NCBI RefSeq assembly: GCF_024753565.1
Contig: NZ_JANTPT010000001.1
Location: 1,026,513-1,090,512 of the forward strand
DNA: 64,000 nt
Direction: 5' to 3'
Origin: Mechercharimyces sp. CAU 1602
GTDB lineage: Bacteria > Bacillota > Bacilli > Thermoactinomycetales > JANTPT01
The stretch's first letter is position 1; each line of letters opens with the position of its first letter. The notes beneath the pieces were generated by a model that was given only the letters and a program-made list of their open reading frames with translations, was not told the origin of the DNA and searched no databases. The position numbers and the translations under genes are program-made. Below, piece after piece: positions 1-64,000 of this stretch.

Positions 1-90
1 AAAATAACGGATGGAGCCAAAGATATGAATATTGAAGAAGAAGCTTCAAGTGTGTGTGAAAAGCTGATCCTGACGTGGTCAAATGAATGA
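1..90 (+). CDS. C-terminal end of an upstream gene (partial)
   Basis: The frame is open from the first base and ends at a TGA at 88-90, giving 29 residues ending in WSNE. It lies just upstream of qcrA, where Bacillus has ypiF (DUF2487), so a YpiF-like protein is possible from gene order alone. The fragment is too short to identify by sequence. Confidence 0.4.
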   Translation, partial: KITDGAKDMNIEEEASSVCEKLILTWSNE

Positions 91-138
91 GAGTAACTTT
101 TGAGGGAAAAGTAATTGTGACGTGTTTCTCTACGCTTC

Positions 139-168
139 TTGACACGGTATAATCCGGTTCGCTATCAT
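139..168 (+). promoter_or_regulatory. Candidate sigma-A promoter for the qcr operon
   Basis: TTGACA at 139-144 is followed after 18 bases by TATCAT at 163-168. It lies in the gap before qcrA with no other gene between. A TATAAT also occurs at 149-154 but has no convincing -35 partner. Confidence 0.5.
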
Positions 169-245
169 TGATATGTCCTAGTAATACTTTGATACGGTTC
201 CGGTCCATATAATGTTTAACCCGCATAAGGGAGGTCGGATGGTAC

Positions 246-767
246 GTGAGCACTAATAAGAAACGACGTTTGTCTCGTCGTCAGTTTCTCATTAACACAT
301 TGGCGGGATCTGGAGCCTTTATGGGAGCCGGGATGTTGTATCCCATGGTCCGATTCGCTATCGATCCGATTCTACAAAAGGAAACGCAATCTTCTTTTGT
401 AGAGGTTGGAGCAGTTGAGGAATTTGGCAAAGAACCAATCGCAATTCAATTTTTTGTTGAGCAAAAAGATGGTTGGTATCAAAAAGAAGGCGGGACCAAG
501 ATGACAGCATGGGTCATGAAGCAAGATGATGGTAAGTTTCTCGCTTTATCTCCCATCTGTAAACATCTCGGCTGTACAGTGAAATGGGAAGGTAGTCCTG
601 AATTTAAAGATGAATTCTACTGCCCTTGCCATGGTGGTCGCTATACAGACACTGGAATCAACATTCCAGGTACACCTCCTCTAGCCCCACTCGACAAATA
701 CAAGACAGAAGTGAAAAATGGAAAGCTATTTTTAGGTTCTATTGTTCCACAAGAAGGAGGGGCATAA
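246..767 (+). CDS. qcrA: Menaquinol:cytochrome c reductase, Rieske iron-sulfur subunit
   Basis: Rieske subunit of the bc-type complex that oxidises menaquinol and passes electrons to cytochrome c. The N-terminus carries a twin-arginine motif (SRRQFL, residues 10-15) followed by a hydrophobic stretch, so Tat export and membrane anchoring are expected. The 2Fe-2S ligands are visible as C105/H107 in CKHLGC and C126/H129 in CPCHG, with C110 and C128 placed for the structural disulfide. The GTG start sits 11 bases after AAGGGAGG. The gene opens the qcrABC operon; its stop is one base from the qcrB start. Confidence 0.95.
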   Translation: MSTNKKRRLSRRQFLINTLAGSGAFMGAGMLYPMVRFAIDPILQKETQSSFVEVGAVEEFGKEPIAIQFFVEQKDGWYQKEGGTKMTAWVMKQDDGKFLALSPICKHLGCTVKWEGSPEFKDEFYCPCHGGRYTDTGINIPGTPPLAPLDKYKTEVKNGKLFLGSIVPQEGGA

Positions 768-768
768 G

Positions 769-1440
769 ATGCTACAAAAGGTCTATGACTGGATCGATGA
801 GCGAATCGATATTACCCCCCTATGGCGGGATGTAGCAGATCACGAAGTTCCTGAACACGTGAATCCTGCACATCACTTTTCCGCTTTTATTTATTGCTTT
901 GGGGGACTTACTTTTTTCATCGTCGTCATCCAAATCTTGTCCGGAATCTTCTTGTCGATGTACTATGTTCCGGATATTGAAAATGCCCATGCTAGTGTAA
1001 ATTTCTTACAGAACGAGATTGCTTTTGGACAAATCGTTCGTGGCATGCATCACTGGGGAGCCAGTGTGGCGATCGTAATGCTCACTCTTCACACTTTGCG
1101 CGTCTTTTTTACTGGGTCGTACAAACATCCGCGCGAGTTCAACTGGGTAGTTGGGGTATTAATCCTATTCGTAATGATTGGACTCGGGTTTACGGGATAT
1201 TTACTTCCGTGGGACAACAAAGCGTACTTTGCAACTAAAGTAGGGGTAGAAATTGCGGCTAGCGTACCATTCATCGGTCCGTATATCGCAAGCTTCTTGC
1301 AAGGGGGCAGCATCGTTGGTGCACAAACCATCGCTCGTTTCTTTGCATTGCATGTCTTCTTCTTACCTGCAGGGTTGTTCGCTTTATTGGGTGCACACTT
1401 TGTATTGATCCGCAGACAAGGAATCTCGGGGCCATTATAA
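769..1440 (+). CDS. qcrB: Menaquinol:cytochrome c reductase, cytochrome b subunit
   Basis: Cytochrome b6-type subunit of 223 residues with four hydrophobic helices and paired haem histidines, for example in GMHHWG and later LHTLR. C43, at the start of the first helix, matches the position where Bacillus QcrB binds an extra covalent haem. The ATG at 769 was chosen over a longer in-frame start at 742 because it follows the GAAGGAGGGG at 753-762 that overlaps the end of qcrA. It works with QcrA and QcrC in one complex. Confidence 0.95.
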   Translation: MLQKVYDWIDERIDITPLWRDVADHEVPEHVNPAHHFSAFIYCFGGLTFFIVVIQILSGIFLSMYYVPDIENAHASVNFLQNEIAFGQIVRGMHHWGASVAIVMLTLHTLRVFFTGSYKHPREFNWVVGVLILFVMIGLGFTGYLLPWDNKAYFATKVGVEIAASVPFIGPYIASFLQGGSIVGAQTIARFFALHVFFLPAGLFALLGAHFVLIRRQGISGPL

Positions 1441-1472
1441 GCCTCAATTGATGCGCAAAGGGGGGAATTGAC

Positions 1473-2312
1473 TTGGCACATAACAATGATAAGAACAAAC
1501 AAATCCACTACGTTGGCGATTCTCGCGTTCCTGTGAGAAGTGAAGAAGAAAAGATGGTCCCCTTGGACTATGATGAATTTCCGGGAAAAACCGAAGCCTT
1601 CCTTCCTGATTTCTTACTTAAAGAATGGATGGTAGGGGTTGTATTTTTCGCCGGTTTTATGGCACTGGTTATGGCTCACGAACCACCTCTAGGTGAGATT
1701 GCAGATCCTACCAACACAAGTTTCCTCCCGGTACCAGACTGGTATTTCTTATTTCTATATGAACTGCTTAAATTCACATGGGCATCCGGTCCATATACGG
1801 TGATTGGGATACTTGTGATTCCAGGTGTTATGTTTGGTGCACTGCTCTTAGCCCCTTGGCTTGATGCAAGTAAAGAAAGACGTCCTTTTAAACGTCCGAT
1901 CACAACAAGCTTAATGGTACTTACACTCATCGGGGTTGTGCTTTTAACTTGGTTCTCAGATGCGGAACATAGGGAGATGCTAGCAGCACAGGGTGGTTAT
2001 CAGCAAGAAGTAGGTGAAAAACTTCCGGCTGTATCAGCTACTGATCATCCAGGTTATGAAATCTACAAAGAGAATGCCTGTATCCAATGTCACGGTGAAC
2101 AATTGGAAGGCGTGAATGGTCCATCCCTTATCGACGTAGGGAACCGTTATTCGGAAGAAGAACTACTTGATATTACAAATAACGGAAAAGGGACAATGCC
2201 GCAAGGGATGTTCCAAGGATCTGAAGAAGAAAAAGCACTGATGATAGAATGGCTTGAGATGCAAAAGGTTCCTGGTAGTAAAGATGCAGGAAGCGAGAAG
2301 AAAGGTCATTAA
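1473..2312 (+). CDS. qcrC: Menaquinol:cytochrome c reductase, subunit IV/cytochrome c fusion
   Basis: This is the Bacillus-type fusion: residues about 40-160 resemble subunit IV of the b6f complex, with the PDWYF quinol-site motif near residue 88 and three hydrophobic helices. Residues about 185-279 form a class I cytochrome c with C203-I-Q-C206-H207 and an axial Met in GTMPQG (M242). The start is TTG after GGGGGGAA. Length (279) is close to that of known QcrC proteins. It is the last gene before a terminator. Confidence 0.95.
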   Translation: MAHNNDKNKQIHYVGDSRVPVRSEEEKMVPLDYDEFPGKTEAFLPDFLLKEWMVGVVFFAGFMALVMAHEPPLGEIADPTNTSFLPVPDWYFLFLYELLKFTWASGPYTVIGILVIPGVMFGALLLAPWLDASKERRPFKRPITTSLMVLTLIGVVLLTWFSDAEHREMLAAQGGYQQEVGEKLPAVSATDHPGYEIYKENACIQCHGEQLEGVNGPSLIDVGNRYSEEELLDITNNGKGTMPQGMFQGSEEEKALMIEWLEMQKVPGSKDAGSEKKGH

Positions 2313-2333
2313 TAACCTTACTAGCATCGGTCT

Positions 2334-2373
2334 AAAAAAAGGTGATCCACTCTTGTGGGATCACCTTTTTTTA
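2334..2373 (+). terminator. Rho-independent terminator of qcrABC
   Basis: The stem pairs GGTGATCCAC (2341-2350) with GTGGGATCACC (2355-2365), with one bulged G, and is followed by a run of seven or eight T. Confidence 0.85.
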
Positions 2374-2390
2374 TCGGGGAGGAGAGAAAC

Positions 2391-3029
2391 ATGTTACTAA
2401 CATCATCTTGGCGTAACCTTTTACAACTATTAGAACAGCGCTGGTTTATATGGAGTCTGTTTCTGATCAATCTACTGGGTTCCATATACGGGTTCTACTG
2501 GTACAAAGCACAGTTGATTGCAACAGATTCATGGTTAAACTTATTTGTACCAGATAGTCCGACAGCTTCACTGGCGTTTACCTTTGTTCTACTCCTATTC
2601 GCTTTGGGCAAACGCAACCCACTACTGGAAGCGTTTGCTGCTGTTACACTATTTAAATACGGGATTTGGGCAGTTTTGATCATTATCCTTGGAACTGCGA
2701 TGGGCTCAGGCTCTTTCTTTTCCAATCTACATTGGACAGATTGGATGTTATCTTTTTCTCACCTAGGAATGGCGCTACAAGCCCTTTTATATGTACGCTT
2801 GTATACATTCCGCTGGTCTCATCTAGTATGGGTTGGGTGTTGGACACTTCTGAATGACCTGCTGGATTATGGGTGGAATATTCATCCTTGGTTACCTTCC
2901 GTTCTTTATTCCCATATTCCTTTTATTGCCACTCTCACTACTCTGCTCAGTGTGATCTCACTGATGATCTTTGCCACGTTTCACCTATATTTTAAGAAAA
3001 GCCGTTCATTCTCTTCTCTAGTAAAATAG
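2391..3029 (+). CDS. ypjA: YpjA family integral membrane protein (DUF1405)
   Basis: Six or so hydrophobic helices and a position directly after qcrC and before ypjB match YpjA of Bacillus, whose function is unknown. The ATG at 2391 follows GGGGAGGAGA; the longer open frame begins inside the qcr terminator and is not credible. The predicted protein has 212 residues. Confidence 0.8.
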   Translation: MLLTSSWRNLLQLLEQRWFIWSLFLINLLGSIYGFYWYKAQLIATDSWLNLFVPDSPTASLAFTFVLLLFALGKRNPLLEAFAAVTLFKYGIWAVLIIILGTAMGSGSFFSNLHWTDWMLSFSHLGMALQALLYVRLYTFRWSHLVWVGCWTLLNDLLDYGWNIHPWLPSVLYSHIPFIATLTTLLSVISLMIFATFHLYFKKSRSFSSLVK

Positions 3030-3094
3030 ATCGACTGAATCGGACATTACCTGCATAACGTAGGCATATAAGGTTTGTCCGAGGAGGGAGATTT

Positions 3095-3907
3095 ATGAGA
3101 GTGTGGAGAGTGTGGAGCATCTTTTTTTGCATCCTCATTATTTTAGCTATAACCGAACCGATCGATAAAACAACTGCCGCACCTACATCATGGACAAAAC
3201 AGACTGCCAAAATAGAAGCATTTGTTCAAGATAAAAAATGGAAAGCGGCACGTAACGAAATTCGAAAACTAGCAGATTCCTTTGCTCAAGCAGATTTTAC
3301 CGACTATTCGATCTCAGTAGAGGCGGTTCATGTATTATCTGAGTCGATTATCCGAACGGATCAAGCATTGAGTCAAGTAAAGCTTAATCCGCGATCAGTC
3401 CAATGGGAGGCAAATCGCCTTCATTTGGCATTTGATGCACTCGAACACGATCATCAACCACAATGGCACCAAATGTACGAAATAATGGAAAAGGATATAC
3501 AGGAGATTAAAGCTGGAATCAAAGCTAATCAATCCGACGTTGTGGAGTCTAAAATAGGACAACTTCGACATCACTACGAATGGATTTACCCTGCCTTAGT
3601 CATTGATCGTAGTCAAACGACGGTGAAAAAGATAGATTCTTTAATGATTTATTTAGATAAACAGGTGAAGGAAGGAAATATGGAAAACCTCATGCCAGCG
3701 GTTGAGCACTTTCAAGGTTTGCTATATCCCTTATACTATGGACCGGAAAGTGATGTAAGTGCATGGGTACAAGAGGAAGAGAGTATCAATACCCTGGTTA
3801 TCATTTGGCTGGGGGGAATGATCGTACTTGTACTCGCTTATGCTAGTTGGGTGATGCTACGAGAGGAGAAAAGACGCCAAGAAAGGGTACCGAGGGGACA
3901 AGTGTAA
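3095..3907 (+). CDS. ypjB: Sporulation protein YpjB
   Basis: The 270-residue protein has an N-terminal hydrophobic signal (about residues 5-22), a mostly helical external domain, and one C-terminal membrane helix (about 240-258) ending in a basic tail. This layout and the place between ypjA and dapB fit YpjB, which is linked to sporulation in Bacillus with unknown biochemical role. The start follows GAGGAGGGAG. Confidence 0.8.
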   Translation: MRVWRVWSIFFCILIILAITEPIDKTTAAPTSWTKQTAKIEAFVQDKKWKAARNEIRKLADSFAQADFTDYSISVEAVHVLSESIIRTDQALSQVKLNPRSVQWEANRLHLAFDALEHDHQPQWHQMYEIMEKDIQEIKAGIKANQSDVVESKIGQLRHHYEWIYPALVIDRSQTTVKKIDSLMIYLDKQVKEGNMENLMPAVEHFQGLLYPLYYGPESDVSAWVQEEESINTLVIIWLGGMIVLVLAYASWVMLREEKRRQERVPRGQV

Positions 3908-3955
3908 AAAAGATTGATTATCGAAGAGTAGTTTAACGATTCCAGGTTACGCTCA

Positions 3956-3990
3956 AGCTGTCGAGAAAGTCTCGACAGCTATTCCTATTA
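3956..3990 (+). terminator. Probable terminator after ypjB
   Basis: AGCTGTCGAG (3956-3965) pairs exactly with CTCGACAGCT (3971-3980) around a five-base loop. The T tract that follows is weak and interrupted. Confidence 0.55.
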
Positions 3991-4006
3991 GTTTTGTTCA
4001 AAGAGT

Positions 4007-4035
4007 ATGACATCTGTGAGCTAATAGTATATAAT
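4007..4035 (+). promoter_or_regulatory. Sigma-A promoter for the SnoaL-like gene
   Basis: ATGACA (4007-4012), a 17-base spacer, and TATAAT (4030-4035) lie 36 bases upstream of the ATG at 4072. Confidence 0.65.
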
Positions 4036-4071
4036 AAAGTGCAGCTAATTAGTTCGAGGGGGAATTGAACT

Positions 4072-4434
4072 ATGACGTCAGAAAGCCGTGTTCTCACGCA
4101 AAAACAGATAGCAGAGTCATTTTCCAATGGTGATTTTGAGCCTTCTTTTCCATGTCTAGCAAAAACCATTGAATGGAATATCGTTGGTGACAAAACCATA
4201 GAAGGTAAAGAAGCTGTAATAGAAGAATGCAAGCAAACTTCAGATTATTTCAAAACTATAACCACTAATTTTACTACACTAAATGTCATTTCCGAAAAAA
4301 ATCGCGTTGCCGTAAATGGAACAGCTGAATTTATTCGCGATGGCCAACGATTATCTTTTGTGTCAGCTTGTGATGTGTATACGTTTAATGATAAACATGA
4401 ACTGCAAAGAATTGATTCCTATTGTATTAAATGA
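4072..4434 (+). CDS. SnoaL/NTF2-like domain protein
   Basis: A 120-residue single-domain protein of the cystatin-like alpha+beta cone fold, judged from the pattern of an N-terminal helix, the EWNIVGDKTIEGKEAV segment and alternating C-terminal strands. Members of this fold act as small enzymes or ligand binders, so no substrate can be given. It has its own promoter and a strong terminator, is a single-gene unit, and interrupts the ypjB-to-mazG order seen in Bacillus. Confidence 0.65.
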   Translation: MTSESRVLTQKQIAESFSNGDFEPSFPCLAKTIEWNIVGDKTIEGKEAVIEECKQTSDYFKTITTNFTTLNVISEKNRVAVNGTAEFIRDGQRLSFVSACDVYTFNDKHELQRIDSYCIK

Positions 4435-4455
4435 GACACTACCCTTGTCTGGTGA

Positions 4456-4509
4456 GTAAGAATAAGAAGAGCCCTGCGGCAACTGCCGCAGGGCTCTTCT
4501 TATTCTTAC
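4456..4509. terminator. Bidirectional terminator with perfect 25-base arms
   Basis: Bases 4456-4480 are exactly complementary to 4485-4509 around an AACT loop. The GC-rich inner stem is flanked by A/T-rich outer arms, so it can end both the SnoaL gene and the opposing YitT gene, whose stop codon lies at its edge. Confidence 0.9.
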
Positions 4510-5369
4510 TATGTTCGTTCAAAGGAAAATCCTTCCCCGAGTACATCTTTTACATCATGGACTACAACAAACGCTTGAGCATCCACACCATTGATCAGTT
4601 GTTTTAAACGGGGGAGCTCATTGCGGCTCACGACCACATAGAGAACCTCTTTATCCATTCCTGTATAGCCGCCACGTCCTTTGAGAAGGGTAATACCCCG
4701 ATCCATTTCCACTGTGATTTTATTAGAAATAGCGACAGCAGAGTTAGAAATAATCGTAACTGCTTTTGAGGAACTCATCCCTTCAATCACAAGGTCAACT
4801 ACACGTGATCCAATAAAGACAGCCACCATGGTATACATCGTTTTTTCGCGTCCAATTTCAAAGGCATTAATCGCAATAACACAGGAGTCAAATAAGAACA
4901 TGGTTTTCCCAATGCTCCAGTCGTGATACTTGTTCATGAGACGCGCAATAATGTCTACGCCGCCCGTAGTGGCCCCTACACGGAAGATCAATCCCAAACC
5001 AGCACCCACACACACGCCTGTATACAGAGCTGCAAGGAGAAGGTCATCACTTAATTTACCTAGATCAGAAAAGTTTTTTGTAACCTCCAGGTTAACAGAG
5101 ACCATGGCAATCCCAATGATGGTATAGATAAAAGTACGTTTCCCCAATACTTTGTAACCAATAAAGAGTAGGGGGATGTTAAGCAATAGGATAACAATCC
5201 CAGGTGAGAACCCAAATACATAATATAAAAAGATGGCCAGTCCAGTAAAACCGCCTTCTGCTAATCCATTCGTCAAGGCAAAGTTATTAATTCCGATGGA
5301 AAAAATCAAGGATCCGATGACTATAAAAAACATATCATAGGCTATTTTTTTCCAGTTTTGTAGTTTCAT
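4509..5369 (-). CDS. YitT family membrane protein (YpjC-like)
   Basis: About five or six hydrophobic helices in the first 200 residues are followed by a cytoplasmic DUF2179-type domain (residues about 210-285, with GRGGYTGMDKEVLYVVVSR). This architecture defines the YitT family, whose transport function is not established. In Bacillus, YpjC occupies this interval. The ATG at 5369 is preferred because GGGGGCGA precedes it and it matches family N-termini; an upstream extension to 5483 has no support. Length is 286 residues. Confidence 0.8.
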   Translation of the reverse strand: MKLQNWKKIAYDMFFIVIGSLIFSIGINNFALTNGLAEGGFTGLAIFLYYVFGFSPGIVILLLNIPLLFIGYKVLGKRTFIYTIIGIAMVSVNLEVTKNFSDLGKLSDDLLLAALYTGVCVGAGLGLIFRVGATTGGVDIIARLMNKYHDWSIGKTMFLFDSCVIAINAFEIGREKTMYTMVAVFIGSRVVDLVIEGMSSSKAVTIISNSAVAISNKITVEMDRGITLLKGRGGYTGMDKEVLYVVVSRNELPRLKQLINGVDAQAFVVVHDVKDVLGEGFSFERT

Positions 5370-5540
5370 CGTAGGTGTCGCCCCCTTTTTCAGTCGTGAT
5401 TCGTTTTCTTCAATAAATGAATGATGACGATATCCCGATATATTATACATGCCCGACCGCCTCGGTTCAATGCAAAAAAGCATTTGTCATCCCATAACCG
5501 ATGCGATACCATGAAGTAAGGTTAGAGAGGAGGGTTGATG

Positions 5541-5873
5541 ATGAGTGAAAATAAGACGATGCAAGAGATGCAAGAAGAGGTAGATCAGTACATCAGCCAA
5601 TTTCAGGAAGGTTACTTTCAACCTTTATCTATGTTAGCTCGTATGACAGAAGAAGTAGGGGAGCTAGCGCGTGAAGTAAATCATCGTTTTGGAGAAAAAC
5701 CAAAGAAAGAAACAGAAGAAGCGAGTAGCCTCGAGTCCGAATTAGGTGATCTGCTATTTATTACGCTCTGTTTCGCCAACTCGCAAAAGATTGATCTAGA
5801 GAAAGCCTTTACGAATGTAATGAAAAAGTATCAAACACGTGATAAGGATAGATGGACGCGTATCGAAGGATAA
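5541..5873 (+). CDS. ypjD: MazG-like nucleotide pyrophosphohydrolase (YpjD)
   Basis: A 110-residue single MazG domain with the EEVGELAREV helix and later ESELGDLLF; these acidic pairs bind the magnesium that activates water to cleave nucleoside triphosphates to monophosphates. Length and place directly before dapB match Bacillus YpjD. The ATG at 5541 is chosen from TTG/ATG/ATG at 5535-5541 because it is best spaced from GAGAGGAGGG. Confidence 0.85.
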   Translation: MSENKTMQEMQEEVDQYISQFQEGYFQPLSMLARMTEEVGELAREVNHRFGEKPKKETEEASSLESELGDLLFITLCFANSQKIDLEKAFTNVMKKYQTRDKDRWTRIEG

Positions 5874-5919
5874 ATGTACTCTTAGGGTTATCTTGGAGAT
5901 AAGAAAGGATGCAACAACC

Positions 5920-6723
5920 ATGGCTATGATTCGAGTTGCTGTCGCAGGTGCAAGTGGCCGTATGGGCCAGGAAACTGTAAAGATGATTGTCGGTGCTAAA
6001 GAGTTTGAGCTAGTAAGTGGAATATCGCGCACGTATGCGGGAAGAGAAGTAGGAGACGTTTTGGGAGTATCATCTGTTAAAGCCCCCTTTTATGAGACGG
6101 TGGAAGAAGCGATACATATGAGTGCTCCTGATGTACTGGTCGATTTTACAACGCCGGACTCTGTGCAGGCCCACATGAAAATAGCACTGGAAGCCGGAGT
6201 GCGTCCCGTGATTGGGACGAGTGGATTAGCGGATACTACGATTGCTGAGATGTCAGATCTGGCGAGCGAGCACGGTATCGGTGCAATTATTGCTCCCAAC
6301 TTTGCCATTGGTGCTGTGCTCATGATGATGTTCGCGCAAAAAGCAGCACGTTATTTTCCCGATGTAGAAATTATGGAGATGCATCATGATCGTAAGTTGG
6401 ACGCACCATCGGGAACGGCCATAAAAACCGCTGATTTAATTAAAGGGAGTCGGACTGAAAAGAGACAGGGTCATCCGGAAGAAAAAGAAGTGATGTTAGG
6501 GGCTCGTGGAGCATATAGCGATGGATTCCGTATCCATAGTATACGTCTCCCAGGGTTGGTCGCACACCAAGAGGTCATATTCGGAGCGGCTGGTCAGTTG
6601 CTCTCTATCCGACATGATTCCTTCCAACGAGAATCGTTTATGCCGGGCGTGCACATGGCCATTCAAGAAGTGATGAAATTAGATCACCTAGTGTACGGGT
6701 TAGAACATCTTTTAGATTTATAA
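5920..6723 (+). CDS. dapB: 4-hydroxy-tetrahydrodipicolinate reductase
   Basis: Cytoplasmic NAD(P)H-dependent enzyme of the lysine and dipicolinate pathway. The Rossmann motif AGASGRMG is at residues 9-16 and the catalytic/substrate motif HHDRKLDAPSGTA at 155-167. The 267-residue length is normal. The ATG at 5920 follows AAAGG with 11 bases spacing; a longer open frame runs back into mazG and is rejected. The product feeds both cell wall synthesis and the dipicolinate of spores. Confidence 0.95.
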   Translation: MAMIRVAVAGASGRMGQETVKMIVGAKEFELVSGISRTYAGREVGDVLGVSSVKAPFYETVEEAIHMSAPDVLVDFTTPDSVQAHMKIALEAGVRPVIGTSGLADTTIAEMSDLASEHGIGAIIAPNFAIGAVLMMMFAQKAARYFPDVEIMEMHHDRKLDAPSGTAIKTADLIKGSRTEKRQGHPEEKEVMLGARGAYSDGFRIHSIRLPGLVAHQEVIFGAAGQLLSIRHDSFQRESFMPGVHMAIQEVMKLDHLVYGLEHLLDL

Positions 6724-6755
6724 TCGATCAGGGTATCAGAACGGAGTGAATATGG

Positions 6756-7472
6756 ATGCATAACGAGATGATCACCAATATCCTTGCTTTTGGTGCCCAC
6801 CCAGATGATGTAGAGATTGGAGCGGGGGGTATTCTAGCTAAACATACATCTGCGGGTTATCGAGCTGCCATCTGTGATTTAACAGCCGCAGAACTCTCTT
6901 CTAACGGCAACCCAATATTACGCCAGCAGGAAGCGGAGCAAGCTTCACACCTCCTCGGCTTACATACGCGTATAAATCTAGGGATTGCTGATCGCGCTAT
7001 CGGGAACCACCATAGTGAAGACGTAGCTGCCGTTATTCGTCGTCTTCGACCAGAGATCGTCTTACTCCCGTTTGGAAGCGATCGGCATCCGGATCATGTA
7101 GCTGCGCATCACCTCATACAAGCAGCCCTTTTCGATGCTGGTATCGGAAAGAAAGAGATCGGTGGACTGCCGCCCCATCGTGTAAATAAAGTATACTGCT
7201 ATTTTATCAATCAAATTGCGGAGCCTGATATCATCGTGGATATCAGCGATGTTTATGAGAAGAAAACAAAGGCCATTCATGCATACCAGAGTCAATTTTT
7301 CAGGGGAACAGAAGAGGTGGCAACACCACTAAATCAGGGAACCTATCTTCAGATGATCCAGGGAAGAGACCAGCTATGGGGCCATCAGATCGGTGTTTCT
7401 TATGGAGAAGGATTAGCAACTCTGCGCCCGCTAGCCATGCCTTGGTTACTGGATCAAAAGAGGGGAGGGTAA
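6756..7472 (+). CDS. bshB1: Bacillithiol biosynthesis deacetylase BshB1
   Basis: LmbE/PIG-L-type zinc deacetylase that removes acetate from N-acetylglucosaminyl-malate. The zinc motif AHPDD is at residues 14-18 and a second histidine cluster HPDHVAAHH lies near residue 110. It is separated from dapB by 32 bases and from bshA by 3 bases. In Bacillus mgsA (methylglyoxal synthase) lies between dapB and bshB1; it is absent here. Confidence 0.9.
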   Translation: MHNEMITNILAFGAHPDDVEIGAGGILAKHTSAGYRAAICDLTAAELSSNGNPILRQQEAEQASHLLGLHTRINLGIADRAIGNHHSEDVAAVIRRLRPEIVLLPFGSDRHPDHVAAHHLIQAALFDAGIGKKEIGGLPPHRVNKVYCYFINQIAEPDIIVDISDVYEKKTKAIHAYQSQFFRGTEEVATPLNQGTYLQMIQGRDQLWGHQIGVSYGEGLATLRPLAMPWLLDQKRGG

Positions 7473-7475
7473 TCG

Positions 7476-8600
7476 ATGCGAATTGGAATTACATGTTATC
7501 CGACCCACGGTGGTTCCGGGGTTGTGGCAACAGAATTGGGTAAGTTGTTAGCAGAACGGGGACACCAGGTTCATTTTATTACTTACGACATGCCCTTTCG
7601 GCTGGGCGGCTTTCATCATAATATTCATTACCATGCAGTGGAGGCAAACCACTACGCGCTTTTTCGTTATCCTCCCTATGATTTATCCCTTGCAAGTCGG
7701 ATGGCGCAAGTAGCAAAACAACATCAGTTGGATATCCTACATGTTCATTATGCAGTGCCACATGCCATCTGTGCTTATTTAGCGAAACAAATGTCAGACC
7801 AAAACTTCAAAGTGGTGACCACACTACATGGCACGGATATCACTATTTTGGGAGAAGACCCTTCGCTAAAAGATATTATTACTTTTGGGATCCAACAAAG
7901 CGATGCTGTTACAGCTGTGTCTGGAGCGTTAATTCAGCAAACCCATGATCTTTTGTGTGCGCAAAAATCGATTGAGCGAATTTATAACTTTGTGGATCAT
8001 CGCATGTATTATCCCCGCGATGTAACAGATATTCGCTCGCAATATGCCCGAGAAGACGAACACATCCTCTTTCATATGTCGAACTTCCGTCCTGTTAAAC
8101 GTATTGGCGATGTGATCCGTATTTTTGAGCGTGTTCAGCAAGAAGTTCCCGCTCGTCTGTTGCTTGTAGGGGAGGGGCCGGAGCTTCCGAAGATGAGAGA
8201 AGAAGTGGAGAAGATGGGTTTAAGTAAAAAAGTGTGTTTCCTCGGGAAGCAAGATGAAGTGGCCCGTTTAATTTCATTGGCAGACTTGCTGCTGCTTCCA
8301 TCAGAGAAAGAGAGCTTTGGTCTAGTCGCATTGGAGGCGATGGCTTGTGGGGTTCCCACGATCGGTTCCACAGCCGACGGTATTCCTGAAGTAGTAAAGA
8401 ATGGAGAAACCGGTTGGCTCGCAGAAGTAGGAGAGGTGGAAGAGATGGCGACAAAAGCGATCACGTTATTAACGGATAGAGACCAATACCAGGCTTTTTC
8501 TCAAAATGGGTTGGCTCGCTCTCGCGATACCTTTTGTGGTGATCGAATTGTGGACCAGTATGAGGTATTGTACCAACGTGTGCTGGAAGAAACACAGTAA
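7476..8600 (+). CDS. bshA: N-acetyl-alpha-D-glucosaminyl L-malate synthase
   Basis: GT4 family glycosyltransferase that joins N-acetylglucosamine from UDP-GlcNAc to L-malate, the first step of bacillithiol synthesis. The N-terminal YPTHGGSGVVATELG and the C-terminal donor-site motif EKESFGLVALEAMACG with its spaced glutamates are typical. Length 374. It starts three bases after bshB1, so translation is probably coupled. Confidence 0.92.
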   Translation: MRIGITCYPTHGGSGVVATELGKLLAERGHQVHFITYDMPFRLGGFHHNIHYHAVEANHYALFRYPPYDLSLASRMAQVAKQHQLDILHVHYAVPHAICAYLAKQMSDQNFKVVTTLHGTDITILGEDPSLKDIITFGIQQSDAVTAVSGALIQQTHDLLCAQKSIERIYNFVDHRMYYPRDVTDIRSQYAREDEHILFHMSNFRPVKRIGDVIRIFERVQQEVPARLLLVGEGPELPKMREEVEKMGLSKKVCFLGKQDEVARLISLADLLLLPSEKESFGLVALEAMACGVPTIGSTADGIPEVVKNGETGWLAEVGEVEEMATKAITLLTDRDQYQAFSQNGLARSRDTFCGDRIVDQYEVLYQRVLEETQ

Positions 8601-8616
8601 GGATAAAGAGAAGAGA

Positions 8617-8646
8617 GGAGTGGAAGGTAAAGACTCCTTCCACTCC
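8617..8646 (+). other. Hairpin between bshA and cca
   Basis: GGAGTGGAAGG (8617-8627) pairs exactly with CCTTCCACTCC (8636-8646). There is no T tract, so it may be an mRNA processing or stability element rather than a terminator. Confidence 0.45.
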
Positions 8647-8674
8647 CACTAATCAGGGAAAGAGAGGAGCTACG

Positions 8675-9898
8675 ATGACGTGTTCTGCCTATGAAGTAGC
8701 CCTTTGTGTCCTCCATACATTAGAAAAAGCAGGTTATCCTGCTTATCTTGTTGGAGGATGTGTACGAGATCGATTGCTTCAAAAAGAACCAGTCGATTAC
8801 GATATTACTACCAGAGCTCATCCAGAAAAAGTGATGGAACTTTTCACCCACACCATACCGACAGGCCTCGCTCATGGAACCGTTACGGTTTTAATGGATG
8901 GGCATGCTATTGAAGTAACCACATTTCGCACAGAAGAAGGGTATTCGGATCATCGCCGCCCAGACCGTGTCACTTTTGTAACTGATTTAACAGCAGATTT
9001 AGCTCGCCGAGATTTTACTATTAATGCGATTGCAGAGGATTGCAGAGGTGAAAGGTTTGACCCGTTTGAGGGTCAAGCAGATTTAGCAAGTAGAGTTATC
9101 CGAACGGTGGGAGAAGCGAGTGCTCGTTTTCAAGAAGATGCTCTTCGCATGGTGCGTGCCATTCGCTTTGCTACTCAATTAGATTTTGTAATCGAAACAA
9201 AAACACGCTCGGCAATAGCGCATAATGGTTCACTCTTACATACTGTCGCGGTTGAACGAGTTACACGTGAGTTGGAGAAGATGTGGGGGTCAGCACAGCC
9301 GGCTCATGGACTAAAAGCAATAACAGAGTTAGGCTTATGGAACCACCTTCCCCCAATGAACAGCTGGGAAGGAAAGGGGAAAGATCTTCCTGTGTGGATG
9401 GTATCCGTAAATAGTATAACGAGTCCGTATCAGTGGTGGGCACTCCTATTATCTCTGCTTCAAGTACCTGTAGAACATGCAGACAAGCGTATGCGACAAT
9501 TACGAGTAAATCATAAAGTGGTACAGGAAGTGGCACTTCGCTATCAACTAGCGTACTCTTTTCCTGCTGCCATCACGGAGAGAAGAGGTAAGAAACTATT
9601 GCTTACACATGGTGTAAGTGCCGTATTAGAAGGATGTGAATTGGCGATAGTATTGCGTCAACTGCCCAGCTCGCTATATCCTTCTTTTCAGCGCTGGAAA
9701 GACGAGCTCGTAGTAACTCATCTCAGTCAGTTGGAAATTAACGGGGGATGCTTGCGATCTATCATCCCACGCCCCCCTGGACCATGGTTAGGTAACACGT
9801 TGGACGAGCTGTTGCTACGTGTGGCGTGTGCAGAAATCCCCAATGAGCGGGAGTACTTGTTGAAGGAGGGCATACGTCTTGCCAAAACCTATTCGTGA
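8675..9898 (+). CDS. cca: CCA tRNA nucleotidyltransferase
   Basis: Class II enzyme adding CCA to tRNA 3' ends. LVGGCVRD at 25-32 is followed by the metal-binding DYD (D41, D43); the RRDFTINA motif follows near residue 109. The 407-residue length fits. The last 20 bases overlap birA, whose ribosome binding site lies inside cca, so the two are translationally linked. Confidence 0.93.
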   Translation: MTCSAYEVALCVLHTLEKAGYPAYLVGGCVRDRLLQKEPVDYDITTRAHPEKVMELFTHTIPTGLAHGTVTVLMDGHAIEVTTFRTEEGYSDHRRPDRVTFVTDLTADLARRDFTINAIAEDCRGERFDPFEGQADLASRVIRTVGEASARFQEDALRMVRAIRFATQLDFVIETKTRSAIAHNGSLLHTVAVERVTRELEKMWGSAQPAHGLKAITELGLWNHLPPMNSWEGKGKDLPVWMVSVNSITSPYQWWALLLSLLQVPVEHADKRMRQLRVNHKVVQEVALRYQLAYSFPAAITERRGKKLLLTHGVSAVLEGCELAIVLRQLPSSLYPSFQRWKDELVVTHLSQLEINGGCLRSIIPRPPGPWLGNTLDELLLRVACAEIPNEREYLLKEGIRLAKTYS

Positions 9899-10859
9899 CC
9901 ATCTGTTACAGGTTCTACTGGATCGTTCGTCTGATTATCTATCTGGCACGGCTTTAAGTAGTCAGCTCGGATGTAGCCGCACAGCAATTTGGAAACATAT
10001 AAATGAACTGCGTGCCGACGGCTATGAGATTGAAGCTCGTCCTAACCAAGGTTACCGTTTATGCAACCAACCTGATCGGATGGAAGCAGCTGAGATTAAA
10101 GCTCTTCTTCATACCAAAAGTTTTGGCCAGTCGATCCGTTATTACTCTAGCCTTGATTCTACCCAAACGGCAGCCCATCAATGGGCACGATCTGGAGCCG
10201 AGGAGGGGGCGCTTGTGGTAGCGGAAGAGCAGACAGCAGGTCGTGGTCGTTTAGGGCGAAGCTGGCACTCTCCCGCCCAAACAGGTATTTGGATGAGCTT
10301 AATCTTGCGGCCGCCGATTCCGCTTACTCTGGCTCCGCAATTAACCTTGCTCGCCTCTGTTGCAGTTGCACAAGGGATTGAGCAGGCAACCGGGGTTTCT
10401 GCCTCCATTAAATGGCCTAACGATTTGCTTTTAGAGGGGAAAAAGGTTTGTGGAATTTTAACCGAACTACGAGGTGAGCAAGATCAAATCGACTATGTGA
10501 TCTTAGGGATCGGTATCAATGCTAAGGGGGTCACCCATGAGTGGCCAGAAGAAATTCGAGAACGTGCGACGATCCTTCCTACTACAAAGCGAAAATGGAG
10601 GCGCGCAGAACTTACAGCATTGATCTTGTACTCTTTGGAAATGCTATACCAACAGTATATGGATGAAGGATTTGCTCCTATTCGCACACAGTGGGAAGCA
10701 CGTTCTTCCATGTTGGGGGAGCGCATTAATGCTCGCACTGGGAAAGGATTTGTAGAGGGAATTGCCTGTGGATTAAACGATCATGGTGCACTCGTCGTGA
10801 CAACAAGTGAAGGTGAACAGCACCTTCTGTACTCGGCTGAAATTGAGCGGCAAGCTTAA
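9879..10859 (+). CDS. birA: Biotin--[acetyl-CoA-carboxylase] ligase and biotin operon repressor
   Basis: The first 65 residues form a winged helix-turn-helix and the remainder the biotin protein ligase, with the biotin loop GRGRLGRSWHSP around residue 118 and KWPNDL near 178. It biotinylates acetyl-CoA carboxylase and, with the DNA-binding domain, can repress biotin genes. TTG start 8 bases after AAGGAGGG. Length 326. Confidence 0.93.
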   Translation: MPKPIRDHLLQVLLDRSSDYLSGTALSSQLGCSRTAIWKHINELRADGYEIEARPNQGYRLCNQPDRMEAAEIKALLHTKSFGQSIRYYSSLDSTQTAAHQWARSGAEEGALVVAEEQTAGRGRLGRSWHSPAQTGIWMSLILRPPIPLTLAPQLTLLASVAVAQGIEQATGVSASIKWPNDLLLEGKKVCGILTELRGEQDQIDYVILGIGINAKGVTHEWPEEIRERATILPTTKRKWRRAELTALILYSLEMLYQQYMDEGFAPIRTQWEARSSMLGERINARTGKGFVEGIACGLNDHGALVVTTSEGEQHLLYSAEIERQA

Positions 10860-10930
10860 GTAGCCTTAACCTCTTTCTTCCCGTGAAATTATCGTGTACA
10901 ATGTTTATGAACAAATGACGACAAACGCTA

Positions 10931-10956
10931 GGGCGGCATCCAAAATGGAGACGCAC
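10931..10956 (+). ncRNA. pan-motif RNA hairpin, copy 1 (candidate)
   Basis: A small hairpin with GCG/CGC outer pairs and the core CC-AAAAT-GG followed by unpaired AGA. It lies in the leader of panB, resembles the second copy downstream, and fits the pan motif known from 5' leaders of panB operons, which are simple hairpins with conserved bulged A residues and often occur in tandem. Assignment is by eye. Confidence 0.5.
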
Positions 10957-11001
10957 CGACGAAGCGATTCTTTTTCGGCATCTGTTCACTACTTTATTCT
11001 G

Positions 11002-11028
11002 CTCTGAGCCCAATGGACGGAGACAGAG
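11002..11028 (+). ncRNA. pan-motif RNA hairpin, copy 2 (candidate)
   Basis: CTCTG (11002-11006) pairs with CAGAG (11024-11028). The interior repeats the pattern of copy 1: CC-AAT-GG, then GG and the unpaired AGA before the closing stem. A further small hairpin, GGTAT/ATACC, spans 11033-11050. Confidence 0.5.
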
Positions 11029-11050
11029 GAATGGTATGTTTGAAGATACC

Positions 11051-11105
11051 AACGCCCTTGTGTGCTCCTCACTCTATACGGTAGGAGAGAAGTGGCGTTT
11101 TTTAT
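11051..11105 (+). terminator. Intrinsic terminator in the panB leader
   Basis: AACGCC (11051-11056) pairs with GGCGTT (11094-11099), with an inner CTCCT/AGGAG stem, then TTTTTTATTT. It lies between the tandem RNA hairpins and the panB start, as expected for leader-controlled attenuation of panBCD. Confidence 0.75.
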
Positions 11106-11143
11106 TTCCTCGGGGCTTGTAGTGCAAACGAGGAGGAAGTGTG

Positions 11144-12022
11144 ATGACAAGCAAACGAAAAAAGGTAACCACTCGAACATTGCGCAAAATGAAAGTGGAA
11201 CAATCACCTATTACGATGTTAACAGCTTATGATTACCCCTCAGCCAAATTGGCAGACCAAGCAGGAGCGGAAATGATTCTAGTGGGGGATTCCTTGGGTA
11301 TGGTGGTACTCGGGTACGATTCAACGGTACCGGTTACGTTAGATGATATGGTACACCATACCAAGGCCGTAGCACGCGGCAGTAAACACTCCTTTATCTG
11401 TTCTGATCTTCCATTTTTAACTGCTCACTTGGGGCGGGAAGACGTGCTGCGGGCAGCTGGACGATTGGTACAAGAAGCTGGCGCTCACGCGGTGAAAATG
11501 GAGGGGGGCATCGAGATCATCGAGGGAATACGCGCTTGTATACAAGCGGGCATTCCGGTGGTCGGTCATCTAGGCTTAACTCCACAATCCGTACACCAGC
11601 TTGGAGGATATCGAATACAGGGACGTGATCTCGCATCAGCACGTGAAATTGTGGCCAACGCAAAACTTTTAGAGGAAGCGGGAATCTGCGCGCTCGTCTT
11701 AGAATGTGTCCCTGCTGAGGTTGCACAAGAGGTGTCTGCAACGATCGACGTACCGACGATCGGCATTGGAGCTGGTCGTCACTGTGATGGACAGGTACTT
11801 GTATACCACGATCTCCTGCAATACGGAAGCGATATTCATCCCTCCTTTGTCAAGACGTATGCCGATTTGGGTGAGCAGGCGGTAAAAGGCATGAAGCAAT
11901 TCATCGAGGAAGTGCGTGCTGGAGTATTCCCGGGCCCCGAGCATTCTTCACACTTATCAGAGGAAGTAGTCGAAGGTTTATATGGAGCAAAAAAAGAGGG
12001 GAGCGCCCCATGCACGTCATAA
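11144..12022 (+). CDS. panB: 3-methyl-2-oxobutanoate hydroxymethyltransferase
   Basis: First committed enzyme of pantothenate synthesis; it adds a hydroxymethyl group from methylenetetrahydrofolate to ketoisovalerate. The metal-site motif GDSLGMVVLGYDST (residues about 47-60) and later VKMEGG and GHLGLTPQ are diagnostic. ATG at 11144 follows AGGAGGAAG by seven bases; the GTG at 11141 is too close. It overlaps panC by 13 bases in a panBCD operon and lies behind an RNA leader. Confidence 0.95.
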   Translation: MTSKRKKVTTRTLRKMKVEQSPITMLTAYDYPSAKLADQAGAEMILVGDSLGMVVLGYDSTVPVTLDDMVHHTKAVARGSKHSFICSDLPFLTAHLGREDVLRAAGRLVQEAGAHAVKMEGGIEIIEGIRACIQAGIPVVGHLGLTPQSVHQLGGYRIQGRDLASAREIVANAKLLEEAGICALVLECVPAEVAQEVSATIDVPTIGIGAGRHCDGQVLVYHDLLQYGSDIHPSFVKTYADLGEQAVKGMKQFIEEVRAGVFPGPEHSSHLSEEVVEGLYGAKKEGSAPCTS

Positions 12023-12861
12023 CAGACATTGAAGCGATGCGCCACTATCGACAAGGTCAGGAAGGAAAGAAGATCGGCTTCGTTCCAACGATGGGGGCTC
12101 TGCATGCGGGGCATCTTAGCTTAATAGAACAGGCTCGGACAGAATGTGAAGCTGTCATCATATCGATTTTTGTTAATCCATTACAATTTGGGCCCAATGA
12201 AGATTTTGAAAAGTATCCACGTGAGCTTAAGCGAGATATTGCGTTGGCAGAGGGAGCAGGAGCTGATGTTGTCTTCGCTCCTACACAAACTGAGATGTAC
12301 CCTCGCCCCTTGGTAACGCAAGTGGTAGTTGCTGAGATTACCGAACGTTTGTGTGGGGCAAGTCGACCTGGACACTTTACTGGGGTTACTACAGTAGTCA
12401 GTAAGTTATTTCATATCGTCCAACCTACCCATGCTTATTTCGGTTTAAAAGATGCACAACAAGTAGCTGTCATCGAACGTATGGTGGAGGATCTACACTT
12501 CCCACTCGAAATCGTTCCATGTCCAACGGTTCGAGAAGAAGATGGTTTGGCTCTTAGTTCCCGCAATCGCTATTTATCCAAGCAGGAGCGTGAACAAGCT
12601 CCTATTCTCTATCAAGCTTTAACAAGAGCAGAAGCTAATTTGTTGCAAGGGAAATACAAATCAAGCGCTCATTTAGAAGAAGATGTTCGTACTCATATTA
12701 CCAGCCAACCTTTGGCACAAATCGAATATGTAGAAGCTCTTACCTACCCAGATCTTACTCCGCTCACCGACTTGCATTCACCTCTGATCTTGTTGTTAGC
12801 GGTTCGCTTCGGTGATACGCGGTTGATTGATAACATTTTACTCAATAAAGGAGAGCAATAA
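12010..12861 (+). CDS. panC: Pantothenate synthetase
   Basis: ATP-dependent ligase joining pantoate and beta-alanine. The nucleotidyl-transferase motifs [13 protein letters not shown] (about residues 26-38) and LSSRNRYLS near 180 are visible. Length 283 is normal. It overlaps the end of panB and is followed by panD after two bases. Confidence 0.95.
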
Positions 12862-12863
12862 CT

Positions 12864-13247
12864 ATGTTCCGCCACATGATGAAGGCTAAAATTCATCGTG
12901 CCACGGTGACTGAGGCCAACCTTAATTATGTTGGTAGTGTGACCATCGATGAAGATATCTTAGATCAAGTAGATATATTACCAAATGAACAAGTACAGAT
13001 CGTCAACAATAATAATGGCGCTCGCTTAGAAACGTATGTGATTCCAGGAGAACGTGGTAGCGGTGTCATCTGTCTCAATGGCGCAGCAGCTCGCTTGGTA
13101 CAGCCGGGTGATAAAGTAATTATCATCTCCTATGCCCTTTTAAATGAAGATGAAATCAAATCCCATCAACCACGTGTTGCCATTATGGGTGAAGGCAATC
13201 GCCTTGAAGAAGTGATTGGTGAAGAGATTCACGCAACGGTATTATAA
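12864..13247 (+). CDS. panD: Aspartate 1-decarboxylase
   Basis: Makes the beta-alanine used by PanC. The proenzyme self-cleaves at Gly24-Ser25 (NYVGSVTID), which is intact, to create the pyruvoyl cofactor. 127 residues, the usual size. Last gene of panBCD. Confidence 0.96.
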
Positions 13248-13260
13248 CTGTCCTTTAGGT

Positions 13261-13298
13261 AACACCCCCTGCTTCAATGGAAGCAGGGGGTGTTTGTA
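13261..13298 (+). terminator. Terminator after panBCD
   Basis: AACACCCCCTGCTT (13261-13274) pairs exactly with AAGCAGGGGGTGTT (13281-13294) around CAATGG. The T tract is short. Confidence 0.8.
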
Positions 13299-13358
13299 TG
13301 TAATCAGACGTTTTGGAGAACGCTAGGGTTGAGTATGGCGGATGAGGAGGGGACACCT

Positions 13359-14735
13359 ATGTTTCAAGAGTGGGTGCATGGTGTACAGCAGGAGTTACAA
13401 ACCATCGATTGTCATTTTGCACAGTGCGATGAATCACAACGCGGATTACTTAAGACACGCTTTCAACAGATCCAGGCCTCTTCACGGCAGCTTTTAGAAG
13501 TGTGGGCAACAGTGGAGGATCAGTTGGCACACCTTGTAAAGCATCATCCTGAACTTACCTCGACGGAAGCGGAGGAGATGGATGGGGAGTTTTGGATTCA
13601 TGCAGATACCATTCGCTCTTTCCGTCACGGACAAGGGTATTATCAGTTGAAAATGTTTGCAGAAGCCCATCCATATTTTAAAGAGGTAGTAGAGACCGAA
13701 CCCACTTTTTTGTTAGGGCGTCTGTACTTGGCGCTTAATTTGTTTCAGGAACAACAGTGGAGCGAAGCAGAAGTTCAATTTACACAAGTGGCAGACGAGG
13801 GAGTAAAGGAATCATATCTTCCCTTTGCTGCATTTGCCCATCATATGTTAGGGTGTATTGCTGTCTCCCGCGGACAGGAAGAAGAAGCGATCGCTTCCTT
13901 TCAAGAAGCAATCGCTCTTAAGAAGGAGAATGCAGATACATGGTTTAACTTAGGTGCCTGCTATTATCGGTTGGGACGCTATGAAGATGCGATTGTGCGC
14001 CTCTATCAGGTGCTATCCTTAAATGAACAAGACTGGGAAGCGATGCACCTACTAGCTGAGTGTTATAAAGAGAGTGGGCAGTGGAAAAGTGTTCTTTATT
14101 GGCGCTTGTCTGCTATGAAGAAAAGTCATCATCCCACCATTATCAAAGCACTTGCCCATGATTGCGAAGAACGGGGTCAACCTGCGGAGGCTGTGGGATG
14201 GTATAAAAAGCTGTTGCGCTGTGATCCGTGGTCGGTTGTAGCCTATCATGGATTGGCTTGGAATAACTGGGCCTTACACAAACGAGCCGAGGCGCGCTGT
14301 TGGTTAAAAAAAGGTTTATCCCTTCATCCCAACCACCCCGATCTCCTCTTTTTTCATATATGGTGTGCCATTCAAGAAGGAGAGCTAACAACTGCTGAGA
14401 AAGCACCTCGTTATGTAACAAATGAATTGCTGCAACATCCTGTCTGGCTTGTGATGCGTTCACGTCTAGCCATGCAAAAAAAACAGATCACGGTCGCGAA
14501 GGAATTGGCAACTGCGGCCACTCAAAACAAGGTTCCTGCGATGAGAGCCTTAGGATATTTCCAGTTAGGACAAATATGCATCGAAGAAAAAGATGCGGGA
14601 GAGGCAATTTCGCATTTTCGACAAGCAGGTCAACTTTGTCCGGCTTGGAAAGAACCTGCATTTTATGAAGGTGTTTGCCATTTTCTAGAAGGTCGAGTGG
14701 AAAAAATGCAAGAATGCTGGCAATATATATGCTAA
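13359..14735 (+). CDS. Tetratricopeptide repeat protein
   Basis: 458 residues, acidic at the N-terminus and then a series of TPR-like helical pairs, the clearest around EEEAIASFQEAIALKKENADTW and the following YRLGRYEDAI unit. TPR arrays bind partner proteins; no enzyme domain is seen and the partner is unknown. ATG at 13359 follows GAGGAGGGG by six bases; the longer frame starts inside the panD terminator. It occupies the place held by dinG in Bacillus and lies 18 bases upstream of ku, so the two may be co-transcribed. Confidence 0.7.
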   Translation: MFQEWVHGVQQELQTIDCHFAQCDESQRGLLKTRFQQIQASSRQLLEVWATVEDQLAHLVKHHPELTSTEAEEMDGEFWIHADTIRSFRHGQGYYQLKMFAEAHPYFKEVVETEPTFLLGRLYLALNLFQEQQWSEAEVQFTQVADEGVKESYLPFAAFAHHMLGCIAVSRGQEEEAIASFQEAIALKKENADTWFNLGACYYRLGRYEDAIVRLYQVLSLNEQDWEAMHLLAECYKESGQWKSVLYWRLSAMKKSHHPTIIKALAHDCEERGQPAEAVGWYKKLLRCDPWSVVAYHGLAWNNWALHKRAEARCWLKKGLSLHPNHPDLLFFHIWCAIQEGELTTAEKAPRYVTNELLQHPVWLVMRSRLAMQKKQITVAKELATAATQNKVPAMRALGYFQLGQICIEEKDAGEAISHFRQAGQLCPAWKEPAFYEGVCHFLEGRVEKMQECWQYIC

Positions 14736-14753
14736 GTGAGAGGAGGAACAACG

Positions 14754-15554
14754 ATGCATACGATGTGGAAAGGATCTATTCAATTTGGGATGGTGCATAT
14801 CCCGGTAAAAATGTATGCTGCTACGGAAAAGCAGTCTATTCCTTTTCGTTATTTACACAAAGAGTGTCAAACCCCTGTAAAAAATGTACGTTACTGTCCC
14901 CATTGTGAGAAAGATGTATCGTGGGAAGAGATCATAAAGGGAGTAGAGTATGAAGAAGGAAAATTTGTATTGATGGATCAAGAGGATCTCAAAGCCCTGC
15001 AACCGGATAATAGCAAAGCAATCAAGATATTAGATTTTGTACAGTTAGAAGAGATTGATCCGATCTATTTTGATCGAACTTACTTCCTAGGACCGGCCGA
15101 CACAGGAGAGCATGCCTATGCATTGTTGCGATCCGCATTGGAACAAACGGGAAAGATCGGGGTAGCACAAATTACGATTCGCTCGAAACAATCCCTAGCA
15201 GTAGTCCGGGTCTATGAGGGTTGTCTCGTCATGGAGACAATCTTTTATCCTGCCGAAGTGCGCCATGTGACTCATGTGCCCGGGGTACCTGCCAGTGATA
15301 CTGAATTACCAGCCAAAGAGCTAAAAATGGCACAACAGTTGATTGAGAATTTGTCCACTTCTTTTACACCGGAGAACTACACAGATACGTACCGCCAAGC
15401 ATTACAAGAAGCAATTGAACAAAAGGTAGCAGGAAAAGAAGTGGTGGAAGCCAAAGGGAACGAACCGGAAAAAGTGGTCGATTTAATGGAGGCCCTAAAA
15501 CAAAGTTTGGAAAAGACAAAGACAGGAAAAGAAAAAAGCAAAAAGAAGGCCTAA
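14754..15554 (+). CDS. ku: Non-homologous end joining protein Ku
   Basis: Bacterial Ku homodimer ring protein that threads onto double-strand break ends and recruits the ligase. Starts with the typical TMWKGSIQFGMVHIPVKMY and contains CP-H-C-like and LGPAD segments of the Ku core; the last 30 residues are lysine-rich, as in the C-terminal DNA-binding extension. 266 residues. ATG at 14754 follows AGGAGG by seven bases. The matching ligase and polymerase genes lie 0.6 and 2.2 kb downstream. Confidence 0.93.
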   Translation: MHTMWKGSIQFGMVHIPVKMYAATEKQSIPFRYLHKECQTPVKNVRYCPHCEKDVSWEEIIKGVEYEEGKFVLMDQEDLKALQPDNSKAIKILDFVQLEEIDPIYFDRTYFLGPADTGEHAYALLRSALEQTGKIGVAQITIRSKQSLAVVRVYEGCLVMETIFYPAEVRHVTHVPGVPASDTELPAKELKMAQQLIENLSTSFTPENYTDTYRQALQEAIEQKVAGKEVVEAKGNEPEKVVDLMEALKQSLEKTKTGKEKSKKKA

Positions 15555-15853
15555 GGCGAGTTTCCTCGCCAGTAGCGCACATAAGAATCATCTGTGGTAG
15601 GCGTTTTTTCTATTACCTTTCCAGTAGCATCTATTTTTACTTCAACTTTGCGGTAATGCTCTACCTGCCATTCATCTGTGTCTGTGGTTTCCTCCTTTTC
15701 CATTTCATATACAGTCCAGGCGGAATCATGATCTGTCTGCACAACACTTTGATCGATGGGTGGAATGTCAACTAAACGGCTAACACCCAACATGACAAGT
15801 AGCATCATATTAGTAACCAAGATGGTTGCTGTAACGATCTGTGTTCTACTCAT
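15551..15853 (-). CDS. Small membrane-anchored protein of unknown function
   Basis: 100 residues: one N-terminal membrane helix (about 7-25) and a hydrophilic domain rich in acidic and threonine residues with a possible PepSY-like strand pattern (VEVKIDATGKVIE). No family recognised. ATG follows AAGGAGGAAAAG by eight bases. It is the second gene of a two-gene minus-strand unit lying between ku and the ligase, converging on ku with a four-base overlap. Confidence 0.6.
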   Translation of the reverse strand: MSRTQIVTATILVTNMMLLVMLGVSRLVDIPPIDQSVVQTDHDSAWTVYEMEKEETTDTDEWQVEHYRKVEVKIDATGKVIEKTPTTDDSYVRYWRGNSP

Positions 15854-15866
15854 CTACTTTTCCTCC

Positions 15867-16040
15867 TTACCAAAAGCCTGGAATCAGCCACCAGGCGACA
15901 ATAATCACTGATGCATGATAAAGCAAATCTAAAAAGTTGTGTTTGTCCGTTGCGTGTGAGCTTTGCGTCAACAGATAAAATCCATATGCAAAGCGAATGA
16001 TAATAATGGTGAGTGCAATTTGAATCAGGATAGTGGGCAC
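15867..16040 (-). CDS. Small two-helix membrane protein
   Basis: 57 residues with two hydrophobic helices joined by a short charged loop (SSHATDKHNF), ending in WWLIPGFW. A GTG at 16040 with AAAGGAG eight to nine bases upstream is preferred to a longer frame that starts at 16091. Not recognised. It lies 13 bases upstream of the 100-residue membrane protein and is divergent from the ligase gene. Confidence 0.55.
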   Translation of the reverse strand: MPTILIQIALTIIIIRFAYGFYLLTQSSHATDKHNFLDLLYHASVIIVAWWLIPGFW

Positions 16041-16112
16041 ACTAGATCTCTCCTTTCTTATGCTTATGTTGTTAGAATCATTAGATACCACTCACAGAAA
16101 AGAGTGCAAGAG

Positions 16113-17009
16113 ATGTTAAAGCCGATGGAGCCAGTGCTAAGCACAACGGTAATAGAAACAAAAGAGTATCTATATCAAGTAAAGTGGGACGGTATACGTA
16201 TCATTGCAGAAGTAGAGGGGTCCTCGTGTCGACTATATACTCGTCATGGCAATGAGAGGACGAAAGTATATCCGGAAGTTACTACTGCCCTTGCAACCGA
16301 TAAATCTTCTCTTCTTCTCGATGGAGAGATGGTTGTGATTCACCAAGGAACATCTGATTTTCACCAAATATTAAAGAGGGATCGCGCGCAAAAAGAGGAG
16401 AAAATTAAAGCTCTGCAGTCTTCTAATCCAGCAGTCTATATGATATTCGACTTATTATCCTATAATGGGAATGAATTACTTACTACTCCTCTATCTGAGC
16501 GGCTAACGCTTTTGGACTCACTTTCTTTTACCGCACCAAGCTTACAAGTATGTCCTTCAAATGATGATGGAGGTCACCTGTTTGCTGCTACGAAAGAGCT
16601 GGGATGGGAAGGAATTGTTATGAAAGAGCGAGATGGTCTCTATTACCCCGGACAAAAACATCCTACTTGGAAAAAAGCGAAACACTTCGATAATATAGAA
16701 GCGACCGTGGGGGGAGTTCTCCTGCGTGATGGTCGTGCTGTTTCCTTACTTCTAGGAAGACGGGACGAAGGAAAGCTCTTAAACTATATCGGACGAGTAC
16801 GCTCGGGATTAAATCAAGCATCCCTTCATGTGCTCACTGCTTCACTTCCCTCACTATCCCAATCAACCTCCCCTTTCACTTCCGAACCGCCTATCCCTTC
16901 TTCTCATGCCGTGCAATGGCTACATCCAGTCTTGACATGCTCCATTCAATATTTAGGATGGACACCTGCTCAGACACTTCGCCATGCTACACTGCTCGGT
17001 TTCTATTAA
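16113..17009 (+). CDS. Stand-alone ATP-dependent DNA ligase (LigD ligase type)
   Basis: Nucleotidyltransferase and OB domains of an NHEJ ligase in 298 residues. Motif I is K24-W-D-G with the adenylated lysine; later LLLDGEMVV, EGIVMKERDG and WKKAKH correspond to motifs III, IV and V. No polymerase or phosphoesterase domain is attached; the polymerase is a separate gene at 17736. The start is chosen by homology because the upstream bases hold the divergent small gene; its ribosome binding site is weak. Confidence 0.88.
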   Translation: MLKPMEPVLSTTVIETKEYLYQVKWDGIRIIAEVEGSSCRLYTRHGNERTKVYPEVTTALATDKSSLLLDGEMVVIHQGTSDFHQILKRDRAQKEEKIKALQSSNPAVYMIFDLLSYNGNELLTTPLSERLTLLDSLSFTAPSLQVCPSNDDGGHLFAATKELGWEGIVMKERDGLYYPGQKHPTWKKAKHFDNIEATVGGVLLRDGRAVSLLLGRRDEGKLLNYIGRVRSGLNQASLHVLTASLPSLSQSTSPFTSEPPIPSSHAVQWLHPVLTCSIQYLGWTPAQTLRHATLLGFY

Positions 17010-17010
17010 T

Positions 17011-17036
17011 AACACCCCGGGTAATCCGGGGTGTTA
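17011..17036. terminator. Hairpin terminator after the ligase gene
   Basis: AACACCCCGG (17011-17020) pairs exactly with CCGGGGTGTT (17026-17035). The T tract is weak in both directions. It separates the ligase from the convergent Pro/Tyr-rich gene. Confidence 0.7.
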
Positions 17037-17038
17037 TG

Positions 17039-17368
17039 TTAATACAGTGGCCTAAAGGGGAAATAAAGCGGCCGATAGAAGGGGACATAAGGGGGAAATA
17101 TAGGATAGGGGCGATATAGGGGGTAGGGAGGAGGATAGGTATGACGGTAAGGAGGAGGATAGCGAGGATAAGGTCGGTATGGAGGAGGAGGAGGGGGTGG
17201 TCGCTGAGCGACACGCAATGAATCTTTTTCATCCCTGGTTTTCTCCTGCATAGCTGGCTCAGCTGGGTTATCCGACTGGTGGGCAATCACATCTATTTTG
17301 TTCTGTTTCTCTTTTTTTGTAGGGGATGATGTTTCAGTGTCAACTTTCACTTTGCGTTTTTTCGGCAA
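17039..17368 (-). CDS. Pro/Tyr-rich low-complexity protein
   Basis: 109 residues. Residues 1-55 are charged, lysine- and glutamate-rich; the rest is proline, tyrosine, arginine and phenylalanine in short repeats of the type PPYR/YPxY with a run of seven prolines. Composition is like spore coat or exosporium matrix proteins, which is an inference. TTG at 17368 is chosen because GGGAGG lies eight bases upstream; the GTG at 17377 overlaps that site. Confidence 0.55.
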   Translation of the reverse strand: MPKKRKVKVDTETSSPTKKEKQNKIDVIAHQSDNPAEPAMQEKTRDEKDSLRVAQRPPPPPPPYRPYPRYPPPYRHTYPPPYPLYRPYPIFPPYVPFYRPLYFPFRPLY

Positions 17369-17383
17369 ACGATTCACCTCCCA

Positions 17384-17617
17384 TCACCAAAAGAAGCGCC
17401 GTCCATAAAATCCTCTCCGATAAAAAGGGAGACCAAAGAACGGGAAGAAAGGGAATCCAAAGAAGAAGGGGAATAATAAGAATGAAGTTTGTGCCATTCC
17501 CAAGTTGTTATAAGAGTATTGCAGAGTTCGCGGTTCAGGATAAGTGGGGTATTGATAGGAAAGACTATGCTTTCCTGTCCGCGAAGACTCCGGATAGTAA
17601 TCATCTGCTGGGGCCAT
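17384..17617 (-). CDS. Tyr/Phe-rich small protein
   Basis: 77 residues. An N-terminal Tyr/Ser/Pro-rich half is followed by a very aromatic tail of Phe, Pro, Gly and Arg, ending RRFFW. The ATG at 17617 follows AAGGAG with 11 bases. It lies 15 bases upstream of the Pro/Tyr-rich gene on the same strand, so both are probably one unit. No family recognised; a structural spore role is only a guess. Confidence 0.5.
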   Translation of the reverse strand: MAPADDYYPESSRTGKHSLSYQYPTYPEPRTLQYSYNNLGMAQTSFLLFPFFFGFPFFPFFGLPFYRRGFYGRRFFW

Positions 17618-17735
17618 AGTTATTTGTACTCCTTCCACAATTTCTAGGTTCACTATCAATGTATGTGGTCAAATGCGCTCTGGACATTTGTCCACCATAA
17701 TTTAGGCATCTGCCTACATCATAAGGAGAGTTGAG

Positions 17736-18632
17736 ATGGTAGATCGGCAAGTCAAATGGGTCCAGGTAGAGGGGCGTGCAATCAGGGTGAGTCATCCCAA
17801 TAAACCGATCTTCCCTGACGTAAACCTGAACAAATGGGAGTATCTGCTTCATCTTTTAAATCTTGCTCCTCATCTGCTCTCGTATACGAAAGCACGACTG
17901 CTTACGGTGATTCGTTACCCTCATGGGGTACCAGGAGAATCGTTTTATCAGAAAAATGCTCCCTCCTATCTACCCGACTGGATCCCTACTGTCGATCAAA
18001 ATGGCACTCGCTATATTCTCTTGCAAGATGCACCCAGTCTGATCTGGCTAGGAAATCAACTTTGTCTCGAATTTCACACGGGTTTTCACCTATACACAGA
18101 TAATCGACCGCAGGAGCTGGTTTTTGACCTCGATCCCAGTACAGAAGAGTGGAGTGATGTTCAAAGTGTGGCTTTACATATCTACGCCCTTCTCCAAGAA
18201 TTGCATCTTCATAGCGGTGTGAAAACCTCAGGTTCAAGAGGGCTTCAAATTGTTATTCCCTTGATTCCACGATATACATACCAACAGACACGGCAAGTGC
18301 TTTCTTTTATCGCGCGTTACATCTGTGAACGGTACCCGCTCCTAGCAACAATAGAACGGGCTAAAAAAAATCGCGGTGGACGCGTTTATATCGACTATGT
18401 GCAACATGGACAGGGAAAATCGCTCATCAGTGCTTATTCACCACGGGCACGGTCAGAAGCGACGATTTCGATGCCGCTCACCTGGGAGGAAGTACGAGCG
18501 GGAAGAAGACCAAACGAATTTACTTTGATGTCTTTGGCGAGGTGGTTAGAAAAACGACCTGACCCACTCGCTCCGTTGTACGAAGATACGAACAGGCAAT
18601 CCATTGATTCCATTCTCCGTTTTCTAAAGTGA
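17736..18632 (+). CDS. Stand-alone LigD-type polymerase/primase
   Basis: 298-residue archaeo-eukaryotic primase-type polymerase used to fill ends in NHEJ. VSHPNKPIFP at 18-27 is the typical start. The metal-binding pair is D131 and D133 in FDLDP, and a later Asp lies in YIDYVQH. At the triphosphate site the usual TSG-x2-GLH is TSGSRGLQ: Gln (Q171) in place of the His seen in the Pseudomonas enzyme. ATG follows AAGGAGAG. Together with Ku and the separate ligase this makes a split LigD. Confidence 0.88.
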   Translation: MVDRQVKWVQVEGRAIRVSHPNKPIFPDVNLNKWEYLLHLLNLAPHLLSYTKARLLTVIRYPHGVPGESFYQKNAPSYLPDWIPTVDQNGTRYILLQDAPSLIWLGNQLCLEFHTGFHLYTDNRPQELVFDLDPSTEEWSDVQSVALHIYALLQELHLHSGVKTSGSRGLQIVIPLIPRYTYQQTRQVLSFIARYICERYPLLATIERAKKNRGGRVYIDYVQHGQGKSLISAYSPRARSEATISMPLTWEEVRAGRRPNEFTLMSLARWLEKRPDPLAPLYEDTNRQSIDSILRFLK

Positions 18633-18720
18633 TAGGAGTAGCATAAGTTGTGCTTGCGAGTAGATAGGGAATGCGGTATGGTGAACAAAGATTACATAGC
18701 GCATTGGGGGTAGTTCTTAT

Positions 18721-20013
18721 ATGAAGCGTTTATATACAAATGGATTGATTATCACGATGGCCGATCAAGAAGGGCCACGTTATACCAGGGGGAGTATCGG
18801 AGTTGAAGATCATACGATCTCTTATATTGGTACTGACGCCATCGCCAGCGAATACGACGAAGTGATCGACCTACGTGGAAAAGCAGTGTTGCCTGGCCTC
18901 ATTAATACGCATAACCATGCTGCCATGACGCTCTTACGCGGCTATGCTGACGATTTGCCTCTGCAAACGTGGCTGGAAGAAAAAATGTGGCCAATCGAGG
19001 CGCGCTTTCAAGCAGAGCAAGTCCGCAAAGGGACTGCACTTGCACTCGTGGAGATGATTAAAGGAGGCACAACCTGCTTTGCCGATATGTATGATCACAT
19101 GGATCAAGTTGCTGAAATGGTAGAAATTTCAGGAATGCGCGCGGTGTTGTGTCGCGGAGTAATTGGGTTGGGATCTGAACAAGAACGAGCGGATAAATTA
19201 GCCGAAGCGGTTTCCTTTGCTCGTCAATGGCACATGCAAGCAAACGGACGCATAACAACCATGATGTCGCCGCATTCCCCCTACACATGCCCTCCTGCTT
19301 ATATCGAACAGATTGTGGAACGAGCGATCGCACTACAAATACCCATTCATACTCATATGTCAGAAACGGCGCGGGAAGTGGAACAAAACATAGAACTTTA
19401 TGGAAAGCGTCCAGTAGAGCATCTGCTTTCACTCGGGCTGTTTACGATCCCTACTTTGGTAGCGCACGCTGTTCATCTAACAACAGAGGAAATCAAAATG
19501 CTGGCCGACTACGATGTGAAAATTGCCCACAATCCTGGGAGCAATCTAAAATTAGGAAGTGGGATTGCTCCTATTCCTCAAATGCTAGCAGCAGGATTAC
19601 GGCCTTCATTAGCTACCGATGGAGCGGCTAGCAACAACAATTTAGATTTATTAGAAGAAATTCGTTTAGCGGCACTGATTCACAAAGGTGTAAATCAAAA
19701 CCCAGAAGCGGTACCTGCCTATACGGCTCTAAGTATGGGAACGTCTTACGGGGCAGAAGCACTTTTTCTCGATCAGTATATCGGCACATTGGAAGTAGGT
19801 AAAAAGGCTGATTTTATCACCGTTGCGACGACAGGGGCTCATATGCACCCTATGCACGACCTCATTTCTCATCTGGTGTACTCTGCTTCACGCGACGATG
19901 TTCAAGATATGGTGGTTGATGGCAAGATTATTATGCGCGATCGCGCGTGTCTTACCCTCGATGAAGAGAAGATTACGTATGAAGCTGCCCGTGCCTTTGC
20001 GGCGATTCAATAA
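18721..20013 (+). CDS. mtaD: 5-methylthioadenosine/S-adenosylhomocysteine deaminase
   Basis: Amidohydrolase of the MtaD/SsnA/ATZ branch. The metal motif NTHNHAAM is near residue 61, further His ligands occur in HTHMSE and HAVH, and the Asp in TDGAASNNNLDL follows. Length 430 is normal. Expected to deaminate adenosine thioethers such as methylthioadenosine or S-adenosylhomocysteine; exact preference cannot be read from sequence. Single gene with its own likely terminator. Confidence 0.85.
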   Translation: MKRLYTNGLIITMADQEGPRYTRGSIGVEDHTISYIGTDAIASEYDEVIDLRGKAVLPGLINTHNHAAMTLLRGYADDLPLQTWLEEKMWPIEARFQAEQVRKGTALALVEMIKGGTTCFADMYDHMDQVAEMVEISGMRAVLCRGVIGLGSEQERADKLAEAVSFARQWHMQANGRITTMMSPHSPYTCPPAYIEQIVERAIALQIPIHTHMSETAREVEQNIELYGKRPVEHLLSLGLFTIPTLVAHAVHLTTEEIKMLADYDVKIAHNPGSNLKLGSGIAPIPQMLAAGLRPSLATDGAASNNNLDLLEEIRLAALIHKGVNQNPEAVPAYTALSMGTSYGAEALFLDQYIGTLEVGKKADFITVATTGAHMHPMHDLISHLVYSASRDDVQDMVVDGKIIMRDRACLTLDEEKITYEAARAFAAIQ

Positions 20014-20035
20014 TAAGAATGAGACATAAAAAAAA

Positions 20036-20060
20036 GACCTGCCTTGGGGAGGACAGGTAA
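20036..20060 (+). terminator. Weak hairpin after mtaD
   Basis: ACCTG pairs with CAGGT around a ten-base GC-rich loop and is preceded by a run of A. It is a modest terminator candidate. Confidence 0.4.
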
Positions 20061-20111
20061 ATATTTGTGTGAGGTATAGACAGGAAGAATATTAGTCAAA
20101 CTAACTTTAGC

Positions 20112-20309
20112 TTAAACTTTCATGTCGATCTCCAGTTGATACCGAAGGGTGGGCTTCTCCGTTGTGTTCCCCATGCACCACGTCTGTGCACACATAGCTG
20201 GAGAGGTCCACATTTCCATGTGTAAAAAAGGCTCAATTGGCTTCAAATCTTCAGCGGATAGGTGATTGCTCAACTCTGCGCCCACCCATCCCGAAAGGGG
20301 AGCCGTCAC
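20112..20309 (-). CDS. Small hypothetical protein
   Basis: 65 residues with two cysteines close together (MCAQTWC) and no membrane helix. A GTG start at 20309 is preceded at seven bases by a strong GAGGAGG site, which argues that it is translated. It lies downstream of and in the same direction as the PepSY protein. No family recognised. Confidence 0.45.
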   Translation of the reverse strand: MTAPLSGWVGAELSNHLSAEDLKPIEPFLHMEMWTSPAMCAQTWCMGNTTEKPTLRYQLEIDMKV

Positions 20310-20436
20310 GTGCTCACCTCCTCTTGCCTGTGACTTTAGTATCACCTGGCTGCGGAGGGATATGTCTTACACATTTTGTGCAAATGAAAGAATTAAGGGA
20401 ATCCGTTTTGTGTGTGGGCATGGTTTTTCTTATGAT

Positions 20437-21801
20437 TTACGCACGTTTACCTTTCCAACGTACGATTAACCGAGTCACCAGATCAAGCAGAAGGATCACT
20501 ACTAAAGAAATTCCCACAAGCGGAAGGATCAACCCGAATATCAAGAGTATAATGAGCACGCCCCATTTCCAGCGACCCAAAGGTTTGGCAGGTGGTGCTC
20601 CAAATTTTCCGGCGGGTTTACGTTTCCACCACATCCATATCCCCGTAGCCACAATTCCGATCAATCCAAGGCATGTAATAAGAGCAATCACCTGATTAAT
20701 CACCCCGAAATAATGACCTTCATGCAGAGCAATTCCAATAGAGATGATTTTAGCAAGTGTTCCATAATCGGAAAATCTCAAATCGGCCAAAACCTTACCG
20801 CTGTATTGATCAATATGAAGTGTTGCCTGTCGTTCAGGTTGTTCTGGGAAAACGGAAACCGTATACACCCCTGTATCCTCTTGGGGCAGGGAAATACTAT
20901 ATCCTGCTTCGACGTCGCTCTTAGCCGCGATTTCAATCACTTGATCTACGCTTACTATGCGCTTTCCATCACCCGACTCAGGAACCGGCATCTCTTCTGC
21001 CGCCCATGCAACATTATCAGCCACATCTTTTGTAGGCAATGTCGACTGGGGCTGCTCCCACATTTCCTCAGGGTAGCCACTATTGGTATAGGTAGCCACC
21101 TCGTTTATTTTTTCTCCCACTACCCCTGCCCAGGGTAGACCTGTAAGAATTAAGATAACAATCAAGAAGGATAGCCAAAATGCGGGGACAGCATGTAAAT
21201 CACGCAACCGTGTCCGTTTGTTTGTTCCCTTGCCTAAACGAGGCAGAAGGGTACCAAAAAGTGCTTTTTTCTGTCGCGGCCACCATAAGTATAAACCAGT
21301 TACCACCAAGATCAGTGCCCAGCTGGCGGCAAGTTCTACCAATCGATCCCCAAGGGTTCCAATCATCAATTCGCCATGAAGAGCGACGATTTGGTTCATG
21401 AATCGATCATCTTCTGTCAACGAACCCACGATCTCACCTCGATAGGGATCAACAAAGAGCGTGGTCATCTCACCCTCTACCATCAATTTTGCTTGTGCTG
21501 TCCGTTCCGGTTCTAAACTGGGGGTAAAATGTAAGACATCCATATCTGAATACTCTTTTTTTATCTGTTGCAGTAACTGCTCGGCAGATTGTTTTTCTGC
21601 TCGATCTGTAGCCGATACTTGATAGAGGTCTTTATACATCACTTCCTCAATTTGAGGCTTAAATAGGTAGATGGCTCCAGTAATAGCTAGCAAAATCAAT
21701 ATAGGGGAAAAGATGAGCCCTGCATAAAAATGCCAGCGCCAGATGGAAGCATATAAGGTGTGTTGCTTCTTGGTAGGCTGTTCAATGTGCTGTTTTTTCA
21801 T
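20437..21801 (-). CDS. PepSY-associated membrane protein (PiuB type)
   Basis: A cytoplasmic start, helix 1 at about 20-45, a large external region with PepSY units (for example the segment around DQVIEIAAKSDVEAGYSI), and further helices near residues 150-180, 210-235 and at the C-terminus. Proteins of this type often accompany siderophore or haem uptake and reduction, but no iron gene is adjacent. ATG at 21801 is preferred because AAAGGAG lies 11 bases upstream. 454 residues. Confidence 0.8.
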   Translation of the reverse strand: MKKQHIEQPTKKQHTLYASIWRWHFYAGLIFSPILILLAITGAIYLFKPQIEEVMYKDLYQVSATDRAEKQSAEQLLQQIKKEYSDMDVLHFTPSLEPERTAQAKLMVEGEMTTLFVDPYRGEIVGSLTEDDRFMNQIVALHGELMIGTLGDRLVELAASWALILVVTGLYLWWPRQKKALFGTLLPRLGKGTNKRTRLRDLHAVPAFWLSFLIVILILTGLPWAGVVGEKINEVATYTNSGYPEEMWEQPQSTLPTKDVADNVAWAAEEMPVPESGDGKRIVSVDQVIEIAAKSDVEAGYSISLPQEDTGVYTVSVFPEQPERQATLHIDQYSGKVLADLRFSDYGTLAKIISIGIALHEGHYFGVINQVIALITCLGLIGIVATGIWMWWKRKPAGKFGAPPAKPLGRWKWGVLIILLIFGLILPLVGISLVVILLLDLVTRLIVRWKGKRA

Positions 21802-21934
21802 CGTCGATAAAGCTCCTTTGTACATCGTTCGACTTTAAGTATATAAAAGGTGAACGGAGGTGCCATGACTCGAAAGGGCTATATATCATGACGAAAACTT
21901 GAACAACTTGGGATCTCTCCTTTCATTCGTCGCA

Positions 21935-21943
21935 TGGTACAAT
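21935..21943 (+). promoter_or_regulatory. Extended -10 promoter of the two-component system
   Basis: TGGTACAAT is an extended -10 element about 40-50 bases before the kinase start. A matching -35 is poor (TTCATT region), as is usual for extended -10 promoters. Confidence 0.45.
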
Positions 21944-21992
21944 AAAAAACGAATCTAAGAGATCATGCTCACATGCGATAGGAATGAACATA

Positions 21993-22829
21993 ATGAAAAT
22001 GACAGATAAACAAATGAAATGGTGGATTTTACTCAGTCCCACATTCGTAATTGGTTTGTGGGAATATATACGGCATCAATGGCTCCTTCCCTTTATATCA
22101 ATGGAAGTGGGGAATTGGCTGTCTGCAGGACTCGTTTTTCTGGTGACGATTACGTTATTGCGAAGGTTATTTCGACGTTATGAGCAATTACAGGAAAAGT
22201 TAAGAGTGGAACGAACACAAAAAGCGGTTTTGGAAGAGCGCCAACGCATGGCTAGGCAGCTTCATGATGGAATTGCCCAATCGCTCTTTTTGTGTGCTGT
22301 ACACGTAGAAGCCATAAAAGAACGTCATCCCGAGTTGACAGAGTGGGGGGAAATAGAAAACACCATGTCAAATCTACACAGCACTATCCGCAGCGCCATT
22401 ACAAACTTAAAAAACCCCTCTGACGAAGAACCATTAGAGGAGTGGGCACAGCGTTTACAGTTGTTAGTGGATGCATTTACTTTGGATACGGGTATTGCTG
22501 TGCACCTGCGGGCAGATGAGGACGAAGAAAAGACGTTGACTAGTAAAGAGAAGGTGGAGCTGCTGGCATGTTTACAAGAAGCTCTTACCAATATTCGTAA
22601 ACATGCTGCCGCTTCCGAGGTGAAAATCACTTTTAGAATGACTCCTACGGGATGGTCGCTTGATGTTACAGATAACGGAAAAGGATTTAGTGGAAATCCT
22701 TTTCGCCACCCCGATCATTTTGGCTTGGGGATGATGAATGAACGTGCCCTAGAATTGGGAGCAAAGCTCTCTTTTGTTTGCACTGGTGGAAAAACAACTC
22801 TACGCATTGCTAAGGAGGGGGGGAGATGA
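21993..22829 (+). CDS. NarL-family sensor histidine kinase
   Basis: Two membrane helices (about 10-25 and 42-58) with almost no external loop, a coiled linker, then HisKA_3 with the phospho-acceptor H91 in RQLHDGIAQS, and a HATPase domain with NIRKHAAA and DNGKGF. The near-absence of an external sensor domain suggests a membrane-located stimulus, as in LiaS/DesK-type kinases. The start at 21993 fits AGGA at nine bases. It overlaps the regulator gene by four bases. Confidence 0.88.
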   Translation: MKMTDKQMKWWILLSPTFVIGLWEYIRHQWLLPFISMEVGNWLSAGLVFLVTITLLRRLFRRYEQLQEKLRVERTQKAVLEERQRMARQLHDGIAQSLFLCAVHVEAIKERHPELTEWGEIENTMSNLHSTIRSAITNLKNPSDEEPLEEWAQRLQLLVDAFTLDTGIAVHLRADEDEEKTLTSKEKVELLACLQEALTNIRKHAAASEVKITFRMTPTGWSLDVTDNGKGFSGNPFRHPDHFGLGMMNERALELGAKLSFVCTGGKTTLRIAKEGGR

Positions 22830-23485
22830 CTCCATATCGAGTAGTGATTGGAGATGATCATGAGCATGCACGTCAAGCAATGCGCTTAATTTTAGCGCGC
22901 GATTCTTCCTTTCTCATTGTGGCGGAGGCGTGTGATGGAGAAGAAGTGATACGACAAGTAGAGCAAGAGCAGCCCGACTTGGTTTTAATGGATATTAATA
23001 TGCCATACTGCAATGGACTACAGGCGACACGGCTTATAAAAGAGAGATATCCCAGTACTAAGATTGTGATGGTAACCGTTTCTGACGATGCAGCCCATCT
23101 GTTTGAAGCGATAAAACATGGGGCTCAAGGGTACTTACTTAAAAACTTACAACCGCAATTATGGCTGGACTACCTGCACTCCCTCTTAGGGAATGAAGCG
23201 CCGGTGCCACAACCTATCGCGCGACGGGTGTTACATGAATTTACGAAAGAAGATAAACAGGATTCCAATGAAGTTCTCACATCACTTACTCCTCGTGAAC
23301 AAGAGATTTTAACTTGGGTAGCTAAAGGATGGAGCAATAAAGCGTTGGCGGATCAACTAGGTATTTCTGAGCATACGGTTAAAAACCACCTTAAAAATAT
23401 TATGCAGAAGTTGCAGGTGAAGAATCGGGTTGAACTAACGCACTATGTATATGGAAAATCGGATTTTAAGGAAAGAGAGGTATAA
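22826..23485 (+). CDS. NarL/FixJ-family response regulator
   Basis: Receiver domain with phosphorylated D56 (LVLMDINMP) and a conserved Lys in YLLKNL, followed by a LuxR-type helix-turn-helix (LTPREQEILTWVAKG at about 152 onward). ATGA overlap with the kinase shows translational coupling. Targets are unknown; the lipoprotein 64 bases downstream is the nearest candidate. Confidence 0.93.
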   Translation: MTPYRVVIGDDHEHARQAMRLILARDSSFLIVAEACDGEEVIRQVEQEQPDLVLMDINMPYCNGLQATRLIKERYPSTKIVMVTVSDDAAHLFEAIKHGAQGYLLKNLQPQLWLDYLHSLLGNEAPVPQPIARRVLHEFTKEDKQDSNEVLTSLTPREQEILTWVAKGWSNKALADQLGISEHTVKNHLKNIMQKLQVKNRVELTHYVYGKSDFKEREV

Positions 23486-23549
23486 TACTGTCTTCAGGAT
23501 CGTATGTATAGAAATATTATCCGCACTTTATCTCTAAGGAGAGTGAAGG

Positions 23550-24266
23550 ATGCGCACACTCCTCATCTTAGTTTCAAGTAGTTTTCTCCTGTCAGCGTGT
23601 GGATCAGTGGGATATGAAGCTGGACCTGTTACGGAGAGCGTACAAGCTGTCTCTACACAGAAGAAGAGTGGATCTAGTGAGCAGGAACAAGCACAAGCGA
23701 AACAAAGAGAAAAACGTCCAACATTATCAGAAGAAGTATTCTCTCTCGTAGAAAAACACCGTCACCAATCTGAATACGCTTTTCGTCTCCTACTTGATGA
23801 GTCCACACCATATGAGTTGAATGGAAAACAGAGTGGCGACGACTGGGAACTACATGATAAGCGTAAGAAGTTAGAAATTAAAAAGAAAGGAGACCAGATT
23901 GAACTTGCTAGTAACGGGAAAAAGGAAACATTGGCTCCTGAGCAGTTTGGTCTGATTTCCCCTGATGATCACCTCGAGCTGTTAACCTCGGCTATGGGCA
24001 ATGTAATCCAATTACCACAAAAAAAGTGGGGAGGGGAGTTATTCTCCTCTGTCCGGGTCGATCTTGATCCCAAAACAGTTGAAAATAAACTGATGGAGCG
24101 TTTAGGTTCTGGATTTCAAGATCCCGCGGCAGCCAAAAGGGCCAGTGAGTTAACAGAAGTTGTGTATGAACTTTGGTACGATCGTAAAACAGGAGCTCTC
24201 ATTCAACTACGCATTCAAATAGGGGAGCAGAGTGAGGATATGGTATATCTGTTCCCTCAAGAGTAA
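23550..24266 (+). CDS. Lipoprotein of unknown function
   Basis: Lipobox LLSAC at residues 13-17 gives a lipid-modified Cys17 on the outer face of the membrane. The rest is hydrophilic, with a Gln/Lys/Glu-rich linker (about 35-65) and an alpha/beta domain of about 165 residues. It sits directly behind the two-component system and before a strong terminator, so it may be a third member of that operon. Confidence 0.65.
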   Translation: MRTLLILVSSSFLLSACGSVGYEAGPVTESVQAVSTQKKSGSSEQEQAQAKQREKRPTLSEEVFSLVEKHRHQSEYAFRLLLDESTPYELNGKQSGDDWELHDKRKKLEIKKKGDQIELASNGKKETLAPEQFGLISPDDHLELLTSAMGNVIQLPQKKWGGELFSSVRVDLDPKTVENKLMERLGSGFQDPAAAKRASELTEVVYELWYDRKTGALIQLRIQIGEQSEDMVYLFPQE

Positions 24267-24315
24267 AAGAAGCGCACCCACTCAGCGATGTACTGAGTGG
24301 GTGCGCTTCTTTCCC
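24267..24315 (+). terminator. Strong terminator after the lipoprotein
   Basis: A 19-base stem, 24267-24285 with 24293-24311, GC-rich in the middle and followed by TTTC. Confidence 0.88.
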
Positions 24316-24405
24316 ATTAATTCCTTTCTCTTATGATATATATCCTGTGATATACTCGTAGTATTGATTATTATTCTGATTTAAGTAGAAAGGGGGCGTG
24401 ACCAG

Positions 24406-24930
24406 ATGAAAGTAAGAGCCGTCCAGGCGACAACGGCACTGGTTGTCACGCTCATTTTATTATTTGGTGGTTATTTTGCATTCCAATGGTTGAAAGTAGA
24501 AAAACCATTGCAAGCATATATACAGACACATTCGGAGTTAACCATAGTGGATCAAGCCATCTCTCCCAATCACATCGAGCTTTCTCTTAAGGCTTCTCCC
24601 TCCTTTGATGCAACATCATATCGAGCACTGTATCAACAGATGGAAGAGATCGGTGGCCATCGTGAGATTACGATCCGCTTTGTAGATAATGAAAATTCTT
24701 CTTTGCAGAGCGCATGGGAGCAGATCAGCTTTTTGATGTATGAATATATTTCATTGGAGCAGTATGGTGAAATTCCTCCCGCTGTTGAACGGATTTCTAC
24801 TCTCCACGGAGTGGAGGGTGAAGTCGTAATGGATGAAAAGGCTATCTATCTGCTTTTGCAGTTGGAAGAAGAGGTAGCTTTTTATCGACTTCCGCTCCTT
24901 AAGTCGGTAACCGGGGGTGAGCAGGAATGA
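24406..24930 (+). CDS. Membrane-anchored partner protein upstream of the FtsH-like gene
   Basis: 174 residues with one N-terminal helix (about 8-30) and an external alpha/beta domain. The family is not recognised. It overlaps the FtsH-like gene by four bases (ATGA), implying coupled production; a role as adaptor or sensor for that protease is inferred from this coupling only. Confidence 0.6.
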   Translation: MKVRAVQATTALVVTLILLFGGYFAFQWLKVEKPLQAYIQTHSELTIVDQAISPNHIELSLKASPSFDATSYRALYQQMEEIGGHREITIRFVDNENSSLQSAWEQISFLMYEYISLEQYGEIPPAVERISTLHGVEGEVVMDEKAIYLLLQLEEEVAFYRLPLLKSVTGGEQE

Positions 24931-26423
24931 AGATGATGGGCTGGATAGTAGGTGCTGTTGCTGCTACTTTTCTATTCCTCGGATATCTGGGGGTTCCTTT
25001 ATTGCCCTTGGTTGTGCTTACTCTTATTATTGCAGCTGTTACCTTTTTTTCCTCCACTAGCGGTGGCCGATTAGGGGTAGGCAAAAAAGAGACCATTCAA
25101 ACGAATGAGTCTGTCCCCAATCTAACTTTTGATGAGATTGGGGGACAAAAACGGGCGAAAAACGAATTGATCGAAGCCCTTGACTTTTTAATTCATCGTG
25201 ACCATATCGATGCGTATGGGATTCGTCCCCTCAAAGGTATCTTGCTGTCTGGACCTCCGGGAACAGGAAAAACGTTGATGGCAAAGGCAGCGGCTCATTA
25301 TACCGATTCTGTTTTTGTTTCTACTGCAGGTAGCGCTTTTATCGAGATGTATGTAGGTGTAGGAGCAAAACGAATACGCAAATTATTTACTGAAGCAAGA
25401 GAGATGGCACGGAAGAAGAAAAAGAAGAATGCGATCATATTTATCGACGAAATCGATGTCATCGGTGGTCGCCGTGATGGTTCGCAGCATCGTGAATATG
25501 ATCAGACATTAAATCAGCTATTGACAGAGATGGATGGGTTATCTTCTGAACAAGATGTGCGGCTGTTGGTTGTAGCAGCAACCAACCGTAAGGATATGTT
25601 AGACAGTGCTTTATTGCGTCCAGGAAGATTTGATCGCCACATCACAGTAGATCTACCTGACAAAAAAGCGCGTACGCATATCCTACACCTTCATCTGCAC
25701 ACAAAACCTTTGTCCGCTGATGTAAAAATAGAGAAGATAGCAGAAGAAACCTTTGGTTTTTCAGGTGCACAGTTGGAAAGTGTTGCTAATGAAGCTGCGA
25801 TATACGCCCTCCGTGACGAAGAACGAGAGATTACACAGCATCATCTCTCTCTTGCCATTGATAAAGTCATGATGGGGGAAAAGACAGATCGAGAAGCGAC
25901 ACAAGAAGAGCGGGAACGTGTCGCAATTCATGAGATGGGACATGCCATTGTGGCAGAGTTTGTGCAACCAGAATCTGTAGCACAAGTAGCTCTATCTCCA
26001 CGCGGAGAGGCGCTCGGATATGTTCGCCATCACCCCGGAAGTGATCGTTATTTATATACGCGCGAACAAATTGAAGGGCAAATTATGATTTTACTAGCCG
26101 GGGCTGCGGCTGAACAAGTGGTGTTTGGAAATCGTAGCACAGGGGCGCGAAATGATTATGAACGTGCTAATCAGTCGGCCCAATTGTTGATTGAGAGCGG
26201 ATTATCCGAGTTAGGGATTATTAATCCAGACTGGATAGAAAAAAGTAGTTTGCAAGCGGAAGCAAGTCGAATATTGAGCTCATTAGAAGAGCGGACGATA
26301 CACCAGATCGAACAACACCGTCATGTGTTGGAGAGAGGGTTGTACCTCCTCTTAAAAGATGAAGTATTACAAGGGGATCATTTCCGCCAATTGTTAGCGC
26401 AAGCCGACGAGTGGGTTCGTTAA
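24927..26423 (+). CDS. Compact FtsH-like AAA+ membrane zinc protease
   Basis: 498 residues against about 640 for housekeeping FtsH. Two closely spaced helices at 5-45 have almost no external domain between them. AAA module: Walker A GPPGTGKT, pore motif MYVGVGA (Tyr replacing the usual Phe), Walker B IIFIDEID, and the second region of homology NRKDMLDSALLRPGRFDR. M41 protease: HEMGH with the third zinc ligand in GARNDYERA. All catalytic residues are present. The substrate is unknown; it is probably a specialised, perhaps sporulation-time, second FtsH. Confidence 0.85.
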   Translation: MKMMGWIVGAVAATFLFLGYLGVPLLPLVVLTLIIAAVTFFSSTSGGRLGVGKKETIQTNESVPNLTFDEIGGQKRAKNELIEALDFLIHRDHIDAYGIRPLKGILLSGPPGTGKTLMAKAAAHYTDSVFVSTAGSAFIEMYVGVGAKRIRKLFTEAREMARKKKKKNAIIFIDEIDVIGGRRDGSQHREYDQTLNQLLTEMDGLSSEQDVRLLVVAATNRKDMLDSALLRPGRFDRHITVDLPDKKARTHILHLHLHTKPLSADVKIEKIAEETFGFSGAQLESVANEAAIYALRDEEREITQHHLSLAIDKVMMGEKTDREATQEERERVAIHEMGHAIVAEFVQPESVAQVALSPRGEALGYVRHHPGSDRYLYTREQIEGQIMILLAGAAAEQVVFGNRSTGARNDYERANQSAQLLIESGLSELGIINPDWIEKSSLQAEASRILSSLEERTIHQIEQHRHVLERGLYLLLKDEVLQGDHFRQLLAQADEWVR

Positions 26424-26476
26424 GTATAAAAGAGCAAAGATGAGGGGGAGCTGCATCGATCTGATGACTCCTCCTC

Positions 26477-26505
26477 TTGATTTGTCTGTCTGGATACGTT
26501 TTAAT
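26477..26505 (+). promoter_or_regulatory. Sigma-A promoter of aspB
   Basis: TTGATT (26477-26482), a 17-base spacer, TTTAAT (26500-26505). It lies 79 bases before the aspB start. Confidence 0.55.
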
Positions 26506-26583
26506 AAAAACAGTCTGGTTGGAGCCTCATATACATAAAGAGAGTACAGACCGACCGTCAAGCACAAGGAGAGTGGACGATAG

Positions 26584-27762
26584 ATGCAATTATCCAAACG
26601 CGTACAACAAGTAGCACCGTCCGTCACATTAACAATTACTGCGATGGCACGAGCGTTAAAAGACGGAGGTAAAGATGTAGTAGGCTTAGGTGCAGGGGAA
26701 CCCGATTTTAATACACCACAACACATTATCGAAGCCGCCATCCAAGCGATGAATGCAGGTCACACCAAGTACACTCCAGCAAGCGGAATTGCTTCGCTCA
26801 AAGAGGCGATTATTCGAAAATTTCATCGTGATAATCGCTTGCAGTACACAGCCAATCAGGTGATGGTTACTGTGGGGGCAAAGCATGCTCTCTACAACTT
26901 ATTCCAAGCTTTGCTCGATCCCGGTGATGAGGTCATTATTCCCACGCCTTACTGGGTTAGCTACGTAGAGCAGGTGAAGTTAGCAGGTGGCGTCCCGGTA
27001 TTGTTAGAAGGAAAAGAAGAAGATGGATTTAAAATTTCCACCTCTGATTTAGCAGCGGCTGTGACAGAAAGGACGAAAGCATTTCTTATCAATAGTCCTT
27101 CTAATCCAACGGGCGCCGTTTATACTAAAGAAGAACTAACGGATTTGGGACGGGTGTGCATCGATCAAAATGTGACGATCATTTCGGATGAGATTTATGA
27201 ACACTTGATATATAGTGGGCAGCCGCATATAAGCATGGCCAGTTTAGGTGAGGAGTACTATAACCAAACCGTCATTATCAATGGTGTTTCAAAGACGTAT
27301 TCCATGACGGGCTGGCGGATTGGTTATGTAGCAGGAAATGCTGATCTGATTCAAGCGATGAGTAATATTTCTAGCCATAGCACCTCGAACCCAGCTTCAA
27401 TCGCCCAATATGCAGCCATTGCTGCATTGGAAGGACCACAAGAACCAGTTGCTACCATGCGAACTGCTTTTGCACAGCGACGAGATTTTCTTGTGGCTGC
27501 ATTGCAACAATTACCTGGAATTAGCGCTTCTACACCTGCAGGGGCATTCTACGTATATGCCAATATTGCTGAATCGATGAAAGCTAAAAGCATAAAAACC
27601 TCTGCCGAGTGGGCGCAAAAACTGTTAGAAGAAGAGTTGGTCGCTGTTGTACCCGGCTCTGCTTTTGGTACTGATGAGCACGTTCGCCTCTCGTATGCAA
27701 CTTCGATGGAACAGCTAGAAAAAGCAGTAGAACGGATCAAACGCTTTGTAGATATACAATAA
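26584..27762 (+). CDS. aspB: Aspartate aminotransferase (class I PLP)
   Basis: Fold-type I aminotransferase: GAGEPDFNTP at the N-terminus, NSPSNPTG, the PLP lysine in NGVSKTYSMTGWRIGY, and a C-terminal arginine in HVRLSYA. 392 residues. It is expected to interconvert aspartate and oxaloacetate. In Bacillus aspB lies close to panD; here about 13 kb of other genes separates them. Confidence 0.88.
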   Translation: MQLSKRVQQVAPSVTLTITAMARALKDGGKDVVGLGAGEPDFNTPQHIIEAAIQAMNAGHTKYTPASGIASLKEAIIRKFHRDNRLQYTANQVMVTVGAKHALYNLFQALLDPGDEVIIPTPYWVSYVEQVKLAGGVPVLLEGKEEDGFKISTSDLAAAVTERTKAFLINSPSNPTGAVYTKEELTDLGRVCIDQNVTIISDEIYEHLIYSGQPHISMASLGEEYYNQTVIINGVSKTYSMTGWRIGYVAGNADLIQAMSNISSHSTSNPASIAQYAAIAALEGPQEPVATMRTAFAQRRDFLVAALQQLPGISASTPAGAFYVYANIAESMKAKSIKTSAEWAQKLLEEELVAVVPGSAFGTDEHVRLSYATSMEQLEKAVERIKRFVDIQ

Positions 27763-27794
27763 AACAAAAAAGGGCCATCTGGCCTTTTTTGTTT
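27762..27794. terminator. Terminator after aspB
   Basis: AAACAAAAAAGGGCCA pairs with TGGCCTTTTTTGTTT with one bulged base. A/T flanks on both sides make it usable in both directions. Confidence 0.85.
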
Positions 27795-27830
27795 ATACAT
27801 AAAGATCTTTTTTTCTCCCGGTAAGTATGT

Positions 27831-28247
27831 TTAGCTCATTGTCGGTGGACGTGATGAGCGCATAAATGCACTAAAAAACCAGATTATGTTTGTAATACAT
27901 AGCAACAACCCGAGCACTAGCAGTGTAAGGGTGGTGGGATGAGGCTCTCGATACAATAACCATCCGATAATAGGGAGTACGGATAATGCAATAAGTAAAC
28001 CGACCCCACATAAAATTGCCATTACCATTTTCATTGACTGCACTCCTCTAATATAGACAAGGAGGGGGAACAAATAACAAAATAACACCATGCCTACCGC
28101 TAGCCACATACCGGTAGAGTTAAATTGATTTACGTTAGGCCCTGTTTGATTAAGCGGGGATAAAGTAATCAGGATTAACAATGAGGTAAAGAATACTGCT
28201 GAAATCAAAGTAACATAAACCATATTTTTTCTAATCGTTGAATCCAC
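27831..28247 (-). CDS. Four-helix membrane protein of unknown function
   Basis: 138 residues with four hydrophobic helices separated by short loops and a Ser/Arg/Pro tail. GTG start with AAAGGA upstream. No recognisable family or partner gene. Confidence 0.6.
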   Translation of the reverse strand: MDSTIRKNMVYVTLISAVFFTSLLILITLSPLNQTGPNVNQFNSTGMWLAVGMVLFCYLFPLLVYIRGVQSMKMVMAILCGVGLLIALSVLPIIGWLLYREPHPTTLTLLVLGLLLCITNIIWFFSAFMRSSRPPTMS

Positions 28248-28359
28248 GGGGTTGCCAATCCTTTCTAGATGACATCATTTATTTATGAGGATGCATCTGT
28301 ATTATTCTAGCTGAAAGTAAATTGTCCTGCTTGAGTTCAAAGATAAAGAAGGTGAATAG

Positions 28360-28518
28360 ATGAATATACCAGTTTTCGGACAAAAAATAGAAGGTGCTGT
28401 ATATAAACAGCGCAGAACCGCATATGGGGTTATTTTCTCTCCAAACGAAGAATCTGTTGCTGTCATAAGAACACCCAAAGGAATCTTTTTACCTGTTATA
28501 ACTGGCAAACGGTGTTAG
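28360..28518 (+). pseudogene. Truncated NUDIX hydrolase
   Basis: The ATG after AAGGTGAA opens a 52-residue frame that reads MNIPVFGQKIEG...RRTAYGVI...RTPKGIFLP, which is the N-terminal strand pair of a NUDIX protein. Just where the GGG of the Nudix box should follow, the frame changes to VITGKRC and stops. The catalytic box is absent, so this is a broken remnant. Confidence 0.7.
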
Positions 28519-28603
28519 CAGTTGCAACTTCTCTTATTTAAAAAGATCAAGTATAATTTAATAGAAATATATTTTAAAAGAGTATAAGAAAGTAGGTCCA
28601 ACA

Positions 28604-29050
28604 TTGAACCCAACGATCAGGATAGAGGAAGTAAACAAAGATAACTGGTATGAGTGTTGTCAGTTAAGCGTATCCACTGCACAAGCAGAGTATATGGAGT
28701 CTAACGCAATTTCCATCGCTCAATCCAAATTTGAAGAATCACTCAAACCATACGCTATTTATTACGAAGAGGCTGTCGTCGGCTTTTTGATGTTTAACTC
28801 TGTTTTAGAAGAGTTAGATGGCTATTGGATTTACCGCATCATGATCGATGAAAACTACCAAGGCAAAGGCATTGGAAAACAAGCTACACAGCTCATGCTG
28901 GATGAAATAAGAAATCTGCGGCAAGCTAATAAAGTAGTTGTTGGCTACCATCCAGAGAACACGGAAGCACATCGCTTATACGCTAGCTTAGGATTTGTCG
29001 ATCAAGGAGATCGGTTTGGAAAGGAAATGGCTGTCGTGTTACATATATAG
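28604..29050 (+). CDS. GNAT family N-acetyltransferase
   Basis: 148 residues with the acetyl-CoA motif MIDENYQGKGIGKQA (about residues 84-98) and a C-terminal ENTEAHRLYASLGF. It resembles the polyamine acetyltransferases of Bacillus (BltD/PaiA type) in its N-terminal half, but the substrate is not certain. TTG start after an AGTAGG site. Confidence 0.75.
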   Translation: MNPTIRIEEVNKDNWYECCQLSVSTAQAEYMESNAISIAQSKFEESLKPYAIYYEEAVVGFLMFNSVLEELDGYWIYRIMIDENYQGKGIGKQATQLMLDEIRNLRQANKVVVGYHPENTEAHRLYASLGFVDQGDRFGKEMAVVLHI

Positions 29051-29101
29051 GGGTAGAGGGAGCATCCGTCGATTTTGCCGGCATTTGCCTAATAAATGTA
29101 A

Positions 29102-29140
29102 AAACGGCTTGAGATTGCATGTGAGCAATTCAAGCCGTTT
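29102..29140. terminator. Bidirectional terminator
   Basis: AAACGGCTTGA (29102-29112) pairs with TCAAGCCGTTT (29130-29140), with a further ATTGC/GCAAT stem inside. Confidence 0.75.
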
Positions 29141-29148
29141 CCCGTGTT

Positions 29149-29656
29149 TTATATAGGAAACTGAGGAATAACACGCTCATATTCATCCTGAGCATCTGTA
29201 ATAGCTAATTTTGAGTACACTTCAAGCGACTTTCGATTTTCATGTCCAGAATAAAGCTAAATGAGCGCATCGTCAATACCCTTTCTTTCCACAGTACTGT
29301 GTGCATGGCTAAAAGCTCTTTGAAGGCGGTAGGGAATGGTACGATTCGATCTTTCTTCCCTTTCCCTTGATTCACGCGTATCTGACATCGTTGGAAATCC
29401 ACATCATTTAACTTAATGTTGATGAGTTCACTTACAATTCACTTACACGAACGCCTGTATACAGCAAAGTCTTGATGACCATCATATCTTGTAAGTTTTT
29501 CGCCCTCCAGACAGCTTCATAATAGCGTTTAATTTCATCTTCTGTTGGAACATAAGGAAGTTTTTTGATCTTGGTACGTTAACTTCTAATTCCGTTCTCA
29601 AGGTGTCGAAATACACTCTTTAGATAATCATAATCAGGCTCTATAAATTTATTCAT
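29149..29656 (-). pseudogene. Decayed tyrosine recombinase/integrase
   Basis: Reading on the minus strand from 29656, the frame gives MNKFIEPDYDYLKSVFRHLENG, then a stop, then RTKIKKLPYVPTEDEIKRYYEAV...[11 protein letters not shown], a small duplication (GTAAGTGAA twice) causing a shift, then [24 protein letters not shown], a large deletion of the HxLRH region, and finally GIDDALI[23 protein letters not shown]. Catalytic R and the C-terminal GHE and Y parts are in separate frames. Clear relic. Confidence 0.85.
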
Positions 29657-29811
29657 ATTTCATATAACATAGGATAATAAAAATCATAAAATAAATAAAT
29701 ATCTTTAATTAATTTTGATTTTACTATTGACTTCCTATTTCTATCAGTCTATTATAAATTTGGATACCCAGTTTGTGGCATCTAAAATACTATTTAGGAG
29801 TTGGTTTGTAA

Positions 29812-30528
29812 ATGAAAGCAATCAAGAAAGTTGTTCTGCTTCCTCTCTCCCTTGCATTGACGATGTCTATCGCCTTTGCCCCCGACAGTTTCGCTTCAAG
29901 TTCCACTGGTGCGGAAGAACTCTCGATCGAAGACTTGACCCCTGCCGAACTCGCCGATTTAGAAGAAGGAATAAGAGATACGCAGGAAGAATTAAAAAAT
30001 GGTAAGAAGACAGTAGATCCTCAGGACTTTCAAGAATACGTGAAAGATAAAGGATTGTCTTCAGAAGAGGCTGAAAATCAACTTCATTCAAACAGGGTTG
30101 GGACCAAAGGTGATATTGTGGTAACACTAAGCGGAACTAGCGGGGGCTCAGCTTGGGCCGGAGGACATGCAGGCGTTGTACAAAGTAACAATTACTATGT
30201 TACAGAATCTTTCGGTATCGGGAGTAAAAAGGGAGTTCAAAGAAGGACTAATAATTGGAAAGCAAGATATTCACACGTAAGAGGATTATGGGTTCGTGGA
30301 GCAGACGGCGCTGACTATAGTTACGCAGCCGCCTACTCAAAAGCAAAAATAGGAAAGCCGTACAATTATAACTTTTACAACAAAACGACAACCTCACGCT
30401 TCTATTGTTCACAATTAGCATGGAGATCATGGAAAAACAGAGGTTTTGAACTGGATAACGGTGGCGCAGTATGGCCTGTAAATTTGATCAATGATGGGGA
30501 TACGAAAACATTCTATTCAAAAGGGTAA
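29812..30528 (+). CDS. Secreted permuted papain-like (YycO/YiiX-type) protein
   Basis: Signal peptide at 1-29 with SFASS cleavage region, an acidic helical propeptide-like stretch (35-92), then a permuted NlpC/P60 fold: G100-D101 at the start, catalytic-type His119 in GGHAGVV and Cys199 in FYCSQLAW. Members cleave or transfer acyl bonds, often in cell-wall or lipid substrates. It lies alone in a decayed island between an integrase relic and a lipoprotein, so it may be cargo. Confidence 0.75.
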   Translation: MKAIKKVVLLPLSLALTMSIAFAPDSFASSSTGAEELSIEDLTPAELADLEEGIRDTQEELKNGKKTVDPQDFQEYVKDKGLSSEEAENQLHSNRVGTKGDIVVTLSGTSGGSAWAGGHAGVVQSNNYYVTESFGIGSKKGVQRRTNNWKARYSHVRGLWVRGADGADYSYAAAYSKAKIGKPYNYNFYNKTTTSRFYCSQLAWRSWKNRGFELDNGGAVWPVNLINDGDTKTFYSKG

Positions 30529-30540
30529 TAAATAAATGAT

Positions 30541-30577
30541 TAAAGACAGAGAGGTTGTTCCTGCCTCTCTGTCTTTA
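30541..30577 (+). terminator. Terminator after the papain-like gene
   Basis: TAAAGACAGAGAGG (30541-30554) pairs exactly with CCTCTCTGTCTTTA (30564-30577). Confidence 0.85.
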
Positions 30578-30596
30578 CAAATGGAGGAAGAATTTA

Positions 30597-31586
30597 ATGA
30601 AAAACCTATGTAAAACGATTGTTCTTGCTACAGTTACCGCTAGTATGTTGACTTCTTGTGCTGATAATGAAATAAGTCTTGATAATGGGGACATCGGAGT
30701 CGTATATACAAACTCTTTAGAAGAAGATAGTGAATTTGTTGTTTTTAACCAAGGAGGAGAGGTTACCTCGAGTGCTACAATTGATGCTATTGGGATATTT
30801 GAAATTAGGGAAGATCGAGATGGAAACATTTTACTCCCTGCTAGGTTTAACACTGGGTTCACTAAAATTAATCCGTCTGGGAGCATATCCGAGATGGAAT
30901 CTCTCGACTTCCCATATTACACCAAAATAAAAGGTGACACTCGATTAACCACATTTAATTCTGATTTAGAGTATGGAAAAGTAGAGATCAAAGAGGAAGG
31001 AAAGGAAGGTGTGGAAGTAAAATTAGACGGGATATTACCTTCAGCGACTTTTGATGATTCCTATGCATACATAAATGCTGATTTCCCTGACGTGGCAGAT
31101 AGGCATATGCAATATGTCTTGGACAGGAAAAGTAAAAAAATAATAAAGAAACTAGTGATAGAACACGGAAATGCTTCTGATGTTTCCATGATCAATGGAA
31201 AAGTGGTTAGTGTCTCTAATAAAGAAGACCCATACTTAAGTGTATTGGAACCAGGTACATGGAACGTAAGCAATGTAAAACTCCCCCATCCATACTCTGA
31301 ACGGATTATACCAGACGGAGATCATTTTTATGTTCTCTATAGCATGAGTCCTTACATTACAATGATGGACAGTAATACTTTCAAAGAAATTAAAACGTTC
31401 AAAGCAGATGTCCCACTTTTACAAGCGAGAGTAGATGACAAGTATATTTATTGTTTATCTCAAAGAGAAGACCAGTACGCAGGATTGATCCACATATATG
31501 ATAAGAAAACTGGGGAAAAGAAAAAAGAATTTCTCTTGCCCAGAAAACGTGAGACTCTGGTTCAAGATCTTACACTATTGAAATAG
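30597..31586 (+). CDS. Lipoprotein with probable beta-propeller fold
   Basis: 329 residues. The signal peptide ends in LTSC lipobox (about residue 20). The rest is almost all beta with repeated aromatic-glycine turns and a C-terminal KYIYCLSQ/HIYDKKTGE pattern typical of propeller blades. ATG at 30597 follows GGAGGAAG; the longer frame starts inside the upstream terminator. Partner unknown. Confidence 0.65.
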   Translation: MKNLCKTIVLATVTASMLTSCADNEISLDNGDIGVVYTNSLEEDSEFVVFNQGGEVTSSATIDAIGIFEIREDRDGNILLPARFNTGFTKINPSGSISEMESLDFPYYTKIKGDTRLTTFNSDLEYGKVEIKEEGKEGVEVKLDGILPSATFDDSYAYINADFPDVADRHMQYVLDRKSKKIIKKLVIEHGNASDVSMINGKVVSVSNKEDPYLSVLEPGTWNVSNVKLPHPYSERIIPDGDHFYVLYSMSPYITMMDSNTFKEIKTFKADVPLLQARVDDKYIYCLSQREDQYAGLIHIYDKKTGEKKKEFLLPRKRETLVQDLTLLK

Positions 31587-31602
31587 GGGGGATCAATCGC
31601 AA

Positions 31603-31644
31603 AACACAATATGTAGCGTGTCCTTTTATATAACATATTGTGTT
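31603..31644. repeat. 12-base perfect inverted repeat
   Basis: AACACAATATGT (31603-31614) and ACATATTGTGTT (31633-31644) are exact complements separated by 18 bases. No T tract follows, so it may be an operator or an element end rather than a terminator. Confidence 0.5.
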
Positions 31645-31698
31645 GTGTTGCTAAACAAGTATTTCCCATTATGATATATTCAAAATAGCCCCTCTTAA

Positions 31699-32142
31699 TT
31701 GAGGGGATTGACTATTATAAAGGGGATGATTTCTATAGGTAAAAATGTGACCCTGGTAAAAGGACCGGGATCACTGTCAAGGAAGAGACTGACTGAAGCG
31801 AGCCAGGCAGACACATTTGACGAAGCGCGTGAAGAATGGGTTGCTGATGAACATATAAAAGAAGACGATCCTGGATTTAAGCCAGCGTGTGATTTATGTA
31901 ACACTCATGTCAAGAGCAACGACGTCATTGCTAACATACACAACAATAATCGCCTTCACCTCGGAAATGAGTGCATTCGGAAATTCGAAATCAAAACTAG
32001 GAAGCCGGATGCTAGAGCATTCACTAAGTTCAAGAAAACCCTCATAAATCTATTGGAGATTCGTGGGTGGCTTCACTGCCGGCTGGTATTCAATAGACAA
32101 AATCCCTCCGAAAAAGAGGTCACTCGAATGTTCGAGATATAA
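31699..32142 (+). CDS. Phage/plasmid-type Zn-binding hypothetical protein
   Basis: 147 residues. The central CDLCNTHVKSN...NRLHLGNECIRKF has the C-x2-C...G-x-x-C-I-x-K-F layout often seen in small phage and plasmid proteins with a treble-clef-like zinc site. The exact start is unclear; no candidate is ideally spaced from a ribosome binding site. It lies beside a Tn3 scar. Confidence 0.5.
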   Translation: MRGLTIIKGMISIGKNVTLVKGPGSLSRKRLTEASQADTFDEAREEWVADEHIKEDDPGFKPACDLCNTHVKSNDVIANIHNNNRLHLGNECIRKFEIKTRKPDARAFTKFKKTLINLLEIRGWLHCRLVFNRQNPSEKEVTRMFEI

Positions 32143-32174
32143 AACGACATGACAATCCTCAAGTGGATAGAAAC

Positions 32175-32503
32175 TATGTAGACACGCGGTCAGAGCGAAG
32201 TTGGCTTTGCTTTTTGTCATCTTCTTGGCTTTAAACTCATGCCTCGATTCAAAAATATTGGCTCACAAAAGCTGTATAAGCCAGCACACGGTATGACAGA
32301 TTCATACTCCAACCTACAGCCCGTGCTAGCCAAAAATCCGATTAACTGGGACTTGATCTATCAGCATTATGATTAAATAGTGATATACGCCGCAGCATTG
32401 AGGTTTACACCGCAGAGACTGAAGCAATTCTTAAGCGATTCAGCCAAAATCGAACCCTGCTTTTAAAAAAAGCCTCAGTGAGATATGCAGCCCGCGTTAT
32501 AGA
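32175..32503 (+). pseudogene. Remnant of a Tn3-family transposase
   Basis: Reading with shifts gives YVDT, frameshift, GQSEVGFAFCHLLGFKLMPR, KNIGSQKLYKP, NLQPVLAKNPINWDLIYQHYD, a stop, YAAALRF, frameshift, TAETEAILKRFSQN. These are the well-conserved DTHGQSE, LLGF and INW segments of Tn3-family transposases. At least one stop and two shifts interrupt it and both ends are missing. Confidence 0.8.
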
Positions 32504-32561
32504 TAAAACAAAAGAAGAGTAGAAACCCCTCAATGAGAGGTTTCTACTCTTCTTTTGTTTT
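32504..32561. terminator. Strong terminator of lexA, reaching the Tn3 scar
   Basis: About 24 bases (32504-32527) pair with 32538-32561, with A-rich and T-rich outer arms that allow use in both directions. The Tn3 remnant ends against it. Confidence 0.88.
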
Positions 32562-33201
32562 ACATCGTTGTCCGCAATAATCCAATTACTTTCCCAAGGA
32601 TAGTAACGTCAGACAATAATAACGCATGCATCTGATCATTTTCTGGCTGTAAGCGAACATGATCTTGCTCTTTGTAGAAGCGCTTTACTGTCGCTTCTCC
32701 CTCTTCAGTCATGGCGACAATAATATCTCCGTTATTAGCCGCTTGTTGCTGATGGACAATCAGCTTGTCCCCATCTAAAATGCCAGCATTGATCATACTT
32801 TCACCCTGAACGGTAAGTAAAAATACAGAGTCTTTATTGCCTACTAATTGTAGTGGTAGAGGTAAGTATTCATCCACATTTTCTACTGCTGTAATCGGTT
32901 CGCCTGCCGTAACTTTCCCAACCAATGGTATAAGCACCGACGAATCCTGCTCCACCATGGATTCATCTGCAGAACGATAAGGGTCTAAAACTTCGATGGC
33001 TCTAGGCTTCGTGGGATCGCGGCGTATATACCCCTTCTCTTCTAACCGTGCGAGATGTCCATGAACAGTTGAGCTGGAAGCAAGCCCCACAGCTTCACCG
33101 ATTTCACGAACAGAAGGTGGATACCCTTTCTCTCGAACTTCGCTCTTAATAAAGTCAAGAATAGCCTGTTGACGAGTGGAGAGTTTTGACAAAGCACTCA
33201 T
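32560..33201 (-). CDS. lexA: LexA SOS repressor
   Basis: 213 residues. Winged helix-turn-helix at 1-65, auto-cleavage site A99-G100 (KVTAGEPI), catalytic S135 (QGESM) and K173 (ATVKRF). It represses SOS genes until RecA filaments trigger self-cleavage. A LexA box overlaps its own -35 region. Divergent from yneA, as in Bacillus. Confidence 0.96.
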
Positions 33202-33257
33202 CTCCCTTCAGTACGAATAGTGACCTCGCAATATAAGGACATTTTCTCTTTTACCAA

Positions 33258-33286
33258 AGTATACATGAATGTGAAGAAAAGCGCAA
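33258..33286 (-). promoter_or_regulatory. Promoter of lexA
   Basis: On the minus strand TTGCGC (33281-33286), 17 bases, TATACT (33258-33263). Confidence 0.6.
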
Positions 33287-33297
33287 ACATAAGTTCG
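33284..33297. promoter_or_regulatory. LexA box 1, overlapping the lexA -35
   Basis: CAAACATAAGTTCG matches the Bacillus consensus CGAAC-N4-GTTCG with one mismatch and covers the lexA -35, giving autorepression. Confidence 0.75.
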
Positions 33298-33306
33298 AAA
33301 TTCCTC

Positions 33307-33333
33307 TTGACGGAACGTTAGTTCTGGTATAAC
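33307..33333 (+). promoter_or_regulatory. Promoter of yneA with LexA box 2 inside
   Basis: TTGACG (33307-33312) and an extended -10 TGGTATAAC (33325-33333). The LexA box GGAACGTTAGTTCT at 33312-33325 has the intact GAAC-N4-GTTC core and fills the spacer, so bound LexA would block RNA polymerase. Confidence 0.7.
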
Positions 33334-33397
33334 GTATAGGTATTCAAGCATATACTTGTACAAAGATGATCGGAAATAGAGTAAAGGAGTGTCGTTA

Positions 33398-33685
33398 ATG
33401 TCGATCCCCCGTTGGGCAAACGTTACTGCTGTCCTAATTGTTGGATGTTTCCTCCTTTTCTTCATCGTTCGAACTGATGTGACTGCTGCAGACCCATACA
33501 CCCATACAGTGGAGTGGCAAGTAGAAACAGGTGATACCCTCTGGAAAATCGCACGAGCGCATACGGGTAATCGTGAAGATGTTAGGCGTACTATCGCTAC
33601 CATCATAGATATAAATCAGTTGGATAATAACGTTATTCATCCAGGACAGACACTAAAAGTTCCTGTTATAGAAGATACGGACTAG
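33398..33685 (+). CDS. yneA: SOS cell-division suppressor YneA
   Basis: 95 residues: one N-terminal membrane helix (about 9-25) and an external LysM domain (WQVETGDTLWKIARAHTG...VIHPGQTLKVP). In Bacillus YneA halts division during DNA damage. Position divergent from lexA and a LexA box in its promoter support this. ATG follows AAAGGAG by eight bases. Confidence 0.88.
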   Translation: MSIPRWANVTAVLIVGCFLLFFIVRTDVTAADPYTHTVEWQVETGDTLWKIARAHTGNREDVRRTIATIIDINQLDNNVIHPGQTLKVPVIEDTD

Positions 33686-33794
33686 CGATTCTTTTATTCT
33701 TATAAATAAGAATATTATGTTTAATTATTTGTTGATTCTAGAAGGATGTTGATTCGTCATGAGGAATAGTATGAAAAGAAGGAGGGATGTCGTG

Positions 33795-34097
33795 ATGGAT
33801 TTATCATCTTTATTAGAGAAGTATCGTGAAGATCATCAACATCCGATCAATAAATTAACTCATGCGATTGGAATTCCGATGATTGTCATTTCGTTGCCAT
33901 GGTTTTTCTTTCAATGGAAAGTAGCTCTAATCTTATTTGTGCTAGGATGGGTATTGCAATTTATCGGCCATGCCTTTGAAGGAAAAAAGCCATCTTTTTT
34001 CTCCAACCCACTATTTTTATTTGCGGGTGTGCTGTGGTGGATAAAAAAATGGAAGCGAGAGGAACAAACCCCCACTCACAAATCCAAGTCACAATAA
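33795..34097 (+). CDS. Mpo1/DUF962 family membrane protein
   Basis: 100 residues with NKLTHAIGIPM near the start, two hydrophobic segments, and GHAFEGKKPSFF. Eukaryotic Mpo1 is a dioxygenase of 2-hydroxy fatty acids using the same histidines; the bacterial role is unknown. ATG at 33795 is chosen for GGAGGGA at seven bases. Confidence 0.75.
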   Translation: MDLSSLLEKYREDHQHPINKLTHAIGIPMIVISLPWFFFQWKVALILFVLGWVLQFIGHAFEGKKPSFFSNPLFLFAGVLWWIKKWKREEQTPTHKSKSQ

Positions 34098-34130
34098 GTA
34101 AAGACCCAAGGATACCCTTGGGTCTTTACT
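34097..34130. terminator. Bidirectional terminator
   Basis: AGTAAAGACCCAAGG (34097-34111) pairs exactly with CCTTGGGTCTTTACT (34116-34130). It sits between two convergent genes. Confidence 0.88.
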
Positions 34131-34133
34131 AGA

Positions 34134-35309
34134 TTACTCATCGTCTCGATAACGAGCGACAAGATATGATTGTGTGATCTTATCTATCTGATCATTTTGC
34201 GTTGGCGCTTCTTGTTGCACTCTCTTCATATATTCAAGCGGAGTTTCTGTAGATTTTCGTGGAATCCCTTTATCTCTCATCTGTTTAAGGTAGGCTGAGT
34301 ATTGCTTACGGATTCCCCCAATAGTTTTACTGTAGGGATACCGATCACCTTCTTTTTTCTCTTTACGATAAGAACGGGTTAAAAAAGAGCGCTCTTCTTC
34401 TATGTCCTTCATTTGAAAGGATCGGAACCGAATCCACTGCACCCTCTTATAAAGAAAGTACCCAACCAAAAGGGTGAGTATCACCATTATAGAGTAATAC
34501 CAGATGGGGTTATAGTCTGCTGTCGCAACAGGAGAGAGGGGAGTCTCTTCATTTTCCGAAGGAGGTTGTTGATTATAATTCCCCCAATCGGCTCCCACAG
34601 AAATTACGTTAATCACCCACTCTGAGAATTTGCCCACAATAAATAACAAGGGTGAGAGAGCATAGATTACACCGCTTCCCAGCAGCGAGAGCACTGTACT
34701 ACCGGTTGCATCTAACAGTAGTAAGAATAGAATCACAAACACCAGCAAGATTATAAGGAGGAGGGCCCCCCGTTTGCTCGTAGAAGTGGTTTGTTCTGTT
34801 AGACGGACCGCATACATCATTGTAACGATACGTACAAGAAAAAATGCGAAGATAAGTGGAACGACTACTGTTGGTAATTGTGGATCTTGCATGTATAACG
34901 TTGCAGTCAAGCTTAATAACAACAATAGAATAACGTCTTGAGTCAACTTTGATATTAAATATTGTCGAAGATAGCGTCGATCTGAATGCGTTTCCCATAC
35001 TCTCCTCCAGAACAGTGCTGCAATTACGGTTAATAAAAGTGTTTGAAAAGGGGAGATCCAGTTGACAACTACGCCCCATCCTACCCAGGCGAGCAAAATA
35101 CTTATCCAGTACAAAAGGAGGATAGTCCGAAAAGATATTTTTCGCTCAATGCTTACGTAAATAATCCAAGTAAGAACAAGCATAAAAAGAGTTATCCAAG
35201 GAACTACTCTTGTTCCGTCTGACGATCCAGACATAATAAAAGTAAAAGCAATCACACTGATGAGCGCATGGCTACAGAGAGAAAGGAAAAATACTGTTGA
35301 GCTTTTCAT
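34134..35309 (-). CDS. DUF4129 multi-helix membrane protein
   Basis: 391 residues with about seven or eight hydrophobic helices and a C-terminal cytoplasmic domain carrying TPLEYMKRVQQ and YLVARYRDD, the DUF4129 pattern. It is the last gene of a moxR-DUF58-DUF4129 operon with four-base overlaps. In other bacteria a transglutaminase gene belongs to this operon; none is present here. Confidence 0.8.
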   Translation of the reverse strand: MKSSTVFFLSLCSHALISVIAFTFIMSGSSDGTRVVPWITLFMLVLTWIIYVSIERKISFRTILLLYWISILLAWVGWGVVVNWISPFQTLLLTVIAALFWRRVWETHSDRRYLRQYLISKLTQDVILLLLLSLTATLYMQDPQLPTVVVPLIFAFFLVRIVTMMYAVRLTEQTTSTSKRGALLLIILLVFVILFLLLLDATGSTVLSLLGSGVIYALSPLLFIVGKFSEWVINVISVGADWGNYNQQPPSENEETPLSPVATADYNPIWYYSIMVILTLLVGYFLYKRVQWIRFRSFQMKDIEEERSFLTRSYRKEKKEGDRYPYSKTIGGIRKQYSAYLKQMRDKGIPRKSTETPLEYMKRVQQEAPTQNDQIDKITQSYLVARYRDDE

Positions 35310-36424
35310 GATGTTTTTCTCCCTTCACTTTCAACTGGATAAAAATGAAGAGGTCCATCCCAATGAGGTAGTCTACTTGGTTTATTCTCTTGATAAAGAT
35401 AAAGTACGTAGACAACATGACCCTGTTCGCGCAGGAAATGCAAATGAGAAGCGATTTCTTCCTCCCAATACGATGTGACAAAGAAAATCGTCTGTGCGAC
35501 ATTATTCTCACTGACCAACTTGTATAACAACTCAGATCCTTTTGTAAGCGGCAAGGGTAGCACTCCCCCTAGGAGATGGTGAATCTGAGAGTAATGCTGC
35601 TCACCACTGCCAATCGGTGTGTGGAGCACCGACCTTCCTTGCCACATTAAATTGGTGAGGATGCCGTAACGAAGACCTTTATGTTGCGCCTGTTGACACA
35701 GAGTAGCGACAAGCCGACATGCCTCATCCACTATTTCGAGGCGAACTCCTGCTATACTCTTGGTTTGTGTTTGACCGTTTATAACGAAAGTAATAGAAGC
35801 ATCACTGGTTGTTTCCCATTGTTTTACCATCCATTCCCCGGTACGAGCCGATGCTGCCCAATGGATGGAGGTATAGGCATCGCTCTGTTGATAGGGACGG
35901 ATCCCATATAAGCGAGCTGGATCCTCATTGTACCAGCGCTTCACACTTACTTCTCCCATCCAATCAGAGAGGGGTAAGGGGATGTGTGTGTGAAGTAATC
36001 TAGGTTTAACTGTGATCTTAGGGATTGTATCAATGTGTAACCGTTCACTTTTCCAACCTAACCCATCACTTAAATCAACAGTTAGAGAGGTTAAGCGATG
36101 TACTCCGCGCTGATAACAAGTAAAAGCAATCTTGCGCCTCACCTTTTGGCGAGGCAGTAGGTGGGTAGAAAAGAACACCGTTCTCTCTTTTTTATCTTCC
36201 GACATGCCACGAGGAAGCACGAGACTTACATTTATCCATGGAATTGGTAATATAGAATGATTTTCTACTACTACCCATACAACAGTAGATTCTCCTTCTA
36301 TCTTTTCTGCCTCCTCTACTTCTACCCAACTGTTCACTTTCATAGGTACCCACTTGAGCCAAGCAGTGGAGTAGAGAGCTGCACCGCCAAATAAAAGAAG
36401 GATTGAAAGGATGACTGCGATCAT
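35306..36424 (-). CDS. DUF58 family protein
   Basis: 372 residues: two N-terminal hydrophobic stretches, a beta domain, then the DUF58 core with DPARLYGIRPYQQSDAYTSIHWAASARTG. The fold is related to von Willebrand type A domains and functions with MoxR ATPases. Four-base overlaps on both sides. Confidence 0.85.
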   Translation of the reverse strand: MIAVILSILLLFGGAALYSTAWLKWVPMKVNSWVEVEEAEKIEGESTVVWVVVENHSILPIPWINVSLVLPRGMSEDKKERTVFFSTHLLPRQKVRRKIAFTCYQRGVHRLTSLTVDLSDGLGWKSERLHIDTIPKITVKPRLLHTHIPLPLSDWMGEVSVKRWYNEDPARLYGIRPYQQSDAYTSIHWAASARTGEWMVKQWETTSDASITFVINGQTQTKSIAGVRLEIVDEACRLVATLCQQAQHKGLRYGILTNLMWQGRSVLHTPIGSGEQHYSQIHHLLGGVLPLPLTKGSELLYKLVSENNVAQTIFFVTSYWEEEIASHLHFLREQGHVVYVLYLYQENKPSRLPHWDGPLHFYPVESEGRKTS

Positions 36425-37380
36425 GAAGCAGGTGCACCTTGTTCATTTTCAACTGGTGCAGTTACCTCATTGATCACACGTTCGATGATCTCTTGAGGGG
36501 TAACTTTTTGCATACGCACAGCAGGGTCAAGTACCAGACGATGGGCTAAGACGGGTTTAGCTACCTCCTTTAAATCGTCGGGGAGAACGTAGTTACGCCC
36601 ACGAATAGCGGCTTGAGCTTGGGCTGCACGTCCTAATGCAATTAACCCACGCGGTGAAACCCCTAGGGAAACACCTTCCATCTTCCGTGTATGTCGCACA
36701 AGATGGAGCATATACAATTCAACATCACTACTAAAGGTTACCTCTTTAATAGCAGCTTGGACTTGTAAAATTTCTTCTGACGTCACGACAGGTGCTGTCT
36801 TTAATTTTTCTCGCTCATGAGATAAATGGAAAATTGAACGTTCTTCCTCTAAGGAAGGATATCCTAGAGAAAATTTCATAAAAAAGCGATCCAATTGCGC
36901 TTCCGGTAAAGGAAACGTCCCCTGAGACTCGATCGGATTTTGAGTCGCAATCACAAAAAATGGGGGACGGAGGGGATATGTATGTCCATCTACAGTAATC
37001 TGGCCTTCGGCCATCGCTTCTAATAAAGCTGACTGCGAACGCGGAATCGCACGATTGATCTCATCGACTAAGATCACCTGATGAAAGAGGGGCCCTTTTT
37101 GAAATTGAAATTGTTGCTTATGCTGATTATAAATGGTGCTTCCTGTTATGTCCGATGGGAGTAAATCAGGAGTACATTGAATACGGGCAAAAGTGGAGCC
37201 AATACTAACGGCTAAACTTTTCGCCAGTTCGGTTTTTCCGGTTCCCGGCATATCTTCTAACAGGACATGTCCACCTGCATATAGAGCTACCAGTAATCGC
37301 TCCACCGACTTTTCTTGCCCTACAATCGTACGAGATACTGATGTTCGCAGCTTTTCAGTTACATGAGAAATAATACTCAC
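36421..37380 (-). CDS. MoxR family AAA+ ATPase
   Basis: 320 residues with Walker A MPGTGKT (44-50), Walker B ILVDEINR, sensor ATQNPIESQGTFPLPEAQLDRF. MoxR proteins act as chaperones that activate partner complexes. The GTG at 37380 follows AGGAGG by seven bases and is preferred over the longer frame. First gene of the operon. Confidence 0.9.
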   Translation of the reverse strand: MSIISHVTEKLRTSVSRTIVGQEKSVERLLVALYAGGHVLLEDMPGTGKTELAKSLAVSIGSTFARIQCTPDLLPSDITGSTIYNQHKQQFQFQKGPLFHQVILVDEINRAIPRSQSALLEAMAEGQITVDGHTYPLRPPFFVIATQNPIESQGTFPLPEAQLDRFFMKFSLGYPSLEEERSIFHLSHEREKLKTAPVVTSEEILQVQAAIKEVTFSSDVELYMLHLVRHTRKMEGVSLGVSPRGLIALGRAAQAQAAIRGRNYVLPDDLKEVAKPVLAHRLVLDPAVRMQKVTPQEIIERVINEVTAPVENEQGAPAS

Positions 37381-37503
37381 TAGAAAACCTCCTATGATCA
37401 TGTAATAATAATGATGCATGATTTCCATTATAACGAAAAGTAGATAAATAGTATAGTGAGGCTGTTAAAAATGGATAAATGGGGGAATATAGTATAGTGT
37501 CAC

Positions 37504-37531
37504 TTGCAAAACAACCATATTATGATACAAT
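37504..37531 (+). promoter_or_regulatory. Promoter of ohrR-ohr
   Basis: TTGCAA (37504-37509), 16 bases, TACAAT (37526-37531). The -10 lies inside the OhrR operator. Confidence 0.65.
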
Positions 37532-37553
37532 TAAATTGTGCACAATTTAATTG
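37526..37553. promoter_or_regulatory. OhrR operator
   Basis: TACAATTAAATTGT followed by GC and ACAATTTAATTG: two imperfect copies of the AT-rich palindrome known as the Bacillus OhrR operator. It covers the -10, so peroxide-free OhrR would repress its own operon. Confidence 0.85.
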
Positions 37554-38024
37554 AGAGGAGGGGGAGTTCGAGTAGAGTCACAAGTTCCAGTACGATTACA
37601 GCAACAACTTTGCTTTACCGTGTATGCTACTGCACGCGAAATGCAAAAATTGTATCGTCCCTTATTGGATGAACTAGGAATTACTTACCCTCAGTATTTA
37701 GCTCTCCTTATTTTATGGGATGTAAAGTCATGTACTGTCAAACAACTGGGTGAATGGATGTATCTTGATTCTGGTACACTTACACCGATGTTAAAAAGAA
37801 TGGAAGAAGCAGATTTGGTTAAGCGCGAGCGTACATCTGCGGATGAGCGGGTAGTCATGGTGCGTCTCACTCCGAAAGGGGCAGATTTGGAAAAAAAAGC
37901 AGCTTGTATTCCAGAAACGCTTCAACAATCGCTCCAGACAGAGAACCAAGATTATGCGGATCTTCTTTGTTCGCTCCAAGATCTACTACAATTGTTGCAT
38001 CAACAAAACAGAAGAAATAAATAG
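37551..38024 (+). CDS. ohrR: MarR-type organic peroxide repressor OhrR
   Basis: Homologous to Bacillus OhrR along its length: QQLCFTVYATAREM holds the peroxide-sensing Cys, then DELGITYPQYLALL, and the winged helix YLDSGTLTPMLKRMEEADLV. The frame has no ordinary start behind its ribosome binding site: GAGAGGAGGGGG at 37553-37564 is followed by GTTCGAGTAGAG, while the only TTG (37551) lies ahead of that site. The true start may be a rare codon such as GTA or GTT. Co-transcribed with ohr 14 bases downstream. Confidence 0.85.
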   Translation: MRGGGVRVESQVPVRLQQQLCFTVYATAREMQKLYRPLLDELGITYPQYLALLILWDVKSCTVKQLGEWMYLDSGTLTPMLKRMEEADLVKRERTSADERVVMVRLTPKGADLEKKAACIPETLQQSLQTENQDYADLLCSLQDLLQLLHQQNRRNK

Positions 38025-38038
38025 GAGGAATATAAATC

Positions 38039-38458
38039 ATGGAAGCTTTGTATACTGCAACAGCAACAGCGCAAGGTGGTCGCAACGGAAAAGTAACTTC
38101 ATCCGATGGGATTTTAAATTTGGATGTTCGCATGCCGAAGGGTTTAGGTGGATCAGGAGAAGAAGCGACAAATCCGGAACAACTTTTTGCCGCTGGTTAT
38201 TCTGCTTGTTTCGATAGTGCGCTCAACTTGGTGGCACGTCAACAAAAAGCGAAGGTAGAAACCAAAGTAACCACTCATGTAAGTATTGGCAAAGATACTG
38301 ACGGTGGTTTTGCATTATCCGCCAATATGGAAGTAAGCATCACAGGGGTCGAACAAGCTGAGGCTGAGAAACTAGTAGAAATGGCCCACCAAGTGTGTCC
38401 ATATTCAAAAGCAACACGCGGCAATATGGATGTCACTTTCGATGTTAGTGCCTCCTAA
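38039..38458 (+). CDS. ohr: Organic hydroperoxide resistance protein
   Basis: Ohr/OsmC fold thiol peroxidase reducing organic hydroperoxides. Both active cysteines are present: C57 (YSACFDSAL) and C120 (HQVCPYSKAT). 139 residues. It is controlled by the adjacent OhrR, and the GGAGGAA site gives a clear ATG. Confidence 0.95.
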   Translation: MEALYTATATAQGGRNGKVTSSDGILNLDVRMPKGLGGSGEEATNPEQLFAAGYSACFDSALNLVARQQKAKVETKVTTHVSIGKDTDGGFALSANMEVSITGVEQAEAEKLVEMAHQVCPYSKATRGNMDVTFDVSAS

Positions 38459-38480
38459 TCCAATTAATGTTTGATATTAG

Positions 38481-38523
38481 AACAGGGATAGGAATTCTCT
38501 ATTTGAGATTCTTATCCCTGTTT
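38481..38523. terminator. Bidirectional terminator between ohr and the recombinase
   Basis: AACAGGGATAGGAATTCTC pairs imperfectly with GAGATTCTTATCCCTGTTT. Confidence 0.75.
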
Positions 38524-38524
38524 A

Positions 38525-39607
38525 TTACGTCCATTGATCTAAGCGATCTAATGCTTCGTCTTTTTCTGAGTTGATGACATGTGTATAGATCTGAGTGGTT
38601 TGAATACTGGAATGGCCTAAGATTTCCTGAACTACCCGCAAGTTTTCTCCATTGGAGAGAAGGAGAGTAGCTAATGTATGGCGCAGTTTATGGGGAGATA
38701 TATTGGATGACTTAGGGGGCAATTGTGCCTCTCGTACGTATTTTTGCAGCGCTTCATTTACTCCCTTACGTCCTAATCGTGTTCGGTTCTTATTAAGAAA
38801 TAAAGCGTCGGAACTATCTTTAGCTATAGGTCGATGCTGGAGATAGTGGCTCAAAGCGGACTCTGCTGTCTGGTTTAATTTGAGTACGCGCTCTTTTCCT
38901 CCTTTCCCCAATACAAATATATGTACGTTATTGTGATCTCGCTGTACATTATTTAGATTAAGGCCTACCAGTTCTGATACACGCATCCCTGTATTTAATA
39001 GCATAAGCAACATCGCACGATCACGATATTCGTGCCAATTACTCTTACGCAATTTCTTTTTCCCATGATAGGTAGCGATAGCTTCAATCAGACGTAGCGC
39101 TTCCTCGCGGGTGAGGAATACAGGGACTCGTTTCTTCGAACGTGAGCGTAAACTGGCATCCTCGTATTCTTCCATTGGATCTTTATCTAACGCACCCAGT
39201 TTAACCAGATAGCGAAAGAGAGAGCGTAGTGAGGCGCGTTTTCGCTGTTTACCCGCATACGTATTTTCACGGTAATGTTTCCGCTCGATCCATTTGCGTT
39301 CCACTTCTCCGGTAATAGGATCTTCCCTCCTCAATTGTATCTGAATCACACGTTCATAACCATTTTCAATATGACGGAAGAAGCGCTTAATGGTTATGGG
39401 ACGTATTTCTTCGAGAGCGATCCCTTTTTCTTTAAGGTAGTCGAAAAATAAAGCAAAATCATACGCATAGTTAGAAATCGTTTGCTGAGAGCGGTCTGCG
39501 CTAATCATTTCTAAGAAAAATTCCTGCACGTCTTCTGGAAACCCCAATACCAGTCGATTAATGCTAGGGGATAGTTTTCGCGAAAAGGGATAATCTGTTG
39601 TAGCCAT
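38525..39607 (-). CDS. XerC/D-type tyrosine recombinase
   Basis: 360 residues. N-terminal SAM-like DNA-binding domain (about 25-155) with a basic insertion around GEVERKWIERKHYRENTYAGKQRKR. Catalytic domain with R in TGMRVSELV, HKLRHTLAT, GHSS and the nucleophile Tyr in TTQIYTHV. All catalytic residues are present. It stands alone with no other phage gene nearby and is longer than XerC/D (about 300), so it is probably a family-specific chromosomal recombinase or remnant-independent integrase. Confidence 0.85.
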   Translation of the reverse strand: MATTDYPFSRKLSPSINRLVLGFPEDVQEFFLEMISADRSQQTISNYAYDFALFFDYLKEKGIALEEIRPITIKRFFRHIENGYERVIQIQLRREDPITGEVERKWIERKHYRENTYAGKQRKRASLRSLFRYLVKLGALDKDPMEEYEDASLRSRSKKRVPVFLTREEALRLIEAIATYHGKKKLRKSNWHEYRDRAMLLMLLNTGMRVSELVGLNLNNVQRDHNNVHIFVLGKGGKERVLKLNQTAESALSHYLQHRPIAKDSSDALFLNKNRTRLGRKGVNEALQKYVREAQLPPKSSNISPHKLRHTLATLLLSNGENLRVVQEILGHSSIQTTQIYTHVINSEKDEALDRLDQWT

Positions 39608-39741
39608 CGATTCTCTCCTTGTTTTGTAACGTTGTTCAACCTATTTATACCATGATTAGGAGGGAAAATCACCTCCTTTTTCATAACTAACCCCCTTTTT
39701 GCCAACACTAAGAAGGAGATTCCAGTAGAGAGGGGCAAGGA

Positions 39742-41343
39742 ATGAATTTACTTGAAAAGATTCTTCACAAGGCGATCGATCGCCGTACTTTTCTCAAAGC
39801 AACGAGCTTGTATGCGATGATGTCTCTGGGGGCAACCATTTTACACCCCCCTGCTATACTAGCTCAGAAGCGTTCACTCATTCCTTATTTCTCTACATAT
39901 CCTTTTTCAGTAGGCGTCGCCTCTGGAGATCCACTGCCAGACGGTATCATTATTTGGACTCGTCTTATAATGGATCGTGAATCTATGGAACGTTTACGTT
40001 CCCATCCATTGGATGTGCATTGGGAAGTAGCGGAAGATAAGCGATTTAAACGAATTGTGCATGCGGGCACCACAGTAGCCCGGCCTGATCTTCATTATGC
40101 GGTACATGTGGATGTACGCGGATTAAAAGCGAATCGAGAATACTACTATCGCTTTTTAGCTGGGAATGAACAAAGTCCAATCGGGAGAACGAAAACAGCT
40201 CCCGCTGCAGAGGAAATGCCTTCTGCGCTTTCATTTGCCTTTGCTTCTTGTCAAAATTACGAGCATGGATACTATACTGCCTTTGATCATATGGCACGGG
40301 AAGAGCTTGATTTTGTCCTGCATTTGGGAGACTATATTTACGAATATGGAGCAAATCAATTAGTGGCACCACGAGAGGGTAAAGCTCGAAAACACTCGGG
40401 AGGAAAATGTAAAACACTTAGTGATTATCGCAAACGATATACTCAATATCGCCAAGACCCCTATCTGCAAAAAGCACATGCCCTTTTCCCATGGATAGTA
40501 GTCTGGGATGATCATGAAGTAGAAAACAACTATGCAAGCGATATTCCGCAACGAGGATCACGGCGTTCGTTCTTACTAAAAAGAAAGGCAGCCTATCAAG
40601 CTTACTACGAAAATATGCCGATCCGTCTGTTTTCAGAGCCCCAAGGAGACACGATGCGAATTTATCGTAGCTTTACCTATGGGAGATTAGCTCAATTTTA
40701 TCTGTTAGATACGCGTCAATATCGAGATGATCAAAAGCCAGGGGATGGATGGAGATCCCTAGATTCTATTCCGCAGGATGGACGAACATTGTTAGGCAAC
40801 GAACAGGAACGGTGGCTATTTAAAGAGTTGAAAAGTTCATCCGCCCAGTGGAATGTATTAGCTCAGCAAGTCTTTTTCTCGCAATATATCCGATTAAAGC
40901 AGGGAAAACGAAGAGTTAATACTGATTCTTGGGATGGATATCCGGATGCGCGCAAGCGTTTAATAGAGTATATGTCGAATGAGAAAGTAAATAATCCTGT
41001 TGTATTGACTGGAGATGTTCATTCCAACTGGGTTAGTGATATTAAAGAAGACTTCAAAGATGCCAATGCAGCCATTATAGCTACTGAATTTGTTGGCACA
41101 TCAATAACTTCAGAAGGGGATGGCAGTGAAACCCTATCACAGGTAGAGAAGATCAAGAAAGAGAACCCTCATTTACTTTACTGTAATAACCAGCGTGGAT
41201 ATGTCCGTTGTCAATTGACGGAACAATCATGGCAGACCGATTTTCGCATTGTTCCGTATGTGAGTAAACCTTATGCTCCGATCCATACGCATGCTCGTTA
41301 TATTATAAATGCAGGAAAAGCAGGGGCGAAACGACAAAAATAA
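39742..41343 (+). CDS. phoD: PhoD-type alkaline phosphatase/phosphodiesterase, Tat-exported
   Basis: 533 residues. The twin-arginine signal DRRTFLK (R14, R15) and a hydrophobic stretch end near ALAQ around residue 42. SVGVASGDPLPDGIIIWTRL is the N-terminal domain mark; LHLGDYIYEYG, WDDHEVENNY and LTGDVHSNW are metal-site motifs of the Ca/Fe enzyme. It releases phosphate from phosphodiesters such as teichoic acids. The neighbouring polyol-phosphate polymer locus is consistent with that. Confidence 0.92.
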   Translation: MNLLEKILHKAIDRRTFLKATSLYAMMSLGATILHPPAILAQKRSLIPYFSTYPFSVGVASGDPLPDGIIIWTRLIMDRESMERLRSHPLDVHWEVAEDKRFKRIVHAGTTVARPDLHYAVHVDVRGLKANREYYYRFLAGNEQSPIGRTKTAPAAEEMPSALSFAFASCQNYEHGYYTAFDHMAREELDFVLHLGDYIYEYGANQLVAPREGKARKHSGGKCKTLSDYRKRYTQYRQDPYLQKAHALFPWIVVWDDHEVENNYASDIPQRGSRRSFLLKRKAAYQAYYENMPIRLFSEPQGDTMRIYRSFTYGRLAQFYLLDTRQYRDDQKPGDGWRSLDSIPQDGRTLLGNEQERWLFKELKSSSAQWNVLAQQVFFSQYIRLKQGKRRVNTDSWDGYPDARKRLIEYMSNEKVNNPVVLTGDVHSNWVSDIKEDFKDANAAIIATEFVGTSITSEGDGSETLSQVEKIKKENPHLLYCNNQRGYVRCQLTEQSWQTDFRIVPYVSKPYAPIHTHARYIINAGKAGAKRQK

Positions 41344-41374
41344 AACAGAGCGCAGGCGGCTCTGTTTTATTTTT
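41341..41374. terminator. Bidirectional terminator after phoD
   Basis: TAAAACAGAGC (41341-41351) pairs with GCTCTGTTTTA (41359-41369), followed by TTTTT. The phoD stop codon lies in the left arm. Confidence 0.85.
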
Positions 41375-42692
41375 GTGGAGGTGATACATTCCAGATATGG
41401 TTATAAAAATAAGTTACTTGCTTCTGAGCAACAGGCATTTGATTTTCATGACTATAAAAGATATCGCGTACTCGGGCTCGCTCTGATTGCATTGGGTCAT
41501 TACCTTCTGCTATCTCAATGAGAGATTGCATAAATGCTGCAAAAGTAGTAGGACGTGAACCAGGAGTAACTTCAAAGTAATCGAAGTACATCTCATTAGA
41601 CTGTTGCAAATATACCTCTAAGTCATAGCAGAAGAATAACACTGGGCGATCGAGTAATAAATAGTCGGTGTAACAACTAGAGTAATCTGTGACAAGAATA
41701 TCCGTATACTTGAGCAACATTTGTGGATCTATACCCTCTTGACTCACATCATGCACATGGCGCAGTGTGGGGATTTCTCCTCGGCTATACATGTGTCGCT
41801 TAATAACAAACTTATAGCCGTACTCCTCACAAAACTGATCTAGCTCCTCTAAATCCATAATTACGCTCAGGTCCGCATCCAATTTACCAAAACGGCGGTG
41901 GGTTGGCATATACGTAATTACCTTATTCTCTTTTATCCATGATGGGACTGCTTCATCTTCATTCGAATTTATATAGAAGACATCATTTCGTGCTTGACCG
42001 AGAGGGAGGACATTATCCGCCGAAGTTAAAAATGTTTCTGGATAGTATGATGAAACAGCATCACTAGTCGAAATCACATAATTTTCCTTGGCTACTTGCG
42101 TTTTTACTACAGGACTCTTAATGAAGCGAATAAGAGGGCGTTTATCATGTAATGCTTTGTAAGTAAACGTGTTTTTGTTCGCCCCCCATACTTTTTTTAG
42201 TCCAACACCATGCCAAGTATTGATTGAGGTGGCCCCTCCCAATAAGTAACGATTAAAATCATCATGAATGGAGTGTGAATGTATAAACGTTCGTGCTCGC
42301 AACTGATAATAAATACCTTTTAATGAATGATAGTGATATGCTTCAATTCCTTCATTTTGTAAAGACTCCACGACATCTTTTTTCTTTAATACCCAGATAC
42401 AGCGAAAACGCGAGTCAGTGTTCATGTGCAAAAAGAGATATTTAGGGTTACCTCGATATCCACCCCCATTTTCAGCACCAAAAACAATAAGTTTGTTATC
42501 ACGTGGAAAAAGGCGAGCCAAGTTATATATCGTTACTCCTACATACCGTCTTGTCCATACTTTAAGCAGGCGTATCACTTTTCGTATCTTTGGACTTAAA
42601 ATAATTCCCATCATCATTCCCAGTACCCATCCGATCAGGAGGAACAGAAGCGATGTATTATTGTGTAACTCCCACATAATCGATGTCACCAT
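41367..42692 (-). CDS. CDP-glycerol/ribitol poly(polyol phosphate) transferase family protein
   Basis: 441 residues. One N-terminal membrane helix (about 14-34), then the TagB/TagF-type GT-B fold: STWHGVGLKKVWG, ITYMPTHRRFG and the acceptor-site DILVTDYSSCYTDYLLLDRPV. These enzymes transfer polyol-phosphate from CDP-polyol to teichoic-type polymers on the inner membrane face. The next upstream genes make a CDP-activated polyol, so ribitol or glycerol phosphate is the likely unit. The ATG at 42692 has a tight AAGG site; 42677 is an alternative. Confidence 0.85.
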   Translation of the reverse strand: MVTSIMWELHNNTSLLFLLIGWVLGMMMGIILSPKIRKVIRLLKVWTRRYVGVTIYNLARLFPRDNKLIVFGAENGGGYRGNPKYLFLHMNTDSRFRCIWVLKKKDVVESLQNEGIEAYHYHSLKGIYYQLRARTFIHSHSIHDDFNRYLLGGATSINTWHGVGLKKVWGANKNTFTYKALHDKRPLIRFIKSPVVKTQVAKENYVISTSDAVSSYYPETFLTSADNVLPLGQARNDVFYINSNEDEAVPSWIKENKVITYMPTHRRFGKLDADLSVIMDLEELDQFCEEYGYKFVIKRHMYSRGEIPTLRHVHDVSQEGIDPQMLLKYTDILVTDYSSCYTDYLLLDRPVLFFCYDLEVYLQQSNEMYFDYFEVTPGSRPTTFAAFMQSLIEIAEGNDPMQSERARVRDIFYSHENQMPVAQKQVTYFYNHIWNVSPPQK

Positions 42693-42732
42693 CCTTTTTC
42701 ATATAAGTATAACTTCACCAACCTGCATAATA

Positions 42733-42768
42733 TGAAGGAGGAGGCCGTCCGTCACGGACGTCCTCCTA
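42733..42768. terminator. GC-rich hairpin between the transferase and SDR genes
   Basis: CGTCCGT and ACGGACG form the inner stem, with AGGAGGA and TCCTCCT outside. There is no T tract, so attenuation rather than full termination is possible. Confidence 0.5.
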
Positions 42769-42798
42769 CCATAAGTAGTAACTCATATTGTATATTTT

Positions 42799-43506
42799 TT
42801 ATCTTACTTGTGTTGCTTTACGGATAACTATGTTTTGTCCATCAAGACAAACGCCGTTGTCAGAGAGAAGGTTATCTACTACACCAGCCACATGTTCTGG
42901 CTGCATAATTTTAGATTGGTCTTCATCAGGTGCGAGAGCACGGCGAAGATCGGTTGCACATCTTCCTGGAGAAACACAATAAACCCGAATCCCATATTCC
43001 GCTAGCTCTTCGGAAAGGGTATGAGACATGCTGATCAATGCAGCCTTTGATGAAGAATAAGAGAGCCAACCCGGGCGTGCACTCATCCCTGCGGTCGAAG
43101 CTACGTTTAGGATGCTTCCGCCGTTCTTTTTCATGTATTTGACTGCTTCACGGGTAATCATGAAGACAGAATGGACGTTAATACGATAGGTTAACTCCCA
43201 GTTGTCTAAAGTGGTTTCTAATAAAGACTTGGGATCAGCATAGCCTGCTACATTGAGAAGATAATCGATCGAACCATATCTTTCCCCAATCTGAGTGATA
43301 ATCTGTTGGATTTCTTCGAAATGGGCCAGATCAACACTATATAGTTCGATGTTTTTCTCCGGATTCATTAATGCCTTTGTTTCTTCTAACCCTTCACCGT
43401 TTCGTGCGATTAAAATCACATTCTCAATATCTTCTCGCTGACTCATCTGTAGAGCGATCGCACGACCAATACCACGACTCGCTCCAGTAATAATACACGT
43501 TCTCAC
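42799..43506 (-). CDS. SDR-family oxidoreductase, probable CDP-polyol precursor reductase
   Basis: 235 residues of classical short-chain dehydrogenase: TGASRGIG (residues 7-14), NVAGYAD, a catalytic serine followed by YSSSKAA with Tyr and Lys. One base separates it from the cytidylyltransferase, as in the two halves of Haemophilus Bcs1, which makes CDP-ribitol from ribulose 5-phosphate. The reductase role for ribulose 5-phosphate is inferred from this pairing. Confidence 0.8.
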   Translation of the reverse strand: MRTCIITGASRGIGRAIALQMSQREDIENVILIARNGEGLEETKALMNPEKNIELYSVDLAHFEEIQQIITQIGERYGSIDYLLNVAGYADPKSLLETTLDNWELTYRINVHSVFMITREAVKYMKKNGGSILNVASTAGMSARPGWLSYSSSKAALISMSHTLSEELAEYGIRVYCVSPGRCATDLRRALAPDEDQSKIMQPEHVAGVVDNLLSDNGVCLDGQNIVIRKATQVR

Positions 43507-43507
43507 C

Positions 43508-44194
43508 TTATTCGCCTCCTAAAATATATTCCTTATAGATGACTTCTCCGATTTTTTGATCAATCGGTCTCGTAATCTTGATGTTGTACTCTGTTCCTGG
43601 CATTACCTTAACTTGTCCCTTTTGATAGTGGAAAAATAAGCTTACATCTTCTGTGAATGAAGATCCATCCGTGATAGCTTGCCGATGGGAGGCTAAAAGC
43701 TGATCCCGATTAAACTTTTGTGGAAGCTGTATGTTAATGAGTTCGTTCCGATCCAAGTTCTTTTCAATATACTCTTTACCTTGTAAAACCGTAAAGGGAA
43801 TTTCAAACCCATATGTGGCATTTTCGTCTGGACATTGAATTAGCGCTTCTATTTCTTCTACCAAGACAAAAGGACGTACAGCCTCATGAATGATCACAGA
43901 TGGGGAACTTGTTTCCGCCAAAGCTTTATGTACTGAGTCTTGACGAGTGGAACCACCTTCAATCACGCGAATTGATTTGGCAAAAGAATGACGTGAAATC
44001 ATCTCTTTCGTCTGTTCAATATAGGCATGTGGAGAGGGTATAATAATTTCCCGAATCGCATCAATACGGTCAGCCTTTTCCAAAACATGAATGATCATTG
44101 GTTTTCCACCAATTTGCAAGAACTGCTTTGGAGTATTTACTTTCATTCTCGTACCGATTCCGCCTGCAAGCAAGATCATGGATACGTTTTTCAC
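43508..44194 (-). CDS. IspD/TarI-like cytidylyltransferase
   Basis: 228 residues of CTP-dependent nucleotidyltransferase: LLAGGIGTRMKVNTPKQFLQIGGKPMI at the N-terminus and HEAVRPFV, QLPQKFNRDQLL, FTEDVSLF. The family includes IspD (isoprenoid) and TarI/Bcs1 (ribitol 5-phosphate). Pairing with an SDR and a polyol-phosphate transferase favours the ribitol activity. Confidence 0.82.
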   Translation of the reverse strand: MKNVSMILLAGGIGTRMKVNTPKQFLQIGGKPMIIHVLEKADRIDAIREIIIPSPHAYIEQTKEMISRHSFAKSIRVIEGGSTRQDSVHKALAETSSPSVIIHEAVRPFVLVEEIEALIQCPDENATYGFEIPFTVLQGKEYIEKNLDRNELINIQLPQKFNRDQLLASHRQAITDGSSFTEDVSLFFHYQKGQVKVMPGTEYNIKITRPIDQKIGEVIYKEYILGGE

Positions 44195-44416
44195 TAGACT
44201 GCACCTCTTTTTTGTGTGATTTGATTTCTAATATCAAGGTGATTCGTGTTGATTTTCTTATAATTACCCATTTAGAAACCACTCAACTCAACTTTATTCA
44301 CCAGACGTCCTTACTATCTTACCAAGAATCGGGCGCAATGAAAACTATTTTTCCTGGTTACGCTAGGGAATATACTTTGCTTCACATTGATGATCAATAG
44401 GAGTTAAAAATTCACC

Positions 44417-44446
44417 ATTGACTAATGTGGTCAATTGGAGTATCAT
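44417..44446 (+). promoter_or_regulatory. Promoter and probable operator of the TetR-ABC operon
   Basis: TTGACT (44418-44423), 17 bases, TATCAT (44441-44446). The spacer holds a perfect inverted repeat, ATTGAC (44417-44422) and GTCAAT (44430-44435), which fits TetR self-control. The rest of the 306-base gap back to 44195 contains no gene. Confidence 0.65.
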
Positions 44447-44500
44447 GGAATTAAATTTGAAAATCATCGCAATATTAGAACTGAAGGATGGGCTACTCAT

Positions 44501-45151
44501 ATGTTCACCAAATTTAATAATATTGACGACAAGAAGCGAGAGAGGATACTTAATGCCGCAATTAAAGAGTTCTCTCTGAAGGGGTACGCTCAAGCTTCGA
44601 CTAACGAAATAGTAAAGGCATCGGCAATCTCAAAAGGAATTCTTTTTCACTATTTCAATAATAAAAAGCAGCTATACTTGTATGTGTATGATTACGGATT
44701 TGAACTTCTGTCCAGTCACTTTTACAATTACTTGGATCGAGATGAACCTGATGTTTTGAAGAGGTTAGAGCAATCGATGCGCATCAAACTAAGGCTTCTA
44801 AAGAGGTATCCGCATTTGTTTCTTTTTTTTGAACGAGCGATTATCGAAGATGCCGTTGATGTTAAAAAGGATTTAGAGGAACGGAAAAATCAGCAAACTG
44901 AACAAGGATACCAGTACTTGTACAACGGGATTGATCTCGGTTTATTTAAAGACGATATCGATACTACACAAGCTTTAAAAGTAATCGTGTGGTCTCTCGA
45001 AGGAATAAGCAACCAATACTTCAGCCGTGCGAGAGCAACTTCTTCCCATACGATTAATTATGAAGACGTTTTTGGTGAAGTAAAACGATCTCTAGATCTG
45101 TTTCGTACTTGTTTTTATAAAGAGGGGGAAGGCGACAATGAACGTCATTGA
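44501..45151 (+). CDS. TetR-family transcriptional regulator
   Basis: 216 residues. N-terminal helix-turn-helix RERILNAAIKEFSLKGYAQASTNEIVKAS...LFHYFNNKKQLYLYV (13-60) and a helical ligand-binding part. ATG at 44501 follows AAGGA; an upstream extension has no ribosome binding site and overlaps the promoter. It overlaps the ABC ATPase gene by 14 bases, so it probably controls the transporter and itself. Confidence 0.88.
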   Translation: MFTKFNNIDDKKRERILNAAIKEFSLKGYAQASTNEIVKASAISKGILFHYFNNKKQLYLYVYDYGFELLSSHFYNYLDRDEPDVLKRLEQSMRIKLRLLKRYPHLFLFFERAIIEDAVDVKKDLEERKNQQTEQGYQYLYNGIDLGLFKDDIDTTQALKVIVWSLEGISNQYFSRARATSSHTINYEDVFGEVKRSLDLFRTCFYKEGEGDNERH

Positions 45152-46046
45152 GTTAAACAGTTTAACAAAAATGTACGGACAAGAGCGGGGGATACTGGAT
45201 GTGAGTTTTCATGTAGAGGAAGGAGAGATTTTCGGATTTATTGGCCCCAATGGAGCAGGTAAGTCGACTACGATTCGCACTTTGCTATCGCTCATTTATC
45301 CGACAAGCGGTAGCGCAACTATTTTTGGCAAAGATATCGTACAATCTGCCCCGGAAATTAAAAAGGAGATTGGATATTTGCCATCTGAGGTGTTTTACTA
45401 TGACAACATGAGAGTGAAAGACTTACTCCGTTATTCAGCTAGTTTCTATAAGAAAGATTGTCACCAACGGATCCAACATCTCGCCGATACGCTTAACCTC
45501 GATTTGGAGCGGAAGATTGATGACCTCTCTTTTGGCAACAAAAAAAAGGTGGGAATCGTGCAGGGATTATTACATTCCCCCAAGTTAATCATTCTAGATG
45601 AACCAACAAGCGGGCTTGATCCCTTGATGCAACAAACCTTTTTCGATTTATTACGCGAGGAGAACAAGCGTGGAGCCACAATATTATTCTCTTCCCATAT
45701 TTTAAGTGAGGTTCAAAAGCTTTGTGATCGTGTTGCGATTATAAAAGAGGGGCGTTTGGTCAAGGTGGAAAAAATAAGTGAATTGAAAGAGAACAGTCCC
45801 AAAAAAGTAGAGTTGGAAACGGTTTCCCATACCGCACTCGAATCTTTTGATCTTCCTGGTATTAGTAATCTGGAAAGGAAAGAGGAAGTAATTAGTTTCC
45901 TTTATCGAGGTAATATTAATCCTCTCATGCAGAAGTTGGCGGCAATAGAAATCCTTACACTCAGCATAGAGGAGCCCGATTTGGAGGAAATCTTCATGCA
46001 TTACTATCAAAAGGAGAATATGAGCGATGAACATCTTTCTTCATGA
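45138..46046 (+). CDS. ABC transporter ATP-binding protein
   Basis: 302 residues: Walker A GPNGAGKST (35-43), signature LSFGNKKKVGI, Walker B LIILDEPTSGLDP, H-loop SSHILSE. A C-terminal extension of about 90 residues is of the type in ABC-2 drug or lantibiotic exporters. It overlaps both neighbours. Confidence 0.93.
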   Translation: MNVIELNSLTKMYGQERGILDVSFHVEEGEIFGFIGPNGAGKSTTIRTLLSLIYPTSGSATIFGKDIVQSAPEIKKEIGYLPSEVFYYDNMRVKDLLRYSASFYKKDCHQRIQHLADTLNLDLERKIDDLSFGNKKKVGIVQGLLHSPKLIILDEPTSGLDPLMQQTFFDLLREENKRGATILFSSHILSEVQKLCDRVAIIKEGRLVKVEKISELKENSPKKVELETVSHTALESFDLPGISNLERKEEVISFLYRGNINPLMQKLAAIEILTLSIEEPDLEEIFMHYYQKENMSDEHLSS

Positions 46047-46824
46047 GCTAAAAGCCCACCGCAATGCCACGCTCATCTGGTCGCTTTCTCTTTCCATGTT
46101 AATCGCATTTTTCATGTCTATGTATCCTGCTATCGCCAAAGAAGCGGAAGATTTTAAAGAATTATTAGCTGGCTATCCTCCCGAGTTTTTAGCGGCTTTT
46201 GGGATCGCGCTTGATTCAATCACTTCACTCCTCGGTTACTATTCCTATGTATTTCTATATATTGTGTTATGTACCGCGATCCAAGGGATGCATTTAGGAA
46301 TCTCGATTCTCTCTAAGGAAGCACGTGAACAGACGGCTGATTTTCTTCTCACAAAACCAATTGCACGCACTACCATTGTGACTGCCAAATTGTTCGCAGC
46401 GATCACATTAATTGTACTAACAAATGCAATTTATATGGGTGCGGCGGCGCTTACTCTTATGGTTGTAGGGGAGGAGTCGTTCTCCACAACTACTTTTCTA
46501 CTTATCACCAGTAGCTCGTTATGGGTAGCGTTCATGTTTTTTGCTTTCGGCATTTGTTTATCCGTCGTTCTGCGTCGAGTAAAAGCAGTGGTTTCATTCT
46601 CACTTGGGATTGTCTTTTCTTTTTTTGTCTTAAGTATGTTGGCATCTGCTATGGGAAAGGATGCCTTATCCTATTTCACACCTTTCCTTTATTATGATAC
46701 AGCCTATATTTTGAAACACAAAGCATACGAACTCAAATTTGTCATTATTCAACTCGGCTTTATCATCACCACGATTACGGCAACCTATCTAATCTATATA
46801 AAGAAAGATATTGATTCTGTATAA
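46027..46824 (+). CDS. ABC-2 type permease, first
   Basis: 265 residues with six hydrophobic helices and the LLTKPIARTTIVTAKL segment between helices, typical of ABC-2 permeases. Its equal length and similar layout to the next gene show they are paralogues forming a heterodimer. Overlaps the ATPase gene by 20 bases. Confidence 0.85.
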   Translation: MNIFLHELKAHRNATLIWSLSLSMLIAFFMSMYPAIAKEAEDFKELLAGYPPEFLAAFGIALDSITSLLGYYSYVFLYIVLCTAIQGMHLGISILSKEAREQTADFLLTKPIARTTIVTAKLFAAITLIVLTNAIYMGAAALTLMVVGEESFSTTTFLLITSSSLWVAFMFFAFGICLSVVLRRVKAVVSFSLGIVFSFFVLSMLASAMGKDALSYFTPFLYYDTAYILKHKAYELKFVIIQLGFIITTITATYLIYIKKDIDSV

Positions 46825-46836
46825 GGGGGTGGGGGA

Positions 46837-47634
46837 ATGAGCTTGTTTTTTCATGAATTAAAATCTAAATGGAAAGCTTTGTTTTTCTGGTGTCTGGGTG
46901 CAAGTGCTCTGGTTGTCTCCGGAATGAGTGAATATAGCGGACTACAGGGCACAGGAGAGTCGATGAACGAGTTGATCGCTCAGATGCCAGAATCGCTCCA
47001 AGCGATCTTAGGAACAGGAACACTTGATCTATCCACAGCCACAGGTTACTTCGGGATGTTATTTTCGTATCTGATTTTGATTACTACGATCCATGCGGTC
47101 TTACTAGGCACAAGTACGATTGTAAAAGAAGAGCGCGAGCGAACAGCAGAATTTCTTATGGTAAAACCGATCTCCCGCAGTCGTGTACTCACACATAAGC
47201 TGCTTGCTGCTGGATGTAATCTCTTGCTCCTCAATGGAGCCAGCACCATAACGGCAGTAATCAGCATCTCTGTTTTTGCTACCGAAGGAGAATCGAGTAA
47301 GCATGTTGTAATGCTGATGATAGGAATGCTGTTGACACAATTAATTTTCTTTACACTGGGCATTACTATAGCTACATGGGGAAAGTGGTTAAAACGCAGT
47401 ACCATCATCGGAGCAACACTCTTACTTATCTGCTATCTCCTGTCTATCGCTATTGATTTAAATCCAAGTTTTGAAGCACTGAGCTACGTGACACCTTTTA
47501 AATACTTCGAAGCCAAAGTTATCTTAAACGAAGGCTCCTTAGACCCACTCTTTCTTACTATTTCATTTATCGTGATTGTGCTGAGCATACTTGGGAGCTA
47601 CTCTTTATATAAGAGACGTGATCTACAAATATGA
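46837..47634 (+). CDS. ABC-2 type permease, second
   Basis: 265 residues, six helices, with FLMVKPISRSRVLTHKLLA parallel to the first permease. Last gene of the tetR-ABC operon. Substrate unknown; export of a drug, peptide or lipid is usual for the family. Confidence 0.85.
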   Translation: MSLFFHELKSKWKALFFWCLGASALVVSGMSEYSGLQGTGESMNELIAQMPESLQAILGTGTLDLSTATGYFGMLFSYLILITTIHAVLLGTSTIVKEERERTAEFLMVKPISRSRVLTHKLLAAGCNLLLLNGASTITAVISISVFATEGESSKHVVMLMIGMLLTQLIFFTLGITIATWGKWLKRSTIIGATLLLICYLLSIAIDLNPSFEALSYVTPFKYFEAKVILNEGSLDPLFLTISFIVIVLSILGSYSLYKRRDLQI

Positions 47635-47642
47635 AGTTAATC

Positions 47643-47689
47643 AAAATAAGAGGACAGAGAGGATTTTCCGCTCTCTGTCCTCTTATTTT
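47643..47689. terminator. Strong bidirectional terminator of the ABC operon
   Basis: AAAATAAGAGGACAGAGAG (47643-47661) pairs exactly with 47671-47689. Confidence 0.92.
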
Positions 47690-47696
47690 GCACTTA

Positions 47697-47745
47697 GTTA
47701 CGTTATATTCACTTAACGTAACAAAAGAATGATTTTGTTACGTTA
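47697..47745. repeat. Three copies of GTTACGTTA
   Basis: GTTACGTTA occurs at 47697-47705, as its complement TAACGTAAC at 47714-47722, and again directly at 47737-47745. The first two make a perfect inverted repeat with an eight-base spacer. Probable protein-binding sites; binder unknown. Confidence 0.6.
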
Positions 47746-48102
47746 TATATTCGGAATCGAAAAAAGCGGGCTTCATATTCCTTTTTTAAGAGCATTTATT
47801 TCAAAAAACGTCCTATACCATTAAAACGATATAAACCTCCTTATATGCTAAATAAGCGCCTATAACGAGGTGATACCCACTTGAGATGAATTTTCTTCAA
47901 TAACGCCACCCGATAAATCTCTTAATTACCTTATATAGTAAAAAATATAGTAAAAAATACTTGGATCGGTATACTTCCCTCACGATCTGTACAAGGGAAA
48001 TATGTCTAAATTCACTTTGTATAGTCTACTTATTATTTCTATCCAAGCAGTAACTATTTACATTCATATACTGTATTAAACGAATAGAAAGGAATGTGTA
48101 GA
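47746..48102. other. AT-rich intergenic region upstream of the radical SAM cassette
   Basis: No convincing gene. It holds a short tandem repeat (ATATAGTAAAAA twice near 47935-47958) and one 25-residue hydrophobic frame at 48002-48079 behind a GGGAAA site that is too weak to call. It is likely to carry the cassette promoter. Confidence 0.5.
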
Positions 48103-48597
48103 TTGAGCCATTACTTTAGTAAAAAGAAATTAGCACAAAAGAAAAGGAAGTTTCCACGAAAAGCAGACCCCGGTACTGTTAATCCGGATAATATAGGGGA
48201 TTTTTTCTCCGATCCTTCACAGGGTGGCACCGATGATGTGATAACTGCTACGGGACCTGCTCCGTCACCTCTCCCTTCTATGGTTTCACCTGATATCATC
48301 GCTAGTATTGGAAATGTACAAACCTTTGATTTACAAACATTTAACCCCCAAAGTATGTCTGTAATCGAATTAACTAGACAATCCGTCGTGGTCACCGTAG
48401 GCAGAGGATTAAGAGAGCTCCCTCTCATACGTTTAGAAGCAGGCGAAGGCGCAGTTGTACTTTTTAATGATGTATCAGGTAGACCAGCCGCGTCCTTAAT
48501 CGTTCAAGGTAATTTATCCCTTAATCATCGATTGCGCCGGGTAATCTTAAATACCGGTGAATTTGTTGCTGTTATTCGATCTCAACGCTCCTCCTAA
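48103..48597 (+). CDS. Unrecognised 164-residue protein heading the radical SAM cassette
   Basis: The N-terminus (1-20) is very basic (SKKKLAQKKRKFPRK), then an acidic, Gly/Asp/Pro-rich linker (22-55) and a beta-type C-terminal domain (90-164) with regular strand spacing. No cysteine, no membrane segment and no known leader motif is seen. TTG at 48103 follows AAAGGA by nine bases. It lies 50 bases before the radical SAM gene on the same strand and could be its substrate or partner; this is inference. Confidence 0.55.
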   Translation: MSHYFSKKKLAQKKRKFPRKADPGTVNPDNIGDFFSDPSQGGTDDVITATGPAPSPLPSMVSPDIIASIGNVQTFDLQTFNPQSMSVIELTRQSVVVTVGRGLRELPLIRLEAGEGAVVLFNDVSGRPAASLIVQGNLSLNHRLRRVILNTGEFVAVIRSQRSS

Positions 48598-48647
48598 CAA
48601 AACTAAAATTACCACTTGCTTTAATCTCGCAGAAAGGAAGTGTATTA

Positions 48648-50534
48648 GTGCAAATTGCACTCGTTAACATGCCATTCGGCTCTTTAGATCGGCCACCCAT
48701 CGGAATTAGCCTTTTAAAATCCCAAGTCGAACTTCAAGGCCATTCATGTAAAAATCTTTTCTTAAATCTGAAACTCGTTGACTACATTGGTGTTGCAACT
48801 TTTAACCACATATCAAATACCATCCCCTCATTACTAATTGGGGAATGGCTCTTTTCCTCCTCTCTCTTTCCAAATAAGCAAAAAGAAGAGGAATATCTGA
48901 AACTCATTCCAGAACGTTTGGGTTATCGAACCCCCATCTATTCTTCAGAAAATCTACTTCAAATAAAGCAAAAAATCTCTATATATTTAGATGATTGCAT
49001 CGATGACTATCCCTGGATCGATTTTGATCTTATCGGCTTTACTTCTGTCTTCGAACAAAACGCGGCCTCTCTAGCACTAGCCAAGCGAATCAAGGAAAGG
49101 TGGCCGCAAAAAAAAGTTATTATTGGAGGAGCTAATTGCGAGGGGCCTATGGGAGTAGCCATGATCAAGGCATTTCCCTTTCTCGATTTTATTTGTCAAG
49201 GAGAAGGAGATCTATCCTTTCCTATATTAGTTGATCGGATCGCAAGCAATGGCTCCACAGATGATATACCAGGTATCCTTACGCCTGTCAATACAGATAA
49301 ACCCTCCCCCCACAAAGCCAATATGGTAACAAATCTCGATCAACTACCTTATCCAGACTACACGGACTACTTCGAGCAGTTCTGTGATGCTGGCTTATCC
49401 GCTTTGCTAAAACCAGTCATCCCTTTTGAAACTTCACGTGGATGCTGGTGGGGTGAAAAATCCCATTGTACGTTTTGTGGATTAAATGGATTAAATATGC
49501 GCTTTCGAAGCAAAAATTCAGAAAGAGCGATTCAGGAAATTGAAACCCTCCGCAATAAATACCACGAGCATACAACAAGCATGGCTGCTGTAGATAACAT
49601 CATAGATTATAAATATTTTCAAGACTTTATTCCGAAGTTAATTGAATTGGATCTCGGAGTAGATCTATTTTATGAAACGAAAGCAAATATCAAACGAGAG
49701 CAGCTGGATTTAATAAAGAAAGCTGGATTTACCTCCATTCAACCTGGCATTGAAAGTTTAATTACCGACGTTCTCAAAAGGATGAGAAAAGGGATTACGA
49801 TGTTACAAAACGTTCGTCTATTGAAGTGGTGTGAAGAGTTCGGAATCACACCTGCGTGGAATATTCTCTTTGGCTTTCCTGGAGAAAATCCAGCGGACTA
49901 CCAACACATAGGGAAAGAGATGATTCCTAAATTGGTTCACTTTCACCCTCCATTAGCATGTGCTTCTTTTCGCTTAGATCGATTCAGTCCTTATTTTGAC
50001 TACTCTGCACAGCATGGCATAATCAATGTGAAATACAATCGGGTATACAAATACATTTACTCAGAGCTAACCGATGCCGAAAGGGAAAAACTAGCGTATT
50101 ACTTTGAATTCGAATATGATGATCAACGTCAACCGTCTTCCTATACGCAAATGCTACAAAAAGCTGTTTATTCATGGAAAGAGAAATATGACTCCTGTTT
50201 TTTCTGTTTCGTGAAAATCCCTAATGGTATCCGTTTTTTTGATAACCGTACAAACGCAGACGGAGATATCTACGACTTATATGGATGGGAAGCTGAACTT
50301 TATCAAAGTGTGGATGATATCAAAACGGCCAGTGGAGTTCACCCGATGTTTCAAAGTGCAAAAAAAACCATTACAGTAGAACAGATAGAAGCCAAATTGG
50401 ACGAATTTGTTGCTAAAGGATGGGCCCTACATGAAGGTGGGCGCTATCTCGCTTTAGCGATCCCAGAGGGTATATATTCTTTACCCGATGAAATGCTCGA
50501 CCTGCTTCAAGAGCATGGTTCCTCCCCACGATGA
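48648..50534 (+). CDS. RiPP maturation radical SAM C-methyltransferase (B12-dependent type)
   Basis: 628 residues. An N-terminal cobalamin-binding-like domain (about 1-210) begins IALVNMPFGSLDRPPIG and contains LNLKL and IGEWLF, as in the ocin-type family. The radical SAM core has C266, C274 and C277 in GCWWGEKSHCTFCGLNG, the unusual CX7CX2C spacing of this family in place of CX3CX2C. It is expected to methylate unactivated carbons of a ribosomal peptide using SAM and cobalamin. GTG start follows AAAGGAAG by seven bases. No leader peptidase, transporter or classical precursor is adjacent. Confidence 0.85.
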   Translation: MQIALVNMPFGSLDRPPIGISLLKSQVELQGHSCKNLFLNLKLVDYIGVATFNHISNTIPSLLIGEWLFSSSLFPNKQKEEEYLKLIPERLGYRTPIYSSENLLQIKQKISIYLDDCIDDYPWIDFDLIGFTSVFEQNAASLALAKRIKERWPQKKVIIGGANCEGPMGVAMIKAFPFLDFICQGEGDLSFPILVDRIASNGSTDDIPGILTPVNTDKPSPHKANMVTNLDQLPYPDYTDYFEQFCDAGLSALLKPVIPFETSRGCWWGEKSHCTFCGLNGLNMRFRSKNSERAIQEIETLRNKYHEHTTSMAAVDNIIDYKYFQDFIPKLIELDLGVDLFYETKANIKREQLDLIKKAGFTSIQPGIESLITDVLKRMRKGITMLQNVRLLKWCEEFGITPAWNILFGFPGENPADYQHIGKEMIPKLVHFHPPLACASFRLDRFSPYFDYSAQHGIINVKYNRVYKYIYSELTDAEREKLAYYFEFEYDDQRQPSSYTQMLQKAVYSWKEKYDSCFFCFVKIPNGIRFFDNRTNADGDIYDLYGWEAELYQSVDDIKTASGVHPMFQSAKKTITVEQIEAKLDEFVAKGWALHEGGRYLALAIPEGIYSLPDEMLDLLQEHGSSPR

Positions 50535-50706
50535 CTATCTAGCTGAATTCATCAGCACCCCTCCTCTTTTGTCCTATCTAGGAATCAAGAATCCACTTTT
50601 CATGGTGTTCTACACTTCCATAATTTCTATTTTCTCATACTATATTATGATCGATCATTTCTAATTATCGAGATGATCTATTTCATAGGATTAGAAAGGG
50701 GTGTTA

Positions 50707-51504
50707 ATGTTGCAAGGGTTGAAAAGAAAGACTCACCTACCCTTTTTTCAATTGAATCGTCCTTTGTATAACAAACACTTACCCCTCGTTATATTTTGGA
50801 GTCCGAAAAGTGGGTGTACGACAATTACCAAATGGTTTTTCTACCAAATAGGTCTTCTTGATACAGCTTTGCGTTATGATCCATGGATTCATCGGTATCG
50901 GGGCGTTTACTACGGAAAAAATCCGCATTACCTGAAGGAGCTTAAGGAAAGTTTATCTAGTGGGGTGAAGAAATCATATAAATTGGTTCGCAATCCCTAT
51001 ACAAGAGCAGTTAGTTCGTACCTTCATGCTTGTCAACACAGGGTAGAGTGGCGGGAAATGAATCAATATATTAACGGAGAGGAGATAAGCCAACAAGGAA
51101 TCTCATTCAAAGAGTTTTTGTACTACGTTAAATATAAAGGACCAAGCAAGCATGTAATAGATGCTCATATATCACGACAATTTATGGAGGGAGAAAAAAA
51201 GTGGGTAAGAGACTATATCTATTTGGAAAACCTCTCGCAAGAGCTTAGAAAACTCGAGCGGATCCACCAATTGAAACAATCGCCGATAATGCGCCTCGCT
51301 CAATCCCATCATCATAGAAAGAGAAAACCTGTCTCAAAAATGAACGATCATTTAGCTACTCAGAAAAATACACCTCATTCCCTCCCAGAGATAATTCCTG
51401 CTTATCGATCATTTTATGATCAAGAAGCGATCGCATTGGTTCAAAAAATATATCGCATAGACTTCGAAATCTATCGATACCCATTAAAGCCAATGATTGA
51501 TTGA
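50707..51504 (+). CDS. Sulfotransferase family protein
   Basis: 265 residues. SPKSGCTTITKW (32-43) is the PAPS 5'-phosphosulfate loop and LVRNPYTRAVSSYL (93-106) the 3'-phosphate motif with R95 and S103. This is the family-2 carbohydrate/peptide-type sulfotransferase fold, rare in Bacillales. ATG at 50707 follows AAAGGG. It lies 172 bases after the radical SAM gene, on the same strand with no terminator found between; a shared pathway is inferred. Confidence 0.8.
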   Translation: MLQGLKRKTHLPFFQLNRPLYNKHLPLVIFWSPKSGCTTITKWFFYQIGLLDTALRYDPWIHRYRGVYYGKNPHYLKELKESLSSGVKKSYKLVRNPYTRAVSSYLHACQHRVEWREMNQYINGEEISQQGISFKEFLYYVKYKGPSKHVIDAHISRQFMEGEKKWVRDYIYLENLSQELRKLERIHQLKQSPIMRLAQSHHHRKRKPVSKMNDHLATQKNTPHSLPEIIPAYRSFYDQEAIALVQKIYRIDFEIYRYPLKPMID

Positions 51505-51639
51505 GGTGACTGACTCTATATGGAGTATCGCGAAAACGTATCATAAATTGATCATAATTTCTCATACATTCCCTGCCCAAGATTGCGCTTGTCGGCATTA
51601 GACCCACTGCTGTCCGGAATGACGGAGACTAGACGACAG

Positions 51640-51681
51640 AAATTAAAAGTCATCTGCACCAATGCAGATGACTTTTAATTT
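51640..51681. terminator. Bidirectional terminator
   Basis: AAATTAAAAGTCATCTGCA (51640-51658) pairs exactly with 51663-51681. It separates the radical SAM cassette from the convergent subtilase gene. Confidence 0.9.
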
Positions 51682-51757
51682 GAAATCTGTATTAATCAAA
51701 CATGAAGCTTGCTACATACTCCTCTAATAGCCCTGTAAATCGCAGTAGTTCAGCTCT

Positions 51758-53407
51758 TTACTTACTAGTAGCATTTATTCCCCAAACGGAAATTTCTGCA
51801 GCTGAAGTCCATGGTTGACCATGTTTTTCAGATAATGCTACTAATTTTAGATACCTCCCTGTTTCAGGGGAGATTTCTATCACTTTTTCTTCTTTATCAA
51901 AATTGAAGCTTCCTGAAGCTACAGGGGTACCCCAATCAGTTAGATCGTCACTTATATAAATCTCGTATTCTTTTATCATGCCATGATCTGAATTATCTTG
52001 GCGTGGCAAATAGCTAAATTGATTCATTTCATACCGAGACCCTAAATCGATTTGAACTTCATGAGGGGGATAAGGATCAGGATGTCCCTGCCATTTTGTA
52101 TGCCAGAAGGTATTAGGATTATTATCGAAAACATTTACAGCTCTCCCGTCTTCAGCAACGGTTTCTTCACTATCAGTAAAGACAAGAGACCAATTTTCTT
52201 TTGGAATCTCTCTTGGTTCATCCGGATTCGCATGTACTTTCACAGATTCGAAAGCATTGATTCGTCCGTAAGTCCAGTACGTTCCTGTTCCAGGAATATC
52301 GTCAGCAGTACTTTCTAACACATTTCGAATTTCCACATTTCCTAATCCTTGTGATGCAAGTAAACCTGCTACTCCTGCTGTATGAGGGGACGCCATTGAA
52401 GTTCCGCTTTTCTTCCCATACCCCCCGCCAAGTGTAGTTGACATGATAGAAACTCCTGGAGCAGATACATCTACCCAGTCCCCATAGGTGGAAAAGGAAG
52501 CTTTACGATCATTAGAATCTGTCGCTGCAACTGCAATGGAATTTTCGTAGTATGCTGGATATATAGGAGAAGTACCCCCTGAATTCCCCGCAGCACAAAC
52601 CACAACAGACCCCTTAGACCAGGCATATTTCACTGCATCTTCTACTAATCGAGAACCACCACCGCCACCTAAACTTAAATTTAATACTTCTGCTCCTTGA
52701 TCTGCTGCATAAATGATTCCTTGTGCTACTTGAGCCCAAGTGCCTCCACCTGATGCATTTAATACGCGCACAGGCAGAATATTTACTTCGGGAGCTACAC
52801 CAGCTACTCCCCGATTATTATTTGTCACAGCTGCAATGGTTCCAGCTACATGAGTTCCATGACCGTGTTCATCGTAAGCATTATCATCATTGCTAACAAA
52901 ATCGTATCCTGGTAGTACCTTACCCTGTAAATCAAGGTGATCCGTCTGTACGCCTGTATCTAACACAGCGACAACAACATCATTCGTTCCCTTCGTAATA
53001 TCCCACGCATCCTCGGCTTCCATCTTTTGTGGTCCGTATTGGTCAGACAAATAGAGAGGATCATTAGGAGTCCAAAGCGCTTTATAGTGCCCATTTATCT
53101 CAGCATATTCTACTTCTTTCATGCCTTCATAATCTTTTATTGCTTGTTGAACCGTTCGATTCTTTACTTCTACAACATCAAAATGTAACGACTGGTTTCT
53201 AGAAATAAGCTTTGAATCCTCTGATTCGTGTAATTGTGTTCTTATTTTCGTAGACACTTCCGATTTAAACTTAATAATGATTTGACTAGATTCTTGTTTA
53301 GACTGCTCTGTTTTTGAACGATTAGAATCTGATGCAAATCCAACAGAAGAGGATATTACCATACTGATCGCCAAAAGCATACTAAATATCCACATTAAGT
53401 GTTTCAA
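51758..53407 (-). CDS. Secreted subtilisin-like serine protease with discoidin domain
   Basis: 549 residues from the TTG at 53407, which follows GGAGGTG. Signal peptide to about 25, an I9-type propeptide (40-110), and the S8 domain with D150, H183, oxyanion N275 and S337 (GTSMASPH). The C-terminal 145 residues are a F5/8 type C (discoidin) domain (NPNTFWHTKWQG...EVQIDLG...GRYLKLVAL), a carbohydrate or surface-binding module. Calcium-site loops of subtilases are present. A role in processing surface proteins of this region is possible but unproven. Confidence 0.9.
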   Translation of the reverse strand: MKHLMWIFSMLLAISMVISSSVGFASDSNRSKTEQSKQESSQIIIKFKSEVSTKIRTQLHESEDSKLISRNQSLHFDVVEVKNRTVQQAIKDYEGMKEVEYAEINGHYKALWTPNDPLYLSDQYGPQKMEAEDAWDITKGTNDVVVAVLDTGVQTDHLDLQGKVLPGYDFVSNDDNAYDEHGHGTHVAGTIAAVTNNNRGVAGVAPEVNILPVRVLNASGGGTWAQVAQGIIYAADQGAEVLNLSLGGGGGSRLVEDAVKYAWSKGSVVVCAAGNSGGTSPIYPAYYENSIAVAATDSNDRKASFSTYGDWVDVSAPGVSIMSTTLGGGYGKKSGTSMASPHTAGVAGLLASQGLGNVEIRNVLESTADDIPGTGTYWTYGRINAFESVKVHANPDEPREIPKENWSLVFTDSEETVAEDGRAVNVFDNNPNTFWHTKWQGHPDPYPPHEVQIDLGSRYEMNQFSYLPRQDNSDHGMIKEYEIYISDDLTDWGTPVASGSFNFDKEEKVIEISPETGRYLKLVALSEKHGQPWTSAAEISVWGINATSK

Positions 53408-53589
53408 AAATAGCACCTCCGGTATATTTTTTAATAGAAAAGCATTTGTTTTCACAAATTATCTATTCGAATCATTGGTATATATCGATTTAAATCGACA
53501 ACCAACTCTATATTATGAAAAAATGTTAGCAAGTGTGACAAGTTCATAGTTGAATTCTATATGATTGCAGACCAAACAGACTATAAAAA

Positions 53590-53785
53590 AATAGAGAAAT
53601 AACATTGAATATTTAATCAATAAATATTAAGAGATTGAGAATTCGAATTCGATTTTAAAGGGGGATTATATATGATAAAGTGGCTCCAAGTTGAGGTCAT
53701 CTTCACCCTATTGTTTTCGCTTGCAACTGCGGGGAATTTAGATGCGGTACATGCAGAGGGAGCAGAAACCAACCTCCTATCCTGA
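53590..53785 (+). pseudogene. Truncated duplicate of the SGNH hydrolase 5' end
   Basis: The leader (GAATATTTAATCA, GATTGAGAATTC, AAAGGGGGATTAT) and the first 33 codons from the ATG at 53672 are nearly those of the intact gene at 56113: MIKWLQVEVIFTLLF...DAVHAEGAETN. After that the frame reads LLS and stops. Only the signal peptide region remains. Confidence 0.8.
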
Positions 53786-53847
53786 CGATCATAAACCAAG
53801 AATCATCTGCAAATGCCAAAAACCATCGGTTTCAAATTTTCAGTAAA

Positions 53848-55923
53848 TCATACATCAAACTCGCCTTCCCCTGTCCCGCGTGGGCCACGTGGGCCTCTCG
53901 GTCCTCTTCTTCCCCTTGGTCCGCGCGCGCCTGATGGTCCCGTTATTCCCATTGATCCAGTTGGTCCCGTTGAACCAGTCGGGCCCGTTGGTCCAACAGA
54001 AATCAATTCCCCCACTTTGAGAACGAAGGCATCAAATCCACCAGCCAATTGGGTTTGAACCGCATTAAAGGTGACCGGGTAATCTGATGAGCCTGTTGAA
54101 CCCGTCATAAGCGCATTATTATCACTATCAACAGTAACAGCACTGCCCGTATCTGTATCAACCCCTCCAAGATAGGAAGAGAAAATGAGCCCTTGACCCG
54201 AAAAACTAACTTGTGTAATAAACGCCTCATCTAACCCCGTCAAATTTGAAATACTATCTTGAAAAGCATCTGAAGTGACCGGATAGTCAGATGAAACGGT
54301 TTCCCCTACGACCCAAGCAGATCCAAATGAATCAACAGCTATTCCTTTTCCTACATCGCTATCTGTTCCACCTACAAAAGTGGAATAGACCAAAGCACTG
54401 CCAGTTGCATTTAGTTTGGTGACAAACACATCACTTGATCCAGCTAGAAGAGTTTGAAAAGCATTATTTGTGGTGGGAAAATCTTTTGAATTAGTCAAGC
54501 CTGTTACATAAGCATGATTGGCACCATCAAGATCTATCCCATTACCTCCGTCGTTTTCACTTCCTCCCAAAAAGGTGGAATATATAAGGGAGGTACCTAA
54601 TGCGTTTAGTTTCGAAACAAAAGCATCGCTGTTCCCTGCAAGTATAGTTTGAAAGGCATTTGTCGTTACTGGGAATTTGACTGAATTTGTCGCTCCAACG
54701 ATGTAAGCTTGTAAACTAGAATCTACTGCAATGCCCGTTCCTCCATCGAATTCTTCTCCTCCTAAATAAGTAGAGTATATAAGAGAAGTACCCGCTACAT
54801 TCAACTTACTGACAAACGCGGCTTCCTTTCCAAGAAGGACTGTTTGAAAAGCACCTGTGACTAGAGGGAAATTTGTAGAGCTGGTATCTCCAGTTACATA
54901 AGCATTATTATTCTCATCTAAGTCAATCCCCGCTCCGTTATCGACCCCACCTCCACCCAAATACGTAGAGTAGACAAGAGAGCTTCCGACAACATTCAAC
55001 TTTGTAATAAATGCACTCAAAGTCCCTCGTAGCATGGTTTGAAAAGCGCTTGATGTAACGGGAAAATTTGTTGAACTTGTTCTTCCAATGATATAAGCAT
55101 TACCCATGGTATCAACACGAATTCCCTGTCCACTATCCGTCCCTCTTCCTCCTAAATAAGTGGAGTAAATAAGTGAACTTCCAGTCGCATTTATTTTACT
55201 AACAAATGCTTCAATGCTCTCAGCCGATGTTACCATACTTTGAAAAGCACCCGATGTAACAGGGAAATTAGTTGAGTTTGTATTCCCTGTCACGAAAGCA
55301 TTTCCATCCTGATCAGCTACAATTCCGAGCCCATTATCAAATTCTGTTCCGCCGAGATAAGTAGAGTAAAATACTATGGGATCAATGGTAAGTACTTTAG
55401 TGGAATCGTATTCTTCTTCGAGTTTAAAACCAATCACCTGATCATCTGAGTGTAAATCAAATCTAGTAGAAAGAAACCGCTTTTTCTCACCTTCGCCTTG
55501 ATGGCTAACGGGTTTCTTTTCATGTATGATTCCATTTACAGTTATCACCCTTAAGTTCCCTGCCTCATCAAGAAATAGCTCTTTTCCACCGTCATACTCA
55601 AGTCGTATACAATCTATTTGTGCCCCTGGTTGTAAAATGAAGTCATATTTCAGTGCATCATTTTCCTTGTAAAATACTACATCTATACCTGGCCATACTT
55701 TTGAATAGGTAATCGTATCTTTCGATCCGTTTCCAGATGATTTTTGTGGATACATGTGGTCACAACCCTGTAAGAAGCGAAGAGTACAGATCGTTTTTGC
55801 TTGATTACTTATTTGAACTCCACGAGAAAGAAAATCCACCCATATACCACACTCCAAAAACCATCTAGCTTGATCACTTTCTAAGCGATTACCTTTCCCT
55901 TTACTTTCACCATACATACCCAT
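53848..55923 (-). CDS. SBBP-repeat (seven-bladed) protein with collagen-like C-terminus, copy A
   Basis: 691 residues. N-terminal domain of about 195 residues (WPGIDVVFYKENDALKYDFILQPGA, the region usual before SBBP repeats), then seven repeats of about 66 residues, each opening with a YSTYLGG-like strand and containing GIAVD, AYVTG and NFPVT. The tail from residue about 640 is Gly-X-Y: six or seven Thr/Ser-type triplets, then Arg-rich ones (GPRGRRGPRGPRG), about 14 triplets, ending GEGEFDV. No signal peptide. Probably a spore-surface fibre or coat protein; that is inference. Confidence 0.85.
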   Translation of the reverse strand: MGMYGESKGKGNRLESDQARWFLECGIWVDFLSRGVQISNQAKTICTLRFLQGCDHMYPQKSSGNGSKDTITYSKVWPGIDVVFYKENDALKYDFILQPGAQIDCIRLEYDGGKELFLDEAGNLRVITVNGIIHEKKPVSHQGEGEKKRFLSTRFDLHSDDQVIGFKLEEEYDSTKVLTIDPIVFYSTYLGGTEFDNGLGIVADQDGNAFVTGNTNSTNFPVTSGAFQSMVTSAESIEAFVSKINATGSSLIYSTYLGGRGTDSGQGIRVDTMGNAYIIGRTSSTNFPVTSSAFQTMLRGTLSAFITKLNVVGSSLVYSTYLGGGGVDNGAGIDLDENNNAYVTGDTSSTNFPLVTGAFQTVLLGKEAAFVSKLNVAGTSLIYSTYLGGEEFDGGTGIAVDSSLQAYIVGATNSVKFPVTTNAFQTILAGNSDAFVSKLNALGTSLIYSTFLGGSENDGGNGIDLDGANHAYVTGLTNSKDFPTTNNAFQTLLAGSSDVFVTKLNATGSALVYSTFVGGTDSDVGKGIAVDSFGSAWVVGETVSSDYPVTSDAFQDSISNLTGLDEAFITQVSFSGQGLIFSSYLGGVDTDTGSAVTVDSDNNALMTGSTGSSDYPVTFNAVQTQLAGGFDAFVLKVGELISVGPTGPTGSTGPTGSMGITGPSGARGPRGRRGPRGPRGPRGTGEGEFDV

Positions 55924-55971
55924 TCCTCCATCTCCTTAAATCACTATCTCGATCTAGACTATGATCATCCA

Positions 55972-56005
55972 GCGGATGATGTTCATCTTCATGAGCATCA
56001 TCCGC
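55972..56005. repeat. 10-base inverted repeat in a divergent promoter region
   Basis: GCGGATGATG (55972-55981) and CATCATCCGC (55996-56005) with a 14-base loop lie between the divergent propeller protein and SGNH genes. Could be an operator. Confidence 0.5.
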
Positions 56006-56112
56006 ATACTCTACCTTCTAACAGATTAAATAAAAATAGAGAAATAACATTGAATATTTAATCACTAAATGTTAAGATGATTGAGAATTCAAATTTTAAA
56101 GGGGGATTATGT

Positions 56113-56919
56113 ATGATAAAGTGGCTCCGAGTTGGAATCATCTTCACCCTATTGTTTGCGCTTACAGTTGTGGGGAGTCTAGATGCGGTACATGCAGAGG
56201 GAGCAGAAACAAACAAAAAAATCGTACAATACACGGTTATAGGGGACTCCATCGGCTTGGGTTTTGGTGCATTTAAAGGTTATGGGCCACGCTATCGAGA
56301 TCACATGATGAAAGACACAAATAAACTCGTTTATGTCGTTAATCGAAGTGTGGGTGGTTGGCAAAGTGATGAATTAATTGATGGACTTAAAAATAATAAA
56401 TTTATACGTAGTGCTGTACGAAATGGCGATGTTGTCACCTGGAACATTGGTGGAAACGATTTGCGAAAAGCACGTAACAAATACATGAAAGGTACATGCG
56501 GTGGCATTGACAACGAAGATTGTTTACGGGCCGCACTCATCGATTTAAAATCAGATTGGGTTGAGGCGACCGAACTAATTATCGAGCTAAGAGATGGCAA
56601 AACATCTAACTTAAAGACGATGAATATGTACAATCCTTATGTTGCAGAAGATAAGAAGGCAAAAAGTTATGATGGCACAATGTCAAGATTTGAAGTTTTC
56701 AAACCTTACTTAGATGAAATGAATCGATTTATCGAGGAGAAGCAAAGTATGGGGTATCAAATGGCAGATGTGTACACAGCATTTAATGGTGCATCTCAGG
56801 AAGAAGACCCAATAAAATCAGGGTTAATCTTTATTGATGGACTACATCCAAATGACAAAGGTCACAAAGAAATTGCAAAATCTTTCCGCTCCTTAGGATA
56901 TGATAAATTTTCTCGTTAA
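56113..56919 (+). CDS. Secreted SGNH/GDSL-family hydrolase
   Basis: 268 residues. Signal peptide to about residue 28 (AVHA-E). GDSIGLGFG with nucleophile S46, the IGGND block, and the D242/H245 pair in DGLHPND complete the triad. Such enzymes cut ester bonds of lipids or acetylated sugars. ATG at 56113 follows AAGGGGGA by eight bases. Its 5' end is duplicated at 53590-53785. Confidence 0.85.
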   Translation: MIKWLRVGIIFTLLFALTVVGSLDAVHAEGAETNKKIVQYTVIGDSIGLGFGAFKGYGPRYRDHMMKDTNKLVYVVNRSVGGWQSDELIDGLKNNKFIRSAVRNGDVVTWNIGGNDLRKARNKYMKGTCGGIDNEDCLRAALIDLKSDWVEATELIIELRDGKTSNLKTMNMYNPYVAEDKKAKSYDGTMSRFEVFKPYLDEMNRFIEEKQSMGYQMADVYTAFNGASQEEDPIKSGLIFIDGLHPNDKGHKEIAKSFRSLGYDKFSR

Positions 56920-56948
56920 ATGTAAGGGCTTTCATAAGATAGTAAGTA

Positions 56949-56997
56949 ACGAAAGAAAGATGAGCTCCTCACCATGAGGAACTCATCTTTCTTTCGT
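56949..56997. terminator. Bidirectional terminator
   Basis: Bases 56949-56971 pair with 56975-56997 with one mismatch; A/T-rich outer ends. Confidence 0.85.
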
Positions 56998-57016
56998 ATT
57001 TGCATAGCATTAAATC

Positions 57017-57541
57017 TTACATTTTTGTTTCCAAAAAATCATCTAAGCGACTAAATTGTGATGCACACCCTTCTTCAATGCCCATATCAATCATTTGTTG
57101 CAAAATATCACTCGAAGCAAATTCAGAGCGCATCGTCATTTTTGTTCCATCACCATCGTCTTCAAAGTGTATTGCAACAAATATTTCTGGCATCCCATCA
57201 AGAGGGTTTCCTTCCTTATCTACAAATGAATCCGTATAGATGATTTTCTCATCTGGAACAATCTCTTGATACACCGCTTTACCGCGGGACTCTTGCCCAT
57301 AATATTCTCCTTGGCTTTGATCAACACATCGCATACAATAATGCCACACTCCGTTAGGCTTAAACTCAAATGTGAGGTTTTCAGTCTTCCACCCTTTCGG
57401 ACCCCACCAGCTAGCTAAGTTTTCAGAGTTAGAATAAGCGTCAAAAACCACTTTTTTAGGAGCATTCAGCTCATACTCAATAGTTAATACCTGTCCATCT
57501 GTACTTGATACCATCTCTTTTTTTACTCCCTCAGCCGACAT
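57017..57541 (-). CDS. SRPBCC (AHSA1-like) domain protein
   Basis: 174 residues with the fold of START/AHSA1: APKKVVFDAYSNSENLASWWGPKGW, then GVWHYCM, and a C-terminal helix. Ligand or chaperone roles occur in this family; none can be fixed here. ATG at 57541 is chosen for AGGAGG at eight bases; another ATG at 57562 is possible. A truncated frame just upstream (57591-57841) is on the same strand. Confidence 0.8.
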   Translation of the reverse strand: MSAEGVKKEMVSSTDGQVLTIEYELNAPKKVVFDAYSNSENLASWWGPKGWKTENLTFEFKPNGVWHYCMRCVDQSQGEYYGQESRGKAVYQEIVPDEKIIYTDSFVDKEGNPLDGMPEIFVAIHFEDDGDGTKMTMRSEFASSDILQQMIDMGIEEGCASQFSRLDDFLETKM

Positions 57542-57590
57542 CCCCAATTCCTCCTCTATCATTATGGAGAGCTTTCCTCCTTTGTAATAC

Positions 57591-57841
57591 TATTCTTCAA
57601 TCTTTGCGAAAACTCCTTGCGTGTAGTACTCACCCTCCCCGATATTCATATCCATGTATACAACCAACCCTTCACGAATCACAGTGGGATCAATTTGGGT
57701 CATTTCATGTATTCGCTTAATCCAACCTTCGCGATCTCTTTTCTCCTCTTCTATTAAACCAGTGGATGTGCTTAGAAACGCATAACCGTTATTAAACTCC
57801 CAGTGAACGGTTTTTTCCTCTCGAGGACTGCAAGTAGTAAC
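57591..57841 (-). pseudogene. 5'-truncated gene fragment
   Basis: The frame is open from a stop at 57842-57844 to the TAG at 57591 and reads HWEFNNGYAFLSTSTGLI...RDREGWIKRIHEM...IREGLVVYMDMNIGEGE, which looks protein-like but has no start codon before an internal Met. It lies between the propeller gene and the SRPBCC gene. The parent family is not recognised. Confidence 0.4.
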
Positions 57842-57868
57842 TCATCTTCTGGAATAGGAATTATAGAT

Positions 57869-59914
57869 CTAACCTTCCATACCCCCACCAATACCTCGTG
57901 CTCCTCTAGCCCCTCTCGGTCCTCTCCTCCCTCTCGGCCCCCTCGGTCCTTGTGACCCGGTAGTTCCTGTTGGACCAGTAGCTCCCGTTGGACCAGTGGC
58001 CCCAAACTGCTCTCCTACTCTTATCAGGAAGGCATCTTGAGCACCACCCCCAAATTCAGTTTGGAAAGCACCGTCGGTCACAGGAAAATCATTTGATTCT
58101 GTTTCACCTATACCATATGCAATATCGTCTCGATCCACCGTCACGCCATTACCAGTATCATCACTATTGCCTCCTAAATACGAAGAAAAGGAGAGCCCTT
58201 GACCTGTATAACTTAACAAGGTAATAAACGCATCACTATCACCTGACAAACTATCTTGAAATGTTTCTGAAGTTACTGGGAAATTTGTCGATTGAGTACT
58301 TCCTATCACCCAAGCCATCCCAAACGAGTTTACAGCAATTCCATTGCCCTCATCTCTTTCCGTCCCACCTAAAAGAGTAGAATAAACTATATTGCTCCCC
58401 GCCGGATTAAATTTCGTAACAAAAGCATCTTGAGCCCCCGACGCTATAGTCTGAAAAGCGTTGTTCGTCGTTGGGAAATTAGTAGAACGGGTGCATCCCG
58501 TTACATATGCATAGCCATCGTTCAAGTCGATGGCATTTCCATCATCGTTACTTGATCCACCGAGATAAGTAGAATAAATCAAACTGGTGCCAGTAGCATT
58601 CATCTTAGTAACGAAGACGTCTCTTCCTCCGCCTAGTACAGTTTGAAATGCTCCTACTGTTGTCGGGAAATTAGTAGATGATGTACTACCCACAATATAA
58701 GCTTGATTACTGGTATCCGCTACAATACCCAGTGCTCGCTCCACTCCATTTCCACCTAAATAGGTAGAGTAAAATAAAGTGGATCCCGTCGCATTAAGTT
58801 TGGTTATAAAGGCGTCTGACGAACCTTCTAACTGCGTTTGAAATGCACCTGAGGTTATAGGGAAATTTGAGGAACTAGTACTACCTGTAACATAAGCGCG
58901 ATTATTTTCGTCGATAGCAATAGATTCCCCAGTATCGAAGCTGGCGCCGCCTAGATAAGTAGAATACAAAAGTGTGGATCCTGTTTCATTCAGCTTTGTA
59001 ATAAATGCCGATGCGCTCCCGCGTAAAAAAGTCTGGAAAGCACCTGAAGTTATCGGGAAATCCGTCGACTCTGTCCTCCCTGTTACATAGGCGTTTCTTG
59101 ATGAGTCCACCGTGATACCACCGTTAGAATCAGAATCAGATCCTCCTAAGTAAGTGGAATAGAGAAGGTTTCCCTGCTTATTAAATTTACTAACAAATAC
59201 ATCTATAAGGCCACCCGCAAGTTGAGTTTGAAATGCTCCTGATGTTACGGGAAAATTAGTTGAAGATGTCGTTCCAGTCACATAGGCACTCTTCTCCTCA
59301 TCGACTGCAATACCAAGCCCCCGATCATTGCCGGATCCTCCTAAATAAGTAGAATAAAAAACAAGTGGATCTATCATGAGTACCTTCGTGGGATCATACT
59401 CTTGCTCTACGGCAAATCCAACACATCCATCTGAATAAAGCTGAAAACGTGTCTCTATCTCTCTTTTCCCTTTATCTGTAAACTGGATACTTAACGGTTT
59501 GCCTTCACGAAGAATACTTTTTTTCGAATATACCAATAAATCTCCTTGTTCACTTAATACAACATCGTCTCCACCCTCGTAACGCCAACAGATATTCTCA
59601 ATATTGGCACCTGGGTACACCATCATATCATACTTCAATTGTTCCCCTTGTCCATAAAATACGACATCGATTCCCTGCCAAATATCCTTGTAGACTACAG
59701 ACTGAAACCCTCGCTCATTCTGACTTACTCCTTTAGGTACAACTTCCTCGTGTGCACCTACAAACCGTAGCATAAGTTCAGAAACTCCATTTATAAAAAA
59801 CTGTACGCCCCCTTTGTCAAATATATAGCAATGGCCCTCACCAATTGTAGCATAAGTATCTCCCATCGGCTGGAACAAGAGGGTTTTCGATCTATTCATA
59901 TGGATGCTTTTCAA
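57869..59914 (-). CDS. SBBP-repeat (seven-bladed) protein with collagen-like C-terminus, copy B
   Basis: 681 residues from a TTG that follows GGGGGG. N-terminal domain with DIWQGIDVVFYGQGEQLKYDMM, then seven SBBP repeats of about 66 residues, each starting YSTYLGG or a variant, and a final Gly-X-Y tail of about 13 triplets (GATGPTG..., then GPRGPRGRRGPRG) ending GGGMEG. Copies A and B share layout over their whole length but differ in sequence. No export signal, so placement from inside the mother cell is likely if it is a spore protein. Confidence 0.85.
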   Translation of the reverse strand: MKSIHMNRSKTLLFQPMGDTYATIGEGHCYIFDKGGVQFFINGVSELMLRFVGAHEEVVPKGVSQNERGFQSVVYKDIWQGIDVVFYGQGEQLKYDMMVYPGANIENICWRYEGGDDVVLSEQGDLLVYSKKSILREGKPLSIQFTDKGKREIETRFQLYSDGCVGFAVEQEYDPTKVLMIDPLVFYSTYLGGSGNDRGLGIAVDEEKSAYVTGTTSSTNFPVTSGAFQTQLAGGLIDVFVSKFNKQGNLLYSTYLGGSDSDSNGGITVDSSRNAYVTGRTESTDFPITSGAFQTFLRGSASAFITKLNETGSTLLYSTYLGGASFDTGESIAIDENNRAYVTGSTSSSNFPITSGAFQTQLEGSSDAFITKLNATGSTLFYSTYLGGNGVERALGIVADTSNQAYIVGSTSSTNFPTTVGAFQTVLGGGRDVFVTKMNATGTSLIYSTYLGGSSNDDGNAIDLNDGYAYVTGCTRSTNFPTTNNAFQTIASGAQDAFVTKFNPAGSNIVYSTLLGGTERDEGNGIAVNSFGMAWVIGSTQSTNFPVTSETFQDSLSGDSDAFITLLSYTGQGLSFSSYLGGNSDDTGNGVTVDRDDIAYGIGETESNDFPVTDGAFQTEFGGGAQDAFLIRVGEQFGATGPTGATGPTGTTGSQGPRGPRGRRGPRGARGARGIGGGMEG

Positions 59915-60142
59915 TTTTCATCCCCCCAATAGATGATTTCCTCACCCACTGAATAATAATTCCATCTATTCATTTTATTTCCTTATATTGTTTATATAAC
60001 AACATTATGCGATTCAAAAAAACCACAATCGATCGGTGCCATCATCACTCACCTTAACGAATAATGGTTCTTATATCCAAATCTTTATTTAGCTGATATA
60101 TCTCTTCTGGTTTTATGGCTCTCTAAACTAAAAAACACGAAC

Positions 60143-60691
60143 TTATTTCCTGCACTCCTGTAAAGGTACCTCCCACCAGGCGAAACTTTCACGGGCTTTT
60201 GTAGGACTAGGGCTAATAAATACAGAGATTAGTGTACTCCTAGGAGCTATAATTACACTTCCAAGAGATGTGATAGGAGTGATAACCGTAGAGTTTGCTG
60301 GTAAACGTCGGATGGAAATAAACTTACCACCCTTGAAAGGACTAGTAGTAGCGGAATTAAACTTCACTTTTGCCCGTGGGATGGGTGAAGGAGAACGTAG
60401 TGGAGAGGTATTGGTTGAGGAGATTTGGGAAGATGTAATTTGCCTACCTGTGGGCAGAGCGTTAAATAATATTTTAGCTGTCATTGGCTGAGATGATAAA
60501 TTATATTTTTCTGCTGTATCTAAAACCACATTAACCCCTGAATGAAGCGGATTAAACAAACCTGCCCAAGCGAATCTTGCTCCTTCGGGAGAAAGTAAAC
60601 CCGATTGCCCACTAAAATGCTTCCCTTCAACCCTGCGAATTAACTCCGGAGTAGGAGGAATCGTAGTCACAGTTTGTAATTGGTCTGACAT
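60143..60691 (-). CDS. DUF6143-like protein
   Basis: 182 residues. The layout, KHFSGQSG, FAWAGLFNPLHSGVNVVLD, a central Ser/Thr/Pro linker and a C-terminal FAWWEVPLQ, fits a small beta family I know as DUF6143, found in spore formers; this is recall, not a search. Strong AAGGAAGGAGG site. Its C-terminal half has a second, truncated copy after the laccase gene. Unknown function; its neighbours suggest a spore-surface role. Confidence 0.6.
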   Translation of the reverse strand: MSDQLQTVTTIPPTPELIRRVEGKHFSGQSGLLSPEGARFAWAGLFNPLHSGVNVVLDTAEKYNLSSQPMTAKILFNALPTGRQITSSQISSTNTSPLRSPSPIPRAKVKFNSATTSPFKGGKFISIRRLPANSTVITPITSLGSVIIAPRSTLISVFISPSPTKARESFAWWEVPLQECRK

Positions 60692-60744
60692 TGCCTTTAC
60701 CTCCTTCCTTTAAATTTTGAATAGAATCGGTCAAAACGTGTCTT

Positions 60745-61002
60745 TTATAGAGCAACCTCCCACCAAGAAAAACCTTCTATAGCTTCTGTACGGCTATCAC
60801 TAGAGAAAATGGAGACTAGTGTACTCCCAGGAGCTAAGATAATGCTTCCTAGAGACGCAGCTGGAGTAATTAAGGTGACATTACCTGGTAGACGACGGGT
60901 GGAAAGGAATGCGCCCCCAACGATAGGACTAGTAGTAGCAGGATTAAACTTCACTTTTGCTCGCGGTGTCGGTAGAGGAGGACGTAATGGGGTTGTATTG
61001 GA
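60745..61002 (-). pseudogene. Truncated copy of the DUF6143-like gene (C-terminal half)
   Basis: The frame starting just after a stop near 61002 reads NTTPLRPPLPTPRAKVKFNPATTSPIVGG...GFSWWEVAL, which matches residues about 95-179 of the gene at 60143-60691. The N-terminal half is missing and it abuts the laccase stop (61015). It could be translated only from an internal start. Confidence 0.75.
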
Positions 61003-61014
61003 TCATTTACACAA

Positions 61015-62568
61015 TCATTCTTCAAAATCATCAATCACGTCAAAAGGACGCATCATTTCCCAATCTTCATGTTCAATAATATGACAATGAAGAACGTATC
61101 TCCCACTAAAAGGACCATAGCGAGCAATAATTGTTGTTACTTGACCTGGATCAGCCCGCACGGTATCTTTAAACCCTCTTTCATTGGGAGCAGGAAGGAT
61201 TTTCTCGGATGTAAATATCAACTCTCCTGTTTGTGTAAATCGATTAACATCAAAGTTTTGCCTATGCAGGATTTGAAACTCCACCAGATGAACATGAATG
61301 GGGTGGGAATCAGGAGTTGTGTTTATAAAGCGCCACACTTCAACTGTATTAAGTGTAGGCGTAATGGTCACAAAATCTGCAAAAGGTGTATTGTTTAATA
61401 GTAGCTTAAGTCTTCCAAATTGATCGGTCGACTCATCTAGTGTAATGTCACGTGTGTTTATAGACTCTGTTTTTTTCAGCGGCGTAATGCGACTAAGGAC
61501 ACTGGGTATACGACTTCCATCTCTACTGGAGAGAGGGAGCGTTACACGAAATTGCATCACCATATTCGTGTTGCTGTTAACGGGTGTACCAGTTGGAAAA
61601 GGCGAAGGGGCATCATTAGTAATCGTAATGGCTTCCCCTTTGTTTCCGGAAAAGTCGATAATTACATCTGCTCGTTCAGCAGGCCCTAGGAGCAATTCTT
61701 CTACTCGAACAGGCTTTGCCAGTAGTCCGCCATCGGAACCTATTTGGATAAAGGGTTGCTGAGAACTTAGCCTCATACGGAAAAAACGGGCATTGGCCAG
61801 ATTTAATATTCGAAACCGGTATTTACGAGGCTCCACCTCAAGATATGGGTACAGCTTCCCATTCACAAGGAGGTTATCGCCAAAGAACTCTGGAACAATC
61901 GATGGAATAATCCCTGAAGGGTTAGGTACAGGTTGATCAGGATAAAACAAAGATCCATCTAAGTTAAATGACTTGTCCTGTATCACTAGGGGCATTTCGA
62001 AATCTCCTCGGGGAAGTACGAGTGCCTCCTCTTTTAAGCTACGAATAATATAAAAACCAAATAGACCAGCATAAACATTTAGTCTCGTAAGGGCAAATGC
62101 ATGATCGTGATACATAAGTGTGGTCGGTCGTTGCCCATTTAGGTACTCAAACACATCCGAGAAAAATGTAGGCCCAACATGGTTAAGGTTTTTCGAGTAC
62201 CAAGCAGTGGGAAAACCATCATATACGGCTTGCGTTCTTCCTCCGTGTAGATGCACCACCGAAAGCCCAGTTATTGGGAGGATTTCTTTTTGTGCTGGAG
62301 TAAGGACTGTCGTATCAACAGGGAGAAATTGTTGATCAGGAAGGTTATTGATCCATTTCACGCGGACACGTTCATTGACTCTTACATTAAACGTCGGTCC
62401 TGGATAGATTCCATTGTATCCCCAGATGGTAGAAGGAGGGAGAGATCGATCAAACTGATGCTTTCCTTCTCTCATCTCTACTCTATAGGACGTATATAAC
62501 CTTTTTTTCTTAAAAGGCTGGATGACGGGGGGAATTGGAAGTGGGTTAACGAATTTTTCGAACTCCAC
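61015..62568 (-). CDS. cotA: CotA-type multicopper oxidase (laccase)
   Basis: 517 residues. Copper ligands: VVHLHGG (H106, H108), MYHDHA (H154, H156), HPIHVHL, and LHCHIIEHEDWEMM with H494, C495, H496, H500 and the axial M505, spaced as in Bacillus CotA. All ligands are present. CotA oxidises aromatic substrates in the outer spore coat and makes the brown pigment. Its presence among the propeller/collagen genes supports a spore-surface cluster. Confidence 0.92.
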   Translation of the reverse strand: MEFEKFVNPLPIPPVIQPFKKKRLYTSYRVEMREGKHQFDRSLPPSTIWGYNGIYPGPTFNVRVNERVRVKWINNLPDQQFLPVDTTVLTPAQKEILPITGLSVVHLHGGRTQAVYDGFPTAWYSKNLNHVGPTFFSDVFEYLNGQRPTTLMYHDHAFALTRLNVYAGLFGFYIIRSLKEEALVLPRGDFEMPLVIQDKSFNLDGSLFYPDQPVPNPSGIIPSIVPEFFGDNLLVNGKLYPYLEVEPRKYRFRILNLANARFFRMRLSSQQPFIQIGSDGGLLAKPVRVEELLLGPAERADVIIDFSGNKGEAITITNDAPSPFPTGTPVNSNTNMVMQFRVTLPLSSRDGSRIPSVLSRITPLKKTESINTRDITLDESTDQFGRLKLLLNNTPFADFVTITPTLNTVEVWRFINTTPDSHPIHVHLVEFQILHRQNFDVNRFTQTGELIFTSEKILPAPNERGFKDTVRADPGQVTTIIARYGPFSGRYVLHCHIIEHEDWEMMRPFDVIDDFEE

Positions 62569-62731
62569 ATAACCATCTCCTCATAGAATCGCTTCTCTTT
62601 TCAATGATAATAGGGTATGCTGCCCTGTTTGTACTATATGAACATAATTTGATGGACCTGTTCTACCTGATAGGGATCACACGGTATCATTTCGGAAAAA
62701 CCCACGTTTAGACATATTTTAGACACAAGTT

Positions 62732-62762
62732 AACCGACCCCCTACACGTTAAGGAGTCGGTT
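62732..62762. other. Hairpin downstream of the 145-residue gene
   Basis: AACCGACCCC pairs with GGAGTCGGTT with one mismatch. T tract is weak. The rest of the gap 62569-62832 holds no gene that can be called. Confidence 0.45.
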
Positions 62763-62832
62763 TGTATATCTTACTTCGCAGGATTCTTTTTCTTTGTAGA
62801 TCTTTTGGACTTACGGGTTGCGTTGTCGTAGA

Positions 62833-63270
62833 TCAGATAGAAATATTTAAATCCGAATTACGGCTAGTAATTTCGTAGAATTGAGAATTACTTACATTAG
62901 AGGAGGCGGTTACTCGAAACAATGTTGCTTGATTAAAAAAAGCTGCTCGAACAAGTGGACTGTAAACGCGGAATAAGACCCGTGCTATATTTGAAAGAGT
63001 GGGTGCATAATTTACACGAACAATGGGCTGTCCGGTACGAGGTACATTCACTCCTCTTTGTGCTATAACAGATCCTTGCCAAGATTTAGACATTGTGTTA
63101 TATAGAGCCCAAAAATTTCTATTTTGTATTGCCCCCGTCGGCATCGTGGCTAATTTTTCAGAAATAAGGGATTGGAAAGACACTTGCATTAGGGGTTCAA
63201 AATCACCGTTTTCCGGAAAATAGCGTGATGTTGCATTAAAAGTAATCTCTGTTCCATACGTCGTTGGCAT
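62833..63270 (-). CDS. Hypothetical protein in the spore-surface cluster
   Basis: 145 residues, no cysteine, no membrane segment, mostly beta with many Asn/Arg/Ser (NFWALYNTMSKSWQGS, VRVNYAPTLSN). Family not recognised. ATG follows AAAGGTAGAG. An overlapping frame just after its stop reads YFYLIYDNATRKSKRSTKKKNPAK, so the C-terminus may have been lost by a frameshift. Confidence 0.55.
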   Translation of the reverse strand: MPTTYGTEITFNATSRYFPENGDFEPLMQVSFQSLISEKLATMPTGAIQNRNFWALYNTMSKSWQGSVIAQRGVNVPRTGQPIVRVNYAPTLSNIARVLFRVYSPLVRAAFFNQATLFRVTASSNVSNSQFYEITSRNSDLNISI

Positions 63271-63381
63271 TTACATCTCTACCTTTCTATTTTAAAAATA
63301 ACTATCCTATACTAATATATTCAATAGAGTTGCTGTTGATTGTATGAATGCACAAAATATAGTAAGAGTTAAACCCACCGA

Positions 63382-64000
63382 TTAAAAATTCAACTCCCCT
63401 TCACCTCTAGTCCGTGGTCCTCTAGGGCCACGCGGTCCACGAATTCCTCTCATTCCCCTAGGTCCAGTGGAGCCAGTAGCCCCACGTGGACCTACAGAAG
63501 TAAGGGAGCCCACCTTCGCAACAAAGGCGCTTTCGTTGTTATTGGTGGAGGGGCTGGTTGTTTGAAAAGCGGCGAGTGTGACTGGAAAGTTAGTAGAAGA
63601 AGTTTCGCCTGTAAGATAAGCAATCCCATCGAAATCTACCGCGATATCTCTCCCAGTATCCTCGCCTATCCCTCCCAAGTAGGAAGAGAAGGAAATTCCT
63701 TGTCCGGAATAACTCATCTGGGTAACAAAAACATCAGAAGAAAATTGTGTGGTGGTTGCAGAAGCCAAGCTATCCTGAAAAGCATCGGAAGTAATAGGAA
63801 AGTCCGTCGAAAACGTAGCCCCTGTTACCCAGGCAGCTCCAAAATCATCCACTGCAATTCCATTTCCAATCTGAGCGACATCACCACCTAGATAGGTGGA
63901 GTAAACTGTATTTCTACCTGTTGCATTCATTTTAGTAACAAATGCGGTCGGTGCAAAAGCGGTAGAGGTAGATTTCATCGTCTGGAATGCATTATTGGTT
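63382..64000 (-). CDS. SBBP-repeat protein with collagen-like C-terminus, copy C (partial)
   Basis: The frame is open to the right edge of the window, so the N-terminal part is missing. The visible part holds the last SBBP repeats (VYSTYLGG, ISFSSYLGG) and a Gly-X-Y tail of about nine triplets (GPRGATGSTGPRGMRGIRG...), ending GEGELNF. Same family as copies A and B. Confidence 0.85.
   Translation of the reverse strand, partial: TNNAFQTMKSTSTAFAPTAFVTKMNATGRNTVYSTYLGGDVAQIGNGIAVDDFGAAWVTGATFSTDFPITSDAFQDSLASATTTQFSSDVFVTQMSYSGQGISFSSYLGGIGEDTGRDIAVDFDGIAYLTGETSSTNFPVTLAAFQTTSPSTNNNESAFVAKVGSLTSVGPRGATGSTGPRGMRGIRGPRGPRGPRTRGEGELNF

Follow-up and report, generated by a model that had tools for sequence, protein, structure and literature searches.

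A duplicated gene pair in Mechercharimyces sp. CAU 1602 that joins a PoyC-type radical SAM C-methyltransferase to a large orphan protein, its probable substrate

We describe here a two-gene unit that occurs twice in the genome of Mechercharimyces sp. CAU 1602 and consists of a gene for an orphan protein of 164 or 186 residues (ORF1) followed by a gene for a radical SAM enzyme of the rSAM_ocin_1 family. One copy (copy 1) lies in the 64,000-nucleotide stretch of DNA analyzed here, referred to as the window, and the other (copy 2) lies about 47 kb downstream of it on the other strand. On balance we favor, if with modest confidence, the interpretation that the enzyme is a PoyC-type C-methyltransferase dedicated to ORF1, which would be an unusually large and folded substrate and possibly a surface protein of late sporulation.

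In the window the pair is part of a run of three open reading frames that share one strand and have a strong terminator on either side (Table 1), in agreement with the first-pass annotation, which had described a radical SAM gene, a sulfotransferase gene and a gene for an unrecognized protein between two such hairpins. The hairpin beyond the sulfotransferase gene has A and T runs on its opposite sides and may therefore serve both strands. The sulfotransferase gene is separated from the radical SAM gene by 166 nt, compared with 50 nt between ORF1 and the radical SAM gene, and no strong terminator was found in the 166-nt gap. An ABC exporter operon terminates just upstream of the run and a subtilase gene lies just downstream on the opposite strand, and neither adjoins copy 2. 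The absence of a peptidase and an exporter noted in the first pass thus holds inside the unit, but both kinds of gene flank copy 1.

Table 1. Features at and around the two copies of the gene pair (window positions unless a locus is named).
Feature	Position	Strand	Basis or remark
ABC exporter operon	46837..47634		terminates upstream of the run
Terminator hairpin closing the upstream ABC-transporter operon	about 47642..47690		-32.1 kcal/mol, z -9.4
ORF1, orphan protein, 164 aa, probable substrate	48103..48597	+	homologue upstream of the second radical SAM gene; without Pfam or NCBIfam match
B12-binding radical SAM C-methyltransferase (predicted), rSAM_ocin_1/PoyC-type, 628 aa, CX7CX2C	48648..50534	+	TIGR03975; PF04055 Radical_SAM; paralogue at 66% identity; tree
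Family-2 sulfotransferase, judged a neighbor outside the unit	50701..51504	+	PF03567; stand-alone relatives
Terminator hairpin 3' of the sulfotransferase gene	51640..51681		-24.5 kcal/mol, z -10.5
Convergent subtilase gene, product with F5/8 type C domain	51758..53455	-	complete match to a sigma-K-type promoter; not kept at copy 2, given for context
SBBP beta-propeller protein with collagen-like tail	53848..55923	-	context only
Further SBBP genes	57869..59914; 63382..63978; L003:5989..8061		also at many places on contigs C1-C3
ORF1 homologue of copy 2, 186 aa	L003:11510..12070	-	directly upstream of the second radical SAM gene

A profile search of the genome finds exactly two loci above the TIGR03975 cut-off, and gene order is kept between them, with a gap of 76 nt between the genes of copy 2. 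The copies are 46% identical in ORF1 and 66% identical in the enzyme, and at codons for identical amino acids their third bases mostly agree at only about 30-70% of positions. This divergence of third positions even where the proteins are identical rules out recent gene conversion, and points to an old duplication with both copies under selection rather than to recent copying. The neighbors of copy 2 encode a short-chain dehydrogenase, a MerR-type regulator, an ArsR-type regulator and an SBBP/collagen-tail protein, and no sulfotransferase, peptidase or exporter adjoins it. Because this second pair has no sulfotransferase, the conserved unit is ORF1 and the radical SAM gene, a pair that was duplicated long ago and is maintained by purifying selection. 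No other open reading frame of at least 20 residues is common to the gaps of the two copies, which leaves no shared short precursor hidden there. ORF1 accompanies the enzyme in both copies of this genome, and since it is known from one genome, these two paralogous loci are the whole basis for the co-occurrence. The cassette proposed in the first pass is accordingly retained for the pairing of ORF1 with the enzyme and given up for the sulfotransferase; the duplication had been missed.

The 628-residue protein matches TIGR03975 with 634.6 bits, where the cut-off is 281.85, over positions 1-606 of the 606 in the model, which bears out the earlier prediction of an ocin-type RiPP C-methyltransferase. 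It also matches the radical SAM domain of Pfam, and its cluster motif CWWGEKSHCTFC has the CX7CX2C form, a strict pattern that fits 65 of 83 relatives; the B12-binding region gives a weak Pfam match (E 7e-5, below the family cut-off). By these sequence criteria the enzyme is assigned to the cobalamin-dependent radical SAM C-methyltransferases of the PoyC/rSAM_ocin_1 kind. According to a review, PoyC has a Cx7Cx2C motif and methylates C-beta of Ile and Val (PMC11285071). PoyB and PoyC of polytheonamide are the studied representatives of this kind, and the likeness of the window enzyme to PoyC is here a likeness of motif. The unit differs from PoyB/PoyC-type systems in that it has no lyase, epimerase, peptidase or exporter, and in that the genome holds two paralogous units. 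It differs from known rSAM_ocin_1 systems also in the partner, which is otherwise a proteusin, Nif11 or short precursor, but is here an orphan of 164-186 residues whose beta-rich C-terminal domain is conserved.

In the class, rSAM_ocin_1 genes with high scores turn up in just 5 of 399 genomes, and the nearest relatives in named genomes belong to many phyla, are only about 40% identical, and have no ORF1 homologue within 8 kb. In a tree of 83 members the window pair forms a clade with a sequence from another Bacilli genome, G349 (SH-aLRT 96; 43% identity). The G349 locus (L148, 6983-13631) is an ordinary RiPP cluster, in which the radical SAM gene is followed by a 57-residue precursor-like reading frame, MNMSEKKKLILSPDAFHVNENGEVVIVSEQVREALVNSSEEAAVGEQGVTVSVSVSI, which ends in GVTVSVSVSI, and by genes for an M16 peptidase and an MFS transporter. 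Thus the sister enzyme has a short precursor-like product encoded downstream of it, together with a peptidase and an exporter, but no ORF1 homologue, and ORF1 resembles the G349 precursor no better than shuffled sequences do (p 0.15-0.21). A further Bacilli member, in G242, is accompanied by a 59-residue reading frame and a YcaO gene. These neighborhoods of the Bacilli relatives favor a peptide or a protein as substrate, and no Nif11 or NHLP sequence was found among the small neighbors of the 80 nearest loci.

Other arrangements were seen around further members of the family. Nitrospira-type genomes appear to have rSAM_ocin_1-like genes beside pterin-4a-carbinolamine dehydratase, to which 12 of the 56 small neighbors scanned belong (L070, L079, L080, L082, L084, L097, L099, L114, L115 and others, the members not being paired to loci singly); this adjacency hints that the clade acts outside RiPP maturation and has no bearing on the window pair. 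A DUF5825 protein (Pfam; L129:5925-6659, in G036) is encoded directly 3' of an rSAM_ocin_1 gene and is followed in turn by an MFS gene, and a 189-residue reading frame of Alicyclobacillus shizuokensis (L116:7959-8528) that looks similar to it occupies the same position, with SDR and MFS genes; this is another recurrent cluster type.

Translation of ORF1 most likely starts at the TTG at 48103, because an AAAGGA sequence stands at the proper spacing and the paralogue has TTG at the homologous codon. The basic N-terminus, MSHYFSKKKL, is kept between the copies over its first ten residues, MSH[YH]FSKKKL; a Pro/Asp/Gly-rich linker that varies in length and sequence extends to about residue 60, and the last 100 or so residues (about 62-161) form a Val/Ile-rich C-terminal domain that is 45% identical between the copies. 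ORF1 has no Cys, no Trp and a single Tyr (Y4), which is His in copy 2, and it contains 16 Val in 164 residues, with 25 in 186 for copy 2. Neither copy matches any Pfam or NCBIfam family or any known leader family, in line with the absence of a Nif11- or nitrile-hydratase-type leader noted in the first pass. In 399 genomes of the class there were only two marginal matches (E 0.001-0.004, one of them over an interrupted frame); none was found in 398 genomes of the phylum, viral contigs and plasmids, nor in a pattern scan of genome contigs that required exact short matches. The family to which the window belongs is represented by one genome among those searched, so that the range of ORF1 is poorly sampled.

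In an AlphaFold model of ORF1 built from the two sequences the N-terminus is disordered and a domain rich in beta strands is predicted, though with low confidence (mean pLDDT 54.9); a separate model for the domain of the paralogue is worse (mean pLDDT 43.7). The best structural neighbors of the first model are alpha-crystallin domains, with VIA Z scores of 5.0-5.6 that are commonly reached, and Foldseek found nothing in the PDB better than E 0.07. Known spore proteins and neighbors were also considered as kin. PF00011, the HSP20 family to which CotM/CotP-type coat proteins belong, matches two other places in the genome and not ORF1; the endospore appendage family Enas (PF13157) has no match in the whole genome; and comparison with the DUF6143 protein encoded at 60143 gives an hhalign probability of 0.3%.

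The third reading frame does encode a sulfotransferase, as first described (PF03567 Sulfotransfer_2, E 3.6e-10, 40.8 bits, cut-off 22). Its PAPS-binding motifs WSPKSGCT and KLVRNPYTRAVSS are intact and invariant in an alignment of six relatives, and an APS kinase to supply PAPS is encoded elsewhere in the genome. A protein search of this genome found no further relative, but relatives at 35-49% identity, one of them a broken gene, are present elsewhere in the order, in four genomes, and on plasmids of Priestia megaterium (WP_252288457.1, 40% identity). None of these has a radical SAM gene among its neighbors, and a phmmer search found a sulfotransferase relative within 8 kb of none of the 80 nearest radical SAM loci (0/80). 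They are stand-alone family-2 sulfotransferases of spore formers that share the PAPS motifs of the window enzyme but have varied neighbors, some of them spore-related: Amidase_3 (cwlD-like) in G021, a BclA_C-like protein in G029 and a YjcZ sporulation protein on a plasmid. Because the gene is missing at copy 2 and its relatives stand alone, we judge the sulfotransferase to be a separately acquired member of this family and not a part of the pair. The co-occurrence of ORF1 and sulfotransferase that the first-pass annotation had looked to does not hold at copy 2, and the scattering of homologues without common neighbors that it had envisaged as counter-evidence is seen for the sulfotransferase, while ORF1 does not show it.

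A possible connection with spores comes from a large family of SBBP beta-propeller proteins of about 700 residues, of which the 2.9-Mb genome encodes at least 34, 33 of them with an arginine-rich collagen-like tail (GPRGPRGPRG). Eight of the 34 SBBP genes have a full sigma-K-type consensus upstream, against four among 203 genes of other kinds (Fisher p 2.7e-5), in a post hoc comparison that uses a simple consensus (mAC, 15-17 nt, CATAnnnTA) and mechanically picked reading frames and in which the SBBP paralogues are not independent. The four other genes include ORF1 of copy 2, where a perfect site ends 27 nt upstream of the start, and the subtilase gene beside copy 1; at copy 1 itself there is neither a good sigma-K site nor a good sigma-E site. 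The earlier suggestion of a modified spore or surface protein stays a fair guess. Among the SBBP genes of the window lie genes for a multicopper oxidase (61015-62568), a DUF6143 protein (60143-60691) and an orphan 145-residue protein (62833-63270), and this stretch is perhaps a spore-coat gene region; the genome matches DUF6143 at four places, at one of them only in part, compared with few matches in the order. Beside another SBBP gene are tandem 260-residue reading frames (L130:3306-4088 and 4118-4900), the second of which matches FkbM-type methyltransferases and has a sigma-K-type site, and which perhaps modify surface glycans.

There are several other readings of the locus to consider. ORF1 could be a long but ordinary RiPP precursor, with an N-terminal leader and a C-terminal core that is C-methylated, then cleaved off by a protease and exported, for which the subtilase and the ABC transporter on either side of copy 1 are conceivable agents. 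The name of the enzyme subfamily, taken from RiPP maturation, the RiPP cluster of the closest Bacilli relative and the two genes on either side of copy 1 all speak for this, but ORF1 matches no leader family, and the retention of the C-terminal domain while the middle linker varies is the opposite of a constant leader and variable core. Moreover, a leader peptidase and an exporter within the conserved unit, the mark of a classical RiPP system, are seen at neither copy, copy 1 being only flanked by them and copy 2 lacking both among its neighbors, and we regard this reading as unlikely, if worth keeping in view. Less probable still is that ORF1 serves the enzyme in recognition or as a partner, and that methylation falls on a different protein, such as one of the many SBBP/collagen-tail proteins. 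The folded-looking beta domain predicted for ORF1 and its basic tail would suit such a role, and an SBBP/collagen-tail gene lies within about 5 kb of both loci, but these genes are scattered over the genome, so that their closeness means little, and in rSAM_ocin_1 systems the substrate gene is usually beside the enzyme gene.

The prospect raised in the first pass, that C-methylation and sulfation are combined in a true three-gene cassette acting on ORF1 or its product, seems to us quite improbable. The common strand, the two outer terminators with no strong one inside, the intact PAPS-binding motifs and the APS kinase are all compatible with it, but the sulfotransferase is absent from copy 2 and solitary among its relatives, the one Tyr of ORF1 is replaced by His in copy 2, and PF03567 members act mostly on carbohydrates. 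A precedent for sulfation of a bacterial ribosomal peptide is RaxX/RaxST of Xanthomonas, in which the maturation of a short peptide includes tyrosine sulfation and no radical SAM enzyme; sulfation of ORF1, however, is not supported.

We therefore return to ORF1 as the substrate of the enzyme encoded directly downstream, which is its most likely role given the gene order, the duplication and the co-conservation of the two genes. The strongly conserved basic N-terminus of ORF1 may be what the enzyme recognizes, and methyl groups would be placed on unactivated carbons, by analogy with PoyC probably the C-beta atoms of Val and Ile in the Val/Ile-rich part. The product would then be the whole protein of 164-186 residues in C-methylated form, not a short peptide cut out of it, and plausibly it is made late in sporulation and located at the spore surface, to which the copy-2 promoter faintly points. 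Our confidence decreases stepwise along this series, from ORF1 as substrate to the Val/Ile carbons as sites, to N-terminal recognition and finally to a full-length product at the spore surface. A bolder extension, which we consider doubtful, is that a radical SAM enzyme like the C-methyltransferases of polytheonamide has been diverted from secreted peptides to the hardening of a folded structural protein of the spore surface by methylating carbons in its Val/Ile-rich beta domain; we know of no C-methylation as a post-translational modification of spore proteins.

To our knowledge, radical SAM C-methylation of ribosomal products has been described nearly always on short peptides. If the proposed assignment is correct, pairing with an orphan protein of 164-186 residues broadens the substrate range of the radical SAM C-methyltransferases and offers a simple two-gene system for the C-H methylation of larger proteins, and the sigma-K signal would link the ORF1-radical SAM pair to spores.
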